Part shown: one piece after another, positions 1 through 64,000 of the stretch
How positions within the stretch are numbered: the first letter of the stretch is position 1
How the letters are laid out: each line of letters starts with the position of its first letter
Assembly: GCA_017481745.1 (NCBI GenBank)
Contig: JAFUOV010000024.1
Coordinates: 1 to 64,000, forward strand
Source: Bacteroidaceae bacterium
GTDB taxonomy: Bacteria; Bacteroidota; Bacteroidia; Bacteroidales; Barnesiellaceae_A
Direction: 5' to 3'
DNA length: 64,000 nt
Notes under the pieces: model-generated
The model's input: only the letters and a program-made list of their open reading frames with translations
The model's database searches: none
What the model was told of the DNA's origin: nothing
Position numbers and translations under genes: made by a program

Positions 1-1
1 A

Positions 2-115
2 GCCAACAGTACACTCTCATTAACAGCATCGGGTGGTGCGGATATACACATCAAAGGCAATCCCCAAATTGTACATTGGGATGTATCAGGCGGCGCGGAT
101 GTGGAGTTTAATTAG
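2..115 (+). CDS. C-terminal end of a GIN-domain-like secreted protein (partial)
   Basis: Only the last 37 codons are inside the window, in frame 2, ending at TAG 113-115. The fragment carries two SGGAD motifs, each followed by a beta-strand pattern (SGGADIHIKG and SGGADVEFN). Repeats of this type are characteristic of the bacterial putative auto-transporter adhesin head GIN domain (DUF2807), a right-handed beta-helix in secreted Bacteroidetes proteins. The function of these proteins is mostly unknown. The start, signal peptide and full length lie outside the window, so the family call rests on a short stretch and is tentative. Confidence 0.5.
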   Translation, partial: ANSTLSLTASGGADIHIKGNPQIVHWDVSGGADVEFN

Positions 116-197
116 GTTATACATTAAAGTTATACAACCCTTAGGTTTATCATAACCCATAGCACCACAAGGACTCTCGAAAACTATACTCCAGAAA

Positions 198-239
198 CAA
201 GAGGCTGTGTCAAAACTTCCTTTTTGACACAGCCTCTTG
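198..239. terminator. Long perfect hairpin, member of a GAGGCTGTGTC intergenic repeat family
   Basis: An 18-base arm at 198-215 pairs perfectly with 222-239 around a 6-base loop. It lies between two convergent genes, so it may terminate transcription from both sides. The core CAAGAGGCTGTGTC recurs in the hairpin at 15,418-15,462, and a weaker relative sits at 33,273-33,312. A repeated, mobile-like terminator is likely. Confidence 0.7.
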
Positions 240-269
240 CGTTTGGGGATGATATAGGACTGTTTAAGT

Positions 270-647
270 CTATTCTTTGTTTTTCTCTTTGGCTATATCC
301 GATTGCCATATTACACCTTTGTTCTCGGCATTGCGGAAGAAGTTTATCTCTTTCTCGCTCTTTCGGCGTGGACCGCCCAGTGTGAGGTACTCCTCGCCAT
401 TGGCATCGTATATGGTGGTGCGGTTCATATCGTACGACTTTTCAGGCCCTTTTACAAATACCGAGTAGTATGGTTGTCCATCTATCTCAAAGAGAGTAAC
501 TTCGCTATATCTTTCGTTGAGCGTGGCAAGTTTCTCTTGCAACCAAGGTGCGTATTGCGACGATGTTGCAGCCTGTTTGCTCTTGCAAGCTGTCATGAGC
601 AATGCTGTCGATAGAACGACCAATAGAGATAGAACAATCTTTTTCAT
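270..647 (-). CDS. Small lipoprotein of unknown function
   Basis: This is a 125-residue protein with a lipoprotein signal peptide (MKKIVLSLLVV, lipobox LMTAC with Cys21), so it should be anchored in the cell envelope. The mature part has a short Q/S linker, then a compact domain with YYSVFVKG, a Tyr-Asp-Ala-Asn-Gly turn and a closing GVIW. I do not recognise the family. The gene starts 4 bases after the ABC permease stop and is probably the last gene of that operon, which suggests a role near the transporter. That link is inferred from position only. Confidence 0.8.
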   Translation of the reverse strand: MKKIVLSLLVVLSTALLMTACKSKQAATSSQYAPWLQEKLATLNERYSEVTLFEIDGQPYYSVFVKGPEKSYDMNRTTIYDANGEEYLTLGGPRRKSEKEINFFRNAENKGVIWQSDIAKEKNKE

Positions 648-651
648 AGTC

Positions 652-1974
652 TTAGGCTTTATATTTTATCCATTTAAACAATTCTTTGTACGAGGGCTTC
701 TTGCCATAGAGCAAGATACCTACTCGATAGATGCGGGCTGCTACCCATGTCATACCTATTGCCGATGCGTACAGCAATGCAAGCGACAAGATAATCTCCC
801 ATACAGGCACTCCAAAGGGAATACGCACCATCATAACGATGGGCGAGGTGAAGGGTATCATCGAGCACCACCATGCCATGCCGCCCTCGGGATTTTCGGC
901 GCTGAATACACCTACATAGAAGGCAAAGAGGATAATTACGGTGATAGGTATCAAGAATTGGTTGGTGTCTGCCTCATTATCGACAGCCGAGCCGATAGCT
1001 GCAAACAGCGATGCGTAGATAACGTAACCACCTATAAAGTAGAGTATGAGGCATACAACAATCTGTGTGAAATCAATCCCGGCAAGTGTCTGTATTGCAT
1101 CAAGCATCTCGGGGTCGATGTCGCTGTTCATGGCTGCACCGCCCATATTTTGTGCTTGTGTGAGCATTTCTGCCTCATTGCCCGAGAACAAGGGGATGCC
1201 AATCAACAAGCTTGCTCCCAAGCCCAAGCCAACGATGAGCACTACCCAAATACCTATCTGTGTCAACCCTACAAGCCCTACACTGATGATTTTGCCCAGC
1301 ATCAACTCAAAGGGTTTTACCGACGATACCATCACCTCGACGATGCGGTTGGTCTTCTCTTGCATGACACTCGACATCACCATGCTGCCATACATAAATA
1401 GGAACATGTAGATGAGGAACGTCGATAACATTCCTACTACGGTGGCAAGACCGGCAGAGGTCTGTGTGTCGCCCTTTTCGTCAAATCGGATAGAACTGAC
1501 ATTGATATCGACATCGCTCTCATCTATGATTTGTTGCAGATTGGGTATATCAAACGAAGCAAGTTTCTGCTCGTGCAGATACTCTTCCATGCGGTCGGTT
1601 ACCTCCATTTCAAAGCCTGCGGTTGTTTGCTTGTGCGAGTATATGGTCATCGCATTGGCATTTTGCAACAGATTGTCGGTGATGACAATATAGGCATAGG
1701 GCTCTTCATCGCTACGCATCTGCTCGGCAGTTGTTTCACTATTGAGGTAGGTGTAGGTATATTCGTCGTTGCTTTCGTATACATCTTTGTATAGCCCTGT
1801 TTGGTCAACAATAGTAACATTGCGCATATCGGCACCCGAGAAGAGTGTTATAACTGCCGGTATGCAACATAGCAATACCATCAGTACCGGAGTGAGTAGT
1901 GTCATTACGAGAAACGATTTCTTTCTCACTCGCGACATATATTCGCTTTCTATTATTAGGGGTATCTTACTCAT
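652..1974 (-). CDS. ABC-2 type exporter permease (NatB-like)
   Basis: This 440-residue inner-membrane protein has one N-terminal membrane helix (about residues 20-45), a large extracytoplasmic loop of about 130 residues, and five to six C-terminal helices. The stretch MQEKTNRIVEVMVSSVKP is the conserved coupling segment of NatB-type ABC-2 permeases. The C-terminal half also has the PFTSPIVMMVRIPFG motif common in these proteins. It should form a transporter with the ATPase encoded 20 bases upstream (1,995-2,918). Family members export sodium, drugs or peptides. The substrate cannot be read from the sequence. Confidence 0.9.
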   Translation of the reverse strand: MSKIPLIIESEYMSRVRKKSFLVMTLLTPVLMVLLCCIPAVITLFSGADMRNVTIVDQTGLYKDVYESNDEYTYTYLNSETTAEQMRSDEEPYAYIVITDNLLQNANAMTIYSHKQTTAGFEMEVTDRMEEYLHEQKLASFDIPNLQQIIDESDVDINVSSIRFDEKGDTQTSAGLATVVGMLSTFLIYMFLFMYGSMVMSSVMQEKTNRIVEVMVSSVKPFELMLGKIISVGLVGLTQIGIWVVLIVGLGLGASLLIGIPLFSGNEAEMLTQAQNMGGAAMNSDIDPEMLDAIQTLAGIDFTQIVVCLILYFIGGYVIYASLFAAIGSAVDNEADTNQFLIPITVIILFAFYVGVFSAENPEGGMAWWCSMIPFTSPIVMMVRIPFGVPVWEIILSLALLYASAIGMTWVAARIYRVGILLYGKKPSYKELFKWIKYKA

Positions 1975-1994
1975 AGTCTTTCTGTTTCGTTGGT

Positions 1995-2918
1995 TTATAC
2001 TTCGGCATTGACGGGCTCGCCTACAGTGTCGATAAATATCTCGTTCATAGAGGGGAGTATCTCCTCGAAGGTGGCAAGTTGATTGCTCTGCATCAGTGCA
2101 TTTATCAGTTCGTTGTTGCTTGTCGAGCTGTCATTCTTGCGCACGATGGCTGTATGATAGCCACCTGTTATGTTTTGTTCTACAATCTCATACAATGAGT
2201 GGGGCTTGATGGGCGACTCGTCGGCGAATGCTACCTTAAACAAGTGTTTCTTGTGCGATTGGCGTATGCTGTTTATCTCGCCTTGCAGCACCGCACGCGA
2301 ACGGTTTATAAGAGTTATCTCGTCGCATATCTCCTCTACCGAGCTCATGTTGTGGGTCGAGAAGATAATGGTTGCACCTTCTTTGCGCAACTCTATGATT
2401 TCGTTCTTCAGCAAGTTGACGTTTACAGGGTCAAATCCGCTGAAAGGCTCGTCAAAGATGAGCAACTTGGGACGGTGTATGACGGTTGCGATAAACTGTA
2501 TTTTTTGTTGCATACCCTTCGACAACTCTTCAACTTTTTTCTTGTCCCAGTCGGCAATGTCAAATTTTCCCAACCAATATTTTATGCGTTCTTTGGCATC
2601 GAGGCGCGACAAGCCTTTGAGTCGTGCCAAGTACATCAGCTGTTCGCCTACTTTCATTTTCTTATACAGACCTCTCTCCTCGGGAAGATAGCCTATATTT
2701 TCTACATCGGCGGGTACCGATAGTCGACCATTGATATACACTTCGCCACTATCGGGTCCTGTTATGTGGTTGATAATGCGTATCAGTGTAGTTTTACCGG
2801 CTCCGTTAGGACCTAAAAGTCCGTATATTGAGTTCTCCGGAACCTGTATCGTAACATTGTCGAGTGCCTTGTGCGAGGCGTATTGCTTGACAATGTTTCT
2901 TGCTTCAAGATAATACAT
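1995..2918 (-). CDS. ABC transporter ATP-binding protein (NatA-like)
   Basis: This 307-residue cytoplasmic ATPase powers the ABC-2 permease that follows it. Walker A is GPNGAGKTT at residues 36-44, the signature is LSKGMQQ at 132-138, Walker B is LLIFDEP at 152-158, and the switch His is in FSTHN (His189). The YLPEERGLY segment in place of a Q-loop and the C-terminal extension of about 80 residues are typical of NatA-type exporter ATPases. It is the first gene of a three-gene leftward operon (ATPase, permease, lipoprotein). The substrate is unknown. Confidence 0.92.
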   Translation of the reverse strand: MYYLEARNIVKQYASHKALDNVTIQVPENSIYGLLGPNGAGKTTLIRIINHITGPDSGEVYINGRLSVPADVENIGYLPEERGLYKKMKVGEQLMYLARLKGLSRLDAKERIKYWLGKFDIADWDKKKVEELSKGMQQKIQFIATVIHRPKLLIFDEPFSGFDPVNVNLLKNEIIELRKEGATIIFSTHNMSSVEEICDEITLINRSRAVLQGEINSIRQSHKKHLFKVAFADESPIKPHSLYEIVEQNITGGYHTAIVRKNDSSTSNNELINALMQSNQLATFEEILPSMNEIFIDTVGEPVNAEV

Positions 2919-3040
2919 AGGTGTATTTTATTAATTAGATGTTTAAACAATCTTTACCTTATTATTTTGCTACCGAACAACGCTCTTTGCTTCAATCATT
3001 GTCGTTGTGATATGTGGTTATGAGAAGTTGTTGGGCAAAA

Positions 3041-3068
3041 AACTGTGCAATTTGGGGTTTGCACAGTT
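3041..3068 (-). terminator. Intrinsic terminator of the 3,096-3,620 gene
   Basis: The arms AACTGTGCAA (3,041-3,050) and TTGCACAGTT (3,059-3,068) form a perfect 10-bp stem with an 8-base loop. On the minus strand a run of T follows. It sits 28 bases beyond the stop of the leftward gene. Confidence 0.8.
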
Positions 3069-3095
3069 TCGTCTGTTTTTATCTCTTCGAGTGTG

Positions 3096-3620
3096 TTACC
3101 AATTGGTGTATGTGCCATATTCGCCCCAGTGAGATGATTGCATAAACAGCACATCGTTATATTCGTTGGTATAGTCTCCGTGGAATTTATAATACAATTC
3201 GATATTGCCATTTTTCAATACCATTTTGTAGCTTATATAATCATAATTGATAGTGGCATAAGTATTGGGGATATAAACGGCTGTTGCTTCGCCTGCCGAT
3301 TCCGAGCCATCCATACCTATGATGTAGTTGTAGCTGCCATTGCGGTATCCCACTCTCCATTTGCCATATATCACCTCATCGACTAATGTTACAACCAAGC
3401 TATTGCCGGTGGGCTTTTCAACCTCCTTTTGTTCTATTCCATCGTTGGTCTTGAACATTACCAACAATCTGTTATCTCCTATATCCTGTATTTTGATGGC
3501 TTTAATAACAGATGTTTTCTTTACTGCATTCCAAACGCCCTCAAATGAAGTCTCTTGTGCCTTAAGCGTCAGTGAGCTCAATAGTACCGCTATTAGTAGC
3601 ATTGTAAGTTTTGTTCTCAT
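3096..3620 (-). CDS. Secreted protein of unknown function
   Basis: This 174-residue protein has a clear signal peptide (MRTKLTMLLIAVLLSSLTLKAQ, cleavage after KAQ), so it is exported. The mature part opens with SFEGVWNAVKK and is rich in beta-strand patterns (LLVMFKTNDG, SLVVTLVDEVIYGKW, ISYKMVLKNGNIELYYKFHG), which suggests a small beta-barrel or lipocalin-like fold. I do not recognise a family. It stands alone, with its own terminator downstream at 3,041-3,068 and about 120 bases before the next gene. Confidence 0.8.
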   Translation of the reverse strand: MRTKLTMLLIAVLLSSLTLKAQETSFEGVWNAVKKTSVIKAIKIQDIGDNRLLVMFKTNDGIEQKEVEKPTGNSLVVTLVDEVIYGKWRVGYRNGSYNYIIGMDGSESAGEATAVYIPNTYATINYDYISYKMVLKNGNIELYYKFHGDYTNEYNDVLFMQSSHWGEYGTYTNW

Positions 3621-3742
3621 AGGTCGATTATTTTATAGTTGGTTATTGGTTGTTACTCTTTACCTATCACAAAGGAAAATATTATTTTGCGATTGAACAA
3701 GATTTTAGTAAACATTTATTGCTGTTGAGTAGCAATCGTTTG

Positions 3743-3964
3743 CTATTCGTGAGCCGGCTCTTTCTTGGGAGCATCACCAATCAGTATCAGTAGAATAATT
3801 CCGCATATCGGCGATAAGAACCAGAAGAGAAGTAGGGTGGCAATAACACTGCGACCTCTTTTCCTCGCCATGCCGATGGGGAGGAATATGTATAACCACG
3901 CTAAGAAAAGTGTTAATAATATGAAGCCGACTAAAGCCACTATTACCATTGTAGAATCTATCAT
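3743..3964 (-). CDS. Small two-helix membrane protein
   Basis: This 73-residue protein has two hydrophobic segments (about residues 6-29 and 40-62). Between them lies a short basic loop, PIGMARKRGRS, and the C-terminus is charged (DAPKKEPAHE). The layout MARKRGRS...W..LSP..GII.L...GD resembles short conserved Bacteroidales membrane proteins with no assigned function. It probably lies in the inner membrane. It is a single leftward gene, and the 74 bases to dnaG show no clear signal. Confidence 0.75.
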   Translation of the reverse strand: MIDSTMVIVALVGFILLTLFLAWLYIFLPIGMARKRGRSVIATLLLFWFLSPICGIILLILIGDAPKKEPAHE

Positions 3965-4038
3965 ATCTTTGATTTTTTAATTTCTTAATTTATGCCGGTG
4001 CTGCTCGTGTGTAGCACAACTATGCAGTTGCCAATTTG

Positions 4039-6357
4039 TTACTTGCCGCCTTTGGCAGGCACGATGCGCTCGCCAAGGTATATAGCAAGATTACGGCGCA
4101 CCTCCATATAGCGGGCTATCTCTTCCATCACAAATATCATGTCGTCAAATACTCCTGCCGATTGCATTTCGCGTATTGTGCCTCGCAGGCTCTCGATACG
4201 GCGCATCAAAATGGCATCTTTCAACTCAAATACGGCACGTGGTACCAACTCGTTAAGGCGGTCGATGTCGCGCTCTACCACTTGATATTTGGTGTGTATC
4301 TTGCTCAACTGGTGGCGGTCGCTCACCAAGTCGATGGCTTGTGCGCTCAACTCCATATCGGGGCTGTTGACAAACGTGTGTCCGATGTACGATACCTCAG
4401 CCTCATAGCGCACTTGCTGGCATGCCTCTTGAAAGCGCTCTTCTGCCATCTTTATCAACTTCTCGTCGGGCTCTTGGGCTTTGTTTATCTCGTCCAATTG
4501 TTGTTGCAGTGCCTCGCGCAGTCGTGGCAGATTGTTCTCCAATTTCATCTCGCCATAGTGCGTGGCTGCTTCACGATCTATCGAGTGAGCCTCGTCGAGG
4601 ATGCGGGCATAGATGGGGTGATTGATTGTTACCTCATCGGCAGCCAACTCTTGTGTGATGTAGTCTATAACCTCACACTCCGATGGGTTGCCTTCTTCAT
4701 CATACTTTTGCACCTTGGCATAGCCGTAGCGGAGCAGATAGCGAGCTATGGTGCGTTCACATTTCTCTATTATCTTATCCTCTTTCGATGCCTTGGGCAA
4801 CTCTACACGCAACGGCTCGGCTTGTACTGCCTCGGTTGGGGTAGGCGGTATGTCGTATTGGTCGAGAGGTACATCGGCAACAGGAGCATTGGCATCGAGC
4901 TGTGTAGCATTGTCGGGTATAAAGACTTGCTCGGGCGGCGCATCTTGGGGCGCAGCAGTAGGCGGTACGCTCTGTTGAGCCGACCGATTGTAGGGTCTAT
5001 CTTCTCGTTGTGTGCGATACTTGTTGGTGCTGGGGGCAGGCTCTTGCTCGCGCTTGTCGCGACGTATCTTGTTTACCTCGCGCATGAGCATCTTCTCGTC
5101 GACGTCGAGTAGTCGGGCGCAATCCTGCACATATACCGAGCGCAATATATTGTCGGGGATAATGGCTATCGAGCGCACAATATCGCCAATCAATGTGGCG
5201 CGCTTGATGGGGTCGTTGCCCGCGCCCTCGAGCAGCAAGTTGGTTTTGAAGCGTATAAAGTCGGTTTCGTGAGCCTTGATGTATGCGGTAAAGTCGCTTG
5301 CACTCTGTTTCTTGGAGAAAGAGTCGGGGTCGTCGCCGTCGGGCAACAACACAACCTTGATGTTCATTCCCTCTTGCAAGATGAGGTCGATACCGCGCAA
5401 CGATGCCTTGATACCGGCAGCATCGCCGTCATATAGTACAGTGATGTTGTTGGTAAAGCGGTGTATCAATCGTATTTGTCCCGGTGTGAGTGATGTTCCC
5501 GACGAAGCTACAACATTCTCTATGCCGGCTTGGTGCATCGACAACACATCGGTATAGCCCTCTACAAGATAGCAAAAGTCGTTCTTTACGATGGCTTGTT
5601 TGGCATGATAGATACCATATAGCACATCGCTCTTATGGTATACCTCCGACTCGGGCGAGTTGACATACTTGGCTGCCTTCTCGTCTTTTTTCAAGATACG
5701 ACCACCAAAGGCTATTACCTTGCCCGATAGGCTGTGAATAGGGAAGATGACACGACCCTTGTAGCGGTCGTAGAGTGAGCCTTGTTGCGACTCAAGGCAT
5801 AAGCCGGTCTTTACCAGATACTCTTTCTTGTAGCCTTTGCGTACAGCCTCTTGTGCGAGGGCATCGCGTTTCTCGGGAGAGTAGCCAAGCCCGAATTTCT
5901 TGATTATATCCTCGCCAAAGCCACGCTCTCTGAAGTAGCCCAAGCCTATCGAGCGACCCTCTACATTCTCCAGCAAGTTGGTGGCAAAAAACTTCTGTGC
6001 AAAATCGTTCACGATGAGCATACTCTCGCGGTCGGTCTTGCGTTGTTTCTCCTCTTCGGTGAGCTCTTTCTCTTGTATCTCTATGTTGTATTTGCGAGCA
6101 AGGTATTTAAGCGCTTCGTAGAACGAAACCTGCTCATGCTCCATCACAAAGTGAACCGAATTGCCACCTTTGCCACAACTGAAGCACTTGCAAATACCAC
6201 GTGCCGGCGACACCGAAAACGAAGGTGTCTTTTCGTCGTGAAACGGACACAGACCTACATAGTTGGCACCACGCCGGCGCAGCGTAACAAAGTCCGATAC
6301 CACCTCCACAATATTGGCAGCATCGAGAATACGGTCTATGGTATGTTGGTCTATCAT
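4039..6357 (-). CDS. dnaG: DNA primase
   Basis: DnaG makes RNA primers for lagging-strand synthesis at the replication fork. The N-terminal zinc finger ligands are Cys37, His40, Cys58 and Cys61. The RNA polymerase core and TOPRIM fold follow, with VEGYTD (about residue 258) and YDGDAAG plus DGDDPDSF (about 305-345). At 772 residues it is much longer than E. coli DnaG (581). Most of the excess is a Pro/Ala/Gln-rich linker at about residues 435-535, placed before a helical C-terminal region that should bind the DnaB helicase. A -7 element lies at 6,411-6,420. The gene is complete and the call is secure. Confidence 0.97.
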   Translation of the reverse strand: MIDQHTIDRILDAANIVEVVSDFVTLRRRGANYVGLCPFHDEKTPSFSVSPARGICKCFSCGKGGNSVHFVMEHEQVSFYEALKYLARKYNIEIQEKELTEEEKQRKTDRESMLIVNDFAQKFFATNLLENVEGRSIGLGYFRERGFGEDIIKKFGLGYSPEKRDALAQEAVRKGYKKEYLVKTGLCLESQQGSLYDRYKGRVIFPIHSLSGKVIAFGGRILKKDEKAAKYVNSPESEVYHKSDVLYGIYHAKQAIVKNDFCYLVEGYTDVLSMHQAGIENVVASSGTSLTPGQIRLIHRFTNNITVLYDGDAAGIKASLRGIDLILQEGMNIKVVLLPDGDDPDSFSKKQSASDFTAYIKAHETDFIRFKTNLLLEGAGNDPIKRATLIGDIVRSIAIIPDNILRSVYVQDCARLLDVDEKMLMREVNKIRRDKREQEPAPSTNKYRTQREDRPYNRSAQQSVPPTAAPQDAPPEQVFIPDNATQLDANAPVADVPLDQYDIPPTPTEAVQAEPLRVELPKASKEDKIIEKCERTIARYLLRYGYAKVQKYDEEGNPSECEVIDYITQELAADEVTINHPIYARILDEAHSIDREAATHYGEMKLENNLPRLREALQQQLDEINKAQEPDEKLIKMAEERFQEACQQVRYEAEVSYIGHTFVNSPDMELSAQAIDLVSDRHQLSKIHTKYQVVERDIDRLNELVPRAVFELKDAILMRRIESLRGTIREMQSAGVFDDMIFVMEEIARYMEVRRNLAIYLGERIVPAKGGK

Positions 6358-6410
6358 TGTCTGTTCGGCTTTTTATAATGTCTTGCCCGGTAGCTACATA
6401 GGCTAACTTA

Positions 6411-6420
6411 TGCAAAGGTA
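6411..6420 (-). promoter_or_regulatory. Probable -7 element of the dnaG promoter
   Basis: On the minus strand 6,420-6,411 reads TACCTTTGCA, a full match to the Bacteroidetes -7 element TAnnTTTGY. No good -33 TTG is seen 20 bases upstream. It lies about 55 bases before the dnaG start. Confidence 0.6.
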
Positions 6421-6524
6421 TGAAAAAAGTAGATATTTCGGCTGATAATTATATATAAACTTATTATTGCAATTTGGATAGATTATAAAAAACGCGATTT
6501 GAACCCCAAACAGATAAAAATAAA

Positions 6525-6552
6525 AGAGCAACCAATATAACTTGGTTGCTCT
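6525..6552 (-). terminator. Intrinsic terminator downstream of aspA
   Basis: AGAGCAACCA (6,525-6,534) and TGGTTGCTCT (6,543-6,552) form a perfect 10-bp stem. On the minus strand a T-rich tract (TTTTATTTTTATC) follows. It lies 24 bases past the aspA stop. Confidence 0.85.
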
Positions 6553-6576
6553 CCTTTCGTATTCTATCTCAAACGA

Positions 6577-8001
6577 TTAGTGCTTGGGTTTGATGTCGAA
6601 CTTAACGGGGTGCAACATATTCTCGGGGCTGAGGATAGTGTCGAGCTCCTCTTTGGTGATGATGTCGTGTTCGAGCACGAGATCGTATACGCTGCGACCT
6701 GTTTCGAGAGCCTCTTTGGCAATCTTGGTTGAGTTCTTGTAGCCGATAACGGGGTTGAGGGCTGTAACGATACCGATACTGTTGTGTACCATTGTGCGGC
6801 AGTGGTCGGCGTTGGGGGTGATGCCCTCGATACAACGTGTTACAAGTGTGTCGAAACCGTTGCGCATCAAGTCGATCGACTCGAAGCAGCATTGTGCCAT
6901 AACGGGCTCCATTGCGTTCAACTCCATTTGTGCAGAGTCGCCAGCCATTGTTACGCACAATTCGTTACCCATAACTTTGTAGCATATTTGGCTCATTACC
7001 TCGGGGATAACGGGGTTTACCTTACCGGGCATGATAGACGAACCGGGTTGCATAGGAGGCAAGTTAAACTCTGCCAAGCCGCAACGAGGACCGCAAGCAA
7101 GCAAACGAAGGTCGTTACATATTTTGTTTACTTTCACAGCCAGGCGTTTCAAAGCCGATGCATAACCTACCATGCAAGAGGTATCGGATGTAGCACCTAC
7201 GAGGTCGCCCGAGAGTTTAAACTCAAGACCTGTAATATCGCACATAGCTTTCACACACTTCTCGGCATAGCCCGGCTCGGCGCAGATACCTGTACCAATG
7301 GCAGTAGCACCCATATTGACAGTGAGGAAGTCCTCGGCTGCGTGGTTAAGGTGTGCAATCTCGTCGGTGAGGATGCTTGCAAAACCATGGAATGTTTGTC
7401 CCAATGTCATGGGCACAGCATCTTGCAATTGTGTACGACCCATCTTTATCACGTGAGCCATTTCATCACCCTTCTTGTTGAGGGCATCGATGAGGCGTTG
7501 CAAGTGGGGCATAAACTCTTGGTGTGAGTAGTAAAGACCTACGTGGATAGCTGTAGGATATGCGTCGTTGGTCGATTGAGCGCAGTTTACATGGTCGTTG
7601 GGCGAGCAGTATTGGAACTCACCACGTTTGTGACCCATGAGGTCGAGGGCGCGGTTGGCTATCACCTCATTGGCATTCATGTTGGTTGTAGTACCTGCAC
7701 CACCTTGTATCATGTCGATGGGGAATTGGTCGTGGTGTTGACCATCGAGTATCTCTTTGCAAGCAGCGATGATAGCTTTGGCTTGTTCGTCGGTAAGCAA
7801 GCCAAGCTCATGGTTTGCCATAGCGGCTGCCATCTTGGTTATTGCAAGACCGTTGATAAACTTGGGATACTCATTCAAGTGAAACTTGCTGATAGGGAAG
7901 TTTTCGATACCACGAAGAGTTTGTACGCCGTACAAAGCATCTGTGGGAATTTCACGCGCACCGAGCAAGTCGCTCTCAATGCGAAATTCTGTCTCTTTCA
8001 T
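6577..8001 (-). CDS. aspA: Aspartate ammonia-lyase
   Basis: The enzyme reversibly deaminates L-aspartate to fumarate and ammonia, which can feed fumarate respiration in anaerobes. At 474 residues it matches the usual AspA length (478 in E. coli). GGAGTTTNMNANEV (residues 100-113), STNDAYPT (143-150), the catalytic loop GSSIMPGKVNP (320-330) and TQLQDAVPMTLG (180-191) are all present. The NMNANEV and QLQDAVPMTLG patterns fit AspA better than class II fumarase, which shares the fold. It is a single gene with a strong consensus promoter (8,100-8,132) and its own terminator (6,525-6,552). Confidence 0.95.
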   Translation of the reverse strand: MKETEFRIESDLLGAREIPTDALYGVQTLRGIENFPISKFHLNEYPKFINGLAITKMAAAMANHELGLLTDEQAKAIIAACKEILDGQHHDQFPIDMIQGGAGTTTNMNANEVIANRALDLMGHKRGEFQYCSPNDHVNCAQSTNDAYPTAIHVGLYYSHQEFMPHLQRLIDALNKKGDEMAHVIKMGRTQLQDAVPMTLGQTFHGFASILTDEIAHLNHAAEDFLTVNMGATAIGTGICAEPGYAEKCVKAMCDITGLEFKLSGDLVGATSDTSCMVGYASALKRLAVKVNKICNDLRLLACGPRCGLAEFNLPPMQPGSSIMPGKVNPVIPEVMSQICYKVMGNELCVTMAGDSAQMELNAMEPVMAQCCFESIDLMRNGFDTLVTRCIEGITPNADHCRTMVHNSIGIVTALNPVIGYKNSTKIAKEALETGRSVYDLVLEHDIITKEELDTILSPENMLHPVKFDIKPKH

Positions 8002-8099
8002 GTCTGGTTAGATATTTAAGGTTAAATCTGTTCTTTCTTTTGCAGCGCACCACAGACGGGTTGTCATTACCCTCGCTTAGCCTCACTGCACTTTGCTTT

Positions 8100-8132
8100 G
8101 CAAAGTTACACCCAAAGAGTGAATAAAGCAAA
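8100..8132 (-). promoter_or_regulatory. aspA promoter, full Bacteroidetes consensus
   Basis: On the minus strand TTTG (8,132-8,129) is followed by a 20-base spacer and TAACTTTGC (8,108-8,100). This is a complete match to the -33/-7 pattern. It predicts an aspA leader of roughly 90 bases. Confidence 0.8.
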
Positions 8133-8290
8133 CTTTATCGACAAATTAATTTGTGTAAAGTGCAAACTATAGTCATAACCACTATAAACACCTATCGTTC
8201 AACTTAAATATCGTATCAATTCGAGTTGGACTATTCTAATAATTTTTCTAATTGCTGATGGAATGTCCTTAAAATATAAATTGTATAGAT

Positions 8291-9163
8291 ATGAGAATAA
8301 TGTTTAACATTAAAGTTTTAAGATTTTTAATTTTGACACTAATGGGCTTTTTTATTTTCTCATGGAGTGCATGTGATATTGAGAAAATCGAATATCGACC
8401 CACTAATGGTAGTCGGGCTTTTGTCATTAAAGAGAAAGACGGTAAGAAGCTATGGGGGTTGGTTCATGAAGACGATGTGAATTCATTTTATATACCCTGT
8501 GAATATGACAGTATCTTTTCTACCTACGGTGCTCCATATAATTTGAAAAACAAACATTTGTTTATTGCGCTGAGAGGTGGTAAAATGTATGCATGGCACT
8601 ATGATGGTAAGCAATTATTGGATGGAAAGGGGTTTACTAAGTTTGTATCGTACTACCAAGAGCATTTGTTGCATAATAACAGCCATGTAGGAGATGGCTT
8701 GTTTAGTGAATGTTATACCGATGATGGTATTATGTTCATAAGTTATATGCGAAGTATAAATTCTGAATATCGTAAGTGGTTTGAATTGGGTCCGGCAGAA
8801 GCGCTGCTCTGGACCAACTATAACGTACTAATAAAAAAAGATGGTAAATGGGGTGTCTTATATGGTGAATACGAAAATGAAAAATACCGACATGTAAAAT
8901 TCCCTTGTGTTTATGATGCTATTATATGTGTGAGTGATGTCTATTTTTGGGTTAGAAAAGATGATAAATGGATGACGATAGATAATAAAGGCGAACTTAT
9001 ATCGAAACCTAAATATCTGTTAGATAAATACCTAAATCTTCCGAGCCTGACATATGAAGAGGTATCCGGAGAATACCGTAATGAATTGTATAGAAAAACA
9101 TCGGTTCAAGAAGCTGCTTATATAATACTTGATCCTTGGAATCGTGAATATTACGAATGGTAA
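8291..9163 (+). CDS. WG-repeat-like envelope protein of unknown function
   Basis: This 290-residue protein begins with a hydrophobic segment (about residues 8-27) followed by SAC, a poor lipobox because Trp takes the -3 place, so it may be a lipoprotein or a secreted protein. Repeated units of the kind KDGKKLWGLV...FYIPCEYDSI and KDGKWGVLYGE...FPCVYDAI resemble WG repeats, beta-rich modules of unknown role. The third unit (KDDKWMTIDNKGELI) is degenerate. Base composition is clearly more AT-rich than in the neighbours, a possible sign of transfer. An in-frame ATG at 8,300 is an alternative start. The 289-base gap before it holds the aspA promoter and a small TATAGT/ACTATA repeat (8,170-8,187). 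Confidence 0.75.
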   Translation: MRIMFNIKVLRFLILTLMGFFIFSWSACDIEKIEYRPTNGSRAFVIKEKDGKKLWGLVHEDDVNSFYIPCEYDSIFSTYGAPYNLKNKHLFIALRGGKMYAWHYDGKQLLDGKGFTKFVSYYQEHLLHNNSHVGDGLFSECYTDDGIMFISYMRSINSEYRKWFELGPAEALLWTNYNVLIKKDGKWGVLYGEYENEKYRHVKFPCVYDAIICVSDVYFWVRKDDKWMTIDNKGELISKPKYLLDKYLNLPSLTYEEVSGEYRNELYRKTSVQEAAYIILDPWNREYYEW

Positions 9164-9175
9164 TAATTGACTTTT

Positions 9176-10306
9176 TCACTCCACCACAAACAGGTCGCTG
9201 ATGATGCTGTCGCTGATGAATAGTCCTTGTCGGGTGATGCGCAGATAGCCGTCGCTGCGTTCCATATTGCCACAGGCTATGTGTGGTGCTGCCATGCGGT
9301 ACATGTTGTCGATGAGGTGTGGGGCATGATACGCTTTTGCTTGCGCCTCGTCGATGCCTTGTCGTGTACGCAGGCGTGTGAGCAGCATGTCGTTGTAGCG
9401 GTCGGTTTCGGTGAGTAGTTCCTCTTCGTAGCAACACTTATGCTGCTCTATTGCACCTATGTAGGCGCGTGTGTCGGCAGGGTTGTAGCGGCGTGTCGTG
9501 CCGTCGTAGCTATGGGCAGCAGCCCCCAAACCAAGGTAGGGCGTGTCGTTCCAATACGATGAGTTGTGCGCAGCCTCGCGCGAGGGTAGGGCGAAGTTGG
9601 ATATTTCGTATTGCCGGTAGCCGGCTTGTTCGAGACGTTCTATGAGCATGCGATACATTGCCAGCGACAACTCGTCGTCGCACTCGGTTACCTTGCCTTG
9701 TTCTTTGAGGCGCATCAGTGCTGTTCCTTCCTCATATATGAGTGCGTATGCCGATATGTGCTGTATGCCCAACGATAGTGCGGTGTCGATGTTTTTCTGC
9801 CATGCCTCGAGCGATTGTCTGGGCAGCCCGTATATGAGGTCTATGCTGATGTTGTCGTATCCGGCAGCTTGGCATCGGGCAATGGCTTCCATAGCACCTT
9901 GCGCCGAGTGTCGGCGACGGAGAAATCGTAGGTCGTTGTCGTCGAAACTCTGTATGCCCATGCTTATGCGGTTGATGGGTAGGGTGCGCAGTGTGGCGAT
10001 GTATTCTTCTGAAAGGTCGTCGGGGTTGCACTCGATAGTAGCCTCGTGGCATTGTTGCCAATCAATATACTTGCTCAAGTGGGCAAACAGCTGTTGCAAT
10101 GCAGCCGGTGATAATTGCGACGGTGTGCCACCACCTATATATAATGTGTGTATGGGGGCTTCCTGCAACTCGGCTATGCGCATATCCAACTCGGCGCAGA
10201 GAGCACCGATGTACTGCTCTTGCACCGACATATCGGTGCCCGAGTGAAAGTCGCAATAGATGCAACGTGTGCGACAAAACGGAATATGTATATACAATCC
10301 TGCCAT
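9176..10306 (-). CDS. hemW: Radical SAM haem chaperone HemW-like protein
   Basis: This is a 376-residue member of the HemN/HemW family. The radical SAM cluster motif CRTRCIYC gives Cys11, Cys15 and Cys18, followed by the GGGTPS motif and GLPRQSLEAW. HemW-type proteins bind haem and are thought to insert it into target proteins; they are often mislabelled coproporphyrinogen III oxidase. The short length and CxxxCxxC spacing favour HemW over HemN. I chose the start at 10,306 (MAGLYIHIPFC); an in-frame ATG at 10,336 would add ten unrelated residues. The stop lies 12 bases from the WG gene stop (convergent). Confidence 0.9.
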   Translation of the reverse strand: MAGLYIHIPFCRTRCIYCDFHSGTDMSVQEQYIGALCAELDMRIAELQEAPIHTLYIGGGTPSQLSPAALQQLFAHLSKYIDWQQCHEATIECNPDDLSEEYIATLRTLPINRISMGIQSFDDNDLRFLRRRHSAQGAMEAIARCQAAGYDNISIDLIYGLPRQSLEAWQKNIDTALSLGIQHISAYALIYEEGTALMRLKEQGKVTECDDELSLAMYRMLIERLEQAGYRQYEISNFALPSREAAHNSSYWNDTPYLGLGAAAHSYDGTTRRYNPADTRAYIGAIEQHKCCYEEELLTETDRYNDMLLTRLRTRQGIDEAQAKAYHAPHLIDNMYRMAAPHIACGNMERSDGYLRITRQGLFISDSIISDLFVVE

Positions 10307-10537
10307 AATGACCAACCGATAGTGTGCAGGCAGCAATCATGTGAAGCTATTGCCTATCTTGGTGCTACCTATCGTATAACGGATTCTCTTTATTATTATT
10401 TTGTGGTAACTAACTTTATGAACAGGTTTTTCTTGTTCGCCCGCCCCCCCCTATATCCTATATATAGGTAATATTCTTTCATTTTAAAACCTTATCAAAT
10501 AATAGAATATAGCTTTTATAATTCGTAAGGTTAAAAA

Positions 10538-10596
10538 AATATGTTGTTTAACATATTATTGAAACTTGCATATTGTCGGTAAAATTTCTAATTTGC
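10538..10596 (+). promoter_or_regulatory. Palindromic operator candidate and promoter of the EF-G2 gene
   Basis: The 329-base gap holds a perfect inverted repeat AATATGTT-GTTT-AACATATT (10,538-10,557). Ten bases further lies TTG (10,566-10,568), then a 20-base spacer and an imperfect -7 element TAATTTGC (10,589-10,596). The palindrome centre is then near -55, a place used by CRP-type activators. In Bacteroides thetaiotaomicron the EF-G2 gene is activated by the CRP-family regulator Cur. Linking this palindrome to Cur is inference. A second palindrome, CCTATATATAGG, sits at 10,457-10,468. Confidence 0.45.
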
Positions 10597-10665
10597 GACC
10601 GCTTTTGTAAAAATTGACCGAAAGCAAAGAAATGAACCAATCTTAAAACCTTAAAAAATAATATT

Positions 10666-12822
10666 ATGAAGGTCTACAATTCGCACGAAATTAAAAACAT
10701 TGCCCTTTTGGGTAGTAAGGGAGCCGGTAAGACCACACTCGCCGAAGCAATGCTTTACGAGTGTGGTGTGATAAAACGTAGAGGTACTATCGAAGCTGGT
10801 AATACCGTAACAGACTATTTCCCCGTAGAAAAAGAGTATGGTTACTCAGTATTCCCCACAGTATTCTATGCCGAGTTCCTCAATAAGAAATTGAACGTTA
10901 TTGATTGCCCCGGAGCCGATGACTTTGTAGGTGGTGCTATCACAGCTTTGAGCATTACCGATACAGGTGTTATCGTTGTCGATTCGCAATATGGTGTTGA
11001 GGTAGGTACTCAAAACATTTTCCGCACTGCCGAGAAGTTGAACAAGCCTATCCTCTTTGCCATGAACCAACTCGATGGCGAGAAAGCCGATTATGACAAC
11101 TCATTGGAGCAATTGCGTGAGGCATTTGGTAACAAAGTTGTTCAAGTACAATATCCCATCTCTTGTGGCGCATCGTTCAATGCTATGATCGACGTGTTGC
11201 TCATGAAGATGTATAGCTGGGGTCCCGACGGTGGTGTGCCCACTATCAGCGACATTCCCGAGAGCGAGATGCCCAAAGCATTGGAGTTGAACCAAGCACT
11301 TGTTGAGGCAGCAGCTGAGAACGACGAGACATTGATGGAGAAATTCTTCGACCAAGGTTCACTCACCGAGGATGAGATGCGTGAAGGTATCCGCAAGGGT
11401 CTTGTTACTCGCAGCATATACCCCGTATTCTGTGTAAGCGCATTGCGCGACATGGGTGTACGTCGTATGATGGAATTCTTGGGTAACGTAGTGCCTTTTG
11501 TAGACGATATGCCTCTGCCCGTTACAAACAACGCCGAGGAAGTTGCTCCCGATGCAAACGGTCCTGTAAGCCTCTATGTATTCAAGACAACTGTTGAGCC
11601 CCACATTGGTGAAGTTTACTACTTCAAGGTAATGTCGGGTACACTCAAAGAGGGCGATGACTTGGTGAATATGAATCGTGGCAGCCGCGAGCGTATGGCA
11701 CAGCTATACTGCGTATGCGGTCAGATACGCAACAAAGTAGAACAATTGGTGGCAGGTGATATAGGTGCCAGCGTGAAACTCAAAGACGTGCGCACCGGCA
11801 ATACACTCAATGAAAAAGGATGCGAATATGTATATGACCTCGTTCAATATCCTGCTCCCAAATATCAACGCGCCGTACGTCCTCAAAACGAAGCCGATGC
11901 CGAGAAATTGAGCGAAATACTCACTCGTATGCACGAGGAAGATCCCACATGGGAGGTTGAGCAATCGAAAGAGCTCAAACAAACCATCGTTTCGGGTCAA
12001 GGCGAGTTCCACTTGCGCACACTCAAATGGCGTATCGAAAACAACGATAAATTGCCTATCGAGTATCAAGAGCCTCGCATACCTTATCGTGAAACAATCA
12101 CCAAGGCTTCTCGCGCCGACTATCGCCACAAAAAACAATCGGGTGGTGCAGGTCAATTTGGTGAGGTACACCTCATTGTTGAGCCCTACTACGAAGGCAT
12201 GCCCGCTCCCGATACTTACAAGTTTGGCAACCAAGAGTATCGCATGAGCGTACGTGATACTCAGACTATCGACCTCGAGTGGGGTGGTAAACTCGTTGTT
12301 ATCAACAGTATCGTAGGTGGTGCTATCGATGCACGTTTCATCCCCGCTATCGTGAAGGGTTTGATGGATCGCATGGAGCAAGGTCCTCTCACCGGTTCGT
12401 ATGCACGCGACGTACGCGTATGCATCTATGACGGTAAGATGCACCCCGTTGATTCAAACGAAATCTCATTCCGCTTGGCAGCACGTAATGCCTTCAGCGA
12501 GGCGTTTAAGGCAGCCGGTCCCAAAATCTTGGAACCTGTTTACGATGTAGAAGTACTTGTTCCCAGCGACAAGATGGGTGATGTAATGAGCGACTTGCAA
12601 GGTCGTCGTGCCATCATCATGGGTATGACCAGCGAGAAAGGTTTCGAGAAACTCTCTGCCAAAGTGCCTTTGAAAGAGATGGCTTCTTACTCAACAGCTT
12701 TGAGCTCGTTGACCGGTGGTCGTTCGTCGTTCACTATGAAGTTTGCTTCGTACGAGCTCGTTCCCGGCGACGTACAAGAGAAACTTCTCAAAGCATACGA
12801 GGCTGAAGAAAAAGAAGACTAA
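10666..12822 (+). CDS. fusA2: Elongation factor G paralogue EF-G2 with degenerate GTPase motifs
   Basis: This 718-residue protein has all five EF-G domains and should bind the ribosome and support translocation. Its G domain departs from true EF-G: the P-loop is GSKGAGKTT (residues 16-24), the DTPGH motif reads DCPGAD (80-85) so the catalytic His is Ala84, the NKxD motif is NQLD (134-137), and the switch I RGITI segment is missing (EYGYSV instead). These losses match the Bacteroides EF-G2 described as supporting translation without GTP hydrolysis during carbon limitation and gut colonisation. The domain IV loop (SGGAGQFGEVHL) is well kept. It is a single gene with a palindrome upstream and a strong terminator downstream. 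Expression is probably starvation-linked. Confidence 0.9.
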   Translation: MKVYNSHEIKNIALLGSKGAGKTTLAEAMLYECGVIKRRGTIEAGNTVTDYFPVEKEYGYSVFPTVFYAEFLNKKLNVIDCPGADDFVGGAITALSITDTGVIVVDSQYGVEVGTQNIFRTAEKLNKPILFAMNQLDGEKADYDNSLEQLREAFGNKVVQVQYPISCGASFNAMIDVLLMKMYSWGPDGGVPTISDIPESEMPKALELNQALVEAAAENDETLMEKFFDQGSLTEDEMREGIRKGLVTRSIYPVFCVSALRDMGVRRMMEFLGNVVPFVDDMPLPVTNNAEEVAPDANGPVSLYVFKTTVEPHIGEVYYFKVMSGTLKEGDDLVNMNRGSRERMAQLYCVCGQIRNKVEQLVAGDIGASVKLKDVRTGNTLNEKGCEYVYDLVQYPAPKYQRAVRPQNEADAEKLSEILTRMHEEDPTWEVEQSKELKQTIVSGQGEFHLRTLKWRIENNDKLPIEYQEPRIPYRETITKASRADYRHKKQSGGAGQFGEVHLIVEPYYEGMPAPDTYKFGNQEYRMSVRDTQTIDLEWGGKLVVINSIVGGAIDARFIPAIVKGLMDRMEQGPLTGSYARDVRVCIYDGKMHPVDSNEISFRLAARNAFSEAFKAAGPKILEPVYDVEVLVPSDKMGDVMSDLQGRRAIIMGMTSEKGFEKLSAKVPLKEMASYSTALSSLTGGRSSFTMKFASYELVPGDVQEKLLKAYEAEEKED

Positions 12823-12840
12823 TCGTAACGCTATAATAAT

Positions 12841-12882
12841 ACTGACGTTATGCCATAATTATGGTGTAACGTCAGTTTTTTT
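12841..12882 (+). terminator. Intrinsic terminator of the EF-G2 gene
   Basis: ACTGACGTTA (12,841-12,850) pairs with TAACGTCAGT (12,867-12,876), with an extra G-U-rich inner stem, and is followed by seven T. It begins 19 bases after the stop. Confidence 0.9.
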
Positions 12883-12978
12883 ATTTTCAAATGTGTGTTT
12901 TAGTATGCCAAACTAATCTTTTGTTTTAAATATTCGGGTTAAAAATAATAAAATTTCGCAGAAATGTTAACCGTCGGC

Positions 12979-13010
12979 TTGCTTGTTAAACATTTATTTG
13001 TTAATTTTGC
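12979..13010 (+). promoter_or_regulatory. rprXY promoter
   Basis: TTG (12,979-12,981), a 20-base spacer and TAATTTTGC (13,002-13,010) match the Bacteroidetes promoter fully. The predicted leader before rprX is about 120 bases and AT-rich. Apart from this and the EF-G2 terminator, the 12,823-13,137 gap shows nothing else I can support. Confidence 0.75.
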
Positions 13011-13137
13011 AGTGAATTGTTAACGCAAAACGTTTTTTCTGAATGATAAAATTAAACATAACTACAAAATAGTTTGTTTATTTCATAAAAAAGCCTTGCG
13101 GTAGTTGTATTTAATAAAACTCACAAACGAGTACGGT

Positions 13138-14682
13138 ATGAAAAAGTCGACGATATGGTTTCTTACGATAACGATGGTTGTAACCTTCGTCGGGCTGTTG
13201 TTTACGCAATTCATGTATATGGAAGACATGATAAGGATGCGTATGGAGCAGTTTAAAGAGGCTGTGCAGCGCAGCTTATATACCGTATCGACCTTGTTAG
13301 AAGAGGATGAGGCGCAGGAGTTTCTTACCGAGGCGATAGAGAATGATCTGCTCTCTTACGGTAGCGATGATGTGAGCGAAATTATCGTGCAACCACAGCT
13401 CTCTATCACCAACCCCGATGGCTCGGTTACGACCTATACGTTCAACTCTTTTAAAGAACGTGTCAAGGCATTGCAGAGTGCTCCGTCGTGGAAGGGCATG
13501 ACAAAGGTGCCACCGCCTATGATGATAGCCTATAAGAATATGCACGACATGCTCAAGAGTCAATACTTGTATCAACGTGCGCTTATAGACGATGTTATTA
13601 TCAACTTGTTGGGACAAGCAAGTACACGACCTATCACAGAGCGTGTAGATACTCGCAAGTTGGGTACATACCTGAAGACCGAGTTTGAGAACAATGGGTT
13701 GAACTTCCCCTTTGAATATGCCCTAATCGACAACAAGGGTAAGGTGGTATACCACAGCAAAGGATATGATGCCGCTGTGTCGGACAAGATGCTCTTCTCG
13801 CAGATTATCTTCCCCAACGACCCTCCGGGACGTCGCAATGCCTTGCGAGTATATTTCCCCACGCAGAACGATTATATACTCGACTCGGTGCGTTTCATTA
13901 TCCCCTCTATCATCTTCACGCTTGTGATGTTGGTAACATTTACATTTACGATAATTGTCGTATTCCGTCAGAAGAAGCTCACCGACATGAAGAACGACTT
14001 TATCAACAACATGACACACGAGTTCAAGACACCTATCTCTACCATATCATTGGCAGCACAGATGCTCAACGATCCTGTCATGACCAAGAGCCCTGCCATG
14101 TTCAACCATATATCGGGCGTGATAAACGACGAAACAAAACGCTTGCGACTGCAAGTTGAGAAGGTGTTGCAAATGTCGATGTTCGACCGTCAGAAAACGC
14201 AACTCAAGTTGCATAATGTCGATGTTAACGACCTTATAGCAGGTGTCATGAGCACCTTCAAGATAAAGGTAGAGAAGTTTGGCGGAACGATTGATGCCGA
14301 CCTTCCTGCCGAAGATATGATTGTAGCAGTAGACGAGATGCACTTTACAAACGTTATCTTCAATCTGCTTGACAATGCGGTGAAGTATCGTCGCGAGGAG
14401 GTGCCTCTATCTCTCTTCATCAGTACCCGTATCATTGCCGATGATAAGGTAGAAATATCAATCAGCGACAACGGTATAGGTATCAAGAAAGACGATTTGA
14501 AAAAAATATTCGATAAGTTCTATCGCGTATCGACCGGTAATCGCCACGATGTGAAAGGCTTTGGTTTGGGCCTTGCCTACGTCTACAAGATTATCAAAGA
14601 CCACAAAGGCGATATACGTGCCGAAAGCGAGCTGAACTCCGGTTCGACATTTATAATTACATTACCATTAATAAAAGATTAA
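13138..14682 (+). CDS. rprX: Sensor histidine kinase RprX
   Basis: This 514-residue membrane sensor pairs with RprY (next gene, 4 bases downstream). An N-terminal membrane helix (about residues 6-26) and a second helix near 255-280 enclose a periplasmic sensing region of about 230 residues. The phospho-acceptor is His294 in NMTHEFKTP, followed by the N box (NVIFNLLDNAVKY) and the ATP-lid motifs DNGIGI and GFGLGLAYV. RprX/RprY was first found in Bacteroides fragilis through effects on outer-membrane protein and tetracycline-related expression, and is tied to stress responses. The start at 13,138 gives a proper MKKSTIWFL signal anchor; an ATG at 13,105 adds 11 residues without a hydrophobic pattern. 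Confidence 0.92.
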   Translation: MKKSTIWFLTITMVVTFVGLLFTQFMYMEDMIRMRMEQFKEAVQRSLYTVSTLLEEDEAQEFLTEAIENDLLSYGSDDVSEIIVQPQLSITNPDGSVTTYTFNSFKERVKALQSAPSWKGMTKVPPPMMIAYKNMHDMLKSQYLYQRALIDDVIINLLGQASTRPITERVDTRKLGTYLKTEFENNGLNFPFEYALIDNKGKVVYHSKGYDAAVSDKMLFSQIIFPNDPPGRRNALRVYFPTQNDYILDSVRFIIPSIIFTLVMLVTFTFTIIVVFRQKKLTDMKNDFINNMTHEFKTPISTISLAAQMLNDPVMTKSPAMFNHISGVINDETKRLRLQVEKVLQMSMFDRQKTQLKLHNVDVNDLIAGVMSTFKIKVEKFGGTIDADLPAEDMIVAVDEMHFTNVIFNLLDNAVKYRREEVPLSLFISTRIIADDKVEISISDNGIGIKKDDLKKIFDKFYRVSTGNRHDVKGFGLGLAYVYKIIKDHKGDIRAESELNSGSTFIITLPLIKD

Positions 14683-14686
14683 GACT

Positions 14687-15397
14687 ATGGACGAAAAATT
14701 GCGTATTTTGCTCTGCGAAGACGATGAAAACCTCGGTATGTTGCTTCGCGAATATTTGCAAGCCAAAGACTACGATGCCGACTTGTATTCTGACGGCGAG
14801 GCTGGTTATAAGGCTTTTTTGAAAGGGAACTATGACCTGTGTGTATTGGATGTAATGATGCCCAAGAAAGATGGTTTTACTTTGGCTCAAGAAATCCGCG
14901 CAATGAACGCCGATGTGCCTATTATCTTCCTTACAGCCAAGTCGTTGAAAGAGGATATTTTGGAAGGCTTCAAAATCGGTGCCGACGATTACATTACCAA
15001 ACCCTTCTCTATGGAAGAGCTTGTGTTCCGTATCGAAGCTATCTTGCGCCGCGTGAAGGGTAAAAAAGGCAAAGAGGTAACATTCTACCGCATTGGTCAG
15101 TTTACTTTCGATACCCAGAAACAAGTGCTTGCCATCGGCGACAAGACAACCAAATTGACTACTAAAGAGTCGGAACTTTTGAGCCTGCTTTGCGCACATA
15201 TCAACGAGATATTGGAGCGAAACTATGCCCTCAAGACCATTTGGATTGATGATAATTACTTCAACGCCCGTAGCATGGACGTGTATATCACCAAGTTGCG
15301 TAAGCACTTGAAAGATGACCCCTCTATCGAGATTATCAATATCCATGGTAAGGGTTACAAACTTATCTCGCCCGAGCCTGCCGAAGTGAAAATCTAA
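14687..15397 (+). CDS. rprY: Response regulator RprY (OmpR family)
   Basis: This 236-residue DNA-binding regulator has a receiver domain with acidic residues Glu11, Asp12 and Asp13, phospho-acceptor Asp55 (LCVLDVMMP) and Lys105 (ITKPFS). It is followed by a winged helix-turn-helix with the recognition region NARSMDVYITKLRKHL and the wing GKGYKL. It is closely similar to the Bacteroides RprY sequence as I remember it. It is cotranscribed with rprX, and the hairpin at 15,418-15,462 probably ends the operon. Confidence 0.93.
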   Translation: MDEKLRILLCEDDENLGMLLREYLQAKDYDADLYSDGEAGYKAFLKGNYDLCVLDVMMPKKDGFTLAQEIRAMNADVPIIFLTAKSLKEDILEGFKIGADDYITKPFSMEELVFRIEAILRRVKGKKGKEVTFYRIGQFTFDTQKQVLAIGDKTTKLTTKESELLSLLCAHINEILERNYALKTIWIDDNYFNARSMDVYITKLRKHLKDDPSIEIINIHGKGYKLISPEPAEVKI

Positions 15398-15417
15398 AAC
15401 TTCCGATATAAATATAG

Positions 15418-15462
15418 CAAGAGGTTGTGTCAGATACATAAATATTTCGACACAGCCTCTTG
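15418..15462. terminator. Hairpin after rprY, second copy of the GAGGCTGTGTC repeat family
   Basis: CAAGAGGTTGTGTC (15,418-15,431) pairs with GACACAGCCTCTTG (15,449-15,462) with one G-U pair. The right arm is identical over 14 bases to the right arm of the hairpin at 198-239. The loop sequence differs, so only the stem is conserved. Confidence 0.7.
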
Positions 15463-15479
15463 TTGCAAAAATAGCGCAC

Positions 15480-16913
15480 ATGTATAAGTTTCTGCACATA
15501 CTATTGTTGTGCTCATTTGTCATATCGGCACACGCATCGGATGTCTGTGCCTCATTGTTGTCGGGCAGCAAGATGCAACACGCCTCGGTGGGTGTGCACA
15601 TTGTCGATGTCGATACACGACAGGTCATTGCCTCGTACGATGCCGACCGAGCCCTTGTGCCGGCATCGGTTACCAAAGTTGTAACGGCTGCATCGGTGTT
15701 GAAATGCTACCCCGATACTACGCGCTGGTATACAACAATGGGCTATGATGGGCAGCTCTCGGGTAGTACGTTGCAGGGCAATATCATCGTCAAAGGTGGC
15801 ATAGACCCATCGTTGGCGCACGATGCCTTGTCGCAATCGCGGCAACAGCTGCTCGACTCGTTGGTAGGTGCCATACAGCGTGCCGGAATAAGACGTATCG
15901 AGGGCGATATCATTGCCGATGCCTCGTCGTGTGCTATGGCGGTAAATGGCAGTTGGATGCTCGAAGATATTGGCTTTTATTATGGTGCCGGTTGTTATGG
16001 ACTTAACTATTGTGGCAACGAATATGACTTATACCTTCGTGCCGACACGTTGGGTAGCCGACCGGCTATATCGGGAACATCCATGCCTCTTTATCCCATA
16101 GAATATCGCAACCACCTTACGGTTGGCAGGAGCGACTCGGCATTGGTTATTGCAGCGCCATACGCAACAGAGTGTATGTTGTTGGGTACAGTGCCACAAC
16201 GGAGCGAACCCTTCAAGTTGCGATGTGCCATTACCGACCCACCACGCCTCATGGCAATGCACCTATATGATGCGTTGCAGGCTGCCGGAATAGAAGTTGT
16301 CGGTGAAGCAACTACCGACCGTATGTGTGTAGAGAGTGGCGAGCCTATACCGGTGTTAAATACCACTTTGTATAAGCATGCATCGAGTAGCCTGTCGGAG
16401 ATGCTGCGCTATATGATGCACAAAAGCAGCAACTTATATGCCGAGGCGATGTTGCAGTATGTAGCCTTGTCGCAAAATGCTGTGGCACAGACCGAGCAAG
16501 CGTTGCAGATAGAACGCGATATGTGGCAAAACGAGGGCTTGGACATTTCGGCAATGGAATTGTACGACGGCTCGGGAATGTCGAAGAAGAATACAATGAC
16601 ACCTCGTTTCATCGCCTCATTGTTGGTAGATGCCTATCATGACAAGCAGTTGGGCAAAGACTTTGTCAACCTCTTTCCGCAAGCCGGCAAGGAGGGCTCG
16701 GTACGCTCGTTCTTTGCCAAAAATCCGTTGCCCGGAGTGTTGCGTGTCAAGAGTGGCAGTATGCGAGGAGTATTTTGTTATGCCGGATATTATACCCATG
16801 CAGGCAAGACCTATGCGCTTGTATTGATGAGCAACAATCACACCTGCAAGGCATCGGATGTGCGACGTAGTTACGAAAAACTACTTCGTGGCATTTGGCA
16901 GACAAAGAAATAG
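15480..16913 (+). CDS. dacB: D-alanyl-D-alanine carboxypeptidase/endopeptidase, PBP4 type
   Basis: This 477-residue periplasmic penicillin-binding protein trims peptidoglycan by removing terminal D-Ala or cutting cross-links. A signal peptide (MYKFLHILLLCSFVISAHA) precedes the catalytic SxxK motif SVTK (Ser63, Lys66). The SxN motif is SSN (in HKSSNLYAEA) and the third motif is KSG (VLRVKSGSMRG). The long insert between the first and second motifs is typical of the S13 (PBP4) family. The gene begins 18 bases after the rprY hairpin and seems to stand alone. Confidence 0.93.
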   Translation: MYKFLHILLLCSFVISAHASDVCASLLSGSKMQHASVGVHIVDVDTRQVIASYDADRALVPASVTKVVTAASVLKCYPDTTRWYTTMGYDGQLSGSTLQGNIIVKGGIDPSLAHDALSQSRQQLLDSLVGAIQRAGIRRIEGDIIADASSCAMAVNGSWMLEDIGFYYGAGCYGLNYCGNEYDLYLRADTLGSRPAISGTSMPLYPIEYRNHLTVGRSDSALVIAAPYATECMLLGTVPQRSEPFKLRCAITDPPRLMAMHLYDALQAAGIEVVGEATTDRMCVESGEPIPVLNTTLYKHASSSLSEMLRYMMHKSSNLYAEAMLQYVALSQNAVAQTEQALQIERDMWQNEGLDISAMELYDGSGMSKKNTMTPRFIASLLVDAYHDKQLGKDFVNLFPQAGKEGSVRSFFAKNPLPGVLRVKSGSMRGVFCYAGYYTHAGKTYALVLMSNNHTCKASDVRRSYEKLLRGIWQTKK

Positions 16914-16968
16914 CATCATGACAACAAAAAATAATGGTCATTCGTGATAGAGTTGTTTCAATATTAAT

Positions 16969-16977
16969 TATTTTTGT
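16969..16977 (+). promoter_or_regulatory. Probable -7 element for the acidic protein/rsmI operon
   Basis: TATTTTTGT at 16,969-16,977 matches TAnnTTTGY and lies 22 bases before the next start codon. No TTG is seen at the expected -33 distance. Confidence 0.5.
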
Positions 16978-16998
16978 AGAATAAAGACAACGAAAGAG

Positions 16999-17967
16999 AT
17001 GAACAATACACAATACATAGCCGAGCAGTTGTCGCAGTTGCGCGACCTGCTCATTGTTATAGAGCGTGGTGGTGATAAGTCGCCCGATGTGCTGTATAAA
17101 CTTGCTATTGAGAAGTCGCAGAAGATAACTCAACTTGTCGAGCAGTGGCGCAATGAGGCAGCTCCGTCGCAAGTGGAAGTGCCTGCCGAGTATGCCTTGT
17201 GGTTGGATGGTAAAACCGAGGAAGAGGCTGCCGCAGAGCCCCAAGCAGAGTTGGAAGAACAATCAATAGACATCGAGCCTATATCAATGCCCGAGCCCGA
17301 GGCGGACGCTGAGTATGTAGCCCCCTTTGTAGAAGATACCATGCCTGCGCAGCAATCTGAGGTCGAGGAGAAGGCTATCGACATCGAGGAAACTCCGGCA
17401 GTAGAAATGGTGGTAGAAGAACCCGAAGTTCCTGCCGAACTCGTCGAAGAGAAAGAGCCCGAGCTTGAGGTTGTCGAGTTTGCCGAAGAAAGCAACGACG
17501 AGGTAGCCGACTTTGTAGAAGATGCTCCCGAAGAGGCTTTTGTCGAAGATGAAGTGGAGGTCGTGGAGTTTGATGTCGACGACGATAAGTATGGCTTTGT
17601 AGAGGACGATGACGATATGGCTGTCGTTGATGAAGAGCAACAGTTTGATGACGAGGATATAGAAGAACAAGACCTATATAACCGAGGTGAGCCGTTGGAT
17701 AGCGACACAGCAGTAACCGTAGGCGAGATGATGAGTGTGCGCCAAGCAAAAGAGTTGCGCAAGGCTCTCAGTCTCAATGACCGTTTCCGCTTCCGTCGTG
17801 AGTTGTTTGGCAATAGCGATATAAATATGAACGATACGCTCAATCTGCTTGACACCATGTCCGACCTTGCCGAGGCTCGTGAGTATCTGTTGCAAGACCT
17901 TGGTTGGAGTACCGACGACCCTGTCGTGCAAGAATTTCTTACACTTGTTGAACGCCATTTCAAATAA
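16999..17967 (+). CDS. Acidic protein of unknown function with conserved ends
   Basis: This 322-residue protein has no signal peptide and should be cytoplasmic. The N-terminal 55 residues look like a helical domain (QLRDLLIVIERGGDKSPDVLYKLAIEKSQ). Residues of about 60-235 form a very acidic Glu/Asp/Val-rich stretch, probably disordered. The last 80 residues form a second helical module (SLNDRFRFRRELFGNSD...LLDTMSDLAEAREYLL...FLTLVERHF). That SLNDRFRFRRELF block occurs, as I recall, in many Bacteroidales proteins of unknown role. It sits 2 bases before rsmI, so the two are probably cotranscribed. I cannot assign a function. Confidence 0.85.
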   Translation: MNNTQYIAEQLSQLRDLLIVIERGGDKSPDVLYKLAIEKSQKITQLVEQWRNEAAPSQVEVPAEYALWLDGKTEEEAAAEPQAELEEQSIDIEPISMPEPEADAEYVAPFVEDTMPAQQSEVEEKAIDIEETPAVEMVVEEPEVPAELVEEKEPELEVVEFAEESNDEVADFVEDAPEEAFVEDEVEVVEFDVDDDKYGFVEDDDDMAVVDEEQQFDDEDIEEQDLYNRGEPLDSDTAVTVGEMMSVRQAKELRKALSLNDRFRFRRELFGNSDINMNDTLNLLDTMSDLAEAREYLLQDLGWSTDDPVVQEFLTLVERHFK

Positions 17968-17969
17968 AA

Positions 17970-18704
17970 ATGAGTAAACTATATTTGGTACCTACTCCCG
18001 TAGGAAACCTCGAAGATATAACATTACGAGCCCTTCGCATCTTGCGTGAGGTCGATACCATATTGGCAGAAGATACCCGTACAAGTGGTGTCTTGCTCAA
18101 GCATTACGACATACAAGCACGCTTGCAGTCGCACCACAAGTTCAACGAACATAGCACTGCCGATGCCATTGTAGCACGTATACAAGCCGGTGAAACGATA
18201 GCTCTTATCACCGATGCCGGAACACCCGCCATATCCGACCCGGGATTTCTTCTGGTGCGAGCATGCTGTCGTGCCGGCGTAGAGGTAGAGTGTCTGCCCG
18301 GAGCTACGGCGTTTGTACCGGCATTGGTCATGTCGGGGTTGCCCAACGAGAAGTTCTGCTTTGAGGGTTTTCTCCCGCAGAAGAAGGGGCGCAACAGCCG
18401 TCTTGAGGTGCTGGCAACAGAGGAGCGTAGCATGATTATATACGAGTCGCCCTATCGTCTTGTCAAGACCTTGCAGCAACTTGCCGAGGTAATGGGCGAG
18501 GAGCGCGAGGCTGCTGTGTGTCGTGAGATATCGAAATTGCATGCCGACACGCAACGGGGCACACTCGCACAGTTGGTTCAACACTATACCGACAACGAGC
18601 CCAAGGGCGAAATTGTTATAGTCGTTGCCGGAGCACCCGAACAGCCCCGCCAGAAGAAAGACAAGTATGCCCATAAAAAAGAGAAAAAAGATAATGTCGA
18701 ATAA
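17970..18704 (+). CDS. rsmI: 16S rRNA (cytidine-1402-2'-O)-methyltransferase
   Basis: RsmI methylates the ribose of C1402 in the decoding centre of 16S rRNA. The 244-residue protein has the family's tetrapyrrole-methylase fold: LYLVPTPVGNLEDITLRAL at the start, EDTRTSG, the SAM-binding LITDAGTPAISDPG, LPGATAFVPALVMSGLP and YESPYRL. The C-terminal Lys-rich tail (KKDKYAHKKEKKD) is extra. It follows the acidic protein gene with a 2-base gap, and a lipoprotein gene starts 19 bases later. Confidence 0.96.
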   Translation: MSKLYLVPTPVGNLEDITLRALRILREVDTILAEDTRTSGVLLKHYDIQARLQSHHKFNEHSTADAIVARIQAGETIALITDAGTPAISDPGFLLVRACCRAGVEVECLPGATAFVPALVMSGLPNEKFCFEGFLPQKKGRNSRLEVLATEERSMIIYESPYRLVKTLQQLAEVMGEEREAAVCREISKLHADTQRGTLAQLVQHYTDNEPKGEIVIVVAGAPEQPRQKKDKYAHKKEKKDNVE

Positions 18705-18723
18705 TTCAAATAAAAACAGACCT

Positions 18724-19605
18724 ATGAAAAAAAGTTATTTATTTATCGTTTCAGCCCTATTTATGCTCACAGCATGCTGGGGAAACAAATCGACCGAAAA
18801 CGCCGCTGCATTGCAACAAGAGAACGACTCATTGCGCCAAGCCAATGCCGAGATACGTAATTACTACGAGGAGATAGTAACCTCGATGACCGAGATAGAT
18901 GCCGACATGCAAGCTATCAAGAGTGCCGAGAACTTTGTTATCGAACAACGCAACGATACCGGCGATATATCGGCTTCGACACAGAGCCGCATTAAGGCCG
19001 ATATTGAGTTGTTGTCGAAGACACTCGAGCGCAATCGTGAACGTATTGCCGACTTGGAGAAGAAACTGAAATCGAGCATGGCAAACTCTTCGGCATTGAA
19101 GAAAGCCATTGAGCAATACAAGTTGCAAATTGCCGAGAAAGACTCGCTTATCGTAGGCTTGCAAGCCTCGCTTGCCGAGCGCGATGTACGCATCAAAGAG
19201 TTGGATGTTGCCGTAGGTAATCTGTCGGCACAAGTTACCGACCTTACCAACATCCGTCAGAAACAAGAAAATATCATCGCCTCGCAAGATGTCGCTCTCA
19301 ACGAAGTCTATTATGTATATGCCTACACCGATGCTTTGCGCCAAAACAACATCCTCACCGGAGGTGGCTTGTTCAGCAAAACCGATGTGATGAAAGGCAA
19401 CTTCAATAAAGACTTCTTTACCAAAGCCGACCGCCGTAGCCTCAAGTCGATTTTCCTCGAAAGCAAGAAAGTGAAAGTGTGCACCTCACACCCCGTTGAC
19501 AGCTACGAGTTGGTAAAAGACGACGAAGGTTTCTATACCCTCAATATCCTCGATACCGACAAATTCTGGGCTACATCGCACTACCTCGTGGTAGAGCTCA
19601 AGTGA
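18724..19605 (+). CDS. Coiled-coil lipoprotein of unknown function
   Basis: This 293-residue protein has a lipoprotein signal (MKKSYLFIVSALF, lipobox LTAC). Residues of about 25-200 form a long heptad-rich coiled coil (ALQQENDSLRQANAEIRN, RERIADLEKKLKSS, AEKDSLIVGLQASLAERD). The last 90 residues form a globular domain with YYVYAYTDALRQNNILTGGGLFSKTDVM and a beta-rich end. Similar coil-plus-domain lipoproteins are widespread in Bacteroidales without a known role. The chosen ATG at 18,724 is the one that opens the signal peptide; an upstream in-frame ATG overlaps rsmI. A strong terminator follows at 19,668. Confidence 0.87.
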   Translation: MKKSYLFIVSALFMLTACWGNKSTENAAALQQENDSLRQANAEIRNYYEEIVTSMTEIDADMQAIKSAENFVIEQRNDTGDISASTQSRIKADIELLSKTLERNRERIADLEKKLKSSMANSSALKKAIEQYKLQIAEKDSLIVGLQASLAERDVRIKELDVAVGNLSAQVTDLTNIRQKQENIIASQDVALNEVYYVYAYTDALRQNNILTGGGLFSKTDVMKGNFNKDFFTKADRRSLKSIFLESKKVKVCTSHPVDSYELVKDDEGFYTLNILDTDKFWATSHYLVVELK

Positions 19606-19667
19606 TTGTTGCTGGTGTGAATAGAGTAGAGATATTCACAGTGCATACAAAGAATAGACAAACTAAA

Positions 19668-19705
19668 ACTCCCAATATCGTTTTGTGGTATTGGGAGTCT
19701 TTTTA
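19668..19705. terminator. Bidirectional terminator between convergent genes
   Basis: ACTCCCAATA (19,668-19,677) pairs perfectly with TATTGGGAGT (19,689-19,698), followed by CTTTTT. It serves the lipoprotein gene and overlaps the 3' end of the leftward regulator, whose stop codon lies within it. Confidence 0.9.
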
Positions 19706-20671
19706 TTCGTTTTTGATATCTTTTATCTTCACATCCTGCAGGTTGATTAGTTTGTTTACAATAGCATAAATTGTTAGTCCTGCCGATGTGTGTATTTGCA
19801 GTTTGTTGCAGATGTTGCGACGGTGAGTGGTAACGGTGTAGACCGACAGATATAATTCGTTGGCAATCTCTTTATTGGTAAGTCCCTTCGCCACGCAGCA
19901 CAAAATTTCTTTTTCGCGGTTGCTCAATTCGGCTCGTTCTTGCTTGTTGTCGGGCTCGTCTGTTTCGCTTGGTTGTGTGTCTACGTCTTGTGTGCGCAAC
20001 TCTTCTTCCAATAGTTTTACCGCCGGGACAAACAATTTGTCTTCAACGAGGCAGTGTGCTGTCAAATCCTCTTCACAACTCATTATGTCGAACAATACCG
20101 AGTTGAGGCGGTCGTTCTCCTTGCCGGGGTAGTAGCTGATGATAATCTCTTTCAGCTCGTTGAGCTTGCTGCCTATATGATTGTGCTTGTTGGAGAATAC
20201 GTCTATCGTATAGTTGCTGTCTAAATGATTTTGCAACAATTTCTCTACGTAGCCAAAGACAGTATCATTCTCGTAGGTCATGTGGCGGTTTACTTCTGTA
20301 ACGTATTCGTCGTAAAAACGCAGAATGAGAAATGCCACATCGTCGGTCCCCGAACAATCTATAGCCTCGATAAGTCGTCGACGAATGGTAGGCAGGTTGT
20401 AATCGAGAAAGTAGGTGTGTGCTCGCTTGAGGTAATCCATAAGTGTTGCAAGCGAAACGTCTACGTAATCTATCTTGTTGTGGCTTATAAAGTTGGCTAC
20501 CGATAGAAATGTATTCATATCGACACCTTGGCTTTCGCATATCTCTTTGACACTCTTGTTGCCAAAGCCCAATGAAATACCGAAGCGGCTCATGACCATC
20601 AGTATAGAACTATTCTCTTTGATGACATCGCGCAGCCTCGACTGTGATGTGTATAGTTTGCTATCTTTCAT
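19703..20671 (-). CDS. Hemerythrin-like di-iron domain fused to a LuxR-type helix-turn-helix
   Basis: This 322-residue putative sensor-regulator starts with an ScdA_N-like helical segment (MSRFGISLGFGNKSVKEICESQGVD, residues 27-51). A four-helix hemerythrin-like domain follows. All six iron ligands of the YtfE/RIC family seem present: His85, His120 with Glu124 (HMTYE), His153 or His155 (KHNH), and His186 with Glu190 (HCLVE). After a Glu/Asp/Gln linker comes a LuxR HTH (about 238-300: LSNREKEILCCVAKGLTNKEIANELYLSVYTVTTHRRNICNKL, partial quote of key parts LSNREKEIL and GLTNKEIA). Such a protein could sense oxygen, NO or iron and control the divergent operon at 20,871. That role is inference. 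ATGs at 20,686 and 20,713 are possible earlier starts. Confidence 0.85.
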   Translation of the reverse strand: MKDSKLYTSQSRLRDVIKENSSILMVMSRFGISLGFGNKSVKEICESQGVDMNTFLSVANFISHNKIDYVDVSLATLMDYLKRAHTYFLDYNLPTIRRRLIEAIDCSGTDDVAFLILRFYDEYVTEVNRHMTYENDTVFGYVEKLLQNHLDSNYTIDVFSNKHNHIGSKLNELKEIIISYYPGKENDRLNSVLFDIMSCEEDLTAHCLVEDKLFVPAVKLLEEELRTQDVDTQPSETDEPDNKQERAELSNREKEILCCVAKGLTNKEIANELYLSVYTVTTHRRNICNKLQIHTSAGLTIYAIVNKLINLQDVKIKDIKNE

Positions 20672-20680
20672 CGTCTTACA

Positions 20681-20693
20681 TACCATTTTGGTA
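20681..20693. promoter_or_regulatory. Operator-like palindrome next to the hemerythrin-LuxR start
   Basis: TACCA-TTT-TGGTA is a perfect inverted repeat, 9 bases upstream of the chosen regulator start. It could be an autoregulatory site. The match is short and I see no second copy in the divergent promoter region, so this is weak. Confidence 0.3.
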
Positions 20694-20789
20694 CGCTGCA
20701 AAAGTATCCACATTATTAATATATGACAATACCTAAAAATGATGAAAATGTTGTATAAAACTCTTCAATAAATACCCTAAAATTAAGTA

Positions 20790-20821
20790 TTGTAGGGCAG
20801 TCGGCAGCGCGGTAATTTTGC
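20790..20821 (+). promoter_or_regulatory. Promoter of the porin-imelysin-dihaem operon
   Basis: TTG (20,790-20,792), a 20-base spacer and TAATTTTGC (20,813-20,821) match the Bacteroidetes consensus fully. CCCTA (20,774-20,778) and TAGGG (20,793-20,797) flank the -33 element as a loose inverted repeat, a possible regulator site. The leader is about 40 bases. Confidence 0.75.
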
Positions 20822-20870
20822 ATCGTGAAAAGTAATGCATTTCAAAATAGTAACGATGTATAGAGAAAAT

Positions 20871-22193
20871 ATGAAAAAAACGCTGTTAATAGCTTTTGTC
20901 CTATTATTTGCAATATGCCCGTCGGCTATGTCGCACGAGGTTGCAACACCCGGTGCTGTCGATACACTTGTTCAAGAGCAGAAACCTCGTAAAAAATCGC
21001 GCCTTACCATTGGTGCATACGGCGAGGCTGTAATGACCTATAACTTCTTCAGTGATAAGTATCTGCGTTATACCGATGCCGAGACATATCGCAACTCAGC
21101 CGGTCATGGTCGCTTCGACCTACCGCACGTTGTAGTGTACTTGGGTTACGACTTTGGTAAGGGTTGGAGTGCCGGAACAGAAATAGAATTTGAGCACGGT
21201 GGTACCGAAAGCGCCGTTGAGATAGAGGAAGAAGAAGCCGGTGAGTATGAAGCCGAAGTAGAACGCGGAGGCGAGGTGGCTTTGGAGCAATTCTGGGTGC
21301 AAAAGTCTTTCTCTAAAGCGTTCAATATCCGCTTGGGTCATATTATAGTGCCCGTTGGTGCTACCAATCAATATCACATGCCCACACAATTCTTCACCAA
21401 CTATCGCCCCGAGGGTGAGAATACCATTATGCCTTGTACATGGCACGAAACAGGTGTGAGCTTGTGGGGTCTTGTAGGCGATTGGCGATACGAGGTATTG
21501 TTCCTTCCGGGACTTGATTCCGATCGTTTCGGTCGTCAAGGTTGGATACATGACGGAGCCGGTAGTCCCTATGAATTTAAGATTGCCAACGCCTTTGCCG
21601 GAGCTTTTCGTGTCGACAACTTCTCAGTCCCCGGTTTGCGCATGTCGGTGAGTGGTTACATTGGTAACTCATTTGCCAATACGCTCAGTTCTACCGAGAA
21701 TGAGAAATATAAGAGCGTGAAGGGTACGGTAATGATAGGCGCATTCGACTTTGCTTACGACGACCATAACACCATTATTCGTGGTAACTTCGATTACGGA
21801 CACCTTACCGACTCCGAGATGATAACCCGTTACAACATGACCATGCGTAAGGACTCGCCTTCACCGCAACAAGCCGTTGCTTCCGATGCGATAGCAGCCG
21901 GTATAGAGTGTGGTTACAACTTCTTCGGATTGTCCAAAAATCATAAAATTCGTGAGCAGAAGTTCTTCCTCTTTGGACGTTATGAATACTATGATTCGAT
22001 GTTCCGTACCGAAGGCGGTGTGCAAGACTATGAGTGGTGTGGTCGACATCGCATTGCTGTGGGTGTCAACTATTATCCTATCAAAGATATCGTTATCAAG
22101 GGCGAGTATAGCTTAGGTATGCTTGCACCCCAATACAACAACGAGCCTGCCATATCGCTCGGTGTAGCTTATTCAGGTTTTTTTATACCGTAA
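20871..22193 (+). CDS. Outer-membrane porin of the imelysin/di-haem locus
   Basis: This 440-residue protein has a signal peptide (MKKTLLIAFVLLFAICPSAMS) and a mature part of alternating beta-strands that ends in the aromatic-rich strand AISLGVAYSGFF, as expected for an outer-membrane barrel. Pieces such as HGRFDLPHVVVYLGYDFGKGWSAGTEIEFEHG (key: LGYDFGKGWSAGTE) and NIRLGHIIVPVG resemble phosphate-selective or OprO/OprP-type porins. An acidic insert (EIEEEEAGEYEAEVE) could bind cations. It is the first gene of a four-gene operon with imelysin and a di-haem protein, so uptake of iron or haem is a reasonable guess, not shown. An ATG at 20,835 lies in frame but gives no signal peptide. Confidence 0.85.
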   Translation: MKKTLLIAFVLLFAICPSAMSHEVATPGAVDTLVQEQKPRKKSRLTIGAYGEAVMTYNFFSDKYLRYTDAETYRNSAGHGRFDLPHVVVYLGYDFGKGWSAGTEIEFEHGGTESAVEIEEEEAGEYEAEVERGGEVALEQFWVQKSFSKAFNIRLGHIIVPVGATNQYHMPTQFFTNYRPEGENTIMPCTWHETGVSLWGLVGDWRYEVLFLPGLDSDRFGRQGWIHDGAGSPYEFKIANAFAGAFRVDNFSVPGLRMSVSGYIGNSFANTLSSTENEKYKSVKGTVMIGAFDFAYDDHNTIIRGNFDYGHLTDSEMITRYNMTMRKDSPSPQQAVASDAIAAGIECGYNFFGLSKNHKIREQKFFLFGRYEYYDSMFRTEGGVQDYEWCGRHRIAVGVNYYPIKDIVIKGEYSLGMLAPQYNNEPAISLGVAYSGFFIP

Positions 22194-22230
22194 ATAATTA
22201 AATAATAATCAATTATAAATTTTAACTACA

Positions 22231-23391
22231 ATGAAACAAAAAAGACTTTTTGTGTGGCTCTTGTGTGGAGCTTTGATGATTACCGGTTTGGCGGCTTGTG
22301 GAGACCCCGATGGCGGTGATGAGCCCCCAACAGGTAAAGAGGAGGCTTTTAAAAATGCCATAATTCCTTATGTCGATCATACAGTAATACCTACCTACAA
22401 AGGCATGGCTGACAATGCTATCCTTATGTCGGAGGCTTGTGATGAGATATACGATGCTTTTAAAGCCGGTAATCTTACAACCGACATGGTGAAAACTGCC
22501 GGGAAATATTGGAATGAAAGTCGTGCTTATTGGGAGAAGAGCGAGGCGTGGCTCTATGGTCCTGCTGCCGACTATAACATCGACCCCCATATAGACTCTT
22601 GGCCTCTTGATAAAGTGGCTATGGATGGGCTCTTAAAACGCTTGAACAATGGCGAAGAGTGGAGTATTGATATTGCAGGATATGGCTTGCTCGGTTTCCA
22701 TGCCGTTGAGTATATGTTGTTTGAGTTGGATGCTACAGGCGACAATTCTTTGCCCCATAGTACCAATTACAGCGAGGCAGAGTTGATATATCTTTGTGCT
22801 GTTGCTGCCGACTTGCGCGACCAATGTTTGCTTCTTGAGTCGGCTTGGGCTGGTTACGACAACATTACTGCTGCCAAGCAAGAACTTCTTACCGAAGCCG
22901 AGCTTGTAGTAGGAGTGAACTATGGTAGCTACATGAAGAATGCCGGTCAGCCCGGAAGTATCTACAAGACTTATCAAGCTGCTGTTGAAGACTTAATTCA
23001 AGGTTGTGTCGACATTGCCGACGAGGTGGGTAACACCAAGATTGGTCGTCCTGCCAATGGTTCATCCACGGAGGATAAAAACTACATCGAGTCGCCCTAT
23101 AGCCTCAACTCTATCAATGATTTTTACGACAACATTATCAGTATAGAAAATGCCTACGCAGGCTCTCGTGAAGGCGATGCATCGGTGAGCGACTATATCA
23201 AGAGTGTAAATGCTGCTCTCGATGCCGAGGTGCTCGATCTTATCAAGCAATCGAAAGAGGCTATTCGTGCTATACCCGAGCCTTTTGCCAAAAGTGCAAC
23301 AAGTGCCGAGGCGGACAAGGCTGTAACTTTGGTAGGTACCGATCTTCGTGACAAACTTGAAGAAGTAATGACCGAACTTTCTAAGTATTAA
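22231..23391 (+). CDS. Imelysin-family lipoprotein
   Basis: This 386-residue lipoprotein (lipobox LAAC, Cys23) belongs to the imelysin/EfeO-like group. The defining GxHxxE motif is GFHAVE at residues 155-160, in the usual place after a helical first repeat, and a second helical repeat covers about 220-380. Family members bind iron or act in iron uptake; the peptidase name is historical. It is followed by a di-haem oxidoreductase gene, an arrangement seen in Bacteroidetes and other bacteria. It should face the periplasm or cell surface. Confidence 0.9.
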   Translation: MKQKRLFVWLLCGALMITGLAACGDPDGGDEPPTGKEEAFKNAIIPYVDHTVIPTYKGMADNAILMSEACDEIYDAFKAGNLTTDMVKTAGKYWNESRAYWEKSEAWLYGPAADYNIDPHIDSWPLDKVAMDGLLKRLNNGEEWSIDIAGYGLLGFHAVEYMLFELDATGDNSLPHSTNYSEAELIYLCAVAADLRDQCLLLESAWAGYDNITAAKQELLTEAELVVGVNYGSYMKNAGQPGSIYKTYQAAVEDLIQGCVDIADEVGNTKIGRPANGSSTEDKNYIESPYSLNSINDFYDNIISIENAYAGSREGDASVSDYIKSVNAALDAEVLDLIKQSKEAIRAIPEPFAKSATSAEADKAVTLVGTDLRDKLEEVMTELSKY

Positions 23392-23418
23392 TAATATAAT
23401 TACACACAAACGGCGAAG

Positions 23419-23444
23419 ACCAAGGCTCTTTATAAGGTCTTGGT
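23419..23444 (+). other. Intercistronic hairpin with two competing pairings
   Basis: Between the imelysin and di-haem genes, ACCAAG (23,419-23,424) can pair with CTTGGT (23,439-23,444). The shifted pair AAGACC/GGTCTT overlaps it. No T tract follows, so processing or translational control is more likely than termination. Confidence 0.35.
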
Positions 23445-23467
23445 TTAGCCATATAAAACAGTTTGCT

Positions 23468-25117
23468 ATGAAAAAAAGACATCTTTTATTTTTGCCGCTT
23501 TTGTTTGTTGCTATGGTGGCGTGTGAAGACCCGCTCGACGATGGTAAAGATAACAGCACTGAGGGCGAAACTCCGGTTGAATTGCCCGACTATTACTATG
23601 CAGGTGGCTTGTTGGGTACAACACACCTCTCTACCTACAATGCTTATGAGCAACCTACCGAGGCTGTGAATAATGCAGGTATGTATCAATCGTTTAAGAA
23701 CGGTGAGGCTCTTTTTGAGAAAGTGTTTATGAGCAATCATAGTGGTGTACGTCATGGCTTGGGTCCTGTATACATTCGCACATCTTGTATGCACTGTCAC
23801 CCCGGTTATGGTCATGGCAAGCGCATCGAAGCAGGTGCTTTTGATACCAACGAGATGGGCAATGGCTGTTTGTTGGTAGTATATACTCCCGACGACGACC
23901 AATATGTATCGTGGTTGGCAGGTATGCCTCAAAGCCATGCCGTAGAGCCTTTTAAAGCACCGGTTGATGAGAGTCAAATTGTTGTTCAATGGATCGACTA
24001 TGTAGACGAATGGGGTAACAAATTTGACGATGGTGAGACATATGAGTTGCAATATCCCGAGGTTAGAATGCCCGAGAGTGCTATCTATGTAGTTTCGCAA
24101 GGTTATCAGATACCCAAGGCCTACGAAGTTAAGTTGGAGTCGACTATCGGTATTTATGGTACAGGTCTTCTCGATGCTATCTCTGACGAAGATTTGAAAG
24201 CCGAGTATACCAAGCAAGAGAACGACAACTATATGCCCCATGGTATTAACCCCGCTATATTTGCCGGTGGCGAGTGGAAAAAACAATATAGCAACAAGTT
24301 GCAAGGCGATGGTACTCAATATCCGTTGCGTTATACTTATGCTCTTTCGCGCGGACCTCTGCAAGATGCTGCCGGTGCCAATGCTATATGGAACATTACC
24401 AACGTAACTCGTAGCGACCGCCGTTACCACTACTTGGACGGTGCGGGTACTTATGCCCAATATTCATCGAAAGACCCCGAGGTACAAGCCGGCTTTGAAG
24501 AGTATATTGCCAAGGTCGACCCCAACAAAGAGCATGAGGCTTGGTGGAATGGTACTATGGAAGAGCGCATCTATGCCTATCTTACTGCCAAAGACCTGCC
24601 TGTGGAGATGAGTGATGAGGAGTACACCGACTTGATGGTGTGGCATCGTGGATTGGCTGTGCCTGCTGCTCGTAATGTGAATGACGAAGACTTTTTGTTG
24701 GGTAAACAGAAGTTTGAGGAGATAGGTTGTGCCTATTGTCATCGTCCATCGTGGAAGACCGGCGATGATGAGATACGCGACCCTGCCAAGTTCTTCACTT
24801 CAAACAATCAGTTGCCTCGTTATCCCAATCAGACCATCTGGCCCTATACCGATATGATACAACACAAGTTGTGTATGATCAATGACATTCGCACAGGTTG
24901 GTGTCGTACTACTCCATTGTGGGGTCGCGGATTGCACCAAAAGTGTACCGGTTCGTACACAGCCGACCGTCTGCACGACTGTCGCGCTCGCAATGCCATG
25001 GAGGCTATTATGTGGCATGGTAGCAAGGATAGTGATGCTCGCCAGAGTGTAGAGAAGTTCCGCGCGTTGTCTAAAGAGGAGCGCAATGCTATCATAAAGT
25101 TTGTCGATTCTATTTAA
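23468..25117 (+). CDS. Di-haem oxidoreductase (DUF1111) lipoprotein
   Basis: This 549-residue lipoprotein (lipobox MVAC, Cys19) carries two c-type haem sites, CMHCH (residues 107-111) and CAYCH (421-425). Its C-terminal block RTTPLWGRGLHQ...LHDCRARNAMEAIMWHGS is typical of the DUF1111 di-haem family, which is related to cytochrome c peroxidases. The usual LHDGRA reads LHDCRA, giving an extra Cys. The protein needs covalent haem attachment, which the next gene (ResB-CcsA) can provide. Its substrate is unknown; peroxide or thiol chemistry linked to iron handling is possible. A 76-base gap with a hairpin separates it from the imelysin gene. Confidence 0.9.
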   Translation: MKKRHLLFLPLLFVAMVACEDPLDDGKDNSTEGETPVELPDYYYAGGLLGTTHLSTYNAYEQPTEAVNNAGMYQSFKNGEALFEKVFMSNHSGVRHGLGPVYIRTSCMHCHPGYGHGKRIEAGAFDTNEMGNGCLLVVYTPDDDQYVSWLAGMPQSHAVEPFKAPVDESQIVVQWIDYVDEWGNKFDDGETYELQYPEVRMPESAIYVVSQGYQIPKAYEVKLESTIGIYGTGLLDAISDEDLKAEYTKQENDNYMPHGINPAIFAGGEWKKQYSNKLQGDGTQYPLRYTYALSRGPLQDAAGANAIWNITNVTRSDRRYHYLDGAGTYAQYSSKDPEVQAGFEEYIAKVDPNKEHEAWWNGTMEERIYAYLTAKDLPVEMSDEEYTDLMVWHRGLAVPAARNVNDEDFLLGKQKFEEIGCAYCHRPSWKTGDDEIRDPAKFFTSNNQLPRYPNQTIWPYTDMIQHKLCMINDIRTGWCRTTPLWGRGLHQKCTGSYTADRLHDCRARNAMEAIMWHGSKDSDARQSVEKFRALSKEERNAIIKFVDSI

Positions 25118-25194
25118 AAATTCTATCTGATCAAGATGGGGGTGATGCTACAACTTTATGTGTGCATGCCCTCATTCTTGCCTATTATAACGTT

Positions 25195-27423
25195 ATGAAC
25201 AAAGAGAGAAAACTATTTCGTAATATCGCATTTGTCGTATTAGGAGTGATTATATTGCTCCTTATGGTAGCAACTATTGTAGAAAAAATGTATGGAACTA
25301 CCATTGCGCAAGACAACATTTATACTTCACCGCTGATGATTGCTTTGTGGGCAGTACTTGCCATTACGTCGCTTGTCTACCTCGTAATGCGAGGCGTGCA
25401 TCGTCGTGTGGTCGTTATGATGTTACATCTCTCTTTTGTTCTTATATTGTGTGGGGCGCTTATTACTCATATATGGGGCGAGCAAGGAAAGCTGCATCTG
25501 CGACAGGGAGAGCTCCCGGTATCGCAATTTGAACCGACCGATGGCGGTGCGAAAGAGTTTCCTTTTTCAGTGTCGCTGATCGATTTCTCGCTCGAATATT
25601 ATCCCGGAACATTTGCTCCGATGGATTATATCAGCAACATTGAGATAACCGATACACAGGGGCATAAGCAACAGGGTAGGGTATCTATGAACAAAATATT
25701 CAGCTATCAAAACTATCGTTTCTATCAGTCGGGCTACGATACCGACAAGAAGGGTACGATACTTTTGGTAGCACATGACCCATACGGCATTGCTGTTACA
25801 TATGCCGGTTACCTTCTTCTGCTGCTCTCGATGATTGCATTTTTCTTTGTGCGTGCTACGGCATGGCGCAGCTTGCTGTCGCACAAACTACTGCGACGAG
25901 CCGCAACGGCGTTCGCTCTGTTTATTCTCTCTACTGCTACATTGACGGCTGCTCCCAAGGTGCTCTCGCCCGAAGTCGCCGAAGAGTTTGGCAATCTCTG
26001 TGTCTATTATAACGACCGAGTGTGCCCCATGCAGACGTTGGCAAAAGATTTTACTGTAAAACTCTATGGAAAATCGTCGTATAACGGTTACACTCCCGAG
26101 CAGGTTCTCACCGGCTGGTTCTTTTTCTATGACGATTGGAAGCAAGAGCCGATGATTAAGATAAAGGGCAGTGAGGTAAAAGAGTTGTTGGGTGTAGAGG
26201 GTAAGTATGCCCGACTGTCCGACTTCGTTTCGGTGGAGGGTTACAAGCTCGATGTAGCATTGCAAAACCAAGATGCGCGTGTCAATCGCGCCAATATTGA
26301 TGCTGCCAACGAGAAGTTTAATCTTGTCAGTATGCTTGTTACAGGCTCGCTTATAAAGATATATCCCTATAACTCCGGCTCGAACGACCCTGTTGTATGG
26401 TATTCGATGACCGATAACCTGCCGTCTGATATGCCCAATGACCAATGGTTGTTTATCCGTCGCAGCCTCAGTTATGTGGCTGAGCAAGTGGCCATCAACG
26501 ATGATGTTGCCGTGGTAGAGCTACTGCATAAAATAGCACAATATCAAGAGAAAGTGGCTGGTGATGCTCACCCATCAAAGGTGCGCTTGCAAGCCGAGAA
26601 ACTATATAATACTACTTCCTATGCACGACCTTTGGCAATGGTATTCCTCACTATCGGTTTTTTGTCATTCTTCTTTTGTTGTCGGGCAATGGTGCAACGA
26701 AAGTCGCTGCATCGCATTGTAGTTGTGGCGCTCAATGTTATAATGATTGCGGTATTTATCTATCTGTCGGTGCATATTGCCATGCGAGGTTACATAAGCC
26801 GTCATGTACCTTTGTCAAACGGATACGAGACAATGATGTTTATGGCTTGGTGCAGTATGCTCTTTGCGCTTATTGTGCAACGCAAGTATGCCATGGCACT
26901 GCCCATGGGGTATATCTTGAGTGGTTTTACACTGCTTGTGGCTATGATGGGTGAGGCAACTCCTCGCATTACCAATCTTATGCCTGTGTTACAATCTCCA
27001 TTGCTGAGTATTCATGTGGTAGTGATTATGATATCCTATTCGTTATTGGCGTTTACGATGCTCAATGGCTTGACAGCCATTGTATTGCGCATTACCGCCA
27101 AGAAAACGACCGATGAGGTAGAATATCTACAACTCATCAGTCGCATACTTCTGTACCCTGCCATATTCCTCTTGGCAATAGGCATTTTTATAGGTGCTGT
27201 GTGGGCAAATGTGTCGTGGGGACGCTATTGGGGTTGGGACCCCAAAGAGGTGTGGGCGCTTATCACAATGTTGATATATTCGTTGCTGCTACACACTGCA
27301 TCACTCAAGTGGTTGCAACGCCCTATGGTGTTTCATGTGTTCACTGTGCTGGCATTTCTATCGGTGTTGATAACCTATTTTGGTGTCAACTTTATCTTGG
27401 GCGGTATGCACAGCTATGCCTGA
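25195..27423 (+). CDS. ccsBA: ResB-CcsA fusion for cytochrome c assembly (System II)
   Basis: This 742-residue inner-membrane protein joins a ResB/CcsB-like N-terminal half (helices near residues 12-32, 45-65, 70-92 and 205-225, and a large periplasmic part at about 250-470) to a CcsA half with about eight helices. The haem-handling WWD-type motif is WGRYWGWDPKEVWAL near residue 675, with conserved His in VPLSNGYETMMF and LLLHTASLKW surroundings. System II proteins export haem and attach it to CxxCH sites. The gene follows the di-haem protein by 77 bases and is the likely maturation factor for it. The start at 25,195 (MNKERKLF) is preferred to an ATG 33 bases upstream. Confidence 0.9.
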   Translation: MNKERKLFRNIAFVVLGVIILLLMVATIVEKMYGTTIAQDNIYTSPLMIALWAVLAITSLVYLVMRGVHRRVVVMMLHLSFVLILCGALITHIWGEQGKLHLRQGELPVSQFEPTDGGAKEFPFSVSLIDFSLEYYPGTFAPMDYISNIEITDTQGHKQQGRVSMNKIFSYQNYRFYQSGYDTDKKGTILLVAHDPYGIAVTYAGYLLLLLSMIAFFFVRATAWRSLLSHKLLRRAATAFALFILSTATLTAAPKVLSPEVAEEFGNLCVYYNDRVCPMQTLAKDFTVKLYGKSSYNGYTPEQVLTGWFFFYDDWKQEPMIKIKGSEVKELLGVEGKYARLSDFVSVEGYKLDVALQNQDARVNRANIDAANEKFNLVSMLVTGSLIKIYPYNSGSNDPVVWYSMTDNLPSDMPNDQWLFIRRSLSYVAEQVAINDDVAVVELLHKIAQYQEKVAGDAHPSKVRLQAEKLYNTTSYARPLAMVFLTIGFLSFFFCCRAMVQRKSLHRIVVVALNVIMIAVFIYLSVHIAMRGYISRHVPLSNGYETMMFMAWCSMLFALIVQRKYAMALPMGYILSGFTLLVAMMGEATPRITNLMPVLQSPLLSIHVVVIMISYSLLAFTMLNGLTAIVLRITAKKTTDEVEYLQLISRILLYPAIFLLAIGIFIGAVWANVSWGRYWGWDPKEVWALITMLIYSLLLHTASLKWLQRPMVFHVFTVLAFLSVLITYFGVNFILGGMHSYA

Positions 27424-27441
27424 CGATAGCTTGTCGGGCAG

Positions 27442-28266
27442 TTATTTCTTGCGAAGGAACTTGCCGAGTACGATGAGCAATGCTATCGTGGCTGCGGTAC
27501 TGATGGCAAATGTTAGTGCCGAGGGTTCTTCGCCAATCCAAGGCATTGTTTCTATGCTCTTGTCGTAGTAGGCTGCGACAGCTACGCTGTTGTTCAGTGC
27601 GTGTGCCAATATGGGTAGCCATAGGCTGCCACTCCATACAACCAGATATCCGAAGTATGCGCCCAACAACATGCGAGGCACAACACCAAATGCTTGCATG
27701 TGAACGACACTGAATACAAGGGCACTAATCCATATTGCTGCATGTACGTTGATTTTCTTCTCGAGCAACAATCGCTGCAATGAACCTCTGAACAAGAACT
27801 CCTCGCCAATGCCGGTGAGTACGCCCACCAACAGTATGGCAACGACAAGTTCGCCTACCGACGATAGCGACATCATCTGCTCGGTAGCTGCCATGGCAGC
27901 ATCTTCCATTTCGCGCAGCCATGAGAGCCATTCGGGTAGTTGCCAGCCTTCGTTCCACAACACTATGCCATTCATCATAGGGGCAGAGGCTACGTAGATA
28001 GCCAATACCAAGAGCACTTGCCATAGACTCGGTAGACTGCTTATTTGCATCACTTTCATGGTCTTTCCCGGGTTGAAGATGCGAGCTGTGATAACAGCCG
28101 GAATGATGAACATACCGATATTTTGCAGTGCTGTCATTGCCATCATCAGTCGCCATTGTTCCACACCTTTCATCTGGAAGATGACCATTGATACCATTAC
28201 AAGTAGGTAAAAAAGCAGAACAAGTCCTAACAGACAGAATATTTGTGTACTGAATTTTCTTTTCAT
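27442..28266 (-). CDS. CPBP-family intramembrane metalloprotease
   Basis: This 274-residue protein has about seven to eight membrane helices and the three CPBP (Abi/CAAX-type) motifs: GEEFLFRG with Glu155, Glu156 and Arg160, FSVVHMQ with His179, and HALNN with His212 and Asn216. Members cleave or bind substrates within the membrane; in bacteria roles in bacteriocin immunity and protein processing are known, but not for this one. I chose ATG 28,266 (MKRKFST) because the preceding 30 in-frame codons are not hydrophobic and look like leader sequence. It converges with ccsBA, 18 bases between stops. Confidence 0.87.
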   Translation of the reverse strand: MKRKFSTQIFCLLGLVLLFYLLVMVSMVIFQMKGVEQWRLMMAMTALQNIGMFIIPAVITARIFNPGKTMKVMQISSLPSLWQVLLVLAIYVASAPMMNGIVLWNEGWQLPEWLSWLREMEDAAMAATEQMMSLSSVGELVVAILLVGVLTGIGEEFLFRGSLQRLLLEKKINVHAAIWISALVFSVVHMQAFGVVPRMLLGAYFGYLVVWSGSLWLPILAHALNNSVAVAAYYDKSIETMPWIGEEPSALTFAISTAATIALLIVLGKFLRKK

Positions 28267-28383
28267 ATTGCTGTGGGGTATATAAACTTCAATCTTCGCA
28301 GGTCGTGCGTTGGCTCGCCGAGAAAATAGAAGTAGGGTTGCTAAATAGTCATGCAAACATACAAAATTACTGCAAATAATATG

Positions 28384-28392
28384 TAACTTTGC
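28384..28392 (+). promoter_or_regulatory. -7 element of the symporter gene
   Basis: TAACTTTGC is a full match to TAnnTTTGY, 19 bases before the start codon, implying a very short leader. No -33 TTG at the expected distance. Confidence 0.5.
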
Positions 28393-28411
28393 CTCACATA
28401 ATTTTAATACT

Positions 28412-29602
28412 ATGAAGATTACAAAACCATCATTACTTGTTCAGGTGCTCATTGCTGTTGCATTGGGTATAATAATGGGACAATTCCTGCCCGAAGCTAT
28501 TGCACGTATTTTTGTTACGTTCAACTCTATATTTGGCAACTTCCTTGCCTTTGCTATACCGCTCATTATCGTCGGGCTCATCATTCCCGCCATTGCCGAT
28601 CTTGGTAAGGGTGCAGGTCGTATGTTGTTGCTTACGGCAGTGATGGCGTATGCCTTTACGCTTTTCTCGGGTTTCTTTACATTCTTTGCGTGCGAGCCCA
28701 TATTCCCATCTATGATAAATCATGGACAAGGTGTAGCTGCTGTAAGTGAAGCCAACGAGGCATTGAAACCCTATTTCACAATAGCCATGCCACCGTTGAT
28801 GGATATCATGACAGCGCTGTTGCTGGCTTTCTGTGTGGGCTTGGGGCTCTCGGTTATCGAGGGCGAAACGTTGAAACGTGCCACTGAAGACTTCCGCGAT
28901 ATTGTTACGCTGATAATCACAAAGGTCATCGTGCCTTTGTTGCCTTTGCACATCTTCGGTATATTCCTCAATATGACAGTTACGGGACAGGTCGTTTCGG
29001 TCATGTCGGTTTTCCTCAAAATCATCATTGTCATATTTATCCTGCACGTCGTATTGCTTATCCTGCAATTTACCATAGCAGGTATTGTGGGTCGCAAAAA
29101 TCCCTTCAAGTTGTTGAGCAATATGTTGCCGGCATACTTCACCGCATTGGGTACACAATCGTCGGCAGCCACTATACCCGTTACGTTGCAGCAAGCTATC
29201 AAGAACGGAGTTACTCCCAATATCGCAACCTTTGTCATCCCTCTGTGCGCAACAATACACCTATCGGGTAGCACCATGAAGATTGTAGCTTGCTCTATGG
29301 CTGTGTTGCTCATGAATGGTATGGGGATAGACTTTGGCAGCTATGCCGGCTTTATATGTATGCTGGGCATAACGATGGTAGCTGCTCCCGGAGTGCCCGG
29401 TGGTGCTATTATGGCTGCTCTTGGTGTGTTGGAGGGTTTCCTCGGATTTGGCGAGATGGAGCAGGCTTTGATGATAGCCCTTTATATTGCCATGGATAGT
29501 TTCGGAACAGCTTGCAACGTTACAGGCGACGGTGCTATAGCTGTTATTATTGACCGCATATCGGGTGGTGGCGCAAAAAGCATCGACGATGCAAAGGAAT
29601 AA
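28412..29602 (+). CDS. Dicarboxylate/amino acid:cation symporter (DAACS family)
   Basis: This 396-residue inner-membrane protein takes up glutamate, aspartate, serine/threonine or C4-dicarboxylates with Na+ or H+. Family features are visible: ALGTQSSAATIPVT (hairpin loop 1 Ser-rich motif, about residue 248), HLSGSTMKI, PGVPGGAIMAA (hairpin 2) and the Asp/Asn-rich helix IAMDSFGTACNVTGDGAIAVII. The serine-rich loop and DSFGTACNVTGD favour transport of amino acids such as serine, threonine or glutamate, but I cannot choose. It is a single gene with its own -7 element. Confidence 0.92.
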   Translation: MKITKPSLLVQVLIAVALGIIMGQFLPEAIARIFVTFNSIFGNFLAFAIPLIIVGLIIPAIADLGKGAGRMLLLTAVMAYAFTLFSGFFTFFACEPIFPSMINHGQGVAAVSEANEALKPYFTIAMPPLMDIMTALLLAFCVGLGLSVIEGETLKRATEDFRDIVTLIITKVIVPLLPLHIFGIFLNMTVTGQVVSVMSVFLKIIIVIFILHVVLLILQFTIAGIVGRKNPFKLLSNMLPAYFTALGTQSSAATIPVTLQQAIKNGVTPNIATFVIPLCATIHLSGSTMKIVACSMAVLLMNGMGIDFGSYAGFICMLGITMVAAPGVPGGAIMAALGVLEGFLGFGEMEQALMIALYIAMDSFGTACNVTGDGAIAVIIDRISGGGAKSIDDAKE

Positions 29603-29640
29603 GAACCGTTGCATCTCGTAGCGATAGTGGCAAATAGGCA

Positions 29641-29674
29641 TTTGCACGATAATGACAAAAATTTGTATATTTGC
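29641..29674 (+). promoter_or_regulatory. Promoter of the acyl-CoA synthetase gene
   Basis: TTTG (29,641-29,644), a 21-base spacer and TATATTTGC (29,666-29,674) match the consensus. Leader of about 45 bases. Confidence 0.7.
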
Positions 29675-29727
29675 ATGTCAGACGTTACTCTGCAATGATA
29701 TAGTAAATAATCAAACCAATAGTAGAT

Positions 29728-31629
29728 ATGAAAAAAACATTAGTTGACCTTTTTGAACAGTCGGTACAACTCTATCCCAACAACACCTTTTTGTTGGAAA
29801 AGACCGACAAGGTATTTGAACCTACCACCTATACACAAGTAAAAGAACAAGTATATAGGCTGGGTGCCGGTCTGCAAGCTCTCGGCGTGAAGAAGGGCGA
29901 TACAATGGCATTGCTCAGCGAGGGTCGTAATATGTGGATTATAGGCGAGTTGGCTATGTTCTATGCCGGTGCTATCAACGTGCCCCTCTCTATCAAGCTC
30001 GAGGAGAGCAACGACCTGTTGTTCCGCCTTATACATGGCGATGTTCAATATATCATGGTGTCGGGTCAACAACTCAAGAAAGTGCGCCTTATCAAAGATA
30101 AGTTGCCCGAGGTTAAGAAGATAATCGTATTTGACGAAGTGAGCGAGTATCAAGAGCGTGAAATGTCGCTTGCCGAGTTGCAAAAGTTGGGCGACGAGTT
30201 TTTGGCATCGCACACACTCGACGAGTTCTTGGCTGTAAGTCGTTCTATCGAAAACGACGATTACGCTACTATCACTTACACCAGCGGTACGACTGCCGAC
30301 CCCAAGGGCGTTGTGTTGACACACCGCAACTATACAGCCAATGTCGAGCAGGCTCTCACATTGGTTGCCATAGACGAAACATGGCGTACCCTTATCATCT
30401 TGCCTCTCGACCACTGCTTTGCTCACGTGGTAGGTTTCTACATTATGATGTCGCGTGGTGCTACCGTTGCTACGGTGCAAGTAGGTCGCAATCCGCTTGA
30501 GACACTCAAGAACATACCCAAGAACATCAAGGAGGTGCGTCCTCACTTCATCCTCAGTGTGCCCGCTTTGGCAAAGACCTTCAAGAAAAACATCGAAGGT
30601 GCTATACGTGCCAAAGGCGCAACAACCGAGAAGTTGTTCAACCTTGGCTTGAAAACCAAACAGATATATTACGGCGATAGCAACCTCGACCCCAAAGGAT
30701 GGCGCATCTTGTTGGCTCCCGTTGTTGCCTTGTTCGACAAAATCATTTTCTCGAAAGTGCGTGAGAACTTTGGCGGTGAGCTACGCTTCTTCATCGGTGG
30801 CGGTGCTTTGCTCGACAAGGACTTGCAGAAATTCTATGTGGGTGTAGGTATGCCTATGTATCAAGGCTACGGATTGTCCGAGGCTACGCCTGTTATCTCG
30901 TCTAATGGACCCGAGAAATATCGTTTCGGGTCGAGTGGTAAGCTTGTGAAACCTATCGAGTTGAAGATATGCGACAGCGAGGGTAAGGAGTTGCCTCTTG
31001 GTGAAATGGGCGAAATCGTTGTCAAAGGCGAGAACGTTATGGCAGGATATTGGAAAAATCCCGAGTCTACTGCCGATACCGTACGCGACGGCTATCTCTA
31101 CACCGGCGACCTTGGTTATATGACAGCCGAGGGCTTGCTCTACGTTAAGGGTCGTTTCAAGAGCCTGCTCATATCGAGCGATGGTGAGAAATACAGCCCC
31201 GAAGGTATCGAAGAGTCGCTTGTAGAGTTGTCGGAATACATCGACCAAGTGATGCTCTATAACAACCAATCGCCCTATACAACTGCCCTTATCGTGCCCA
31301 ACAAAGAGCGTCTGCGTGCAGCACTCAAAGAGCAAGGTCTGGGTCTTGATACCGAAGAGGGTCGCAAGGCAGCTCTCAAGTTGATAGATGCATCGGTTGC
31401 TCGCTTCAAGAAAGGTGGCGATCTCGAAGCCATGTTCCCCGACCGCTGGTTGCCCACCGGATTGGCTGTACTTGCCGAGCCGTTTACCGAGCAAAATCAG
31501 ATGATAAACAGTACCATGAAGATGGTGCGCGGTAAGATCGAGAAAGCCTATACCGAGCGTATTGCCTACCTTTATACCCCCGAAGGCAAGCAACTGCTCA
31601 ATCAACAAAATATCGATGCATTGAAGTAA
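29728..31629 (+). CDS. Long-chain fatty acid-CoA ligase (AMP-forming)
   Basis: This 633-residue ANL-superfamily enzyme activates a carboxylic acid with ATP and joins it to CoA. The P-loop motif YTSGTTADPKG (about residue 184), the YGLSEATPV motif (about 385), the YTGDLGYM block (about 457) and the hinge RFKSLLISSDGEKYSPE with its catalytic Lys further on are all visible. The length and the GEKYSPEGIEE segment match the FadD15-like long-chain group common in Bacteroidales. It probably salvages fatty acids for lipid synthesis. No start ambiguity is apparent. The structured element begins about 80 bases after its stop. Confidence 0.92.
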   Translation: MKKTLVDLFEQSVQLYPNNTFLLEKTDKVFEPTTYTQVKEQVYRLGAGLQALGVKKGDTMALLSEGRNMWIIGELAMFYAGAINVPLSIKLEESNDLLFRLIHGDVQYIMVSGQQLKKVRLIKDKLPEVKKIIVFDEVSEYQEREMSLAELQKLGDEFLASHTLDEFLAVSRSIENDDYATITYTSGTTADPKGVVLTHRNYTANVEQALTLVAIDETWRTLIILPLDHCFAHVVGFYIMMSRGATVATVQVGRNPLETLKNIPKNIKEVRPHFILSVPALAKTFKKNIEGAIRAKGATTEKLFNLGLKTKQIYYGDSNLDPKGWRILLAPVVALFDKIIFSKVRENFGGELRFFIGGGALLDKDLQKFYVGVGMPMYQGYGLSEATPVISSNGPEKYRFGSSGKLVKPIELKICDSEGKELPLGEMGEIVVKGENVMAGYWKNPESTADTVRDGYLYTGDLGYMTAEGLLYVKGRFKSLLISSDGEKYSPEGIEESLVELSEYIDQVMLYNNQSPYTTALIVPNKERLRAALKEQGLGLDTEEGRKAALKLIDASVARFKKGGDLEAMFPDRWLPTGLAVLAEPFTEQNQMINSTMKMVRGKIEKAYTERIAYLYTPEGKQLLNQQNIDALK

Positions 31630-31710
31630 ACAAATGTAAATAATCGCTATATTTATTGTAAATTTTAAAATTGTATGCCTATGTAATATAAAAAAAAGAC
31701 ATATGGATAA

Positions 31711-31940
31711 AAAGCGTTAGCTTATATTCTGGCTTTCTAAAATCGGCAAATTTGAAAAAAGCACCAAGAGTAAAAGTTAATGCCCACGGTTTATTTGTGG
31801 GCTATTACTTGTGTATGGTGCGTAGGTGTTTGCCGATACCTTGAAAGCGTAGACAAAGTAATTAGTCCACGTTTTTTATTGTCTATACTAAGGGAAAGGA
31901 CTATTTTATGAAGATTAAGGCAATACCGGCAAAGCCATAA
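31711..31940 (+). ncRNA. Candidate structured RNA with nested stems and an H-type pseudoknot
   Basis: The 335-base gap 31,630-31,964 is rich in complementary segments. Stems: ATCGGCAAA 31,742-31,750 with TTTGCCGAT 31,829-31,837 (9 bp perfect); GCACCA 31,761-31,766 with TGGTGC 31,816-31,821; AAGT(T)AAT 31,774-31,781 with ATTACTT 31,804-31,810; GCCCAC 31,782-31,787 with GTGGGC 31,797-31,802. All four are nested. Then TAGACAA 31,850-31,856 with TTGTCTA 31,879-31,885, interleaved with TAGTCC 31,863-31,868 and GGACTA 31,898-31,903, a pseudoknot. A small AAGC/GCTT stem lies at 31,712-31,723. GGACTA abuts the ATG of a 10-codon ORF (31,908). I know no named family for it. It could be a cis-regulator of that ORF or of the 31,965 gene, or an independent RNA. 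Confidence 0.5.
31908..31940 (+). CDS. Possible 10-codon ORF inside the structured element
   Basis: ATG at 31,908 opens a 10-residue ORF, MKIKAIPAKP, ending at TAA 31,938-31,940. It follows a purine-rich stretch (AAGGGAAAGGA, 31,890-31,900) at a ribosome-site distance. Part of that stretch is the 3' half of the proposed pseudoknot, so folding could hide it. The ORF ends 24 bases before the next gene's ATG. Existence as a peptide is unproven. Confidence 0.3.
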   Translation: MKIKAIPAKP

Positions 31941-31964
31941 GAGTCGGAATTAAAATTACACACT

Positions 31965-32645
31965 ATGAAACATACAAGATTTTTAGTTTTTATTTTAACA
32001 TTTTTCTGTGCATTAACTACTTGTATTGCACAGAAAAAGACAATACACGTTCTTCCTGAAAATGCCAAGATTTTCTATAATGGACAAGAAGTAGGAAATG
32101 GCTCGTACGAAATCAAATTTAAAAGAGGTGATGATTTTGTTGTGCTTCGTTTTGAAGCTCCCGGATATATAACACGAACAGTAAGGTTGTTTAGAGAAAA
32201 TCCCAAGAAAACCATACTCTATGAATTGTATCAAGATGAAGCAGAAATGAACTCTATGGGTGCAGGAGAAGGTGTTGATATTGCAAATAAATATTTTACC
32301 GTTACCTGTCGCGAAGGAATGTCGGAAGATGTCGTATGGAAGCGTCTTATGAATATTGCAGTTTTAAACTTTGAGAATGTTGAAATTCGTGATAAAGCTG
32401 CCGGATGGATACGTACAGCTTGGGTACCAACTACTTTTGCATATCAGATTGTAAGGACACGAATGGAAATACGTTTACAATTTGCCGGAGAAGGTGAACT
32501 GGTATATCAAGTAAAACTTTCATCAGAGATAGCCGACAAAGACTGTGGTGGAAGTGACCAATGCTTTGAGCGTTATGATCGTATCTTACGAAAGTACGAG
32601 GGAGTTATAACTGAATTACAAACAACATTAGGTAGTAACTTGTAA
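31965..32645 (+). CDS. Secreted protein with a PEGA-like N-terminal domain
   Basis: This 226-residue protein has a signal peptide (MKHTRFLVFILTFFCALTTCIAQ). Residues of about 25-90 follow the PEGA pattern of a short beta-sandwich with a hydrophobic turn (IHVLPENAKIFYNGQEVGNGSYEIKFKRG, key IFYNGQEVGNG, then RFEAPGYITRTVRL). The C-terminal part (about 105-226) is a separate alpha/beta region with VTCREGMSEDVVWKRLMNIAVLNF and two Cys in DCGGSDQCFERYD. No family is recognised for it. The gene is AT-rich like its neighbour 9 bases downstream, and both differ from the flanking genes, so the pair may be an acquired unit. It directly follows the structured RNA candidate. Confidence 0.8.
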   Translation: MKHTRFLVFILTFFCALTTCIAQKKTIHVLPENAKIFYNGQEVGNGSYEIKFKRGDDFVVLRFEAPGYITRTVRLFRENPKKTILYELYQDEAEMNSMGAGEGVDIANKYFTVTCREGMSEDVVWKRLMNIAVLNFENVEIRDKAAGWIRTAWVPTTFAYQIVRTRMEIRLQFAGEGELVYQVKLSSEIADKDCGGSDQCFERYDRILRKYEGVITELQTTLGSNL

Positions 32646-32653
32646 TTTCTATT

Positions 32654-33250
32654 ATGAAAAAGATATTTGCTTTTATAATCTTGATGTTACCGTTGTGTGT
32701 GGTCGCTCAAGATAAGTTTGTTATCACTGATACATTCGACGGTGGTAAGTTTCAATGGGATGAAGCCTTCGAAAAAGACTATACAGTGTGTATTATGGAT
32801 GGCTACTATCTGGTTGAAAATAAGGATAACAACCGTTCTGTTTTCGGTACAGCCGATATGCCTATTGAAGTCGGAAAGAATTTTAAGTTGAAAGTCAAAA
32901 TTAATGTACCCAAAATAAAGAAAGATAAATATTGGGGCATTATATTCGATTTTGTTGATGAAGATAATTTTTCTGCCTTTCTTGTTGCTGAAAAGAAATG
33001 TAAGATTGTTAATATAATAGATGGTAGATCAAGAAGAGTCCGACAACTTCCTATTATCCTATCAGCCAAGAAGAATAAAGATGTCGTTATTGAAGTTGAG
33101 AGGAAAAGCAATAAACTTACATTTTCTGTAGATGAAATGGAGGCTGCCACCATAACTCGATTATTGTCATCAACCTGCTTTGGTTTTATTGTCGATGGTG
33201 AAAATTCTATTAAGGTCGATGAAATATCAATCGAACAAAGAGTGGATTAA
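32654..33250 (+). CDS. Secreted protein with a jelly-roll-like fold, function unknown
   Basis: This 198-residue protein has a signal peptide (MKKIFAFIILMLPLCVVAQ). The mature part reads like a concanavalin A/3-keto-disaccharide hydrolase-type beta sandwich: ITDTFDGGKFQWDEA at the start, GYYLVENKDNNR, FKLKVKINVPKIKKDKYWGIIFDFVDEDNFSAFLVA (key YWGIIFDFVDEDNFSAF), then KLTFSVDEMEAATI and GFIVDGENSIKVDEISI. These domains often bind or cut carbohydrates, but no catalytic residues can be named. It is cotranscribed with the PEGA-like gene and is AT-rich. Confidence 0.8.
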   Translation: MKKIFAFIILMLPLCVVAQDKFVITDTFDGGKFQWDEAFEKDYTVCIMDGYYLVENKDNNRSVFGTADMPIEVGKNFKLKVKINVPKIKKDKYWGIIFDFVDEDNFSAFLVAEKKCKIVNIIDGRSRRVRQLPIILSAKKNKDVVIEVERKSNKLTFSVDEMEAATITRLLSSTCFGFIVDGENSIKVDEISIEQRVD

Positions 33251-33272
33251 TCTTTCCTGATTCAAAAGAATG

Positions 33273-33316
33273 AATAGGTTGTGTCAAAGGTAAGCTTTTG
33301 ATTCAACCTATTTTTT
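33273..33316 (+). terminator. Terminator hairpin, distant relative of the GAGGCTGTGTC repeats
   Basis: AATAGGTTG (33,273-33,281) pairs with CAACCTATT (33,304-33,312), with an inner stem (GTCAAA/TTTGAT), followed by a T tract. The left arm shares GGTTGTGTCAAA with the repeat family at 198 and 15,418. Confidence 0.8.
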
Positions 33317-33355
33317 ATTTATTATGTAGTATGGCGTGCGTGCCAAAAAAATTCG

Positions 33356-33364
33356 TATCTTTGT
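33356..33364 (+). promoter_or_regulatory. -7 element of the PAS protein gene
   Basis: TATCTTTGT matches TAnnTTTGY, 27 bases before the start codon. No -33 TTG is evident. Confidence 0.5.
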
Positions 33365-33390
33365 TCTATTAACCTTAAAAACTAAAAGCT

Positions 33391-33717
33391 ATGTACCCTT
33401 GGAGTGATGAAATGAACTGTGCCGTAACGGTATGCGATACCGAAGGCATTATATTGTATATGAACGAAAAAGCTCGTCAAACATTTGCTCGTCATGGCGA
33501 CCTTATTGGTAAGAATATGTTCGATTGCCATAACCCTGCATCGCAAGAGAAGATACGCCAACTGCTTGCCACCGGCGGCTCTAATGCCTACACCATTGAG
33601 AAGGAGGGGCTTCATAAAGTGATATATCAGACTGCTTGGCGCGAAAACGGCGAGGTGAAAGGTCTGGTGGAAATATCAATGATTGTTCCTGCCGAGATGC
33701 CCCACTATGTGAGATAA
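33391..33717 (+). CDS. Stand-alone PAS domain protein
   Basis: This 108-residue cytoplasmic protein is a single PAS fold: CAVTVCDTEGIILYMNEKARQTFA (key VCDTEGIILYMN) as the sensing sheet and helix, DLIGKNMFDCHNPASQEKI, and the closing strands YTIEKEGLHKVIYQTAWRENGEVKGLVEISM. Proteins of this short form are common in Bacteroidales and some bind haem or flavin. A Cys-His pair (DCHNP) could bind a metal or haem, which is speculation. It has its own promoter and a strong terminator, so it works as a monocistronic unit. Partners are unknown. Confidence 0.88.
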   Translation: MYPWSDEMNCAVTVCDTEGIILYMNEKARQTFARHGDLIGKNMFDCHNPASQEKIRQLLATGGSNAYTIEKEGLHKVIYQTAWRENGEVKGLVEISMIVPAEMPHYVR

Positions 33718-33740
33718 TACAGCATACATATAGGATATAA

Positions 33741-33780
33741 AAACCAATCGCACAGCCACCGGCTGTGCGATTGGTTTTTT
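33741..33780. terminator. Strong terminator after the PAS gene, facing the efflux operon
   Basis: A perfect 17-bp stem (33,741-33,757 with 33,761-33,777) and a 3-base loop are followed by T residues. The A-rich left side makes it bidirectional, so it can also end the leftward efflux operon. Confidence 0.92.
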
Positions 33781-33807
33781 AGAGAACCTTTGCAATAGTA
33801 GCAACCA

Positions 33808-35451
33808 CTATTCGGTTGTTGTTCCCGACCACTTGCTTACAAATGGTATGGGGATGCGACGGTATATCTTGAGGCTGTTCTTTATACCCTTGCGAATGGT
33901 GCTCCACTTGGGATGGATAGCCGAGGGTCGTATCGTATCGGTTGCCACTGCCAACAGCATTACTATCATTAAGATAGCTATCATCAACAACCAACCGAAT
34001 ATTTCCTTCATCGACACTATCATGGCGTGTTGTTGCACAATGCCATAGAGTTGCCCATGCGGAATGTGCGTAGCAATGGTATTGACAGCCGTCATCTTGC
34101 TACCTATGAGCATGGCATTCTTTGCCATCGTATGCTCAAATATCTCGCCCAATATGGCAGGACCTATGTTGCTGCCCAATACGGCACTTGCAAAACCGTT
34201 GATGGTGAGTGCTTGCGCAAAGTTGGGGAAGGGCAGCCCGGCTTGCGATATGGCTGTGAGAAAGCATATCGAGCATATTACAACCGCAGCCCCTCGGCAG
34301 AATAGGGGGATGATGAGCATCTCTTTCTCGAGGTTATAGTCGATAAAGAAATAGAAGTAGGCGAGATATACTGCTGCAAACGCAAAGCCTATGATGGTCA
34401 TGGTCTTAAACCGCCAACGGCGTTTGGCAAACACGATGTAGCAGAATATGCAACTGAATATCACGCCGGCAAAAACATACCAATTGAGCGATATAGCATT
34501 TACCGCATCATAGCCCAAGATTACTTCGCCGAAGGCGTGTTCAAACACATGCTCGGTCGATACCAGAAAGTCGATAATGATATACAATATCGTGGTCTTG
34601 ATGATGATGTGGTTTTTCCACACGATAGGGGCTATATATGGGTGCCGCAGCAACTTCATGCGCCACACATTGATTACTATACCTATTATGGCAAAGAGTG
34701 TGGCTGTGCGTATATGCACCGAGTACCACCAATCGTAATGGTCGCCGTAGAGGCATATAAACACGATGCACAGCATTACACCGCCCCACAATGCCGAGCC
34801 GAGCCAATCAATACCGAACAGAGGCAACTTGGGCATGCTGCGGTGGTGGCGTATGAGTAGTGTTGTGAGCATAAATACAACACTCAACAGCCCTATAACG
34901 AGCCAATGTATATATCGCCACGAGCTCCAGAAGGCAGTGTATACCGTAATGATACCATCGAGCTGCATGCTGCCTTGCACTATCAGGTAGATAAAGCAGA
35001 ACCACTCTGCCATGTCGCGCTTGGGGGTAATCCACAGCTGTATGGTGGTGTTGCAGGCAAACGTTCCCCACATCCTGAACCAGCCTGCTATAAAGCAAGT
35101 GGTAACAAGCAGAGGTACATTGGTAGTGTGTAAGCATATCAAGTTGCAGATGATGAGTGCCACACTACACGTCTTGAGGCTTGTGCGGAGAGAGAATCGG
35201 AATTTCAGCCTGAACATCACAGCAAAGTTGAGCGACATGCCCACCAGCGAGGCATATCCTGCCATCATGATGTCTTCGTGCATCAATGCCGTTGCGCCCA
35301 CCATATTGGAGGCTGCTGCCAAGTATACACCTCCCGATAGTTGAAATATCAACACAAAGGCAATGAATATCCAAGGCTTCAGCTTCCGAGGTACAATACC
35401 CCTAACGTCGGGGATGTCGAAACATCCTTTCTGTATCAATGGTGCTCCCAT
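33808..35451 (-). CDS. MFS efflux transporter of the EmrB/QacA type (14 helices)
   Basis: This 547-residue inner-membrane protein has about 14 hydrophobic helices, as in drug:H+ antiporter family 2. The N-terminal part contains the usual YLAAASNMVGATALMHEDIMMAGYASLVG segment (key MVGATALMHED) and GWFRMWGTFACNTTIQLW. Loop A is not the classic GxLaDrxGrk motif, so it is a diverged Bacteroidetes subgroup. It is the last gene of a tolC-hlyD-MFS operon, overlapping the HlyD stop by one base (TAATG), and so should form a tripartite pump. Substrates could be drugs, bile acids or fatty acids. A bidirectional terminator follows. Confidence 0.88.
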   Translation of the reverse strand: MGAPLIQKGCFDIPDVRGIVPRKLKPWIFIAFVLIFQLSGGVYLAAASNMVGATALMHEDIMMAGYASLVGMSLNFAVMFRLKFRFSLRTSLKTCSVALIICNLICLHTTNVPLLVTTCFIAGWFRMWGTFACNTTIQLWITPKRDMAEWFCFIYLIVQGSMQLDGIITVYTAFWSSWRYIHWLVIGLLSVVFMLTTLLIRHHRSMPKLPLFGIDWLGSALWGGVMLCIVFICLYGDHYDWWYSVHIRTATLFAIIGIVINVWRMKLLRHPYIAPIVWKNHIIIKTTILYIIIDFLVSTEHVFEHAFGEVILGYDAVNAISLNWYVFAGVIFSCIFCYIVFAKRRWRFKTMTIIGFAFAAVYLAYFYFFIDYNLEKEMLIIPLFCRGAAVVICSICFLTAISQAGLPFPNFAQALTINGFASAVLGSNIGPAILGEIFEHTMAKNAMLIGSKMTAVNTIATHIPHGQLYGIVQQHAMIVSMKEIFGWLLMIAILMIVMLLAVATDTIRPSAIHPKWSTIRKGIKNSLKIYRRIPIPFVSKWSGTTTE

Positions 35452-36485
35452 TAGTAGTTAACTTCACATTCTACATTAAGTCCGGCGCGAAGGCGTTTCA
35501 TATCCTCTGCCTTGTTCTCTTCAGTAAATTCTATACGCACCGGCACACGTTGCTCTATCTTGACAAAGTTGCCTGCCGAGTTGTCTTGAGGCAGCAGCGA
35601 CACACTTGCACCGGTCGAAGCCGACAGCGATTTTACCACACCTTTGAAGGTTACATTGGGCACAGCATCAACCTTTATCTCTACGTCCATGCCTACACCT
35701 ATGTTGGCAGTTTGTGTCTCTTTATAGTTGGCTATCACCCACACCTCGCTCTCGTCTACGATTTCGACCATAGTCTGTCCCGGCTGAACAAGCTGACCCT
35801 CTTGTATATTCTTGTGTGAGGTATATCCGTCGCAGGGGGCAGTGATGATGGTATATGAAAGGTTGAGGTTTGCCAAATCGAGTGCCGCTTGAGCCAGCTC
35901 GATACCGGCGTTGTTCTGTGTGAGGCGTTGCGACAACTCCTCGCGGGCGAGGGCAGTCGATTGGCGTTGGCGTTTCAGTGTTTCGTATTTGGCTTTCATA
36001 GCCTCATAGTTGGTCTTCACACCGTCATATTGTTGGCGTGTAACAGCCTTTTGCGCCAACAGATTTTCGTAGCGGTGAAAGTCTTTCTCGGCATTTTCCA
36101 TCACGATACGTGCCTCCTCGATGGTAGCCTCGTTTACAGCGATGTTGTTGCTGATGGTCGAGATGGTGCTACCGGTAACGTTACGCCCGGCAAGGGCGTT
36201 TTCATAGTCGGCTTTGGCTTGCGCAAGGTGCAGACGGAACTCGCTATCTTCGATGATGACCAGCGTATCGCCCTTCATAACGTGAGTATATTCTTCAAAA
36301 CGTATCTCTTTGATGAAGCCCGGTACACGGCTGTTTACGGGGACAATGTGTTGGTTGATTTGAGCATTGTCGGTATACTCTACATTGCCCAGATGTATAA
36401 ACTTCGATGCCACCCAGGTAACACCTATCAATAATACTAAGATTACCAATATTCCCGATAAGATTTTTTTTACTCTCTTTTTCAT
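35451..36485 (-). CDS. HlyD/EmrA-type periplasmic adaptor
   Basis: This 344-residue membrane fusion protein links the MFS pump to the outer-membrane channel. It has one N-terminal membrane helix (about residues 9-28), then the beta-barrel/lipoyl half (PVNSRVPGFIKEIRFEEYTHVMKGDTLVIIED), a long coiled-coil hairpin (about 75-205), and the second lipoyl half (LSYTIITAPCDGYTSHKNIQEGQLVQPGQ) followed by the beta-barrel domain. Its start overlaps the TolC gene by four bases (ATGA) and it shares TAATG with the MFS gene, which shows tight translational coupling. Confidence 0.93.
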   Translation of the reverse strand: MKKRVKKILSGILVILVLLIGVTWVASKFIHLGNVEYTDNAQINQHIVPVNSRVPGFIKEIRFEEYTHVMKGDTLVIIEDSEFRLHLAQAKADYENALAGRNVTGSTISTISNNIAVNEATIEEARIVMENAEKDFHRYENLLAQKAVTRQQYDGVKTNYEAMKAKYETLKRQRQSTALAREELSQRLTQNNAGIELAQAALDLANLNLSYTIITAPCDGYTSHKNIQEGQLVQPGQTMVEIVDESEVWVIANYKETQTANIGVGMDVEIKVDAVPNVTFKGVVKSLSASTGASVSLLPQDNSAGNFVKIEQRVPVRIEFTEENKAEDMKRLRAGLNVECEVNY

Positions 36486-37831
36486 AATACTCCTGTGATA
36501 TATAGTAGTTTGTAATAATAGTAAATAATGTTGATTTGTGCGTTGACCAATTTTTGCTCGGCATCCAACTTGGCATTAGAGGCGTCGAGCATATCGGTGA
36601 TAAGAGCCATGTCGTTGCGATAGCGGTTGGAGGTTACGTCGTAGTTTTGCAAGGCAAGTTCTACGCTTTTTTGTTGTGTCTTAAACTCCTCCAGCGACTC
36701 CAAGTAGCGTGTGTAGTCGGCATTGATTGCCAATGTAATCTGCTCTTCGGTAGCATCGTATTCTTCCATGGCTTTGTGTGTGGCAGCGCGGTTGCGGCTC
36801 AACTTCTTGTTGGTCTTGAACAGCGATGAGATATTGTAGTTGACACCAATGCCCACATACCAGTAGTTGAAGTTTTTGTCGATAGGGGGTACTTCTATTG
36901 TGATAGGTCCATCCATCTTGTAACCGGCAAAAAGTGCTATGTGGGGCAGGCGCTCGGCTTTGATAATCGACTCGTTTTTTTGGCTCATTTTTACGCCGGT
37001 TTCTGCCATCTTCAGTATAGAAGAGTTGCTCTTGGCATTCTCCACCCAATAGTCGTAGTTGGCACTCGGGATAGAAAGTTGCAGGATGGTCGAGTCGGGG
37101 ATGATGGTGTAGTTGTCCGAGAGCCCCAGCGTGGTAGTCAAGTTGCGATTTAAGATAGACAGAGTATTGTCGATCTGTGTGAGTTTGAGCTCGAGGTTCG
37201 ACAGTAGAAGTTCGTAGCGTGTAATGTCGTTTTTGAGCACAATACCCTCTTGCTCACGTGCGTTCATGTCTTTGATGACCTCACGTGTTTGACTGATGTT
37301 TTCTTCCAATACAAGTCGCATATTGCGGCACTTATAAAGGTCGAGGTAGTAGCCGATGAGCATAAAGTGTAGCGCATTTCGCTTGTCGTCGACTTGTAAG
37401 CGAGCCATGTCGCGTTGCAACTCGGCCATTCCTATACCATGTTTTATGGCACCGCCGGCAAATACTACCTGACTTGCTTCGAAAGCAAAGTTGTTGCCCA
37501 AGTGGGGGATAGGTGCATTGGTAAAGTTAGAGAAGTCGCGGTCGGTTATAAAACCATCACCCAGATAGCTCACCGACACATTGGCGTTGAGGTCGGGCAG
37601 GCGACTGGATTTTGCCACTCTGATACCCTCCTCGGCTTCTTGCAGTCCGCTCACCAACGGGCGCAGTTGCTTGCTATTGGTGTCGGCAAGACGAAACATC
37701 TCGTCGACTGTCAGGATGCCGTCTTGACAATCGGTAGGAGCGTTCTGTGCCGTTGCCATGTCTTGTGGCAAGGCTGTTTTGGCGCATAGCGTTATGCAAC
37801 ATAACACTATGAGCAATCTTAAATTGTTCAT
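36482..37831 (-). CDS. TolC-family outer-membrane efflux protein
   Basis: This 449-residue outer-membrane channel of the tripartite pump has a signal peptide (MNNLRLLIVLCCITLCAKTALP), then two helical repeats with the family pattern (LTVDEMFRLADTNSKQLRPLVSGLQEAEEGIRVAKSSRLPDLNANVSVSY, key RVAKSSRLPDLNANVS; second repeat GVKMSQKNESIIKAERLPHIALFAGY). It opens the operon. Its unusually long leader of about 210 bases carries a 36-codon ORF and a hairpin (37,876-38,016). Confidence 0.93.
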   Translation of the reverse strand: MNNLRLLIVLCCITLCAKTALPQDMATAQNAPTDCQDGILTVDEMFRLADTNSKQLRPLVSGLQEAEEGIRVAKSSRLPDLNANVSVSYLGDGFITDRDFSNFTNAPIPHLGNNFAFEASQVVFAGGAIKHGIGMAELQRDMARLQVDDKRNALHFMLIGYYLDLYKCRNMRLVLEENISQTREVIKDMNAREQEGIVLKNDITRYELLLSNLELKLTQIDNTLSILNRNLTTTLGLSDNYTIIPDSTILQLSIPSANYDYWVENAKSNSSILKMAETGVKMSQKNESIIKAERLPHIALFAGYKMDGPITIEVPPIDKNFNYWYVGIGVNYNISSLFKTNKKLSRNRAATHKAMEEYDATEEQITLAINADYTRYLESLEEFKTQQKSVELALQNYDVTSNRYRNDMALITDMLDASNAKLDAEQKLVNAQINIIYYYYKLLYITGVL

Positions 37832-37875
37832 AAATAATAGATTATAATAAGTAATAATGATAACGATGTGAAGAG

Positions 37876-37902
37876 ATGTAGGTCGCTGTTGTCAACCTAC
37901 AT
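37876..37902 (-). promoter_or_regulatory. Hairpin between the leader ORF and the TolC gene
   Basis: ATGTAGGT (37,876-37,883) pairs perfectly with ACCTACAT (37,895-37,902) around an 11-base loop. It starts 3 bases after the leader ORF stop and ends 45 bases before the TolC start. No T tract follows, so it is not a plain terminator. Confidence 0.5.
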
Positions 37903-37905
37903 ATA

Positions 37906-38016
37906 TCAAGCTGTAAGATGTCCTGTACTCTTCCACTTTTCCATGCAACAATGCTTGGGTAGTATATTACCCGATAAGAGGTTGAGTGAGTGAAGTTTGG
38001 ATATTGCTTGTTTCAT
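37906..38016 (-). CDS. Candidate 36-residue leader peptide of the efflux operon
   Basis: ATG at 38,016-38,014 opens a 36-codon ORF ending with TGA at 37,908-37,906. It begins MKQAISKLHSLNLLSG and contains PKHCCMEKWKSTG near its end, with a Cys-Cys pair and Lys/Trp-rich tail. The predicted transcription start lies about 28 bases upstream (promoter 38,051-38,082), and a hairpin follows just after the stop. This order (promoter, short ORF, hairpin, structural genes) is that of ribosome-mediated attenuation. A GGGTA/TACCC stem lies inside the ORF (37,957-37,972). I know no family for it. Chance cannot be ruled out. Confidence 0.45.
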   Translation of the reverse strand: MKQAISKLHSLNLLSGNILPKHCCMEKWKSTGHLTA

Positions 38017-38050
38017 CGTTTTGTATTGAACTATGCGTTCGTAAATCGCC

Positions 38051-38082
38051 GCAAAAATAGTTAAAATTTTGCAGTTAAGCAA
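38051..38082 (-). promoter_or_regulatory. Promoter of the efflux operon
   Basis: On the minus strand TTG (38,082-38,080), a 20-base spacer and TATTTTTGC (38,059-38,051) match the consensus fully. This places transcription start near 38,044 and gives a leader of about 210 bases. The rest of the 37,832-38,284 gap (38,083-38,223) is AT-rich with no clear signal. Confidence 0.75.
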
Positions 38083-38223
38083 GAGCTATTTTAATTCTGT
38101 ATATGATATTCTATGTTATAATATACTGATTATCATATCTATAAATGCTTGCTGCGAAAGATAAATAAGTTGAAAAAATTCCCTTTTACAAGTAGACGAT
38201 ATATAAAGAAAAAATCAAACAAG

Positions 38224-38258
38224 TTTGTTCTTTGTTGTCTTACTTTTGCTATCTTTGT
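38224..38258 (+). promoter_or_regulatory. Promoter of the endonuclease I gene
   Basis: TTTG (38,224-38,227), a 22-base spacer and TATCTTTGT (38,250-38,258). The -7 element is a full match, the spacer slightly long. The start codon is 27 bases on. Confidence 0.55.
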
Positions 38259-38284
38259 ACGCTTATATATAGAGAGATTTATTT

Positions 38285-39658
38285 ATGTCTAATTTGAAAA
38301 AGATATTTACATTTATCTCGCTATCATTAGCCTTGATTGCGGTAGCAGAGATGCCCCGAGATTACTATCCCGACAATCTCGAGGGACGTAATAAAGAAGA
38401 TCTTAAGACTGCATTGCACAAGCTTATAAAGGTGCATACTCGCATTGAGTATGGCAGTAAAGGTACGTGGGTTGTATTCCGCGAAAGTGATGTGCGCGAC
38501 GACGGTAGTATATGGGATATGTACTCCGATGTAAGACGCTTTTTCCCCTCGTCGGGAGCGCACCGCGATATGAATATAGAGCATAGTGTGCCCAAGAGTT
38601 GGTGGGGCGACGACTATCCCTATACGGTCGATGCCTCTTTCGACTTGCATCACCTTGTCCCCTCTGATGCCGATGCCAATTCTGCCAAGTCAAATTATGC
38701 ACTCGGCGAGGTACAAGGTACTCCCAAGTTTGATAACGGTGTGTCGAAGGTGGGCAAGGCTACCGGCTATTCGCACAATGTATTTGAACCTGCCAACGAG
38801 TATAAGGGCGACTTTGCCCGTATGTATATGTACTTTGTTACTTGTTACCAAGACTATACATGGGTGTCGTCGGGTCCTATCATGTTTACAACCGGCGCAT
38901 ATCCTACGCTCAACGAGTATTCGCGCAATTTGTTGCTCAAGTGGCACCGCCAAGACCCGGTGAGCACCAAGGAGATACTACGCAACAATGCTGTATACAA
39001 TCACCAGCACAATCGCAACCCCTTTATCGACTATCCGCATTTGGCAGAGCACATCTGGGGTAACCGCACCGAGTATGCCTTTATGTTTAATGGCGAAGAT
39101 GTTGTAGCTCCCGAGCTCGATGTCAAGACGGGTAATGTCATATCGCTCGGTAGCGAGATATTGGGTGGTAGCCATACCTTGCTCTACACAATAAAAGGTG
39201 AAGATATTTCGGTCGATATAGACCTCTCGGTAATCGACGATTATAACAACTTCAGTATCGCTGCCAATACATTGAGCGCCGACGAGTTGAATAGCTCGGC
39301 GGGGGCAACGGTGGCTATACACTATCATCCCCAGAGTTATGGTACTCATACCGCACAATTGTGCTTGTCGAGTAAAGATTTTCCCGACGATATAGTATTG
39401 CAGCTGCGAGGATTGTGTATGAACCAAACTCCGCAGATTGTGATGGTAGACAACCTAAAGGCTACTTATAAACAGACCGATGCCGACATCAGTCTTGAGC
39501 TTCGCAATTGTTCCGAAGTTGTTACATGGTATGTCGACGGCAAGCAACTTGACGGCAATGTGTTGTCGCCTTCACAACTTGCTGTAGGTATGCATAAGAT
39601 TTCGTTCAAGACGGCAAATGTCGCCGGTAACGTAAGAATTTCTATAACTGCAAAATAA
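38285..39658 (+). CDS. Secreted endonuclease I family nuclease
   Basis: This 457-residue protein has a signal peptide (about residues 1-21, ALIAVAEM) and the endonuclease I (EndA/Dns) core at about 60-260. Key segments are NIEHSVPKSWWGDD, DLHHLVPSDADANSAKSNYALGEV, and the later WHRQDPVSTKEILRNNAVYNHQHNRNPFIDYP (key NHQHNRNPFID), which hold the catalytic His and metal ligands of the beta-beta-alpha metal nuclease fold. The last 190 residues are Ig-like beta-sandwich repeats, probably for surface attachment or DNA binding. Such enzymes degrade extracellular DNA for nutrients or biofilm control. The next gene is 8 bases downstream. Confidence 0.9.
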   Translation: MSNLKKIFTFISLSLALIAVAEMPRDYYPDNLEGRNKEDLKTALHKLIKVHTRIEYGSKGTWVVFRESDVRDDGSIWDMYSDVRRFFPSSGAHRDMNIEHSVPKSWWGDDYPYTVDASFDLHHLVPSDADANSAKSNYALGEVQGTPKFDNGVSKVGKATGYSHNVFEPANEYKGDFARMYMYFVTCYQDYTWVSSGPIMFTTGAYPTLNEYSRNLLLKWHRQDPVSTKEILRNNAVYNHQHNRNPFIDYPHLAEHIWGNRTEYAFMFNGEDVVAPELDVKTGNVISLGSEILGGSHTLLYTIKGEDISVDIDLSVIDDYNNFSIAANTLSADELNSSAGATVAIHYHPQSYGTHTAQLCLSSKDFPDDIVLQLRGLCMNQTPQIVMVDNLKATYKQTDADISLELRNCSEVVTWYVDGKQLDGNVLSPSQLAVGMHKISFKTANVAGNVRISITAK

Positions 39659-39666
39659 TTTTCAAG

Positions 39667-40359
39667 ATGAAGAAATTTCAAAATATAATATCTTTGGCTT
39701 TTATGTTCTTGTTGGCAATATCGTTGCCGGCATGTAACGAAACCGACGACTTCTCTCTCTCGTGTGGCGAAGCACTTACTATTGCCGAGGGCTCTTCCGA
39801 TGTGATAGAGGTGCGAGGTACTATCGACTTTTCTATAAAAACCGACAACAACAATGTTGCCTGTGAAAAGAACGGTTCTACCATTACCGTTACCGGTGTA
39901 AAGGTAGGACAGACTCGACTCACCGTCAGCAACAACGAGGGACAACAGCTCTCTTGTGTCATTACGGTAGACAGGAGCGAGTTGCAGAAAAATTTTGTCA
40001 ACGACCGCACGCCTCGTATCGAAAATTGGATGCATCAAATTATTCGCACCGAAACGACTGCCGGCTTGCAAGTTACGCGCGAAAACAATATTGATGCCGA
40101 TGGATATGTGTCGGAAGGTACAACATCCTTTGGTTTCTGTTTTGTCGAAACGGGCGATTTCTGCCGCCTCTCGGCAAAGGGCGATTTTGCTTCGCGCGGT
40201 GTTTACCAAGACGGTAAAATAGCCATTTGCAGTGATGGCAAGACCGAGTACTATCTGTGTGAGAAAGTCGATGTGCAGAAAGTTTATGAAGGGCACGTTT
40301 GGATAGTAGTTACTTGTAAGGAACTGCCCGAGATACGTATTGTAACCGAAGTGTTTTAA
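39667..40359 (+). CDS. Lipoprotein with a bacterial Ig-like (BIG2-like) domain
   Basis: This 230-residue lipoprotein (lipobox LPAC) has a signal MKKFQNIISLAFMFLLAISLPAC. Residues of about 30-105 follow a bacterial Ig-like pattern (EGSSDVIEVRGTIDFSIKTDNNNVACEKNGSTITVTGVKVGQTRLTVSNNEGQQLSCVITV, key ITVTGVKVGQTRLTVSN). A second beta-rich region of about 120 residues is unknown. It is probably exposed on the outer membrane. It is cotranscribed with the endonuclease gene and lies 19 bases before menA. Its role is unknown. Confidence 0.82.
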   Translation: MKKFQNIISLAFMFLLAISLPACNETDDFSLSCGEALTIAEGSSDVIEVRGTIDFSIKTDNNNVACEKNGSTITVTGVKVGQTRLTVSNNEGQQLSCVITVDRSELQKNFVNDRTPRIENWMHQIIRTETTAGLQVTRENNIDADGYVSEGTTSFGFCFVETGDFCRLSAKGDFASRGVYQDGKIAICSDGKTEYYLCEKVDVQKVYEGHVWIVVTCKELPEIRIVTEVF

Positions 40360-40378
40360 TCCATAATACATACGCATT

Positions 40379-41272
40379 ATGAAACCCGAAACTCGCAAAG
40401 CTTGGATTGATGCTACTCGCCCGTGCACGTTGCCGGCATCGGCAGCTCCTGTTGTTGCTGCTACGGCATACGCATGGTACGACGGTGTGTTGGTGTGGGG
40501 AGCTGCTCTTTTGTGTCTGGCATTTGCCTTGTTGGCGCAGATTGCATCGAACATGGGCAATGATTACTTCGACTACAAAAAGGGTGGAGATACCCCCGAT
40601 AGAGTAGGTCCTCAACGTGCAGTAGTATCGGGTCTTATTTCGCCACGAGCCATGCTGGTAGCTACACTTGCAGTGTTGTTGACGGCGTGCTGCGTAGGAT
40701 TGTGCTTGGTCTATTATGGTGGATGGCAACTCATTCCGGTGGGTGCTGTTATTGCCATTTTTGCGTTGGCATACTCGGCTGGTCCGTTCCCCCTTTCGCG
40801 ATATGGATTGGGCGATGTTACGGTCTTTATCTTCTTTGGAATAATCGCTGTAAACTTTACCTACTATGTGCAATCGGGCGTTTTCACGATGCCTGTGTTT
40901 CTTGCATCGGTAGCGCAAGGTGTTCTGGCAATAAATATTTTGTTGGTAAACAACTATCGTGATATGGAAGAAGATGCCGCTTGCAACAAACGCACAACGG
41001 TAGTCCTGTTTGGTCGTCGTTTTGCCTCGACTTGGTATCTGCTCAATGGCTTTGTGGCTACAGCCTGCACATGGCAAGTGTGGTGCGCGGCATCATATTG
41101 GTTGCTGTTGTTGCCGGCTCTCTATCTGTTCATGCACATAGCAACATATCGACAACTCGTACAACTGCGCGGTACAGCTCTCAACCCGTTGTTGGGACGA
41201 ACATCGGTCAACCTCCTTTGCTTTACGCTTCTGATGTTGTTGGCTATGATATTAAATAGGACGATGTTATGA
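40379..41272 (+). CDS. menA: 1,4-dihydroxy-2-naphthoate polyprenyltransferase
   Basis: MenA attaches the isoprenoid tail to dihydroxynaphthoate in menaquinone synthesis, needed for anaerobic fumarate respiration. The 297-residue membrane protein has eight to nine helices and the UbiA-type Asp motifs: NMGNDYFDYKKGGDTPDR (first) and NNYRDMEEDA (second), which bind Mg2+ and the prenyl diphosphate. The end overlaps the next gene by four bases (ATGA), so the two are coupled. Length and motifs match the family. Confidence 0.95.
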   Translation: MKPETRKAWIDATRPCTLPASAAPVVAATAYAWYDGVLVWGAALLCLAFALLAQIASNMGNDYFDYKKGGDTPDRVGPQRAVVSGLISPRAMLVATLAVLLTACCVGLCLVYYGGWQLIPVGAVIAIFALAYSAGPFPLSRYGLGDVTVFIFFGIIAVNFTYYVQSGVFTMPVFLASVAQGVLAINILLVNNYRDMEEDAACNKRTTVVLFGRRFASTWYLLNGFVATACTWQVWCAASYWLLLLPALYLFMHIATYRQLVQLRGTALNPLLGRTSVNLLCFTLLMLLAMILNRTML

Positions 41273-44259
41273 AACCTTTTCTACATCAGGTAGCCGAGAC
41301 ATTTTATCGCAACGAAGGCGATAACTTGCAGCACATTGCATTTGTATTTCCCAACCGACGCAGTGGCAGGTTTTTTCAGAGTTATCTCACCGAATTTACC
41401 GGCGAGAAGCCTCAGTTTTCACCTCGCATCGTTACTATCAATACGCTTGTAACCGAGCTATCTCGTTTGCAGCCGGTCGACAAGATAGAGTTGCTCTTCT
41501 CGCTTTACGAAGAGTATATTGCATTGCGACAGACCGACGAGTCGTTCGACCACTTTGTCTTTTGGGGTGAAATGCTCATTGCCGACTTTGACGATGTAGA
41601 CAAGTATATGGTCGATGCTCATAAGCTGTTTGCCAATATCAAAGACCTCAAAGACCTTGAGCAGCTATATCTTGAGCCCGAGCAGATTGCTATCATAAAG
41701 AAGTTTTGGGATACATTCTTTGTACCCGATACCGATAGTGCCAAGAAGGTAGAGTTCAACTCGTTGTGGAGTATCATGTATGCGCTCTATACCCATCTGC
41801 GAGAGCGATTGAGCAGCCAAGGTGTGGGCTACGAAGGTATGTTGTTTCGCCAAGTGGCAGAGGCTGCCATGCGTGGCGAATTGCCCCCGTTACACACGCT
41901 GCACGCTACGTCGCATTGTAGCAAGGTGGTCTTTGTCGGATTTAATGCTATTACCGAGGCAGAGCGCATCATTATGGACTATTTCAAGAAGAATGTCGAT
42001 AGTGATTTCTATTGGGACTACTATGCGCCTACCTTGCAGCATGATGATGAAAATCGTGCCAACTATTTCATACAACGCAATATAAAGCAGTTCCCATCTA
42101 AGTATGAGTTGATAGGCGGTCATGTCATCACGTCGGCGCCAACATTGACCGTATTGCCCGTATCGTCGGCAATAGGACAAGTGAAACAAGCCGGTGAGAT
42201 ACTGCAAACCCTCATTGAAGAAGGTGTTGTCAATGCGCACAATGCCATCAATACGGCGGTCGTTTTGCCCGACGAAGAGTTGCTCATGCCTATGATATAC
42301 TCGATACCGTCGGCTATTGACGATGTAAATATCACGATGGGTTACTCGCTGCGCAATACATCGGTGGCATCGTTGCTTGATGCGGTATTCAAGTTGCAAC
42401 GTCGTGTGCGTTGGTCGGGAGGCAAGGCTCTCTATTATCATATAGAGGTTGCAGCAGTGCTCAACCATCGTCTGGTGCGCATGCTGGTCGAGAACGAGAA
42501 GGTCGATGCTATCATTGCAGCCATGAACCGCAAGAACATGGCTTACGTCTCTGCCGATTTTCTTGCAACCGAGCAACATCCTTTGTTACAACTCATATTT
42601 ACCCCTATTACCCAAGATACCGATGCCGGCAATTATGTAGAAGACATCGTTCAATACCTTGTAGGTGCTACCTACGACGAGCTGGTAGACAAGCAGGATG
42701 ATGTGCCGGTGAATGTACGCAATCTTGAGCATGAGTATGCCTATCACTATGGTAACATGGTTTCGCGCCTCAATGATGTGATAGAGGAGCATACCGCTGT
42801 GTCGATGACAGCCAATACCTACTTCACACTATTGGGCAAATTGTCGCTCTCGATACCCTTCGAGGGAGAGCCGCTATCGGGCTTGCAAGTCATGGGTGTA
42901 TTGGAGACTCGTGCGCTCGACTTCGACAATATCATCATTCTCTCGATGAATGAGGGCGTATTTCCTGCCAAGAGTATTACCTCGGGATTTATTCCGTACA
43001 ACTTGCGGCGGGGGTTCAATATGGCAACAACCGAGCATCAAGATAGTATCTATGCCTACTATTTCTACCGCATGATAGGTCGTGCCAAGCGCGTATATAT
43101 GTTGTATGATAGTCGCACCGAAGGGCTCACTCGTGGCGAGATGAGCCGATACATCTATCAACTCAAGTACCATTATGCACATCTTCTGCCACAATACAAG
43201 GTCGACGAGTATGCTGTGGTACATGGTGTATTGGTAGAGAAGCCTATTGCCATATCCATACCCAAGACGGGTGGCGTAGCTATGCGTTTGCGACAATTCC
43301 TCAAAGACGGCGCATCAGAGGCTCGACCTCTATCGGCAAGTAGTATAAAGACTTATATCAACTGCCCCTTGCAGTTCTATCTGCAGCATGTAGAGCGTAT
43401 GCGCACCGACGACGAGATAAGCGAGTTTGTCGATGGCGGTGTGTTTGGTAGTATCTACCATAATGTTATGGCAGATATTTACGACGATATGAAGGGTACC
43501 GATGATACCGTCGATGTAACACGAGCCATGCTCGATAGGGTGATTGCCGACGAGGCTTACATCAAGCGAAAGATTGAGGAGCAGTTTAATATTGTATTCT
43601 ATCGTCGCGAGAAGAATGAGCCGTTGCGCAAGTTGTCGGGCAAAGACCATATCACAGCTCACACCGTATATACATATGTATTGCGCACACTTGAGTATGA
43701 CCGCGAAAAATTTGCACCGTTTACCTACGTCGGCTCCGAAATGCGCCTTGAAAATGAGTTGTATCTGCCCCTCGGTAGTGGAAAGCAAGTGCGTTTCAAA
43801 GCATTGATAGACCGTGTCGACAAGATGATGATGACCGACGAGTGTGGTGGTAAACAAGAAGTGATACGCATTATCGACTATAAGACCGGTAGCGATGCTG
43901 TTGAGGTAGGCGAAATAGCAAAGCTATTCGATAGGGAAGAAAAGCATGGTTTTGGGGCAATGTTCCAAGTATTCCTATATTGCAAGTTATTCCATATAAA
44001 GTACCCCGAAGTGCTTCGCGACAATATCCCTCTGCTACCGCTCATATATAAAGTGCGCAACGCTTTCTCCGATTTTGTGCCGTTGTTGCATGTAAACAAT
44101 CTGCCTGTTGAGAGTTACGATGACGTGAAAAAAGAGTTTGAGCCGATGCTCGAGGCTTGTCTTGAAGAGATATTTGATGAAACCATCCCATTTGAGCAAA
44201 CACAAGTATTGGAGCATTGCCAATATTGCGACTTCAAGACTATCTGTAAGCGAAATTAA
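41269..44259 (+). CDS. AddB-like PD-(D/E)XK nuclease with an iron-sulfur Cys motif
   Basis: This 996-residue protein resembles the AddB subunit of helicase-nucleases for double-strand break repair, in its Bacteroidetes form. The N-terminal half (IAFVFPNRRSGRFFQ) is an inactive helicase-like region. The C-terminal nuclease (about 695-996) has RIIDYKTGSD as the catalytic core. Four Cys, C699 and C984-x2-C987-x5-C993, match the spacing of the AddB iron-sulfur cluster staple. No AddA helicase is adjacent, only menA upstream and a convergent kinase gene downstream. The partner must lie elsewhere. Confidence 0.9.
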   Translation: MKPFLHQVAETFYRNEGDNLQHIAFVFPNRRSGRFFQSYLTEFTGEKPQFSPRIVTINTLVTELSRLQPVDKIELLFSLYEEYIALRQTDESFDHFVFWGEMLIADFDDVDKYMVDAHKLFANIKDLKDLEQLYLEPEQIAIIKKFWDTFFVPDTDSAKKVEFNSLWSIMYALYTHLRERLSSQGVGYEGMLFRQVAEAAMRGELPPLHTLHATSHCSKVVFVGFNAITEAERIIMDYFKKNVDSDFYWDYYAPTLQHDDENRANYFIQRNIKQFPSKYELIGGHVITSAPTLTVLPVSSAIGQVKQAGEILQTLIEEGVVNAHNAINTAVVLPDEELLMPMIYSIPSAIDDVNITMGYSLRNTSVASLLDAVFKLQRRVRWSGGKALYYHIEVAAVLNHRLVRMLVENEKVDAIIAAMNRKNMAYVSADFLATEQHPLLQLIFTPITQDTDAGNYVEDIVQYLVGATYDELVDKQDDVPVNVRNLEHEYAYHYGNMVSRLNDVIEEHTAVSMTANTYFTLLGKLSLSIPFEGEPLSGLQVMGVLETRALDFDNIIILSMNEGVFPAKSITSGFIPYNLRRGFNMATTEHQDSIYAYYFYRMIGRAKRVYMLYDSRTEGLTRGEMSRYIYQLKYHYAHLLPQYKVDEYAVVHGVLVEKPIAISIPKTGGVAMRLRQFLKDGASEARPLSASSIKTYINCPLQFYLQHVERMRTDDEISEFVDGGVFGSIYHNVMADIYDDMKGTDDTVDVTRAMLDRVIADEAYIKRKIEEQFNIVFYRREKNEPLRKLSGKDHITAHTVYTYVLRTLEYDREKFAPFTYVGSEMRLENELYLPLGSGKQVRFKALIDRVDKMMMTDECGGKQEVIRIIDYKTGSDAVEVGEIAKLFDREEKHGFGAMFQVFLYCKLFHIKYPEVLRDNIPLLPLIYKVRNAFSDFVPLLHVNNLPVESYDDVKKEFEPMLEACLEEIFDETIPFEQTQVLEHCQYCDFKTICKRN

Positions 44260-44290
44260 GGAAACACCTACTTGCTAACAGCCTTGTTTA

Positions 44291-46051
44291 TTATGCCTTT
44301 CGCAGGGTGAATAGGATGTCCAATCCTCCACCTTGAGCATTTTTTGCCATAATCTCACCATTGTGGAAGAGAACTGCATTCTTGACAATGGCAAGCCCCA
44401 GACCCGTACCGCCAAGTTTGCGTGAGCGCCCCTTGTCTACGCGATAAAATCTTTCAAACAAGCGTTGCAGGTGTGCCTCTTCCACGCCCACACCGTTGTC
44501 GGCAAACGAGATGTAGTAGTACTTGTTGTCTACAAGGTAGCAGTCGATGAGTATCTTTGTGCCTTCGCCGGCGTATGCTATGGCATTGTCGATGAGGTTA
44601 CGGAAGATAGAGTAGAGCAGCGAGTGGTTGCCCACCAGCGGCATCGACGATGATATGCCTTGTGTAGTTATCTGCATAGATTTGTTCTCGAGAGCTGTGG
44701 CAGACTCGGCAATAGCATCTCGGATGATATGTGCAAGGTCGAGGTCTTGACGGTCGAAGATATCGGACGTTTCGTCCAGACGGTTGAGCATTGATATATC
44801 GTTGAGCAAGTCTGATAGGCGGCGGGCTTGTGCGTAGCTGCGTTCGATAAACAATCTTTGTTTGTCGGCATCAATCGTAGGCATTGTGAGTATTGTCTCC
44901 AGATAGCCGCGTATGCTGCTTACAGGTGTCTTGAGCTCATGAGCAATGTTCTGTGTGAGTTGTTTCTTGAGCAAGTCTTCACGCTCACGCTCGGTATTGT
45001 CGAAGATTGATATTTCAAAGGAGTTGTCGTGAAACAATATTCCTTTTATCACAAAGAGCATGCCATTTTTATTTATGCGTATTTGCTTGATGGCTGCGTT
45101 GCCCTTGTGGGTAAAGTGGTTATAGGGTTGTGCTACAAAGTTGGTTACTTCGCGCAAGGTGGGTTCTGAAAATATCAGACTCAGGTCGTTGTCGATGGTC
45201 TTGTCGGTAATGTGGTTCATGTATTGAATAAAGAGATTATTCGATACAATCATCTGCTTGTTGTGCTTGAAAATAGCGATGCCCTCGCGCGAGGTCTGTA
45301 TGTGAGCCAATAGCTTCTCTTCCTCGAGTGCAAGAGCTTCACGTGCCATGCGCAGTGCTTCGTAGGTCTTGCGCAAGTTGTGTGTGATACGGTTCAATGT
45401 GCCCGATGCTGTGGGCTTGAATTGTAGAGGACGGTTCTGTTCGGCTATTTGAGCCAACTCGTCGAGTTCCGATATTGACTTACCCAATCGGTAGCAGAAA
45501 AGAAACAATGCGAGGACAAACAATAGGGCTATACCCATGAGAATGTAGCGAAACCATGGGTCGACATGCAATATACTCGATATCCGCTCGTCGTAGGGCA
45601 TCGACGAGCGAATGATATAGTTGCCATCTCTCATGGCGGCATAGAAGTATGTGTTGTACATTGTCTCGGAGTAGCGTATGGAGTAGGCTTTTGACTTGCC
45701 CTCTATGGCAGCCTTGATTTCGGGACGGTTGAGGTGGGGCGACTCAATCTGCGCATCGGTGCTGTTGTCCAAGATTACTTTGCCACTCGTTATATCTATG
45801 AGTGTGAGGCGGTAGGGATAGTGGCTGAAAACACGCAGTATGCTATCATTGTCGGTTATAGCGCTGTCGGGTAGTAGTTGTGCTACATATTGGTTGTGTT
45901 CTTGCAGCACACTGTTGAGGTTGTCTTGGCGAATATTCTTTTCTTGTATATACTGCAACGAAACAGTAATGGCAACAAAGACGATGAAAAGTCCTCCAAT
46001 GGTGAAAAAGAGGCTTTTGTGAAAGGGTATGTCAAATCGTCGAGTAGCCAT
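44291..46051 (-). CDS. PhoR-like sensor histidine kinase
   Basis: This 586-residue membrane kinase has two helices (about residues 14-34 and 159-178) enclosing a periplasmic domain of 125 residues, then a HAMP-like linker, a PAS-type domain (about 235-345), His371 in NIAHELKTP, the N box YSIFRNLIDNAIAY and ATP-lid motifs DNGVGVEEAHLQRLFERFYRVD and LGGTGLGLAIV (key GTGLGLAIV). It pairs with the response regulator 21 bases upstream. The pattern fits PhoR-type kinases, but the phosphate role is inference from the family only. Confidence 0.9.
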   Translation of the reverse strand: MATRRFDIPFHKSLFFTIGGLFIVFVAITVSLQYIQEKNIRQDNLNSVLQEHNQYVAQLLPDSAITDNDSILRVFSHYPYRLTLIDITSGKVILDNSTDAQIESPHLNRPEIKAAIEGKSKAYSIRYSETMYNTYFYAAMRDGNYIIRSSMPYDERISSILHVDPWFRYILMGIALLFVLALFLFCYRLGKSISELDELAQIAEQNRPLQFKPTASGTLNRITHNLRKTYEALRMAREALALEEEKLLAHIQTSREGIAIFKHNKQMIVSNNLFIQYMNHITDKTIDNDLSLIFSEPTLREVTNFVAQPYNHFTHKGNAAIKQIRINKNGMLFVIKGILFHDNSFEISIFDNTEREREDLLKKQLTQNIAHELKTPVSSIRGYLETILTMPTIDADKQRLFIERSYAQARRLSDLLNDISMLNRLDETSDIFDRQDLDLAHIIRDAIAESATALENKSMQITTQGISSSMPLVGNHSLLYSIFRNLIDNAIAYAGEGTKILIDCYLVDNKYYYISFADNGVGVEEAHLQRLFERFYRVDKGRSRKLGGTGLGLAIVKNAVLFHNGEIMAKNAQGGGLDILFTLRKA

Positions 46052-46072
46052 GCGTATGTAGTTGATAAAGTG

Positions 46073-46756
46073 TTATTGTTCAAAGCAATAGCCATATCCC
46101 AGTCGGGTAACGATGCACTTGCCATAGTCGCCTATTTTCTTGCGCAGGCGGGTGATGTTTACGTCGATGGTGCGATCGAGCACATACACCTCGTCGCTCC
46201 ATACTTGAGCAAGTATCTCTTCGCGCGAGAATACCTGTCCGGGATGCTCCAGCAAGAGGCGCAGTATCTCAAACTCCTTCTTGGTGAGTGCCGCATCGAC
46301 ATTGTCGATGTAGCACTTCTTGCGAAGTAGGTCTATGCGCAATGTTTCGTAGCGTAGTTCGCTTTTGGTATTCTCTTCGACCATCGAGGTGCGGCGCAGC
46401 AGAGCCTTGACACGAGCCTGCACCTCGCGTATAGAGAACGGCTTGGCTATATAGTCGTCGCCACCGATGTTAAATCCGGTGAGTTTGTCATTCTCGCTAT
46501 CGCGGGCGGTAAGGAATATAATGGGTATGTGTTTCAGATGCTCGGTCTTGCGTATTATCGAAGCCATCTTGAAGCCACTCATTTCGCCCATCATTACATC
46601 GAGCAATATGAGGTCATACACTTGCAAGTCGAGCGCCATAGCCTCCTCGGCAGAGTGTGCTGTATCGACGATATAACCCTCTGTTTCGAGGTTAAATTTC
46701 AAGATTTCGCACAAATCTTCTTCGTCGTCGGTTACCAAAATGCGATGTTCGTTCAT
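46073..46756 (-). CDS. OmpR/PhoB-family response regulator
   Basis: This 227-residue regulator has a receiver domain (phospho-acceptor Asp53 in LILLDVMM, acidic pocket DDEED, Lys in YIAKPFS) and a winged helix DNA-binding domain with RTIDVNITRLRKKIGDYG and the wing RLGYGYCFE. It is the first gene of a two-gene operon with the PhoR-like kinase. A -7 element TACCTTTGC (46,788-46,780) lies just upstream. Target genes are unknown; a PhoB-type role is possible. Confidence 0.93.
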   Translation of the reverse strand: MNEHRILVTDDEEDLCEILKFNLETEGYIVDTAHSAEEAMALDLQVYDLILLDVMMGEMSGFKMASIIRKTEHLKHIPIIFLTARDSENDKLTGFNIGGDDYIAKPFSIREVQARVKALLRRTSMVEENTKSELRYETLRIDLLRKKCYIDNVDAALTKKEFEILRLLLEHPGQVFSREEILAQVWSDEVYVLDRTIDVNITRLRKKIGDYGKCIVTRLGYGYCFEQ

Positions 46757-46779
46757 AACTTTTTTGTTTTATTTTCGTT

Positions 46780-46788
46780 GCAAAGGTA
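46780..46788 (-). promoter_or_regulatory. -7 element of the response regulator/kinase operon
   Basis: The minus strand reads TACCTTTGC, a full consensus match, 23 bases before the start codon. No clear -33 at the expected spacing. Confidence 0.5.
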
Positions 46789-46931
46789 CAAACGAGATGC
46801 TACAATAGTGTGTCAAAATGGGTGAGTTTGCATTTTTATATGCAAGTTTTACCAATGCTGCATTTTATATTGCAAATTTAGTCATTAATCAAAATTTTCT
46901 ATCTATTTTTGGATATAAAATTCAATCTTCG

Positions 46932-48086
46932 ATGAAACACTTTCTATCCTTATTATTGGCATCGGTTGCAATATCGTTGTGGGCAACATCTCCCGAAAAA
47001 ACTTTCGAGTTGCAACGTGATATGCCTGTATATTACGAAATCCTGCGCGAGGAACTGCAATACCCCGATGCATGGGGAAATAGCGAGATAACCGATTACG
47101 ACGATTGGCGCGAGTATGCTCGCGGGGTGCTGTTGCAACAGCTGCAATACCAAGCCGACGACACTCCTTTCGACTATCAAGTTGTCGATACCGAGCAGCG
47201 TGATGGCTATACAGCCTATCGTATAGAGTTGAATATCAATCGCTATGTGCGCATATCGGCATTGCTGTTGCGACCCGATGGCGATGGCGTTTTTCCGGCT
47301 GTTGTTCTCTTGCACGACCATGGTGCAAAATTTGAGATAGGAAAGGAGAAAAATATTCGTCCTTTCGCATCAGATACGGCAGCACTTGCCATTGCCGATG
47401 CTTGGGCAGAAAAGTGCTACGACAACGTATACACCGGCGACTATTTGGCGCAGAATGGTTATGTGGTGTTGGCTATTGATGCTCTCTTCTGGGGTGAGCG
47501 CGGCAGAAAAGAGGGTGTACGATACGACTCGCAGCAGGCGTTGGCTGCCAATCTGTTGCAGATGGGTCGCTCATGGTGTGGTATGATAACTGCCGACGAT
47601 ATGCGCAGTGCCGATTTCCTTGCCACATTGCCCTATGTCGATGCCGAGCGTATAGGTGCTGTGGGATTTTCTATGGGTGCGCACCGGGCGTGGATGCTCT
47701 CGGCTGCTACCGATAGGGTGAAGGCTGCTGCCGCAGTGTGCTGGATGTGTGTTACCGATGCGCTCATGACACCTGCCAACAACCAAGCCAAGGGTGGCTC
47801 GGCATACGCCATGATAGTGCCCGGCTTGCGCAATCACCTCGACTATCCGCATGTAGCCGCCATTGCCTGTCCCAAGCCAATGCTCTTTATCAATGGTAGT
47901 AAAGACAAACTTTTTCCCGTCGATGGGGTAGAGGAGGCATATGCCTATATGCACAACGTATGGGATGAGTGTGGTGTCGACGACCACCTTGTAACGACTC
48001 TCTACGACACGCCTCACACATTCAATAGTGCCATGCACACACAAGTGTTGAATTTCCTTAATAAGTGGTTGAAAGTCGAAAAATAG
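46932..48086 (+). CDS. Secreted alpha/beta hydrolase, esterase-like
   Basis: This 384-residue protein has a signal peptide (MKHFLSLLLASVAISLWA) and an alpha/beta hydrolase fold. The nucleophile is Ser247 in GFSMG (245-249), the acid is in NGSKDKLFP, and the His is in DTPHTFN near the end. The VVLLHDHGAKFEIGKEK region and the length resemble the Abhydrolase_7/acetylxylan-esterase-like group seen in Bacteroidetes. It probably removes ester groups from complex glycans in the periplasm. The start at 46,932 begins the signal peptide; an ATG at 46,818 is in frame but lies in the divergent promoter region. Confidence 0.87.
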   Translation: MKHFLSLLLASVAISLWATSPEKTFELQRDMPVYYEILREELQYPDAWGNSEITDYDDWREYARGVLLQQLQYQADDTPFDYQVVDTEQRDGYTAYRIELNINRYVRISALLLRPDGDGVFPAVVLLHDHGAKFEIGKEKNIRPFASDTAALAIADAWAEKCYDNVYTGDYLAQNGYVVLAIDALFWGERGRKEGVRYDSQQALAANLLQMGRSWCGMITADDMRSADFLATLPYVDAERIGAVGFSMGAHRAWMLSAATDRVKAAAAVCWMCVTDALMTPANNQAKGGSAYAMIVPGLRNHLDYPHVAAIACPKPMLFINGSKDKLFPVDGVEEAYAYMHNVWDECGVDDHLVTTLYDTPHTFNSAMHTQVLNFLNKWLKVEK

Positions 48087-48110
48087 AGCACTATTTGGTT
48101 GATGTAGTAT

Positions 48111-48119
48111 TACCTTTGT
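48111..48119 (+). promoter_or_regulatory. -7 element of the umuDC promoter
   Basis: TACCTTTGT is a full match, 17 bases before the umuD start. I see no LexA-box-like palindrome in the short upstream gap. Confidence 0.5.
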
Positions 48120-48135
48120 AAGCAACGAAACGACG

Positions 48136-48564
48136 ATGAAAGATATAAAAGATATACAACCCATAGTTCCTGTCGAGCCTCTTGTGGTGAGTGTGCTTGA
48201 GGAGGCTGTTCCTGCCGGATTTCCCTCGCCGGCACAAGATTTTGCCAACGAGGGTATCGACCTCAATAGAGAGTTGATACGGCATCCGGCATCGACCTTC
48301 TGTGCCCGAGTGGCTGGCAACTCGATGTGCGATAGCGGTATTGACGATGGCGACCTGCTCATTATAGACAAGGCTATCACTCCGCGCGACGGCAGCATTG
48401 CGGTATGTTTTGTTGATGGCGAATTTACACTCAAACGCATCTCTATACGCAGCAACGGAATATGGCTTGTACCAGCCAACCCTCAATATCCCGAGTTGCA
48501 CGTTACCGACGGCAGTAACTTCCAGATATGGGGCATCGTGTCGTATGTGGTGAAAAGTGTGTAA
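48136..48564 (+). CDS. umuD: UmuD-type S24 peptidase, error-prone polymerase subunit
   Basis: UmuD cleaves itself after DNA damage and then forms DNA polymerase V with UmuC. The 142-residue protein shows a cleavage site Ala27-Gly28 (VPAGFPSP), catalytic Ser63 (GNSMCDSG) and Lys100 (FTLKRI). The distances Gly28-Ser63 and Ser63-Lys100 are identical to those of E. coli UmuD. It lies 43 bases before umuC, probably in one operon. How the cell switches this on is not visible here. Confidence 0.94.
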   Translation: MKDIKDIQPIVPVEPLVVSVLEEAVPAGFPSPAQDFANEGIDLNRELIRHPASTFCARVAGNSMCDSGIDDGDLLIIDKAITPRDGSIAVCFVDGEFTLKRISIRSNGIWLVPANPQYPELHVTDGSNFQIWGIVSYVVKSV

Positions 48565-48606
48565 AAAATTAGACTATTTTCATATTTCCCCTCGCACTCA
48601 AGTTTT

Positions 48607-49872
48607 ATGTATGCCCTGATAGATTGCAATAACTTCTTTGTGTCGTGTGAGCGGTTGTTCAACCCTTCGCTCAACGGTGTGCCTGTTGTTGTGCTCAGTG
48701 GTAACGATGGGTGCGTAATAGCGCGTAGCAACGAGGCAAAGGCGTTGGGTATAGCTATGGGGCAACCAGCCTTTGAGTTGCGTGAGCTTTTCGAGCGTGA
48801 GAGGGTTACAATATTTTCTTCCAATCACATTCTTTACGGCGATATTTCACGCCGAGTGATGTCGCTGTTGGCTCGTTTCTCGCCCGAGGTAGAGGTGTAT
48901 AGTATCGACGAGGCTTTCCTCTCGCTCGATGGTATCTCTATGCCTTATGGCGCCGAGGTGTATGGGCGTATGATTGTCGATGAGGTGATGCGATGCGTAG
49001 GAATACCGGTGAGCGTGGGTATTGCTCCTACCAAGACTCTGGCAAAAATTGCTTCTCATCGAGCCAAGAAGATGCCTCGTTATCAGGGCGTTTGTTGTCT
49101 TGCTACGCCCGACCAACGGGCTATTGCTCTTATGGAGACTCCCATTGGCGATGTGTGGGGTATAGGACGTCGCATTGCACCGAAACTGCTTGTAGAGGGT
49201 GTGGCTACTGCTTGGGATTTTACCAAACTCGGTTGTGAGTATGTACGCCGTACATACACCATCGGTGGCGAGCGCACGTGGCGCGAGTTGCAAGGTGTGG
49301 TGTGTTATGCTGCCGACGAGTCGCCCGAAGGACGGCAATCTATCACAGTGTCGAGAACGTTTGGGCGTGCAGTTACTACCTTTGACGAGGTGTATGAGGC
49401 TGTTGCCAACTTTACAGCCACAGCCGCCGAGCGCCTGCGACAACAAGGCTCGGCAGCGGGTTCGGTCATGGTATTTGTCAAAGGAAGCGGATGCCACCCC
49501 AATCGCTATGTGGGCGCTCTGCAACGGATGTTGCCTGTGGCATCCGATAGCACAATCGAGTTGATGCAATATGTGCGTCAAGTATTGGTTGCATTATATC
49601 GTCGAGGCGAAAACTATAAGAAGGCAGGTGTTATATTGGGTCATATCGTGCCTCGCGACCACGTGCAGTTGAGCCTTTTCGATACCGTCGACCGCGAGAA
49701 ACATCATCGCCTGATGCAAGTAATAGACAACGTAAACCGTCAAGCCGGATACAAAGCCCTGCGTATAGGTGCCGAAAAAGGCTCGCAGTCGTGGCATGCA
49801 CAAAGCAAGCATCTCTCGCCTTGCTATACAACATCATTTCGTGATATTTTGGTCGTTAAAGCCGATAAGTAA
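48607..49872 (+). CDS. umuC: Y-family DNA polymerase V catalytic subunit
   Basis: UmuC copies damaged DNA with low fidelity. The 421-residue protein has the Y-family catalytic Asp6 in [13 protein letters not shown], Asp101-Glu102 in [12 protein letters not shown], the finger motif [18 protein letters not shown], and the helix-hairpin region [11 protein letters not shown]. The C-terminal DUF4113-like tail ([20 protein letters not shown] region) is typical of UmuC. Length is normal. Confidence 0.95.
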
Positions 49873-49878
49873 TTTTAG

Positions 49879-51198
<1,320 letters not shown>

Positions 51199-51210
51199 AG
51201 TGTTTGCAAT

Positions 51211-51242
51211 AAGAGGGTGTCTCTACAAAGAGGCATCCTCTT
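51211..51242. terminator. Bidirectional terminator between eno and the MATE gene
   Basis: AAGAGG (51,211-51,216) pairs with CCTCTT (51,237-51,242), with an inner CTC/GAG stem, flanked by A and T tracts. The genes converge here. Confidence 0.85.
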
Positions 51243-52553
51243 TTATATTTCGTATATCGCTTCCAATCGTCGTGTCATAAAGTATTGGAATACGCCACGC
51301 AGCACCATATATGAGGTGAAAGCAAGCCACAAGGCGTTGTTGCCGATAATGGGTTGCAGGCTGTAGAACAATGCGAAGAAAGCTACCGTCGATAACAGCA
51401 TGGCATCACGCATCACACGCGTTTGGGTGGCGCCTATCATCACACCGTCGAGTAGGAAGGGCACAGAGCAGGCTATGGGTATGATGATAACCCAACCGAT
51501 ATATGAGCCTGCCAAGTCTATCAATGCCGATGCATTGGCTTGGTTGGAGTCTACAAAGATGCCCAACAACTCGCGCCACCAACCCAAGTATGCACCTACA
51601 AATACAAGCGCTATACCTATGCTCCAGCCGATGCACAGGCGCACACAACGTCGCAACGAGGGGGCATCGTGAGCACCCGTAAACCGTCCTGTCAGTGCTT
51701 CGGCAGCAAAAGCAAATCCGTCGCTCATATATGAGAATAGGGTAAACAATTGCAGTAGCAAGGTGTTGACAGCCAATATCTGTTCGTCCATACGTGCCGA
51801 TATGGCAGTGAAGAATGTATAAACAATCACGATACAGAACGTGCGTATCATGATGTCGCCATTCACAGCAAAGAACCTGCCGAAAGCGTGGCGGTCGAAG
51901 ACCTCGCTACGGCTCACAGCAACAAATGTGTGGCGGAACTTGGCAAACAACAAGATTGTAGCCAATGCCACTCCGCACCATTGTGCCACAACCGATGCAC
52001 GTGCCACACCTACAATGCCCATATCGAGCGTAAAGGCGAAGAAGAAACTGCATATCATGTGTATGACATTGACGACAACTGCTACCACCATGGGGATGAC
52101 AGCATTCTGCATGCCTGTAAACCATCCGTTCAGTGCAAACAGCATGATGCCGGCGGGTACAGCCCACACGCGGGCATAGAAGTACTCGGCTACCAAGTCA
52201 TTGCCATTCATAGCCCACAGCGACAACTCACCCAACGGGTATTGCAGCAGGAGTACTCCAATGCCCAATACCACTGCAATAAAGACTGCGCGTAGCAACA
52301 TGCGAGTACATTCGGCACGATTTTCGGCACCGTATGCTTGTGCTGTAAGTCCGCTCGTACCCATGCGCACAAAGGCACAATTCCAATAGATAAAGTTGAA
52401 GATAGACACGCCGATAGCCAGCGCTCCAATAGTTGCAGCCGAGTGATTGCTGTCGTAATGACCGGCAATGGCTGTGCTCACAATACCCATCAGTGGCACT
52501 GTGATGTTCGATATAATGTTGGGGATGGCAAGGCGTATAATCTCTCTATTCAT
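51243..52553 (-). CDS. MATE-family efflux transporter (DinF-like)
   Basis: This 436-residue inner-membrane protein has 12 predicted helices in two halves. It opens with MNREIIRLAIPNIISNITVPLMG (key RLAIPNIISNITVPL) typical of DinF-like MATE exporters, which expel organic compounds in exchange for H+ or Na+. The halves show IGALAIGVSIFNFIYW and DMGIVGVARASVVAQW. I chose ATG 52,553; ATGs at 52,559 and 52,577 are in frame but less like family starts. The promoter is weak (TACCTTCG, 52,564-52,571). Confidence 0.92.
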   Translation of the reverse strand: MNREIIRLAIPNIISNITVPLMGIVSTAIAGHYDSNHSAATIGALAIGVSIFNFIYWNCAFVRMGTSGLTAQAYGAENRAECTRMLLRAVFIAVVLGIGVLLLQYPLGELSLWAMNGNDLVAEYFYARVWAVPAGIMLFALNGWFTGMQNAVIPMVVAVVVNVIHMICSFFFAFTLDMGIVGVARASVVAQWCGVALATILLFAKFRHTFVAVSRSEVFDRHAFGRFFAVNGDIMIRTFCIVIVYTFFTAISARMDEQILAVNTLLLQLFTLFSYMSDGFAFAAEALTGRFTGAHDAPSLRRCVRLCIGWSIGIALVFVGAYLGWWRELLGIFVDSNQANASALIDLAGSYIGWVIIIPIACSVPFLLDGVMIGATQTRVMRDAMLLSTVAFFALFYSLQPIIGNNALWLAFTSYMVLRGVFQYFMTRRLEAIYEI

Positions 52554-52674
52554 TTTCATGCTGCGAAGGTAATACAATTTATGCTAATTCCCTCACACGC
52601 CGCAATTCATATTCAAATAAATGTGCTCGATTAATAAAAAAACTATAAACACCCCAATATTTATACAAAATGAG

Positions 52675-52683
52675 TATCTTTGT
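52675..52683 (+). promoter_or_regulatory. -7 element of the envelope operon starting at 52,709
   Basis: TATCTTTGT matches TAnnTTTGY, 26 bases before the DUF4199 start. No -33 TTG. Confidence 0.5.
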
Positions 52684-52708
52684 AAGTTAAATTGTAATAG
52701 CAACTGAT

Positions 52709-53245
52709 ATGAGCGAAATAACCGAAAGAAAATCTCTGCTTATTTATAGCATGGAAGGCGGCGCATGGTTGGGTGGATACCTTGTGCTACGTTTTATATG
52801 CAGCGTAGCGGGGACGTTGTCGCCCTTGTTCGATGCCTTGGCTCTTCTGATGTTTGCTTTCACTCCGTTTGTGCTCTATTACATTATGTTGCGTTATCAT
52901 CGAGAGAATGGATATCTGTCGGGTTTCTCATTGTTGTGGATGATGGGTATCATGCTGTTTTTCTTTGCATCGCTCATCTGCGCCATTCCCGAGTATGTTT
53001 TCTATCAATATATCAACCCCGACTATATAGCCAATGCCATGACTCAATCGGTAAAACTCATTGAGGATATGGGCTTGATGCAGAACGACGAAACATACAA
53101 CCAAATGCGACAACTTATAGAAGAGGGTACAACACCTACTGCCTTACAGATGATAATGTCGTCGATGTGGTCGAATGTATTTTTCGGCTCGTTGCTCTCG
53201 ATTGTTGTTGCCCCTATAGTAACACGCAAGAAGAATAAAGCATAA
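52709..53245 (+). CDS. DUF4199 membrane protein
   Basis: This 178-residue protein has about four membrane helices (near residues 20-40, 45-62, 72-95 and 155-172) and fits the DUF4199 family of Bacteroidetes, which is commonly placed beside a GT2 glycosyltransferase, as here (17 bases). The region between helices 3 and 4 contains PEYVFYQYINPDYIANAMTQ (key QYINPDYIA). Its function is unknown; helping a lipid-linked glycosyltransferase is a guess from context. Confidence 0.87.
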   Translation: MSEITERKSLLIYSMEGGAWLGGYLVLRFICSVAGTLSPLFDALALLMFAFTPFVLYYIMLRYHRENGYLSGFSLLWMMGIMLFFFASLICAIPEYVFYQYINPDYIANAMTQSVKLIEDMGLMQNDETYNQMRQLIEEGTTPTALQMIMSSMWSNVFFGSLLSIVVAPIVTRKKNKA

Positions 53246-53262
53246 CACTAAAATTACAATAT

Positions 53263-54198
53263 ATGGATATTTCATTGGTAATTCCTTTGTATAACGAAGC
53301 CGAGTCGCTGCCCGAGTTGGAAGCGTGGATAGCTCGTGTAATGAAAGAAAACAATTTCAGTTACGAAATATGGTTTGTCAACGATGGCAGTACCGACGAT
53401 TCTTGGAAGGTGATAGAGCAGTTGCGCGAGAAAAATCCTTGTGTCAAAGGTATCTCGTTCCGTCGCAACTATGGCAAGTCGCCGGCTTTGCATACCGGCT
53501 TCGAGAAGGTGCAAGGCGATGTCGTTATTACAATGGATGCCGACTTGCAAGATAGCCCCGACGAAATACCCGAGTTGTATCGCATGATTATGCAAGATGG
53601 CTACGACTTGGTATCGGGTTGGAAGAAAAAACGCTACGATCCTCTGTCGAAGACTATCCCTACCAAACTTTTTAATGCTACCGCACGCAAGGTAACAGGC
53701 ATCAAGTTGCACGACTTCAACTGTGGCTTGAAAGCTTATCGCCATGAGGTTGTCAAGTCTATCGAGGTGTATGGCGACATGCACCGCTATATGCCATACT
53801 TGGCAAAGAATGCCGGTTACAAACGCATCGGCGAGAAGGTTGTGCAACATCAGGCTCGTAAATATGGTACAACAAAATTTGGCTTAGACCGCTTTGTAAA
53901 TGGTTATCTCGACCTGATGACATTGTGGTTCTTCTCAAAATTTGCTGTAAAACCCATGCACTTCTTCGGTCTGTTGGGTAGCTTGATGTTTATCTTGGGA
54001 TTTATTGCTGTGCTCGTTGTCGTTATCATGAAGTTGTGCGACTTACGCACAGGCGTTACCGATTCGCCCTACTTCTATGTGTCGCTCACTTCGATGCTGT
54101 TGGGTACACAGCTTTTCCTCACCGGATTTTTGGGCGAACTTATCTCGCGCAATGCTTCGGAACGAAATAGTTATCATATCGCAAAAGTGCTTGATTGA
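53263..54198 (+). CDS. GT2 polyprenyl-phosphate glycosyltransferase (GtrB/DPM-like)
   Basis: This 311-residue enzyme probably moves a sugar from a nucleotide sugar to a polyprenyl phosphate. The GT-A core begins ISLVIPLYNEAESLPEL and contains FVNDGSTDDSW, the metal site MDADLQDSPDEIPEL (key DADLQD) and the acceptor region DFNCGLKAYRHEV. Two membrane helices sit at the C-terminus (about 228-252 and 270-290). It is coupled to the upstream DUF4199 gene, and the nitroreductase gene follows after 3 bases. The sugar and acceptor cannot be told. Confidence 0.92.
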   Translation: MDISLVIPLYNEAESLPELEAWIARVMKENNFSYEIWFVNDGSTDDSWKVIEQLREKNPCVKGISFRRNYGKSPALHTGFEKVQGDVVITMDADLQDSPDEIPELYRMIMQDGYDLVSGWKKKRYDPLSKTIPTKLFNATARKVTGIKLHDFNCGLKAYRHEVVKSIEVYGDMHRYMPYLAKNAGYKRIGEKVVQHQARKYGTTKFGLDRFVNGYLDLMTLWFFSKFAVKPMHFFGLLGSLMFILGFIAVLVVVIMKLCDLRTGVTDSPYFYVSLTSMLLGTQLFLTGFLGELISRNASERNSYHIAKVLD

Positions 54199-54201
54199 TA
54201 T

Positions 54202-54720
54202 ATGGACAATAAGAATATGCTTGCCTTGGCGCAACAAAGATACTCGGTGCGTAGTTTTACGTCGCAGCCCGTAGCCGACGAGGCATTGCAATATATACTC
54301 GAAGTGGCACGCTTGGCACCTTCGGCGGTCAATCTGCAACCTTGGTCGTTTGTAGTGGTGCGTGAGCGCTCGATGCTCGATAGCCTCGCTACCGTCTATG
54401 CCCGCGAGTGGTTTGCATCGGCACCTTGTTGCATCGTTGTGTGTGGCAATCACAATGAGGCTTGGCACCGTCGTTACGATGGTAAAGACCATTGCGACAT
54501 AGACATTGCCATTACTACTGAGCACTTGGCTTTGGCTGCTGCTGAGCAAGGCTTGGGTAGCTGCTGGGTATGCAACTTCGATGCCGCTGCCTGCAAGCAA
54601 CTATTGCAGTTGCCCGAAGGGGTTGAGCCTATTGTGTTATTGCCGATTGGTTATCCTGCGCAAGACAGTGTGCCCGAGAAGAAACGCAAAACATTAGAAG
54701 AGATAGTTACATGGCGATAA
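54202..54720 (+). CDS. Nitroreductase-family flavoprotein
   Basis: This 172-residue FMN-binding oxidoreductase has the family start QRYSVRSFTSQPV and the FMN-binding LAPSAVNLQPWSFVVV, then AAAEQGLGSCWVCNF and VLLPIGYPA near the end. It can reduce nitro groups or quinones with NAD(P)H; the real substrate is unknown. It sits inside the envelope operon and its stop overlaps the next gene by 10 bases. Confidence 0.92.
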   Translation: MDNKNMLALAQQRYSVRSFTSQPVADEALQYILEVARLAPSAVNLQPWSFVVVRERSMLDSLATVYAREWFASAPCCIVVCGNHNEAWHRRYDGKDHCDIDIAITTEHLALAAAEQGLGSCWVCNFDAAACKQLLQLPEGVEPIVLLPIGYPAQDSVPEKKRKTLEEIVTWR

Positions 54721-55220
54721 GGCGCTCATATATATTACTGGCAGTTGTGTTGTCGTTGCTGCTCACACTCTTGGTGGGTTGTGGGGGCTCGGGCTGTCAT
54801 GAAAACCGCAGTAGCATACCGCAAGCAGTCCTGTATGCCTCAAACTATCCCGACAAGAAAATAGCAATAGATTCTATATCGGTGTATGGCGTGGGACAGT
54901 CGCAAGGCTCGCTATTGCTCGATTGTGCAAGGGGCGTTTCGTCATTCAAGTTACCTTTTCGCAATGATGCCGATACGACACAGTTTGTCATTCGCTACGA
55001 AATGAAAGCATTGGCATCATCGCAATACAACGATACGCTCACATTTATTTATCGTCGTCATCCCTATTTCATCTCGGGCGATTGTGGAGTAGTATTCAAT
55101 TACTACATTGATGCTTTGCACTACACCCACAACGTGCTTGACTCGGCTGTGGTAGTTGCCAAAGAGGTCAATAATGTAGAACAAGAAACTGTCCGAATAT
55201 ACTACTATGTGGCAAATTAA
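54711..55220 (+). CDS. Lipoprotein of the DUF6452 type
   Basis: This 169-residue lipoprotein (lipobox LVGC) contains GCHENRSSIPQAVLYASNY and a beta-rich region DTTQFVIRYEMKALASSQYNDTLTFIYRRHPYFISGDCG (key YRRHPYFISGDCG), which match what I recall of the DUF6452 family in Bacteroidales. It overlaps the nitroreductase stop by 10 bases and the next gene's start by 14 bases. It is probably anchored in the outer membrane. A shared envelope role with the next protein is likely because the pair is usually found together. Confidence 0.8.
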   Translation: MAIRRSYILLAVVLSLLLTLLVGCGGSGCHENRSSIPQAVLYASNYPDKKIAIDSISVYGVGQSQGSLLLDCARGVSSFKLPFRNDADTTQFVIRYEMKALASSQYNDTLTFIYRRHPYFISGDCGVVFNYYIDALHYTHNVLDSAVVVAKEVNNVEQETVRIYYYVAN

Positions 55221-56064
55221 GACAAAAATACTCGCCATTATAAGTGTTGTGCTTATATCGTGTGTGTGCCTTCCTGTTGCTGCACAGCGGGTGGTTACGC
55301 CTGTCGAGAGCAACGACCTGCCCATAGAGTTGCAAAAGAAGGAGGCTGCCAAAGCCTCTAAAGCGGCTAAAGAGCAAGTAGAAAAGGCTGCGCAAAGCAA
55401 GAAAGACTCGGTCGATGTTGCCGCAACGGATACAACTCTTGCCGAAAAGAAACAAGAAGAGGTGTTTCGTGGCATTTTGTTGACTGCCGATATTTCAGCA
55501 CCTATAATGAATCTTTTCGGAACACAATATGGCAACTACGAGGTGGCACTCGAGGTCGACCTTTTGCACCGTTTCTTCCCTGTCGTAGAGGTAGGTGTGG
55601 GACACGCCAATTATACGCCCGAGGGAAATAACTACACCTTCCTATGCAATCCATCGGTATATGGACGAGTGGGTCTTAATTACAACTTCTTCTACAAGAG
55701 CCCTGCCAATAGTTTCATTGCTGTTGGTGTGCGATATGGCTTGTCGGCTTTCTCGTGTTCATTGCAGAATGTTACACTATCCGATCCCTATTGGGGTATC
55801 GACTATGTAACAAATACCCCGCAGCAGAACGCCTTTGCACATTGGGGCGAGTTGGTGGCGGCGTTGCGAGTACAAGTATATAAGAACTTCTATATGGGCT
55901 TCAGTGGCAGATACCGCATACTCATAGGTTGTAGTGCATCGGACTATGGTGAGCCATATTTTATACCTGGATTTGGTCCTAAAAATTCGGGATTTGGTTT
56001 TACATATGTAGTGGGTTACAATCTGCCCATCGGTACAAAAAAGAAAGAGATAAAATTACCTTGA
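55207..56064 (+). CDS. Outer-membrane protein of the DUF6048 type
   Basis: This 285-residue protein has a signal peptide (MWQIKTKILAIISVVLISCVCLPVAAQ) and an Ala/Lys-rich helical linker (about 35-75, KKEAAKASKAAKEQVEKAAQSK, key AKASKAAKEQVEK). A beta-barrel domain follows from about residue 95 (GNYEVALEVDLLHRFFPVVEVGVGHANY) to the end (GFGFTYVVGYNLPIG). This fits the DUF6048 family next to DUF6452 proteins. The barrel should lie in the outer membrane. Function unknown. Confidence 0.82.
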   Translation: MWQIKTKILAIISVVLISCVCLPVAAQRVVTPVESNDLPIELQKKEAAKASKAAKEQVEKAAQSKKDSVDVAATDTTLAEKKQEEVFRGILLTADISAPIMNLFGTQYGNYEVALEVDLLHRFFPVVEVGVGHANYTPEGNNYTFLCNPSVYGRVGLNYNFFYKSPANSFIAVGVRYGLSAFSCSLQNVTLSDPYWGIDYVTNTPQQNAFAHWGELVAALRVQVYKNFYMGFSGRYRILIGCSASDYGEPYFIPGFGPKNSGFGFTYVVGYNLPIGTKKKEIKLP

Positions 56065-56067
56065 TAT

Positions 56068-57315
56068 ATGGAAAATTGGCGTACAACCTTGTTGGGTTGG
56101 TTGCATATAACAACCGACCAATTGTCGTGGGTAGAGCAGTTGGCATATGCGGCTATCATTCTGCTGGTGGTCGTGTTGGTCGATAGAATTTCAAAGATAA
56201 TACTCAACAAAGTGTTGTCGAAGGTGGTGCGTGCCTCTAAAGCCAAGTGGGACGATGTACTGCTTGACCAAAAGGTGCTCGATAAGCTTGTTGCCATTAT
56301 TCCTGCTATATTGTTGGTGTTGTTCTTACCTTTTATATTTATGAACAGCGAGGCGATTTATACCCTTGCGCAACGCTTGTGCTGGATATATCTGGTAGGT
56401 GTTGTTCTGGCGTTTATCGTATCGGCATTGTCGGCACTCACACATATCTTGGAGGATAGCGATACCTTCCGAAACAAGCCCGTCAAAGGTGCTATACAGA
56501 TGATACAAGTAGTCTTTATATTGCTGGGTATCATCATCATGATAAGCATCATGTTAGACAAGTCGCCAACATATCTGCTCACAGGTATTGGTGCCTCGGC
56601 TGCGATATTGATGTTGGTTTTTCAAGACCTTATTCTGGGACTTGTTGCCGGCATACAACTCTCTGCCAACAAGATGATGCAAGTGGGCGACTGGGTAGAG
56701 GTGAAAGACAAAGGTATAGATGGTACGGTTATTGAGATTACGCTTACCACTGTCAAGGTGCGTAATTGGAACTATACCGTCTCGACCATACAGCCACAAG
56801 CCTTGGTCAATGGCTCGTTTGTCAATTGGTCAAACATGTTCCGCTCGGGTGGACGTCGTGTTGCCCGCGTGGTTAATATAGATGTGCGCTCGGTGCGTTT
56901 CATGACTTCCGAAGAATTGGAAGTATGGCGCGAGAACAAGCTCTTGTCGTCGTTTATTGCCGACAATCAGGAGCGCATGGCAAAGGCGATTGAGAGTGGC
57001 GATACTGTTACTGCCGATGCGTTGCGTATTACCAACCTTACGTTGTACCGTAACTTTGTGCAGAGTTATGTGCAGTCGATGCCTACCTGCAATAAGGACT
57101 TTCTCTCGATGGTGCGCCTGATGGAGCCTACGGCTCATGGCATACCTATGCAACTATATTTCTTCACCAACGATACAGCCTGGGTCGTTTATGAAGGAAT
57201 ACAATCGAGTGTCTTTGAGTATATTATCGCCATTGCGCCCGAGTTTGGCATCCGCTTCTTCCAGCTGCCTACGGGTGGCGACTTGCAATCGCAAGACAAT
57301 GCAATAAAGCAATAA
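56068..57315 (+). CDS. MscS-family mechanosensitive ion channel (YbdG-like)
   Basis: This 415-residue inner-membrane channel lets ions pass under membrane stretch. Four to five helices (near residues 25-50, 78-100, 105-130, 145-165 and 175-198) come before the pore helix ASAAILMLVFQDLILGLVAGIQLSANK, and the beta domain has the MscS motif DWVEVKDKGIDGTVIEITLTTVKVRNWNYTVSTIQPQALV (key VEVKDKGIDGTV). The C-terminal domain is longer than in MscS, as in YbdG. It ends the envelope operon (52,709-57,315). Confidence 0.92.
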   Translation: MENWRTTLLGWLHITTDQLSWVEQLAYAAIILLVVVLVDRISKIILNKVLSKVVRASKAKWDDVLLDQKVLDKLVAIIPAILLVLFLPFIFMNSEAIYTLAQRLCWIYLVGVVLAFIVSALSALTHILEDSDTFRNKPVKGAIQMIQVVFILLGIIIMISIMLDKSPTYLLTGIGASAAILMLVFQDLILGLVAGIQLSANKMMQVGDWVEVKDKGIDGTVIEITLTTVKVRNWNYTVSTIQPQALVNGSFVNWSNMFRSGGRRVARVVNIDVRSVRFMTSEELEVWRENKLLSSFIADNQERMAKAIESGDTVTADALRITNLTLYRNFVQSYVQSMPTCNKDFLSMVRLMEPTAHGIPMQLYFFTNDTAWVVYEGIQSSVFEYIIAIAPEFGIRFFQLPTGGDLQSQDNAIKQ

Positions 57316-57322
57316 GAGTTTC

Positions 57323-57778
57323 TTACAACAACTGCTCGTAAGTAGGAATGTCGGGTAGGAAAGTGCACTGCCGTTTTGCATAGTCGATGTGGCAGCAGTA
57401 GTGTGTTATTCCGTTCGATACAATGATATAGGGCACTTGATATACCATGTTGTACCGTACAATCTGGTCGAAAACCTCTTGTGATATTGCTACGTGTGGT
57501 GCTTTATACTCAATGAGTACAAGTGCATTGCCCTGTGCATCGTAGGCAATACTATCGCATCGACGAGGGCGACCATTGAGCGTGAGCGATATCTCATTGC
57601 CTATACGACCCGACGGAAAGCCGCGATGTGATGTAAGGAATGCCACAAAGTGTTGTCTCACCCACTCCTCGGGGGTGAGTGCTACGTATCGGCGACGGGT
57701 AGCATCCCATATAGCTATGCTTTTGTCGACGTTCTGTTTGAGGCGGTAGTCGTATGTTGGCAAATTGAGTTCTATCAT
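57323..57778 (-). CDS. HSDR_N-type PD-(D/E)XK nuclease-like protein
   Basis: This 151-residue stand-alone protein resembles the N-terminal domain of type I restriction HsdR subunits. The catalytic region is CDSIAYDAQGNALVLIEYKAP (key D, then ExK in IEYKAP), with PEEWVRQHFVAFLTSHRGFP upstream and QIVRYNMVYQVPYIIVSNG after. Such short proteins are common in Bacteroidales and are not part of a restriction system. Here no HsdM or HsdS genes are near, so restriction is unlikely. The role may be DNA cleavage or repair. Confidence 0.87.
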   Translation of the reverse strand: MIELNLPTYDYRLKQNVDKSIAIWDATRRRYVALTPEEWVRQHFVAFLTSHRGFPSGRIGNEISLTLNGRPRRCDSIAYDAQGNALVLIEYKAPHVAISQEVFDQIVRYNMVYQVPYIIVSNGITHYCCHIDYAKRQCTFLPDIPTYEQLL

Positions 57779-57880
57779 GTTGCCCTAAAAATTTGCGAGT
57801 TCGTAATCTTATATGTAATTTTACCCAAAATTACACCAAACATCTGTTTTGTGCAAATAATGTAGTAAACTTTTGTCGCC

Positions 57881-58906
57881 ATGGCAAAGAAAGATAGCAA
57901 CCTCTACTTAGAGATATTAAAGGATATTCGCAATAAAAACTTCAAGCCTGTCTACTTCTTGATGGGCGAGGAGAGCTATTTTATCGACCTCATTACCGAT
58001 GCCATTATCGAAAATGCACTTACCGACGACGAGCGCGATTTCAATCAGACGATTATGTATGGCTCGGATGTCGACAATTATGCTACGGTGGTCAATGCTG
58101 CCAAGCGCTATCCTATGATGGCTCAGCGCCAGCTGGTTGTAGTGAAAGAGGCGCAACAAATATCCAACATCGAGCTGCTGTCGTTCTACCTGAAGCAACC
58201 GCTTGCCAGCACTATATTGGTTATCAATCACAAGCATGGTGTGGTGAAGAGCAAAAAACTGCTGAGTGAAGTGGAACAAGTGGGTGTGTTGTATGAGTCG
58301 AAAAAGCTATACGACAATCAGTTGCCGGCATTCATCAACAACTATGTGGCTGCATCGGGACGTACTATCGAAAACAAAGCCATGCAGATGATAGCCGACT
58401 TTATAGGCAGCGACCTCAATCGGCTGACGAGCGAGTTGGATAAGCTACGTATCTCGATGGGCGAAGCAAATACACGTATTACGCCCGACGATGTTGAGCG
58501 CAATGTGGGTGTAAGTAAGGACTTTAACAACTTCGAGCTGCTCAATGCTATCGTTACCCGCAATGTCATAAAAGCCAATCAGATAGTAAATTACTTCGAG
58601 CGTAATCCCAAAAGCAATCCCTTTGTGGTAACAATCAGTGTCTTGTTTGGATTTTTCTCCAACTTGATGATAGCCTACTTTGCAACAGACAAGAGTGAGC
58701 AAGGCTTGATGCAGGAGTTGAAGTTGCGCTCAACCTTCCAGGCGCGCGACTATGTAACGGCTATGCGCAATTACAACGCCTTCAAGTGTATAGATGTGAT
58801 TGCTTTGTTGCGGCAATATGATGCCCGGTCAAAGGGTATAGGAGCTACAAGCAGCACTACCGAGGGCGAGTTGCTACGTGAAATGGTGTATAAAATTATG
58901 CACTGA
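57881..58906 (+). CDS. holA: DNA polymerase III delta subunit
   Basis: HolA opens the sliding clamp as part of the clamp loader. The 341-residue protein has the delta N-terminal domain (FKPVYFLMGEESYFIDLITDAI), then KRYPMMAQRQLVVVKEAQ, and the domain III helices that meet the other clamp loader subunits (EGELLREMVYKI at the end). Its length matches the family. It stands alone and divergent from the HSDR_N gene. Confidence 0.93.
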   Translation: MAKKDSNLYLEILKDIRNKNFKPVYFLMGEESYFIDLITDAIIENALTDDERDFNQTIMYGSDVDNYATVVNAAKRYPMMAQRQLVVVKEAQQISNIELLSFYLKQPLASTILVINHKHGVVKSKKLLSEVEQVGVLYESKKLYDNQLPAFINNYVAASGRTIENKAMQMIADFIGSDLNRLTSELDKLRISMGEANTRITPDDVERNVGVSKDFNNFELLNAIVTRNVIKANQIVNYFERNPKSNPFVVTISVLFGFFSNLMIAYFATDKSEQGLMQELKLRSTFQARDYVTAMRNYNAFKCIDVIALLRQYDARSKGIGATSSTTEGELLREMVYKIMH

Positions 58907-58915
58907 TTGTTCCGT

Positions 58916-59602
58916 CTACCATATGCGGAATTGGTAGGCAAGGCTCACAAGAAAACCTCTATTGGCAGATGAACCATAGAATACATCGCTCTTACGGTTG
59001 CCGTAGATATCGCCCAATCCAAAGTAATAACGACCTTCCAATATAATAATGTGGCGGTTGAGGCGCAACTCAACACCCAAGCCTCCTGTTATACCATAGT
59101 CGAAGATATTCTTTACGGGCATATTGTATACCTCGGGTATCTTGTTGCGGTCGTTGAATGTGGGTGGGTTGTTTATATCGAAGTTGCCCTCTTTGTTGTC
59201 GTTGAGTAATATTCCTACTTGAGGACCTAAGTTTACAAATCCATGAACCTTCTCGCTACCAAAGTATATGTGTGCCAAGAAAGGTATCTCCAAGTAATTG
59301 AGTGTGCGGCGATAGTTGTAAGGGTCTTCCTCAAATGTTTCGTCCCAACCGCGTTGTGAAAAGTTGGCTTCTACAATCAATCCGAATATCTTCTCCTCGA
59401 TATAACGCATCGTTACACCGGCAGTAGTACCTACCCATGTGTTCTGTTCTATTGAAGGCGAGAATGCCATGCTGGGTAGCGTTACACCGCCCTTTACGCC
59501 CACCGACAACTCTCGCTTGAAGTTGGGGTCGCGTACCTGTGCCGTAGAGAAGGCATAAGAGCAGAGTAGCAATATTGCGGTTATGATTATACTCTTTTTC
59601 AT
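58916..59602 (-). CDS. Outer-membrane beta-barrel protein (PorT-like)
   Basis: This 228-residue protein has a signal peptide (MKKSIIITAILLLCSYAFSTAQ) and eight or so beta-strands typical of the OMP_b-brl_2/PorT family (VGVKGGVTLPSMAF, VGTTAGVTMRYIEEKIFGLIVEANFSQRGW, YLEIPFLAHIYFG, FGITGGLGVELRLNRHIIILEGRYYFGLGDIY), ending in YQFRIW. PorT proteins are linked to the type IX secretion system, but other members are generic barrels, so secretion is not implied. It begins 3 bases after the LysM protein stop, in one operon. Confidence 0.87.
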   Translation of the reverse strand: MKKSIIITAILLLCSYAFSTAQVRDPNFKRELSVGVKGGVTLPSMAFSPSIEQNTWVGTTAGVTMRYIEEKIFGLIVEANFSQRGWDETFEEDPYNYRRTLNYLEIPFLAHIYFGSEKVHGFVNLGPQVGILLNDNKEGNFDINNPPTFNDRNKIPEVYNMPVKNIFDYGITGGLGVELRLNRHIIILEGRYYFGLGDIYGNRKSDVFYGSSANRGFLVSLAYQFRIW

Positions 59603-59605
59603 CTC

Positions 59606-61675
59606 TTATTCGCTTATCTTTTCAATCTTCATGTTGGGCGACAAGTGTACGAAGTAGAACGACTTGTTGATAAATCCGCTCCAATTGTTGATGCGCTCAA
59701 ATCGGAAGTCGGTCTGTATAGAGTTCGATTTGCTCTTCAATTCGTAGTTGGCAAAGTTCTTGCCATTCTCGGCTATCGCGCTCATAAAGTACATGCCTGT
59801 ATCGAAGCCTAAGAGTGCATATTTGGGGCTTGCATTTTTCATCTCTTTGTTGTACCAATAGAGATATTTAAGGCTCAAATCGTACATTCGGCTATCGTCG
59901 GGTGTTGCATAAAAACGTGTGTATATGTATGTGTCGAGGCGATAGAACTCGTCGAGGTTACGATTGATTTGGGGTACCCAACTCGGGTGTCCGAAGAGCG
60001 ATACTTGGCATTGTGGTGTATTCTCTACAAAGTAGTTGAGCGAAGGAAGTATCTGTGCAGGGACTTCTTTCTTGTTGGAAGTGGGAACAAATACTACCGA
60101 GAGTGCATTGCCTATTGTTGTCAAATCCTCGGGCTTGAGCGTGTTGCTGTATTGGCAAGTCGAGTAGGGGATGTGGCGCTCATTGAGCTCACCCTTCAGC
60201 AACTCGATAAACTCGTTGTTGCTATCGGCACTCTCTTTATCTTCCAAGAAAACAATATCTCTGTTTCTGAACAACTTGACAAAACGTGCTACCGTCTCGG
60301 CATATAGATATGCACCCGGAATATTGGTTTGGAATACGCGCGAGTTGGTGTTTATTTTCTCATTTTTCATCGAGAAGGTATTCACTACGTTGATGTCATA
60401 TTGTTCGCCAAAGTCGGCTATAAGGTCTATTGCTTCGTCTTGGTCGGGTGCGATAATGAGGTCCATTGTAGTCATTTGGGGGCGTTGCAAGATGTTGCGA
60501 ACAACCTCGGTCGAGCCCTCGCTATCGTATGCCGACAGCATGATTGAGTAGCCTTGACGTTTCAAGCTATCGACTGCGAGGAGAAATCCTTGGTAGTACT
60601 CGGTATACAACTCCGATTTTAAGTTATTCTCTTCTTTGAGCATGAAGGGCAGTATAACCGCTACGTTGATGTGGTCGGCATCCTTGCGGGTGTATATGCG
60701 GTTGTATAGCTCCTCGAGATATTCGGTGGAGTTTTCGTTATTGGCTTTTGCAGTTTCAGCCTCTTTCACCGGCTCTATCTCGGGCAGATTGATTACTGTT
60801 CCCTCGCGTACTGTGCGTATGGAGGGGTTGACAGCTCGCAAGTCGGCTATTGTTACGCCAAACTTTTGTGCGATGCTGTAATATGTCTCTTTTTTCTTGG
60901 CAACATACGTTTCATACACTTTCTCGGGTTCTGCCTCTTTTACACTCTCTTGTGTGTTGCTCGGTGTGGTTTCTACAGGTTTTTCTGTTGTTTCTGCAAC
61001 TTCCTCTTTAACAGATGCCTTCTCTTGCGAAGGTACTCTGATAACCGAACCTCTTGCCAGCTTCGACGGCTTGATGCCGGGATTGGCGCGCATGATGCTT
61101 TCAACGTCCGACTTATATTGACGGGCTATTGCATATAGCGTTTCGCCGGCTGTGATGGTGTGGTAGATGTACGATTGATTGTCGCTATTTGTCTTTTTGC
61201 TTTTCGATGTCGATTGTGCTGTTGTTGATGATGCCTTCTTGCTGCCTTCCTTTTGCGGTATCAGCAATTTGTCGCCGGCATTGATGCGCTTGATTGAGCC
61301 GGGATTGAGCTGGCTTATCTCGTCGACGGTTACGCCATACATCTTGGCTATGGCATAGAGCGTTTCGCCACGCTTGATGGTGTGCTCAAAGGGTGCGGTT
61401 GTTCCGGTACTCTCGGTCGATGCGCTATCGTCTACCTGGATGAATAGTATCTGACCGCGCTTCAATCCATTCTTTGCCGAGGGATTGTATTTGATAATAT
61501 CCTCTTTTGAGATATTGAGTTTCTTTGAGACATTATAAAATCCTTCGCCTTGTACTACCTTGTATACATAGTACTCCTTGCCGTTCATTGTCTTGGTGGG
61601 CAAGTTGCTTAATTGGGCTGCTACACTCATGGCAAGGCAGCACAGAAGGCTTGTTATGGCTATTTTTATGTTCAT
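59606..61675 (-). CDS. LysM protein with a periplasmic-binding-protein-like domain
   Basis: This 689-residue protein has a signal peptide (MNIKIAITSLLCCLAMSVAAQ). Four LysM modules sit at about residues 35-79, 97-140, 171-215 and 256-298 (for example HTIKRGETLYAIAKMYGVT and TYVAKKKETYYSIAQKFGVT), which bind peptidoglycan. The linkers between them are rich in Ser, Thr, Lys, Glu and Pro. From about 330 to the end a type I periplasmic binding-protein fold follows (INVAVILPFMLKEENNLKSELYTEYYQGFLLAVDSLKRQG, key INVAVILPFML; then DLIAPDQDEAIDLIADFG), as in amino acid ABC transporter receptors. It may sense a wall or nutrient signal. It opens an operon with the PorT-like gene. Confidence 0.9.
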   Translation of the reverse strand: MNIKIAITSLLCCLAMSVAAQLSNLPTKTMNGKEYYVYKVVQGEGFYNVSKKLNISKEDIIKYNPSAKNGLKRGQILFIQVDDSASTESTGTTAPFEHTIKRGETLYAIAKMYGVTVDEISQLNPGSIKRINAGDKLLIPQKEGSKKASSTTAQSTSKSKKTNSDNQSYIYHTITAGETLYAIARQYKSDVESIMRANPGIKPSKLARGSVIRVPSQEKASVKEEVAETTEKPVETTPSNTQESVKEAEPEKVYETYVAKKKETYYSIAQKFGVTIADLRAVNPSIRTVREGTVINLPEIEPVKEAETAKANNENSTEYLEELYNRIYTRKDADHINVAVILPFMLKEENNLKSELYTEYYQGFLLAVDSLKRQGYSIMLSAYDSEGSTEVVRNILQRPQMTTMDLIIAPDQDEAIDLIADFGEQYDINVVNTFSMKNEKINTNSRVFQTNIPGAYLYAETVARFVKLFRNRDIVFLEDKESADSNNEFIELLKGELNERHIPYSTCQYSNTLKPEDLTTIGNALSVVFVPTSNKKEVPAQILPSLNYFVENTPQCQVSLFGHPSWVPQINRNLDEFYRLDTYIYTRFYATPDDSRMYDLSLKYLYWYNKEMKNASPKYALLGFDTGMYFMSAIAENGKNFANYELKSKSNSIQTDFRFERINNWSGFINKSFYFVHLSPNMKIEKISE

Positions 61676-61717
61676 GTTTTACTCTTAAGACAGCGTTTGT
61701 TCAAGTATATATTCCCG

Positions 61718-61749
61718 ACAAAGTTACAAATAATTCGTTGCTTGTGCAA
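61718..61749 (-). promoter_or_regulatory. Promoter of the LysM/PorT-like operon
   Basis: The minus strand has TTG (61,749-61,747), a 20-base spacer and TAACTTTGT (61,726-61,718), a full consensus match. The leader is about 40 bases. Confidence 0.75.
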
Positions 61750-61808
61750 TGAAATGGCGGTGCTTTGTATATAAAATTATTTTTAACCGATGTTTGCTGT
61801 TTCTACGA

Positions 61809-61839
61809 TTGCGATATGGAGTAAATTTACTAACTTTGT
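61809..61839 (+). promoter_or_regulatory. Promoter of the type B sorting-domain gene
   Basis: TTG (61,809-61,811), a 19-base spacer and TAACTTTGT (61,831-61,839) match the consensus. It is divergent from the LysM promoter, 60 bases away. Confidence 0.7.
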
Positions 61840-61903
61840 TCTGTTGGATATTCAATAAACTGCCATATTCTGCGTTAGAATATATAGATATAAATGTAGA
61901 CAG

Positions 61904-63250
61904 ATGAATAGAATAGCAAAACATATATGGGCGACGTTGCTGTTGTTGGTGGTGGCACTGCCTACTGTGGCGCAGCGTTTCTCGGTGCAGGGTGGCGATG
62001 GCTTGTATAGTACCTACATCGAAGATTATCGCTCGACCGATGGCATAAACGCTGTGATTGTGGTGTATGGCACTGCCGACAAGGTGTTGCGATTTGATGC
62101 ACCTTCTGCCGAGCCTATTACTTGGTATACTTACGACGATGTAGTAAACCCATTGCCAGCCACGCAAGTCAACCATTACTCTACCACACCGCTTTCTCGC
62201 ACCGAGTGCGGATATGTAGTGATGCATGGCGACCATCCATACTATCTTTATGTGGTCGACTACATAAAGCATCCCTTGGTATTGTCGAGTGTGAGTGTGC
62301 AAGAGGGTGCAGCGATGTGTGATGTTGTTACGCTCGATATAGAGGGTAGTGGCAAGGAGATGACATATTATGCCTTCAACAATATGTATCCCTATAAGAT
62401 AGAGCGTGATATTGTTATCTCATACAATACCCTGCAATGGAACGAGGAGGCTCTCGCTTACGACGAAGTGCCGACGGAAACAACGCTCAAGCAATTCTCT
62501 TCGACCTATCCCGTAACGGCTCCGTTGTGCAATACAACTTTTGCCGTTACCGGCGACCGTTTCTTGGAGGAGTGGGGCATGACACAAGAAGTTGTTACCG
62601 ATGAGTTTATAACCGTAGCTGTCGAGGCGCAAGCCAAGGCCAATCAGATATACCGTGAGGCAGAGAATGAGTTGGATCGTCATCCCGAAGACTTGGGTGG
62701 CTCGGCTCCTGTTGAGATAGAGTTTAACGCCTATTACACCGATGCAGTTACGCACGTCGAGTGGCAATTTGCTACCGATGCCCATTTCAATGATGTAACG
62801 CATCGCTACAACGACGATGTCTTGCGCTATACTTTCCGCGAAGATGGTACTGTTTATGTGCGCCTTACCGTATCGAGTTACGACGAGACTTGCATATATG
62901 AGTGCGAGCCGTTGGTAGTGAACATTGGTACTTCGAGCCTTGAAATACCCAATGCCTTCTCGCCCGGTACGATTGACGGCAAAAACGACGAGTGGCGCGT
63001 GGCTTTTAAGTCGATTGTCGAGTTCCGTTGCTGGATTTTCAACAAACAGGGTGTGCAGCTCTATTACAGCGAAAATCCCGGCGAAGGGTGGGACGGTACA
63101 CATGGCGGTCGATTGGTTGCTCCCGGTGCATACTATTATGTGATAGAGGCGCGTGGTGCCGATGATGTCATATACAAGCGCAGCGGACATATCAATCTGA
63201 TGCACTCGCGCAAAAATCGCACAGCTACCGATGGTAAAGAACAACAATAG
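61904..63250 (+). CDS. Secreted protein with a type B (CHU_C/gliding) C-terminal domain
   Basis: This 448-residue protein has a signal peptide (MNRIAKHIWATLLLLVVALPTVAQ). The N-terminal 350 residues form beta-rich domains, and the last 95 match the gliding-motility-associated C-terminal domain: IPNAFSPGTIDGKNDEW, IFNKQGVQLYYSENPGEGWDGTHGGRLVAPGAYYYVI and SGHINLM (key FSPGTIDGKND and GWDGTHGG). In Bacteroidetes this domain is a type IX secretion export signal or surface anchor. It is followed after 26 bases by a lytic transglycosylase gene. No secretion-system genes lie in the window, so how it is exported is open. Confidence 0.88.
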   Translation: MNRIAKHIWATLLLLVVALPTVAQRFSVQGGDGLYSTYIEDYRSTDGINAVIVVYGTADKVLRFDAPSAEPITWYTYDDVVNPLPATQVNHYSTTPLSRTECGYVVMHGDHPYYLYVVDYIKHPLVLSSVSVQEGAAMCDVVTLDIEGSGKEMTYYAFNNMYPYKIERDIVISYNTLQWNEEALAYDEVPTETTLKQFSSTYPVTAPLCNTTFAVTGDRFLEEWGMTQEVVTDEFITVAVEAQAKANQIYREAENELDRHPEDLGGSAPVEIEFNAYYTDAVTHVEWQFATDAHFNDVTHRYNDDVLRYTFREDGTVYVRLTVSSYDETCIYECEPLVVNIGTSSLEIPNAFSPGTIDGKNDEWRVAFKSIVEFRCWIFNKQGVQLYYSENPGEGWDGTHGGRLVAPGAYYYVIEARGADDVIYKRSGHINLMHSRKNRTATDGKEQQ

Positions 63251-63276
63251 AACATATTTCGATAGGTTTGAGAAAG

Positions 63277-64000
63277 ATGAAAAGCTTTATTCTGAACATT
63301 TTGGCACTTGTATCCCTCGCAACATTGTTAGTTGTCGAGCCTGCCATGGCGCGTGATACCCAACAGAGTGGATTTAACGAGGTTTATTGCACACCGCAAG
63401 TCCCTGCCAAAACAACATTTGCCGGTAAGGAGATAGACCTTACTCGCTACGATATGTATGAGCGTTATGAGCGTGAGTTGACAACCGCTTGCTATATGCA
63501 CAGCACAACGATGTTGACCCTCAAACGTGCCAACCGCTATCTGCCCGTTATTGTACCCATTCTCAAGCAACAATCTATACCCCTCGATTTCATCTACTTG
63601 GCAGCTATCGAGAGTGCCTTCAATCCACTTGCCTATTCGCCGGCAAAGGCTGCCGGAATATGGCAGTTTATGGCTTCTACTGCGCGCGAATATGGTCTTG
63701 AAGTGAACGAAGATATCGACGAGAGGTACAATGTCGAGAAGGCTACGGTTGCCGCATGCAAGTATCTGCGCAATGCCTACAAGAAGTATGGCAGTTGGGT
63801 CAATGCTGCCGCTGCATACAATGCGGGTACCAAACGCATCACTGCCGAGTTGGAGCGTCAAGATGTCGACGAAGCCTTCGACTTGCATCTTGTGCAAGAG
63901 ACAAGCCGATATGTTTTCCGTATATTGGCTACCAAAGAGGTGTTTTCGTCGCCACAGAAATATGGTTTTCATCTGACCGAAAAACAGCTATATCAACCCA
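63277..64000 (+). CDS. Lytic transglycosylase (MltD/SLT-like), 3' end outside the window
   Basis: This is 241 codons of a protein that runs past the window edge. A signal peptide (MKSFILNILALVSLATLLVVEPAMA) is followed by the SLT domain: the catalytic Glu in AAIESAFNPLAYS, then AAGIWQFMASTAREYGL, YNVEKATVAACKYLRNAYKKYGSW and AAAYNAGTKRI. These enzymes cut peptidoglycan glycan strands. The C-terminal part, possibly with LysM modules as in MltD, is not visible. It probably shares an operon with the type B domain gene 26 bases upstream. Confidence 0.92.
   Translation, partial: MKSFILNILALVSLATLLVVEPAMARDTQQSGFNEVYCTPQVPAKTTFAGKEIDLTRYDMYERYERELTTACYMHSTTMLTLKRANRYLPVIVPILKQQSIPLDFIYLAAIESAFNPLAYSPAKAAGIWQFMASTAREYGLEVNEDIDERYNVEKATVAACKYLRNAYKKYGSWVNAAAAYNAGTKRITAELERQDVDEAFDLHLVQETSRYVFRILATKEVFSSPQKYGFHLTEKQLYQP

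Follow-up and report, generated by a model that had tools for sequence, protein, structure and literature searches.

The element between positions 31,710 and 31,882 (+ strand) of the window, by which we mean the whole 64,000-nucleotide stretch of Bacteroidaceae bacterium contig JAFUOV010000024.1 analysed here, is on good comparative support one member of a multicopy RNA family found across the Bacteroidota, where it precedes hundreds of unrelated genes, most of them coding for secreted proteins. It may take up either of two folds, and both the family and the two folds are well supported by the alignment of homologous sequences. As to function, the best reading is that of an attenuator, and this rests on the shape of the RNA: the element is probably a terminator/antiterminator leader that controls transcription without a leader peptide. 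The leader RNA family is apparently undescribed; no published description of the element was found in the literature searched, a body that under-represents subscription journals.

Distribution of the family

How widely is the element distributed? Within the genus, blastn returned five relatives at 69–78% identity from three other genomes, lying in differing gene contexts. Their homology to the window spans approximately 31,667–31,884, and the 10-codon ORF to which the first-pass annotation had drawn attention falls outside it. A covariance model built from six sequences (R1) found 4 to 10 matches in each of nine congeneric genomes (9/9). A second model built from 34 sequences (R2) found matches in 99 of 247 sampled Bacteroidales genomes, covering 78 of 173 genera, with up to at least 11 matches per genome, and in 38 of 296 genomes sampled phylum-wide. 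The window element itself scores 175.4 bits with R1 and 149.2 bits with R2, and its own genome holds 9–10 copies or more. In all, 197 distinct members were collected.

Further hosts were detected by a DNA pattern and confirmed by R2: Alistipes, Prevotella disiens, Hoylesella buccalis, Odoribacter, Tannerella and Symbiothrix, and, in the Flavobacteriia, a Flavobacterium, a Tenacibaculum, Capnocytophaga catalasegens and a Weeksellaceae strain. Pattern matches in Alphaproteobacteria, Deltaproteobacteria and an archaeon received no confirmation from R2 and were set aside. Plasmid and phage collections searched by blastn gave no match to the element. Members are also present on viral-called contigs, at 12312–12488 of L058 (an IMG/VR contig) and at L315, L316, L318 and L319. 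The gene behind the L058 copy encodes an RteC protein (Pfam, 6e-43); RteC is a regulator from Bacteroides conjugative transposons.

Does the element belong to a named family? None of 4,227 Rfam families (Flavo-1, 6S and riboswitches included) gave a match at cut-off in the window or at the scanned elements. The cut-off matches at the scanned loci were tRNAs, one separate FopS site and, only at the 3′ module of member L048, DUF805b. At permissive E-values the matches were at chance level, the DUF805 module excepted. The FopS/GibS sRNAs are of the wrong length, and BTncRNA_FopS (RF04319) has no match in the window or in any scanned element. The first-pass annotation had recognised no named family, and Rfam indeed holds none for this element; the covariance-model search of Bacteroidales and Rfam that it had recommended yielded the homologues counted above and no Rfam family.

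The rod fold

The stretch 31,711–31,940 (+ strand) folds at −66.1 kcal/mol (z −3.4), a value as good being reached by 1 of 200 shuffles. The long nested arm that had been proposed for it exists, and is conserved with massive covariation. On the + strand it comprises P2 (31,733–31,739 with 31,841–31,847; 98.9% of cells paired, 7 of 7 pairs changed on both sides), P3 (31,742–31,751 with 31,828–31,837; covarying, with a strictly Watson–Crick 7-bp core), P4 (31,760–31,766 with 31,816–31,822; 98.5% paired, 7 of 7 pairs covarying) and P6, whose 5′ strand at 31,782–31,789 is the putative antiterminator partner of 31,795–31,802 (98.2% paired). Across 103 sequences (Neff 73), 93.9% of the cells in the 44 pairs of this rod hold a standard pair and 41 of the pairs have changed on both sides, which none of 500 shuffles matched and no slid control came near, figures that lean towards the rod in that the alignment was fitted to a model already holding its pairs. 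An unbiased scan of column pairs places P2, P3 and P4 at the top, with APC-corrected G mostly 70–170. Their core pairs covary at G 47–170, where the null reaches 20 at most, and the end pairs of P2–P4 that score lowest among those listed stand at G 29–47, the column-shuffle maximum being 17–20. Conserved stretches within the element include GAAA and AGGU/ACCU. Compensatory change, the test proposed earlier for these stems, is found in the nested rod, and in homologues from well outside a single strain; the refuting outcome named there, a lack of homologues or of conserved pairings, did not arise.

A second, mutually exclusive fold

Is the rod the only structure recorded in the alignment? Among pairs outside the model, the column-pair scan brought out strand 3 with strand 4 (87–164, 88–163 and 89–162) together with 107–142; 88–163 lies slightly below the null maximum and the other three lie above it. 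We also drew a segment map, in which the pairing of 13-nt segments with their own partners was compared with their pairing to other members' partners (47 sequences below 70% identity, 30 permutations per z). Over 630 segment pairs, with a median z of 0.2, strand 3 × strand 4 reached z 9.0, a × b 6.6, c × e 6.3 and s1 × s4 6.2.

The significant segments fall on continuous diagonals that correspond to two long hairpins, H5 and H3 (+ strand). In H5, strand 1 (31,713–31,732) pairs with strand 2 (31,765–31,784) along one continuous diagonal (s1 × s4, a × b); strand 2 may instead join P5/P6 with strand 3. In H3, strand 3 (31,795–31,817), which in the rod pairs with the 5′ strand of P6, is closed by strand 4 (31,848–31,870; tip3 × end at z 9.0, c × e). 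Taken together as one structure, H5 and H3 are paired in 81.6% of cells, and both partners have changed in 31 of their 40 pairs; this is better than all 500 shuffles and all slid controls, although the helix register was picked on the same alignment, which favours the fold somewhat; the segment map was untuned and the H5/H3 pairs are absent from the model.

Since H5/H3 and P5/P6 share strands 2 and 3, the two folds are mutually exclusive: strand 3 covaries with two partners and cannot pair with both simultaneously. For each of these incompatible folds about 100 sequences supply the compensatory changes, and we read this as selection acting on both. The H-type pseudoknot of the first-pass annotation gives way to this pair of exclusive folds. 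The first of its two stems (31,850–31,856 with 31,879–31,885) is absent from the relatives that were read and is not among the significant segment pairs; the second, dealt with below, was correctly identified.

The scarcity of G–U pairs

An ordinary RNA helix does not account for the near-absence of G–U pairs from P2–P4. G–U accounts for 0.6% of paired cells in the P3 core (4/715), 2.5% in P2 and 3.2% in P4, as against 13–24% in H5, H3 and P6. Between closely related members, double changes number 263 and one-sided changes 79. Either G–U is not tolerated in P2–P4, as in a loop–loop contact, or the two strands are subject to a templated process, the correction of imperfect palindromes, that alters both at once. 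Such correction, if real, would weaken the argument from covariation for P2–P4; the argument for H5, H3 and P6 would be unaffected.

A proposed terminator and antiterminator

What might the two folds do? H3 runs flush into a U-tract (31,872–31,877, + strand). A U-tract of at least 6 T in 8 nt follows in 97% of 129 non-redundant members, compared with 15% and 20% in control segments. The H3 of the window (31,797–31,872) folds at −31.8 kcal/mol (z −6.2); across 117 non-redundant members the 3′ half alone has a mean z of −4.2 and lies below −2 in 96%. A terminator-pattern scan, which covered loops of 3–8 nt only, did not list H3, a hairpin with inner loops and a long span. Two hallmarks of an attenuator are present: a stem (strand 3 × strand 4, z 9.0) followed directly by a U-tract, and an exclusive antiterminator stem, formed by strand 3 with strand 2 in P6 and paired at 98%.

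The sequences themselves show the family, the two folds, the U-tract, the promoter and the gene order; beyond this we infer that transcription ends at H3, that the RNA switches between its folds in the cell and that some signal makes the choice. In the rod, strand 3 would be held by strand 2 (P5/P6) while P2–P4 zip the two halves together; strand 4, left free, would pair with a strand just downstream, and RNA polymerase would read on into the secreted-protein genes. In the two-hairpin fold, strands 1 and 2 would form H5 and strands 3 and 4 H3, which with the U-tract would take the form of an intrinsic terminator; transcription would stop at about 31,878, and the leader set free would measure roughly 220 nt. 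The choice may lie with a protein, with a small RNA or with the speed of RNA polymerase. For the window the rod is computed at −54 kcal/mol and H5 plus H3, taken apart, at about −45 kcal/mol. The rod being the more stable, a trigger or kinetic trapping would be required before H3 could terminate transcription.

A more elaborate possibility, which we offer tentatively and judge unlikely, is that H5 and H3 coexist with the rod as one interlocked object. The apical loops are complementary (the 7-bp P3 core, closed on its 3′ side by AGGU/ACC), as are the inner-loop strands (P2 and P4), so that the two hairpins might make a first kissing or paranemic contact, from which the rod would then zip up. 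A timed, nearly G–U-free loop recognition within one nascent RNA would then decide between stop and read-through. To our knowledge, a switch of this kind has no precedent.

The promoter and the 5′ region

An imperfect Bacteroidota −7 promoter box, TATATTTA, stands at 31,648–31,655 (+ strand) and differs from the consensus TAnnTTTG in its last base. This consensus is enriched 60–90 nt upstream of members, with 24 occurrences in the best 10-nt bin against 0.83 expected. Between the box and the rod lies a small conserved hairpin, P0 (GCCTATG ... AGACATAT; 31,677–31,704, + strand). Among 129 non-redundant members, 32 carry TATG..CATA where 3.7 would be expected, and GCCTATG is the most enriched upstream 7-mer. 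The boundaries drawn by the first-pass annotation took in the rod, and missed the 5′ hairpin, the terminator-shaped alternative fold and the promoter. Single-sequence folds had also suggested a long-range closing stem, AAAAGCG/CGUUUUU; its 5′ strand fits a local hairpin and H5 better.

Might a leader peptide govern the switch, as in classical attenuation? Short upstream ORFs overlapping strand 1 are depleted, occurring in 17 of 128 members where shuffles predict 50.7, and a leader peptide is unlikely.

An element bounded by its own promoter box and U-tract might also be a stand-alone sRNA gene acting in trans, in front of a neighbouring gene with its own start; multicopy sRNA families are known in Bacteroides (FopS, PMC11697453). 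On such a reading the distances are awkward. The start codon on the same strand lies at a median of +50 nt past the element, often too close to accommodate a second promoter. Strand 4, moreover, is more closely complementary to the mRNA that follows it than to the corresponding mRNAs of other copies, and the leader stays constant while its cargo changes. We therefore think a trans-acting sRNA quite improbable.

Pairing with the downstream strand

The second stem of the proposed pseudoknot joins UAGUCC (31,863–31,868), within strand 4, to GGACUA (31,898–31,903, + strand). Homologues make the same pairing with other letters (AAGUCC/GGACUU, UUUUAGUCC/GGACUAAAA and AGUGCC/GGCACU). In 40 non-redundant members, strand 4 scored 15.34 with its own downstream strand and 12.69 ± 0.39 with permuted ones (z 6.8, p ≤ 5e-5), while control segments, at z 1.4 and −0.5, were not significant. 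A first, wider version of this test gave z 4.6. The closing strand of H3 thus has a partner 14–25 nt downstream, and in the segment map, drawn on a wider set, strand 4 with the downstream segment at +18 reached z 5.8. Without the first stem of the proposed pseudoknot, UAGUCC/GGACUA becomes a local hairpin in the rod fold, and any crossing pairs come from other helices.

The downstream partner sits between the element and the start codon, and in some copies (L055, L062) the start codon stands directly behind the U-tract. Might the element then act on translation or on mRNA stability, the rod and the downstream pairing shielding or exposing the start region, or protecting the 5′ end, and the U-tract being structural, with no terminator? 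Such control would leave unexplained the covariation of strand 3 with strand 4 and a U-tract flush with the hairpin in 97% of members, and we regard it as a minor, rather unlikely possibility. The first-pass annotation had pictured either a switch of translation or a structured RNA in its own right. The structured RNA stands; the evidence points to a terminator and antiterminator, in place of a switch built on the 10-codon ORF (MKIKAIPAKP). That ORF is not conserved, and it overlaps a weak DUF805-like 3′ module (GGCaauACCGgcaaaGCCauaaGAGUcGG; 31,912–31,953, + strand) which scores 16.4 bits (E 1.9), below the DUF805 cut-off of 51.1 bits.

Modules of this type follow other members as well. A DUF805b module 3′ of member L048 scores 35.6 bits, just at cut-off, and that of L046 scores 32.1 bits; GAGTAGG is found behind 18 of 195 members. 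The DUF805b module (L048 1439–1474, − strand; L046 1704–1740; L056 1698–1733) seemingly contains a second pairing, between an ACCC-type loop and a GGG-type strand (ATTTC/GAAAT in L056, ATTCC/GGGAT in L059), which is absent from the Rfam model.

Cargo genes and mobility

The leader of the window belongs to a species-specific islet (31,644–33,388, + strand) made up of promoter, leader RNA, two cargo genes and terminator. The first cargo gene (31,965–32,645) encodes a 226-aa secreted protein with a possible PEGA domain, below the Pfam cut-off; the second (32,654–33,250) encodes a 198-aa secreted protein to which no family is assigned. A structured RNA upstream of two secreted proteins, as first proposed, was right in outline. 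The islet ends in a terminator-like inverted repeat with a T-run, read from the sequence at 33,273–33,317 (AATAGGTTG...CAACCTATTTTTTATT). It is flanked by an AMP-binding (fatty-acid-CoA-ligase-like) gene and a PAS-domain gene, which adjoin each other in 6 of 7 congeneric genomes (L323–L329). The seventh (L328) bears a different islet, of 3.2 kb, at the same site, which marks this as a variable spot.

Is there a common theme among the downstream genes? A crude, home-made rule classed 84 of 117 of their products as secreted or lipoprotein-like; the same rule, run on the other ORFs at these loci, so classed 113 of 379 (p 1e-15). By blastp the 117 proteins fall into 89 clusters, mostly unrelated to one another. 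As regards a metabolite riboswitch, the element has the conserved stretches named above, and the cargo shows no common pathway. One exception to the secreted products recurs: a small HTH-like protein of 68–84 aa that starts shortly after the U-tract. It occurs at L031, L055, L062, L163, L214 and L244 and is a candidate for autoregulation; the one example tested has no Pfam or NCBIfam match.

Two genomes of one family, G172 and G067 (loci L330 and L331), share 1.9 kb upstream at 96% and 2.8 kb downstream at 98%, and yet the two cargo genes behind the leader are wholly different, the two sequences parting where the element ends on its 3′ side. Over 4.5 kb one of the two loci matches a genome from another family (G189) at 99.75% identity, and this points to a mobilizable element. 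With cargo swapped behind a constant leader and a near-identical locus in another family, it appears that the leader travels and that its cargo is exchanged. The swap site lies 3′ of a Mob/Pre relaxase-like gene (identified by eye) and 5′ of an 871-aa gene. A FopS sRNA gene (RF04319, 66.3 bits) lies at L330 6987–7053 (− strand), a few kb from the family member.

Mobility of leader and cargo, exchange at the 3′ end of the element and avoidance of G–U in P2–P4 would together suit a DNA element, in which the inverted repeat acts as single-stranded DNA or as a recombination site (an integron attC, for example) and the RNA is incidental. We hold this to be very improbable. G–U pairs are frequent in H5, H3 and P6, the + strand folds more stably in 61 of 64 members, and the element has a fixed orientation, a promoter and a U-tract. 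No second copy was seen at the right border of the cargo, and the attC core sites were compared by eye.

Significance and comparison with known systems

If the attenuator reading is right, Bacteroidota of the gut, the mouth and the environment place many secreted and surface proteins under leaders of a single architecture, which travel with variable cargo and reach ten or more copies in some genomes. Little is known of post-transcriptional control in this phylum, to which the element would then add a widespread switch; it would also offer a clean natural model of co-transcriptional folding. Its signal could be tested in the culturable Hoylesella buccalis ATCC 35310, Prevotella disiens JCM 6334 and Alistipes sp. 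dk3624.

How does the element compare with RNAs already described? Flavo-1 and the other motifs of a 2010 survey (PMC2864571) are likewise structured RNAs widespread in the Bacteroidota, but gave no cut-off match in any scanned locus. FopS/GibS (RF04319; PMC11697453) are, like the element, multicopy Bacteroidota RNAs linked to surface functions; FopS, however, are trans-acting sRNAs of 65–70 nt. The cis-regulatory motifs DUF805 (RF03081) and DUF805b (RF02914) also stand in front of Bacteroidota genes. A DUF805b module follows the hairpin in some members, and L042 precedes a DUF805 gene. Of the 3′ side these motifs span only 35–68 nt, and neither model contains the 173-nt bistable element.

Closest in logic are the intrinsic attenuators, of the trp type or built on riboswitch platforms. 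Classical attenuators operate through 1:2, 2:3 and 3:4 pairing. The element likewise has four strands with these three pairings, the last followed by a U-tract. It differs in that a leader peptide is unlikely and no conserved aptamer core was recognised, in serving cargo of unrelated families, and in the loops of its two hairpins, which are complementary to one another over about 20 bp.
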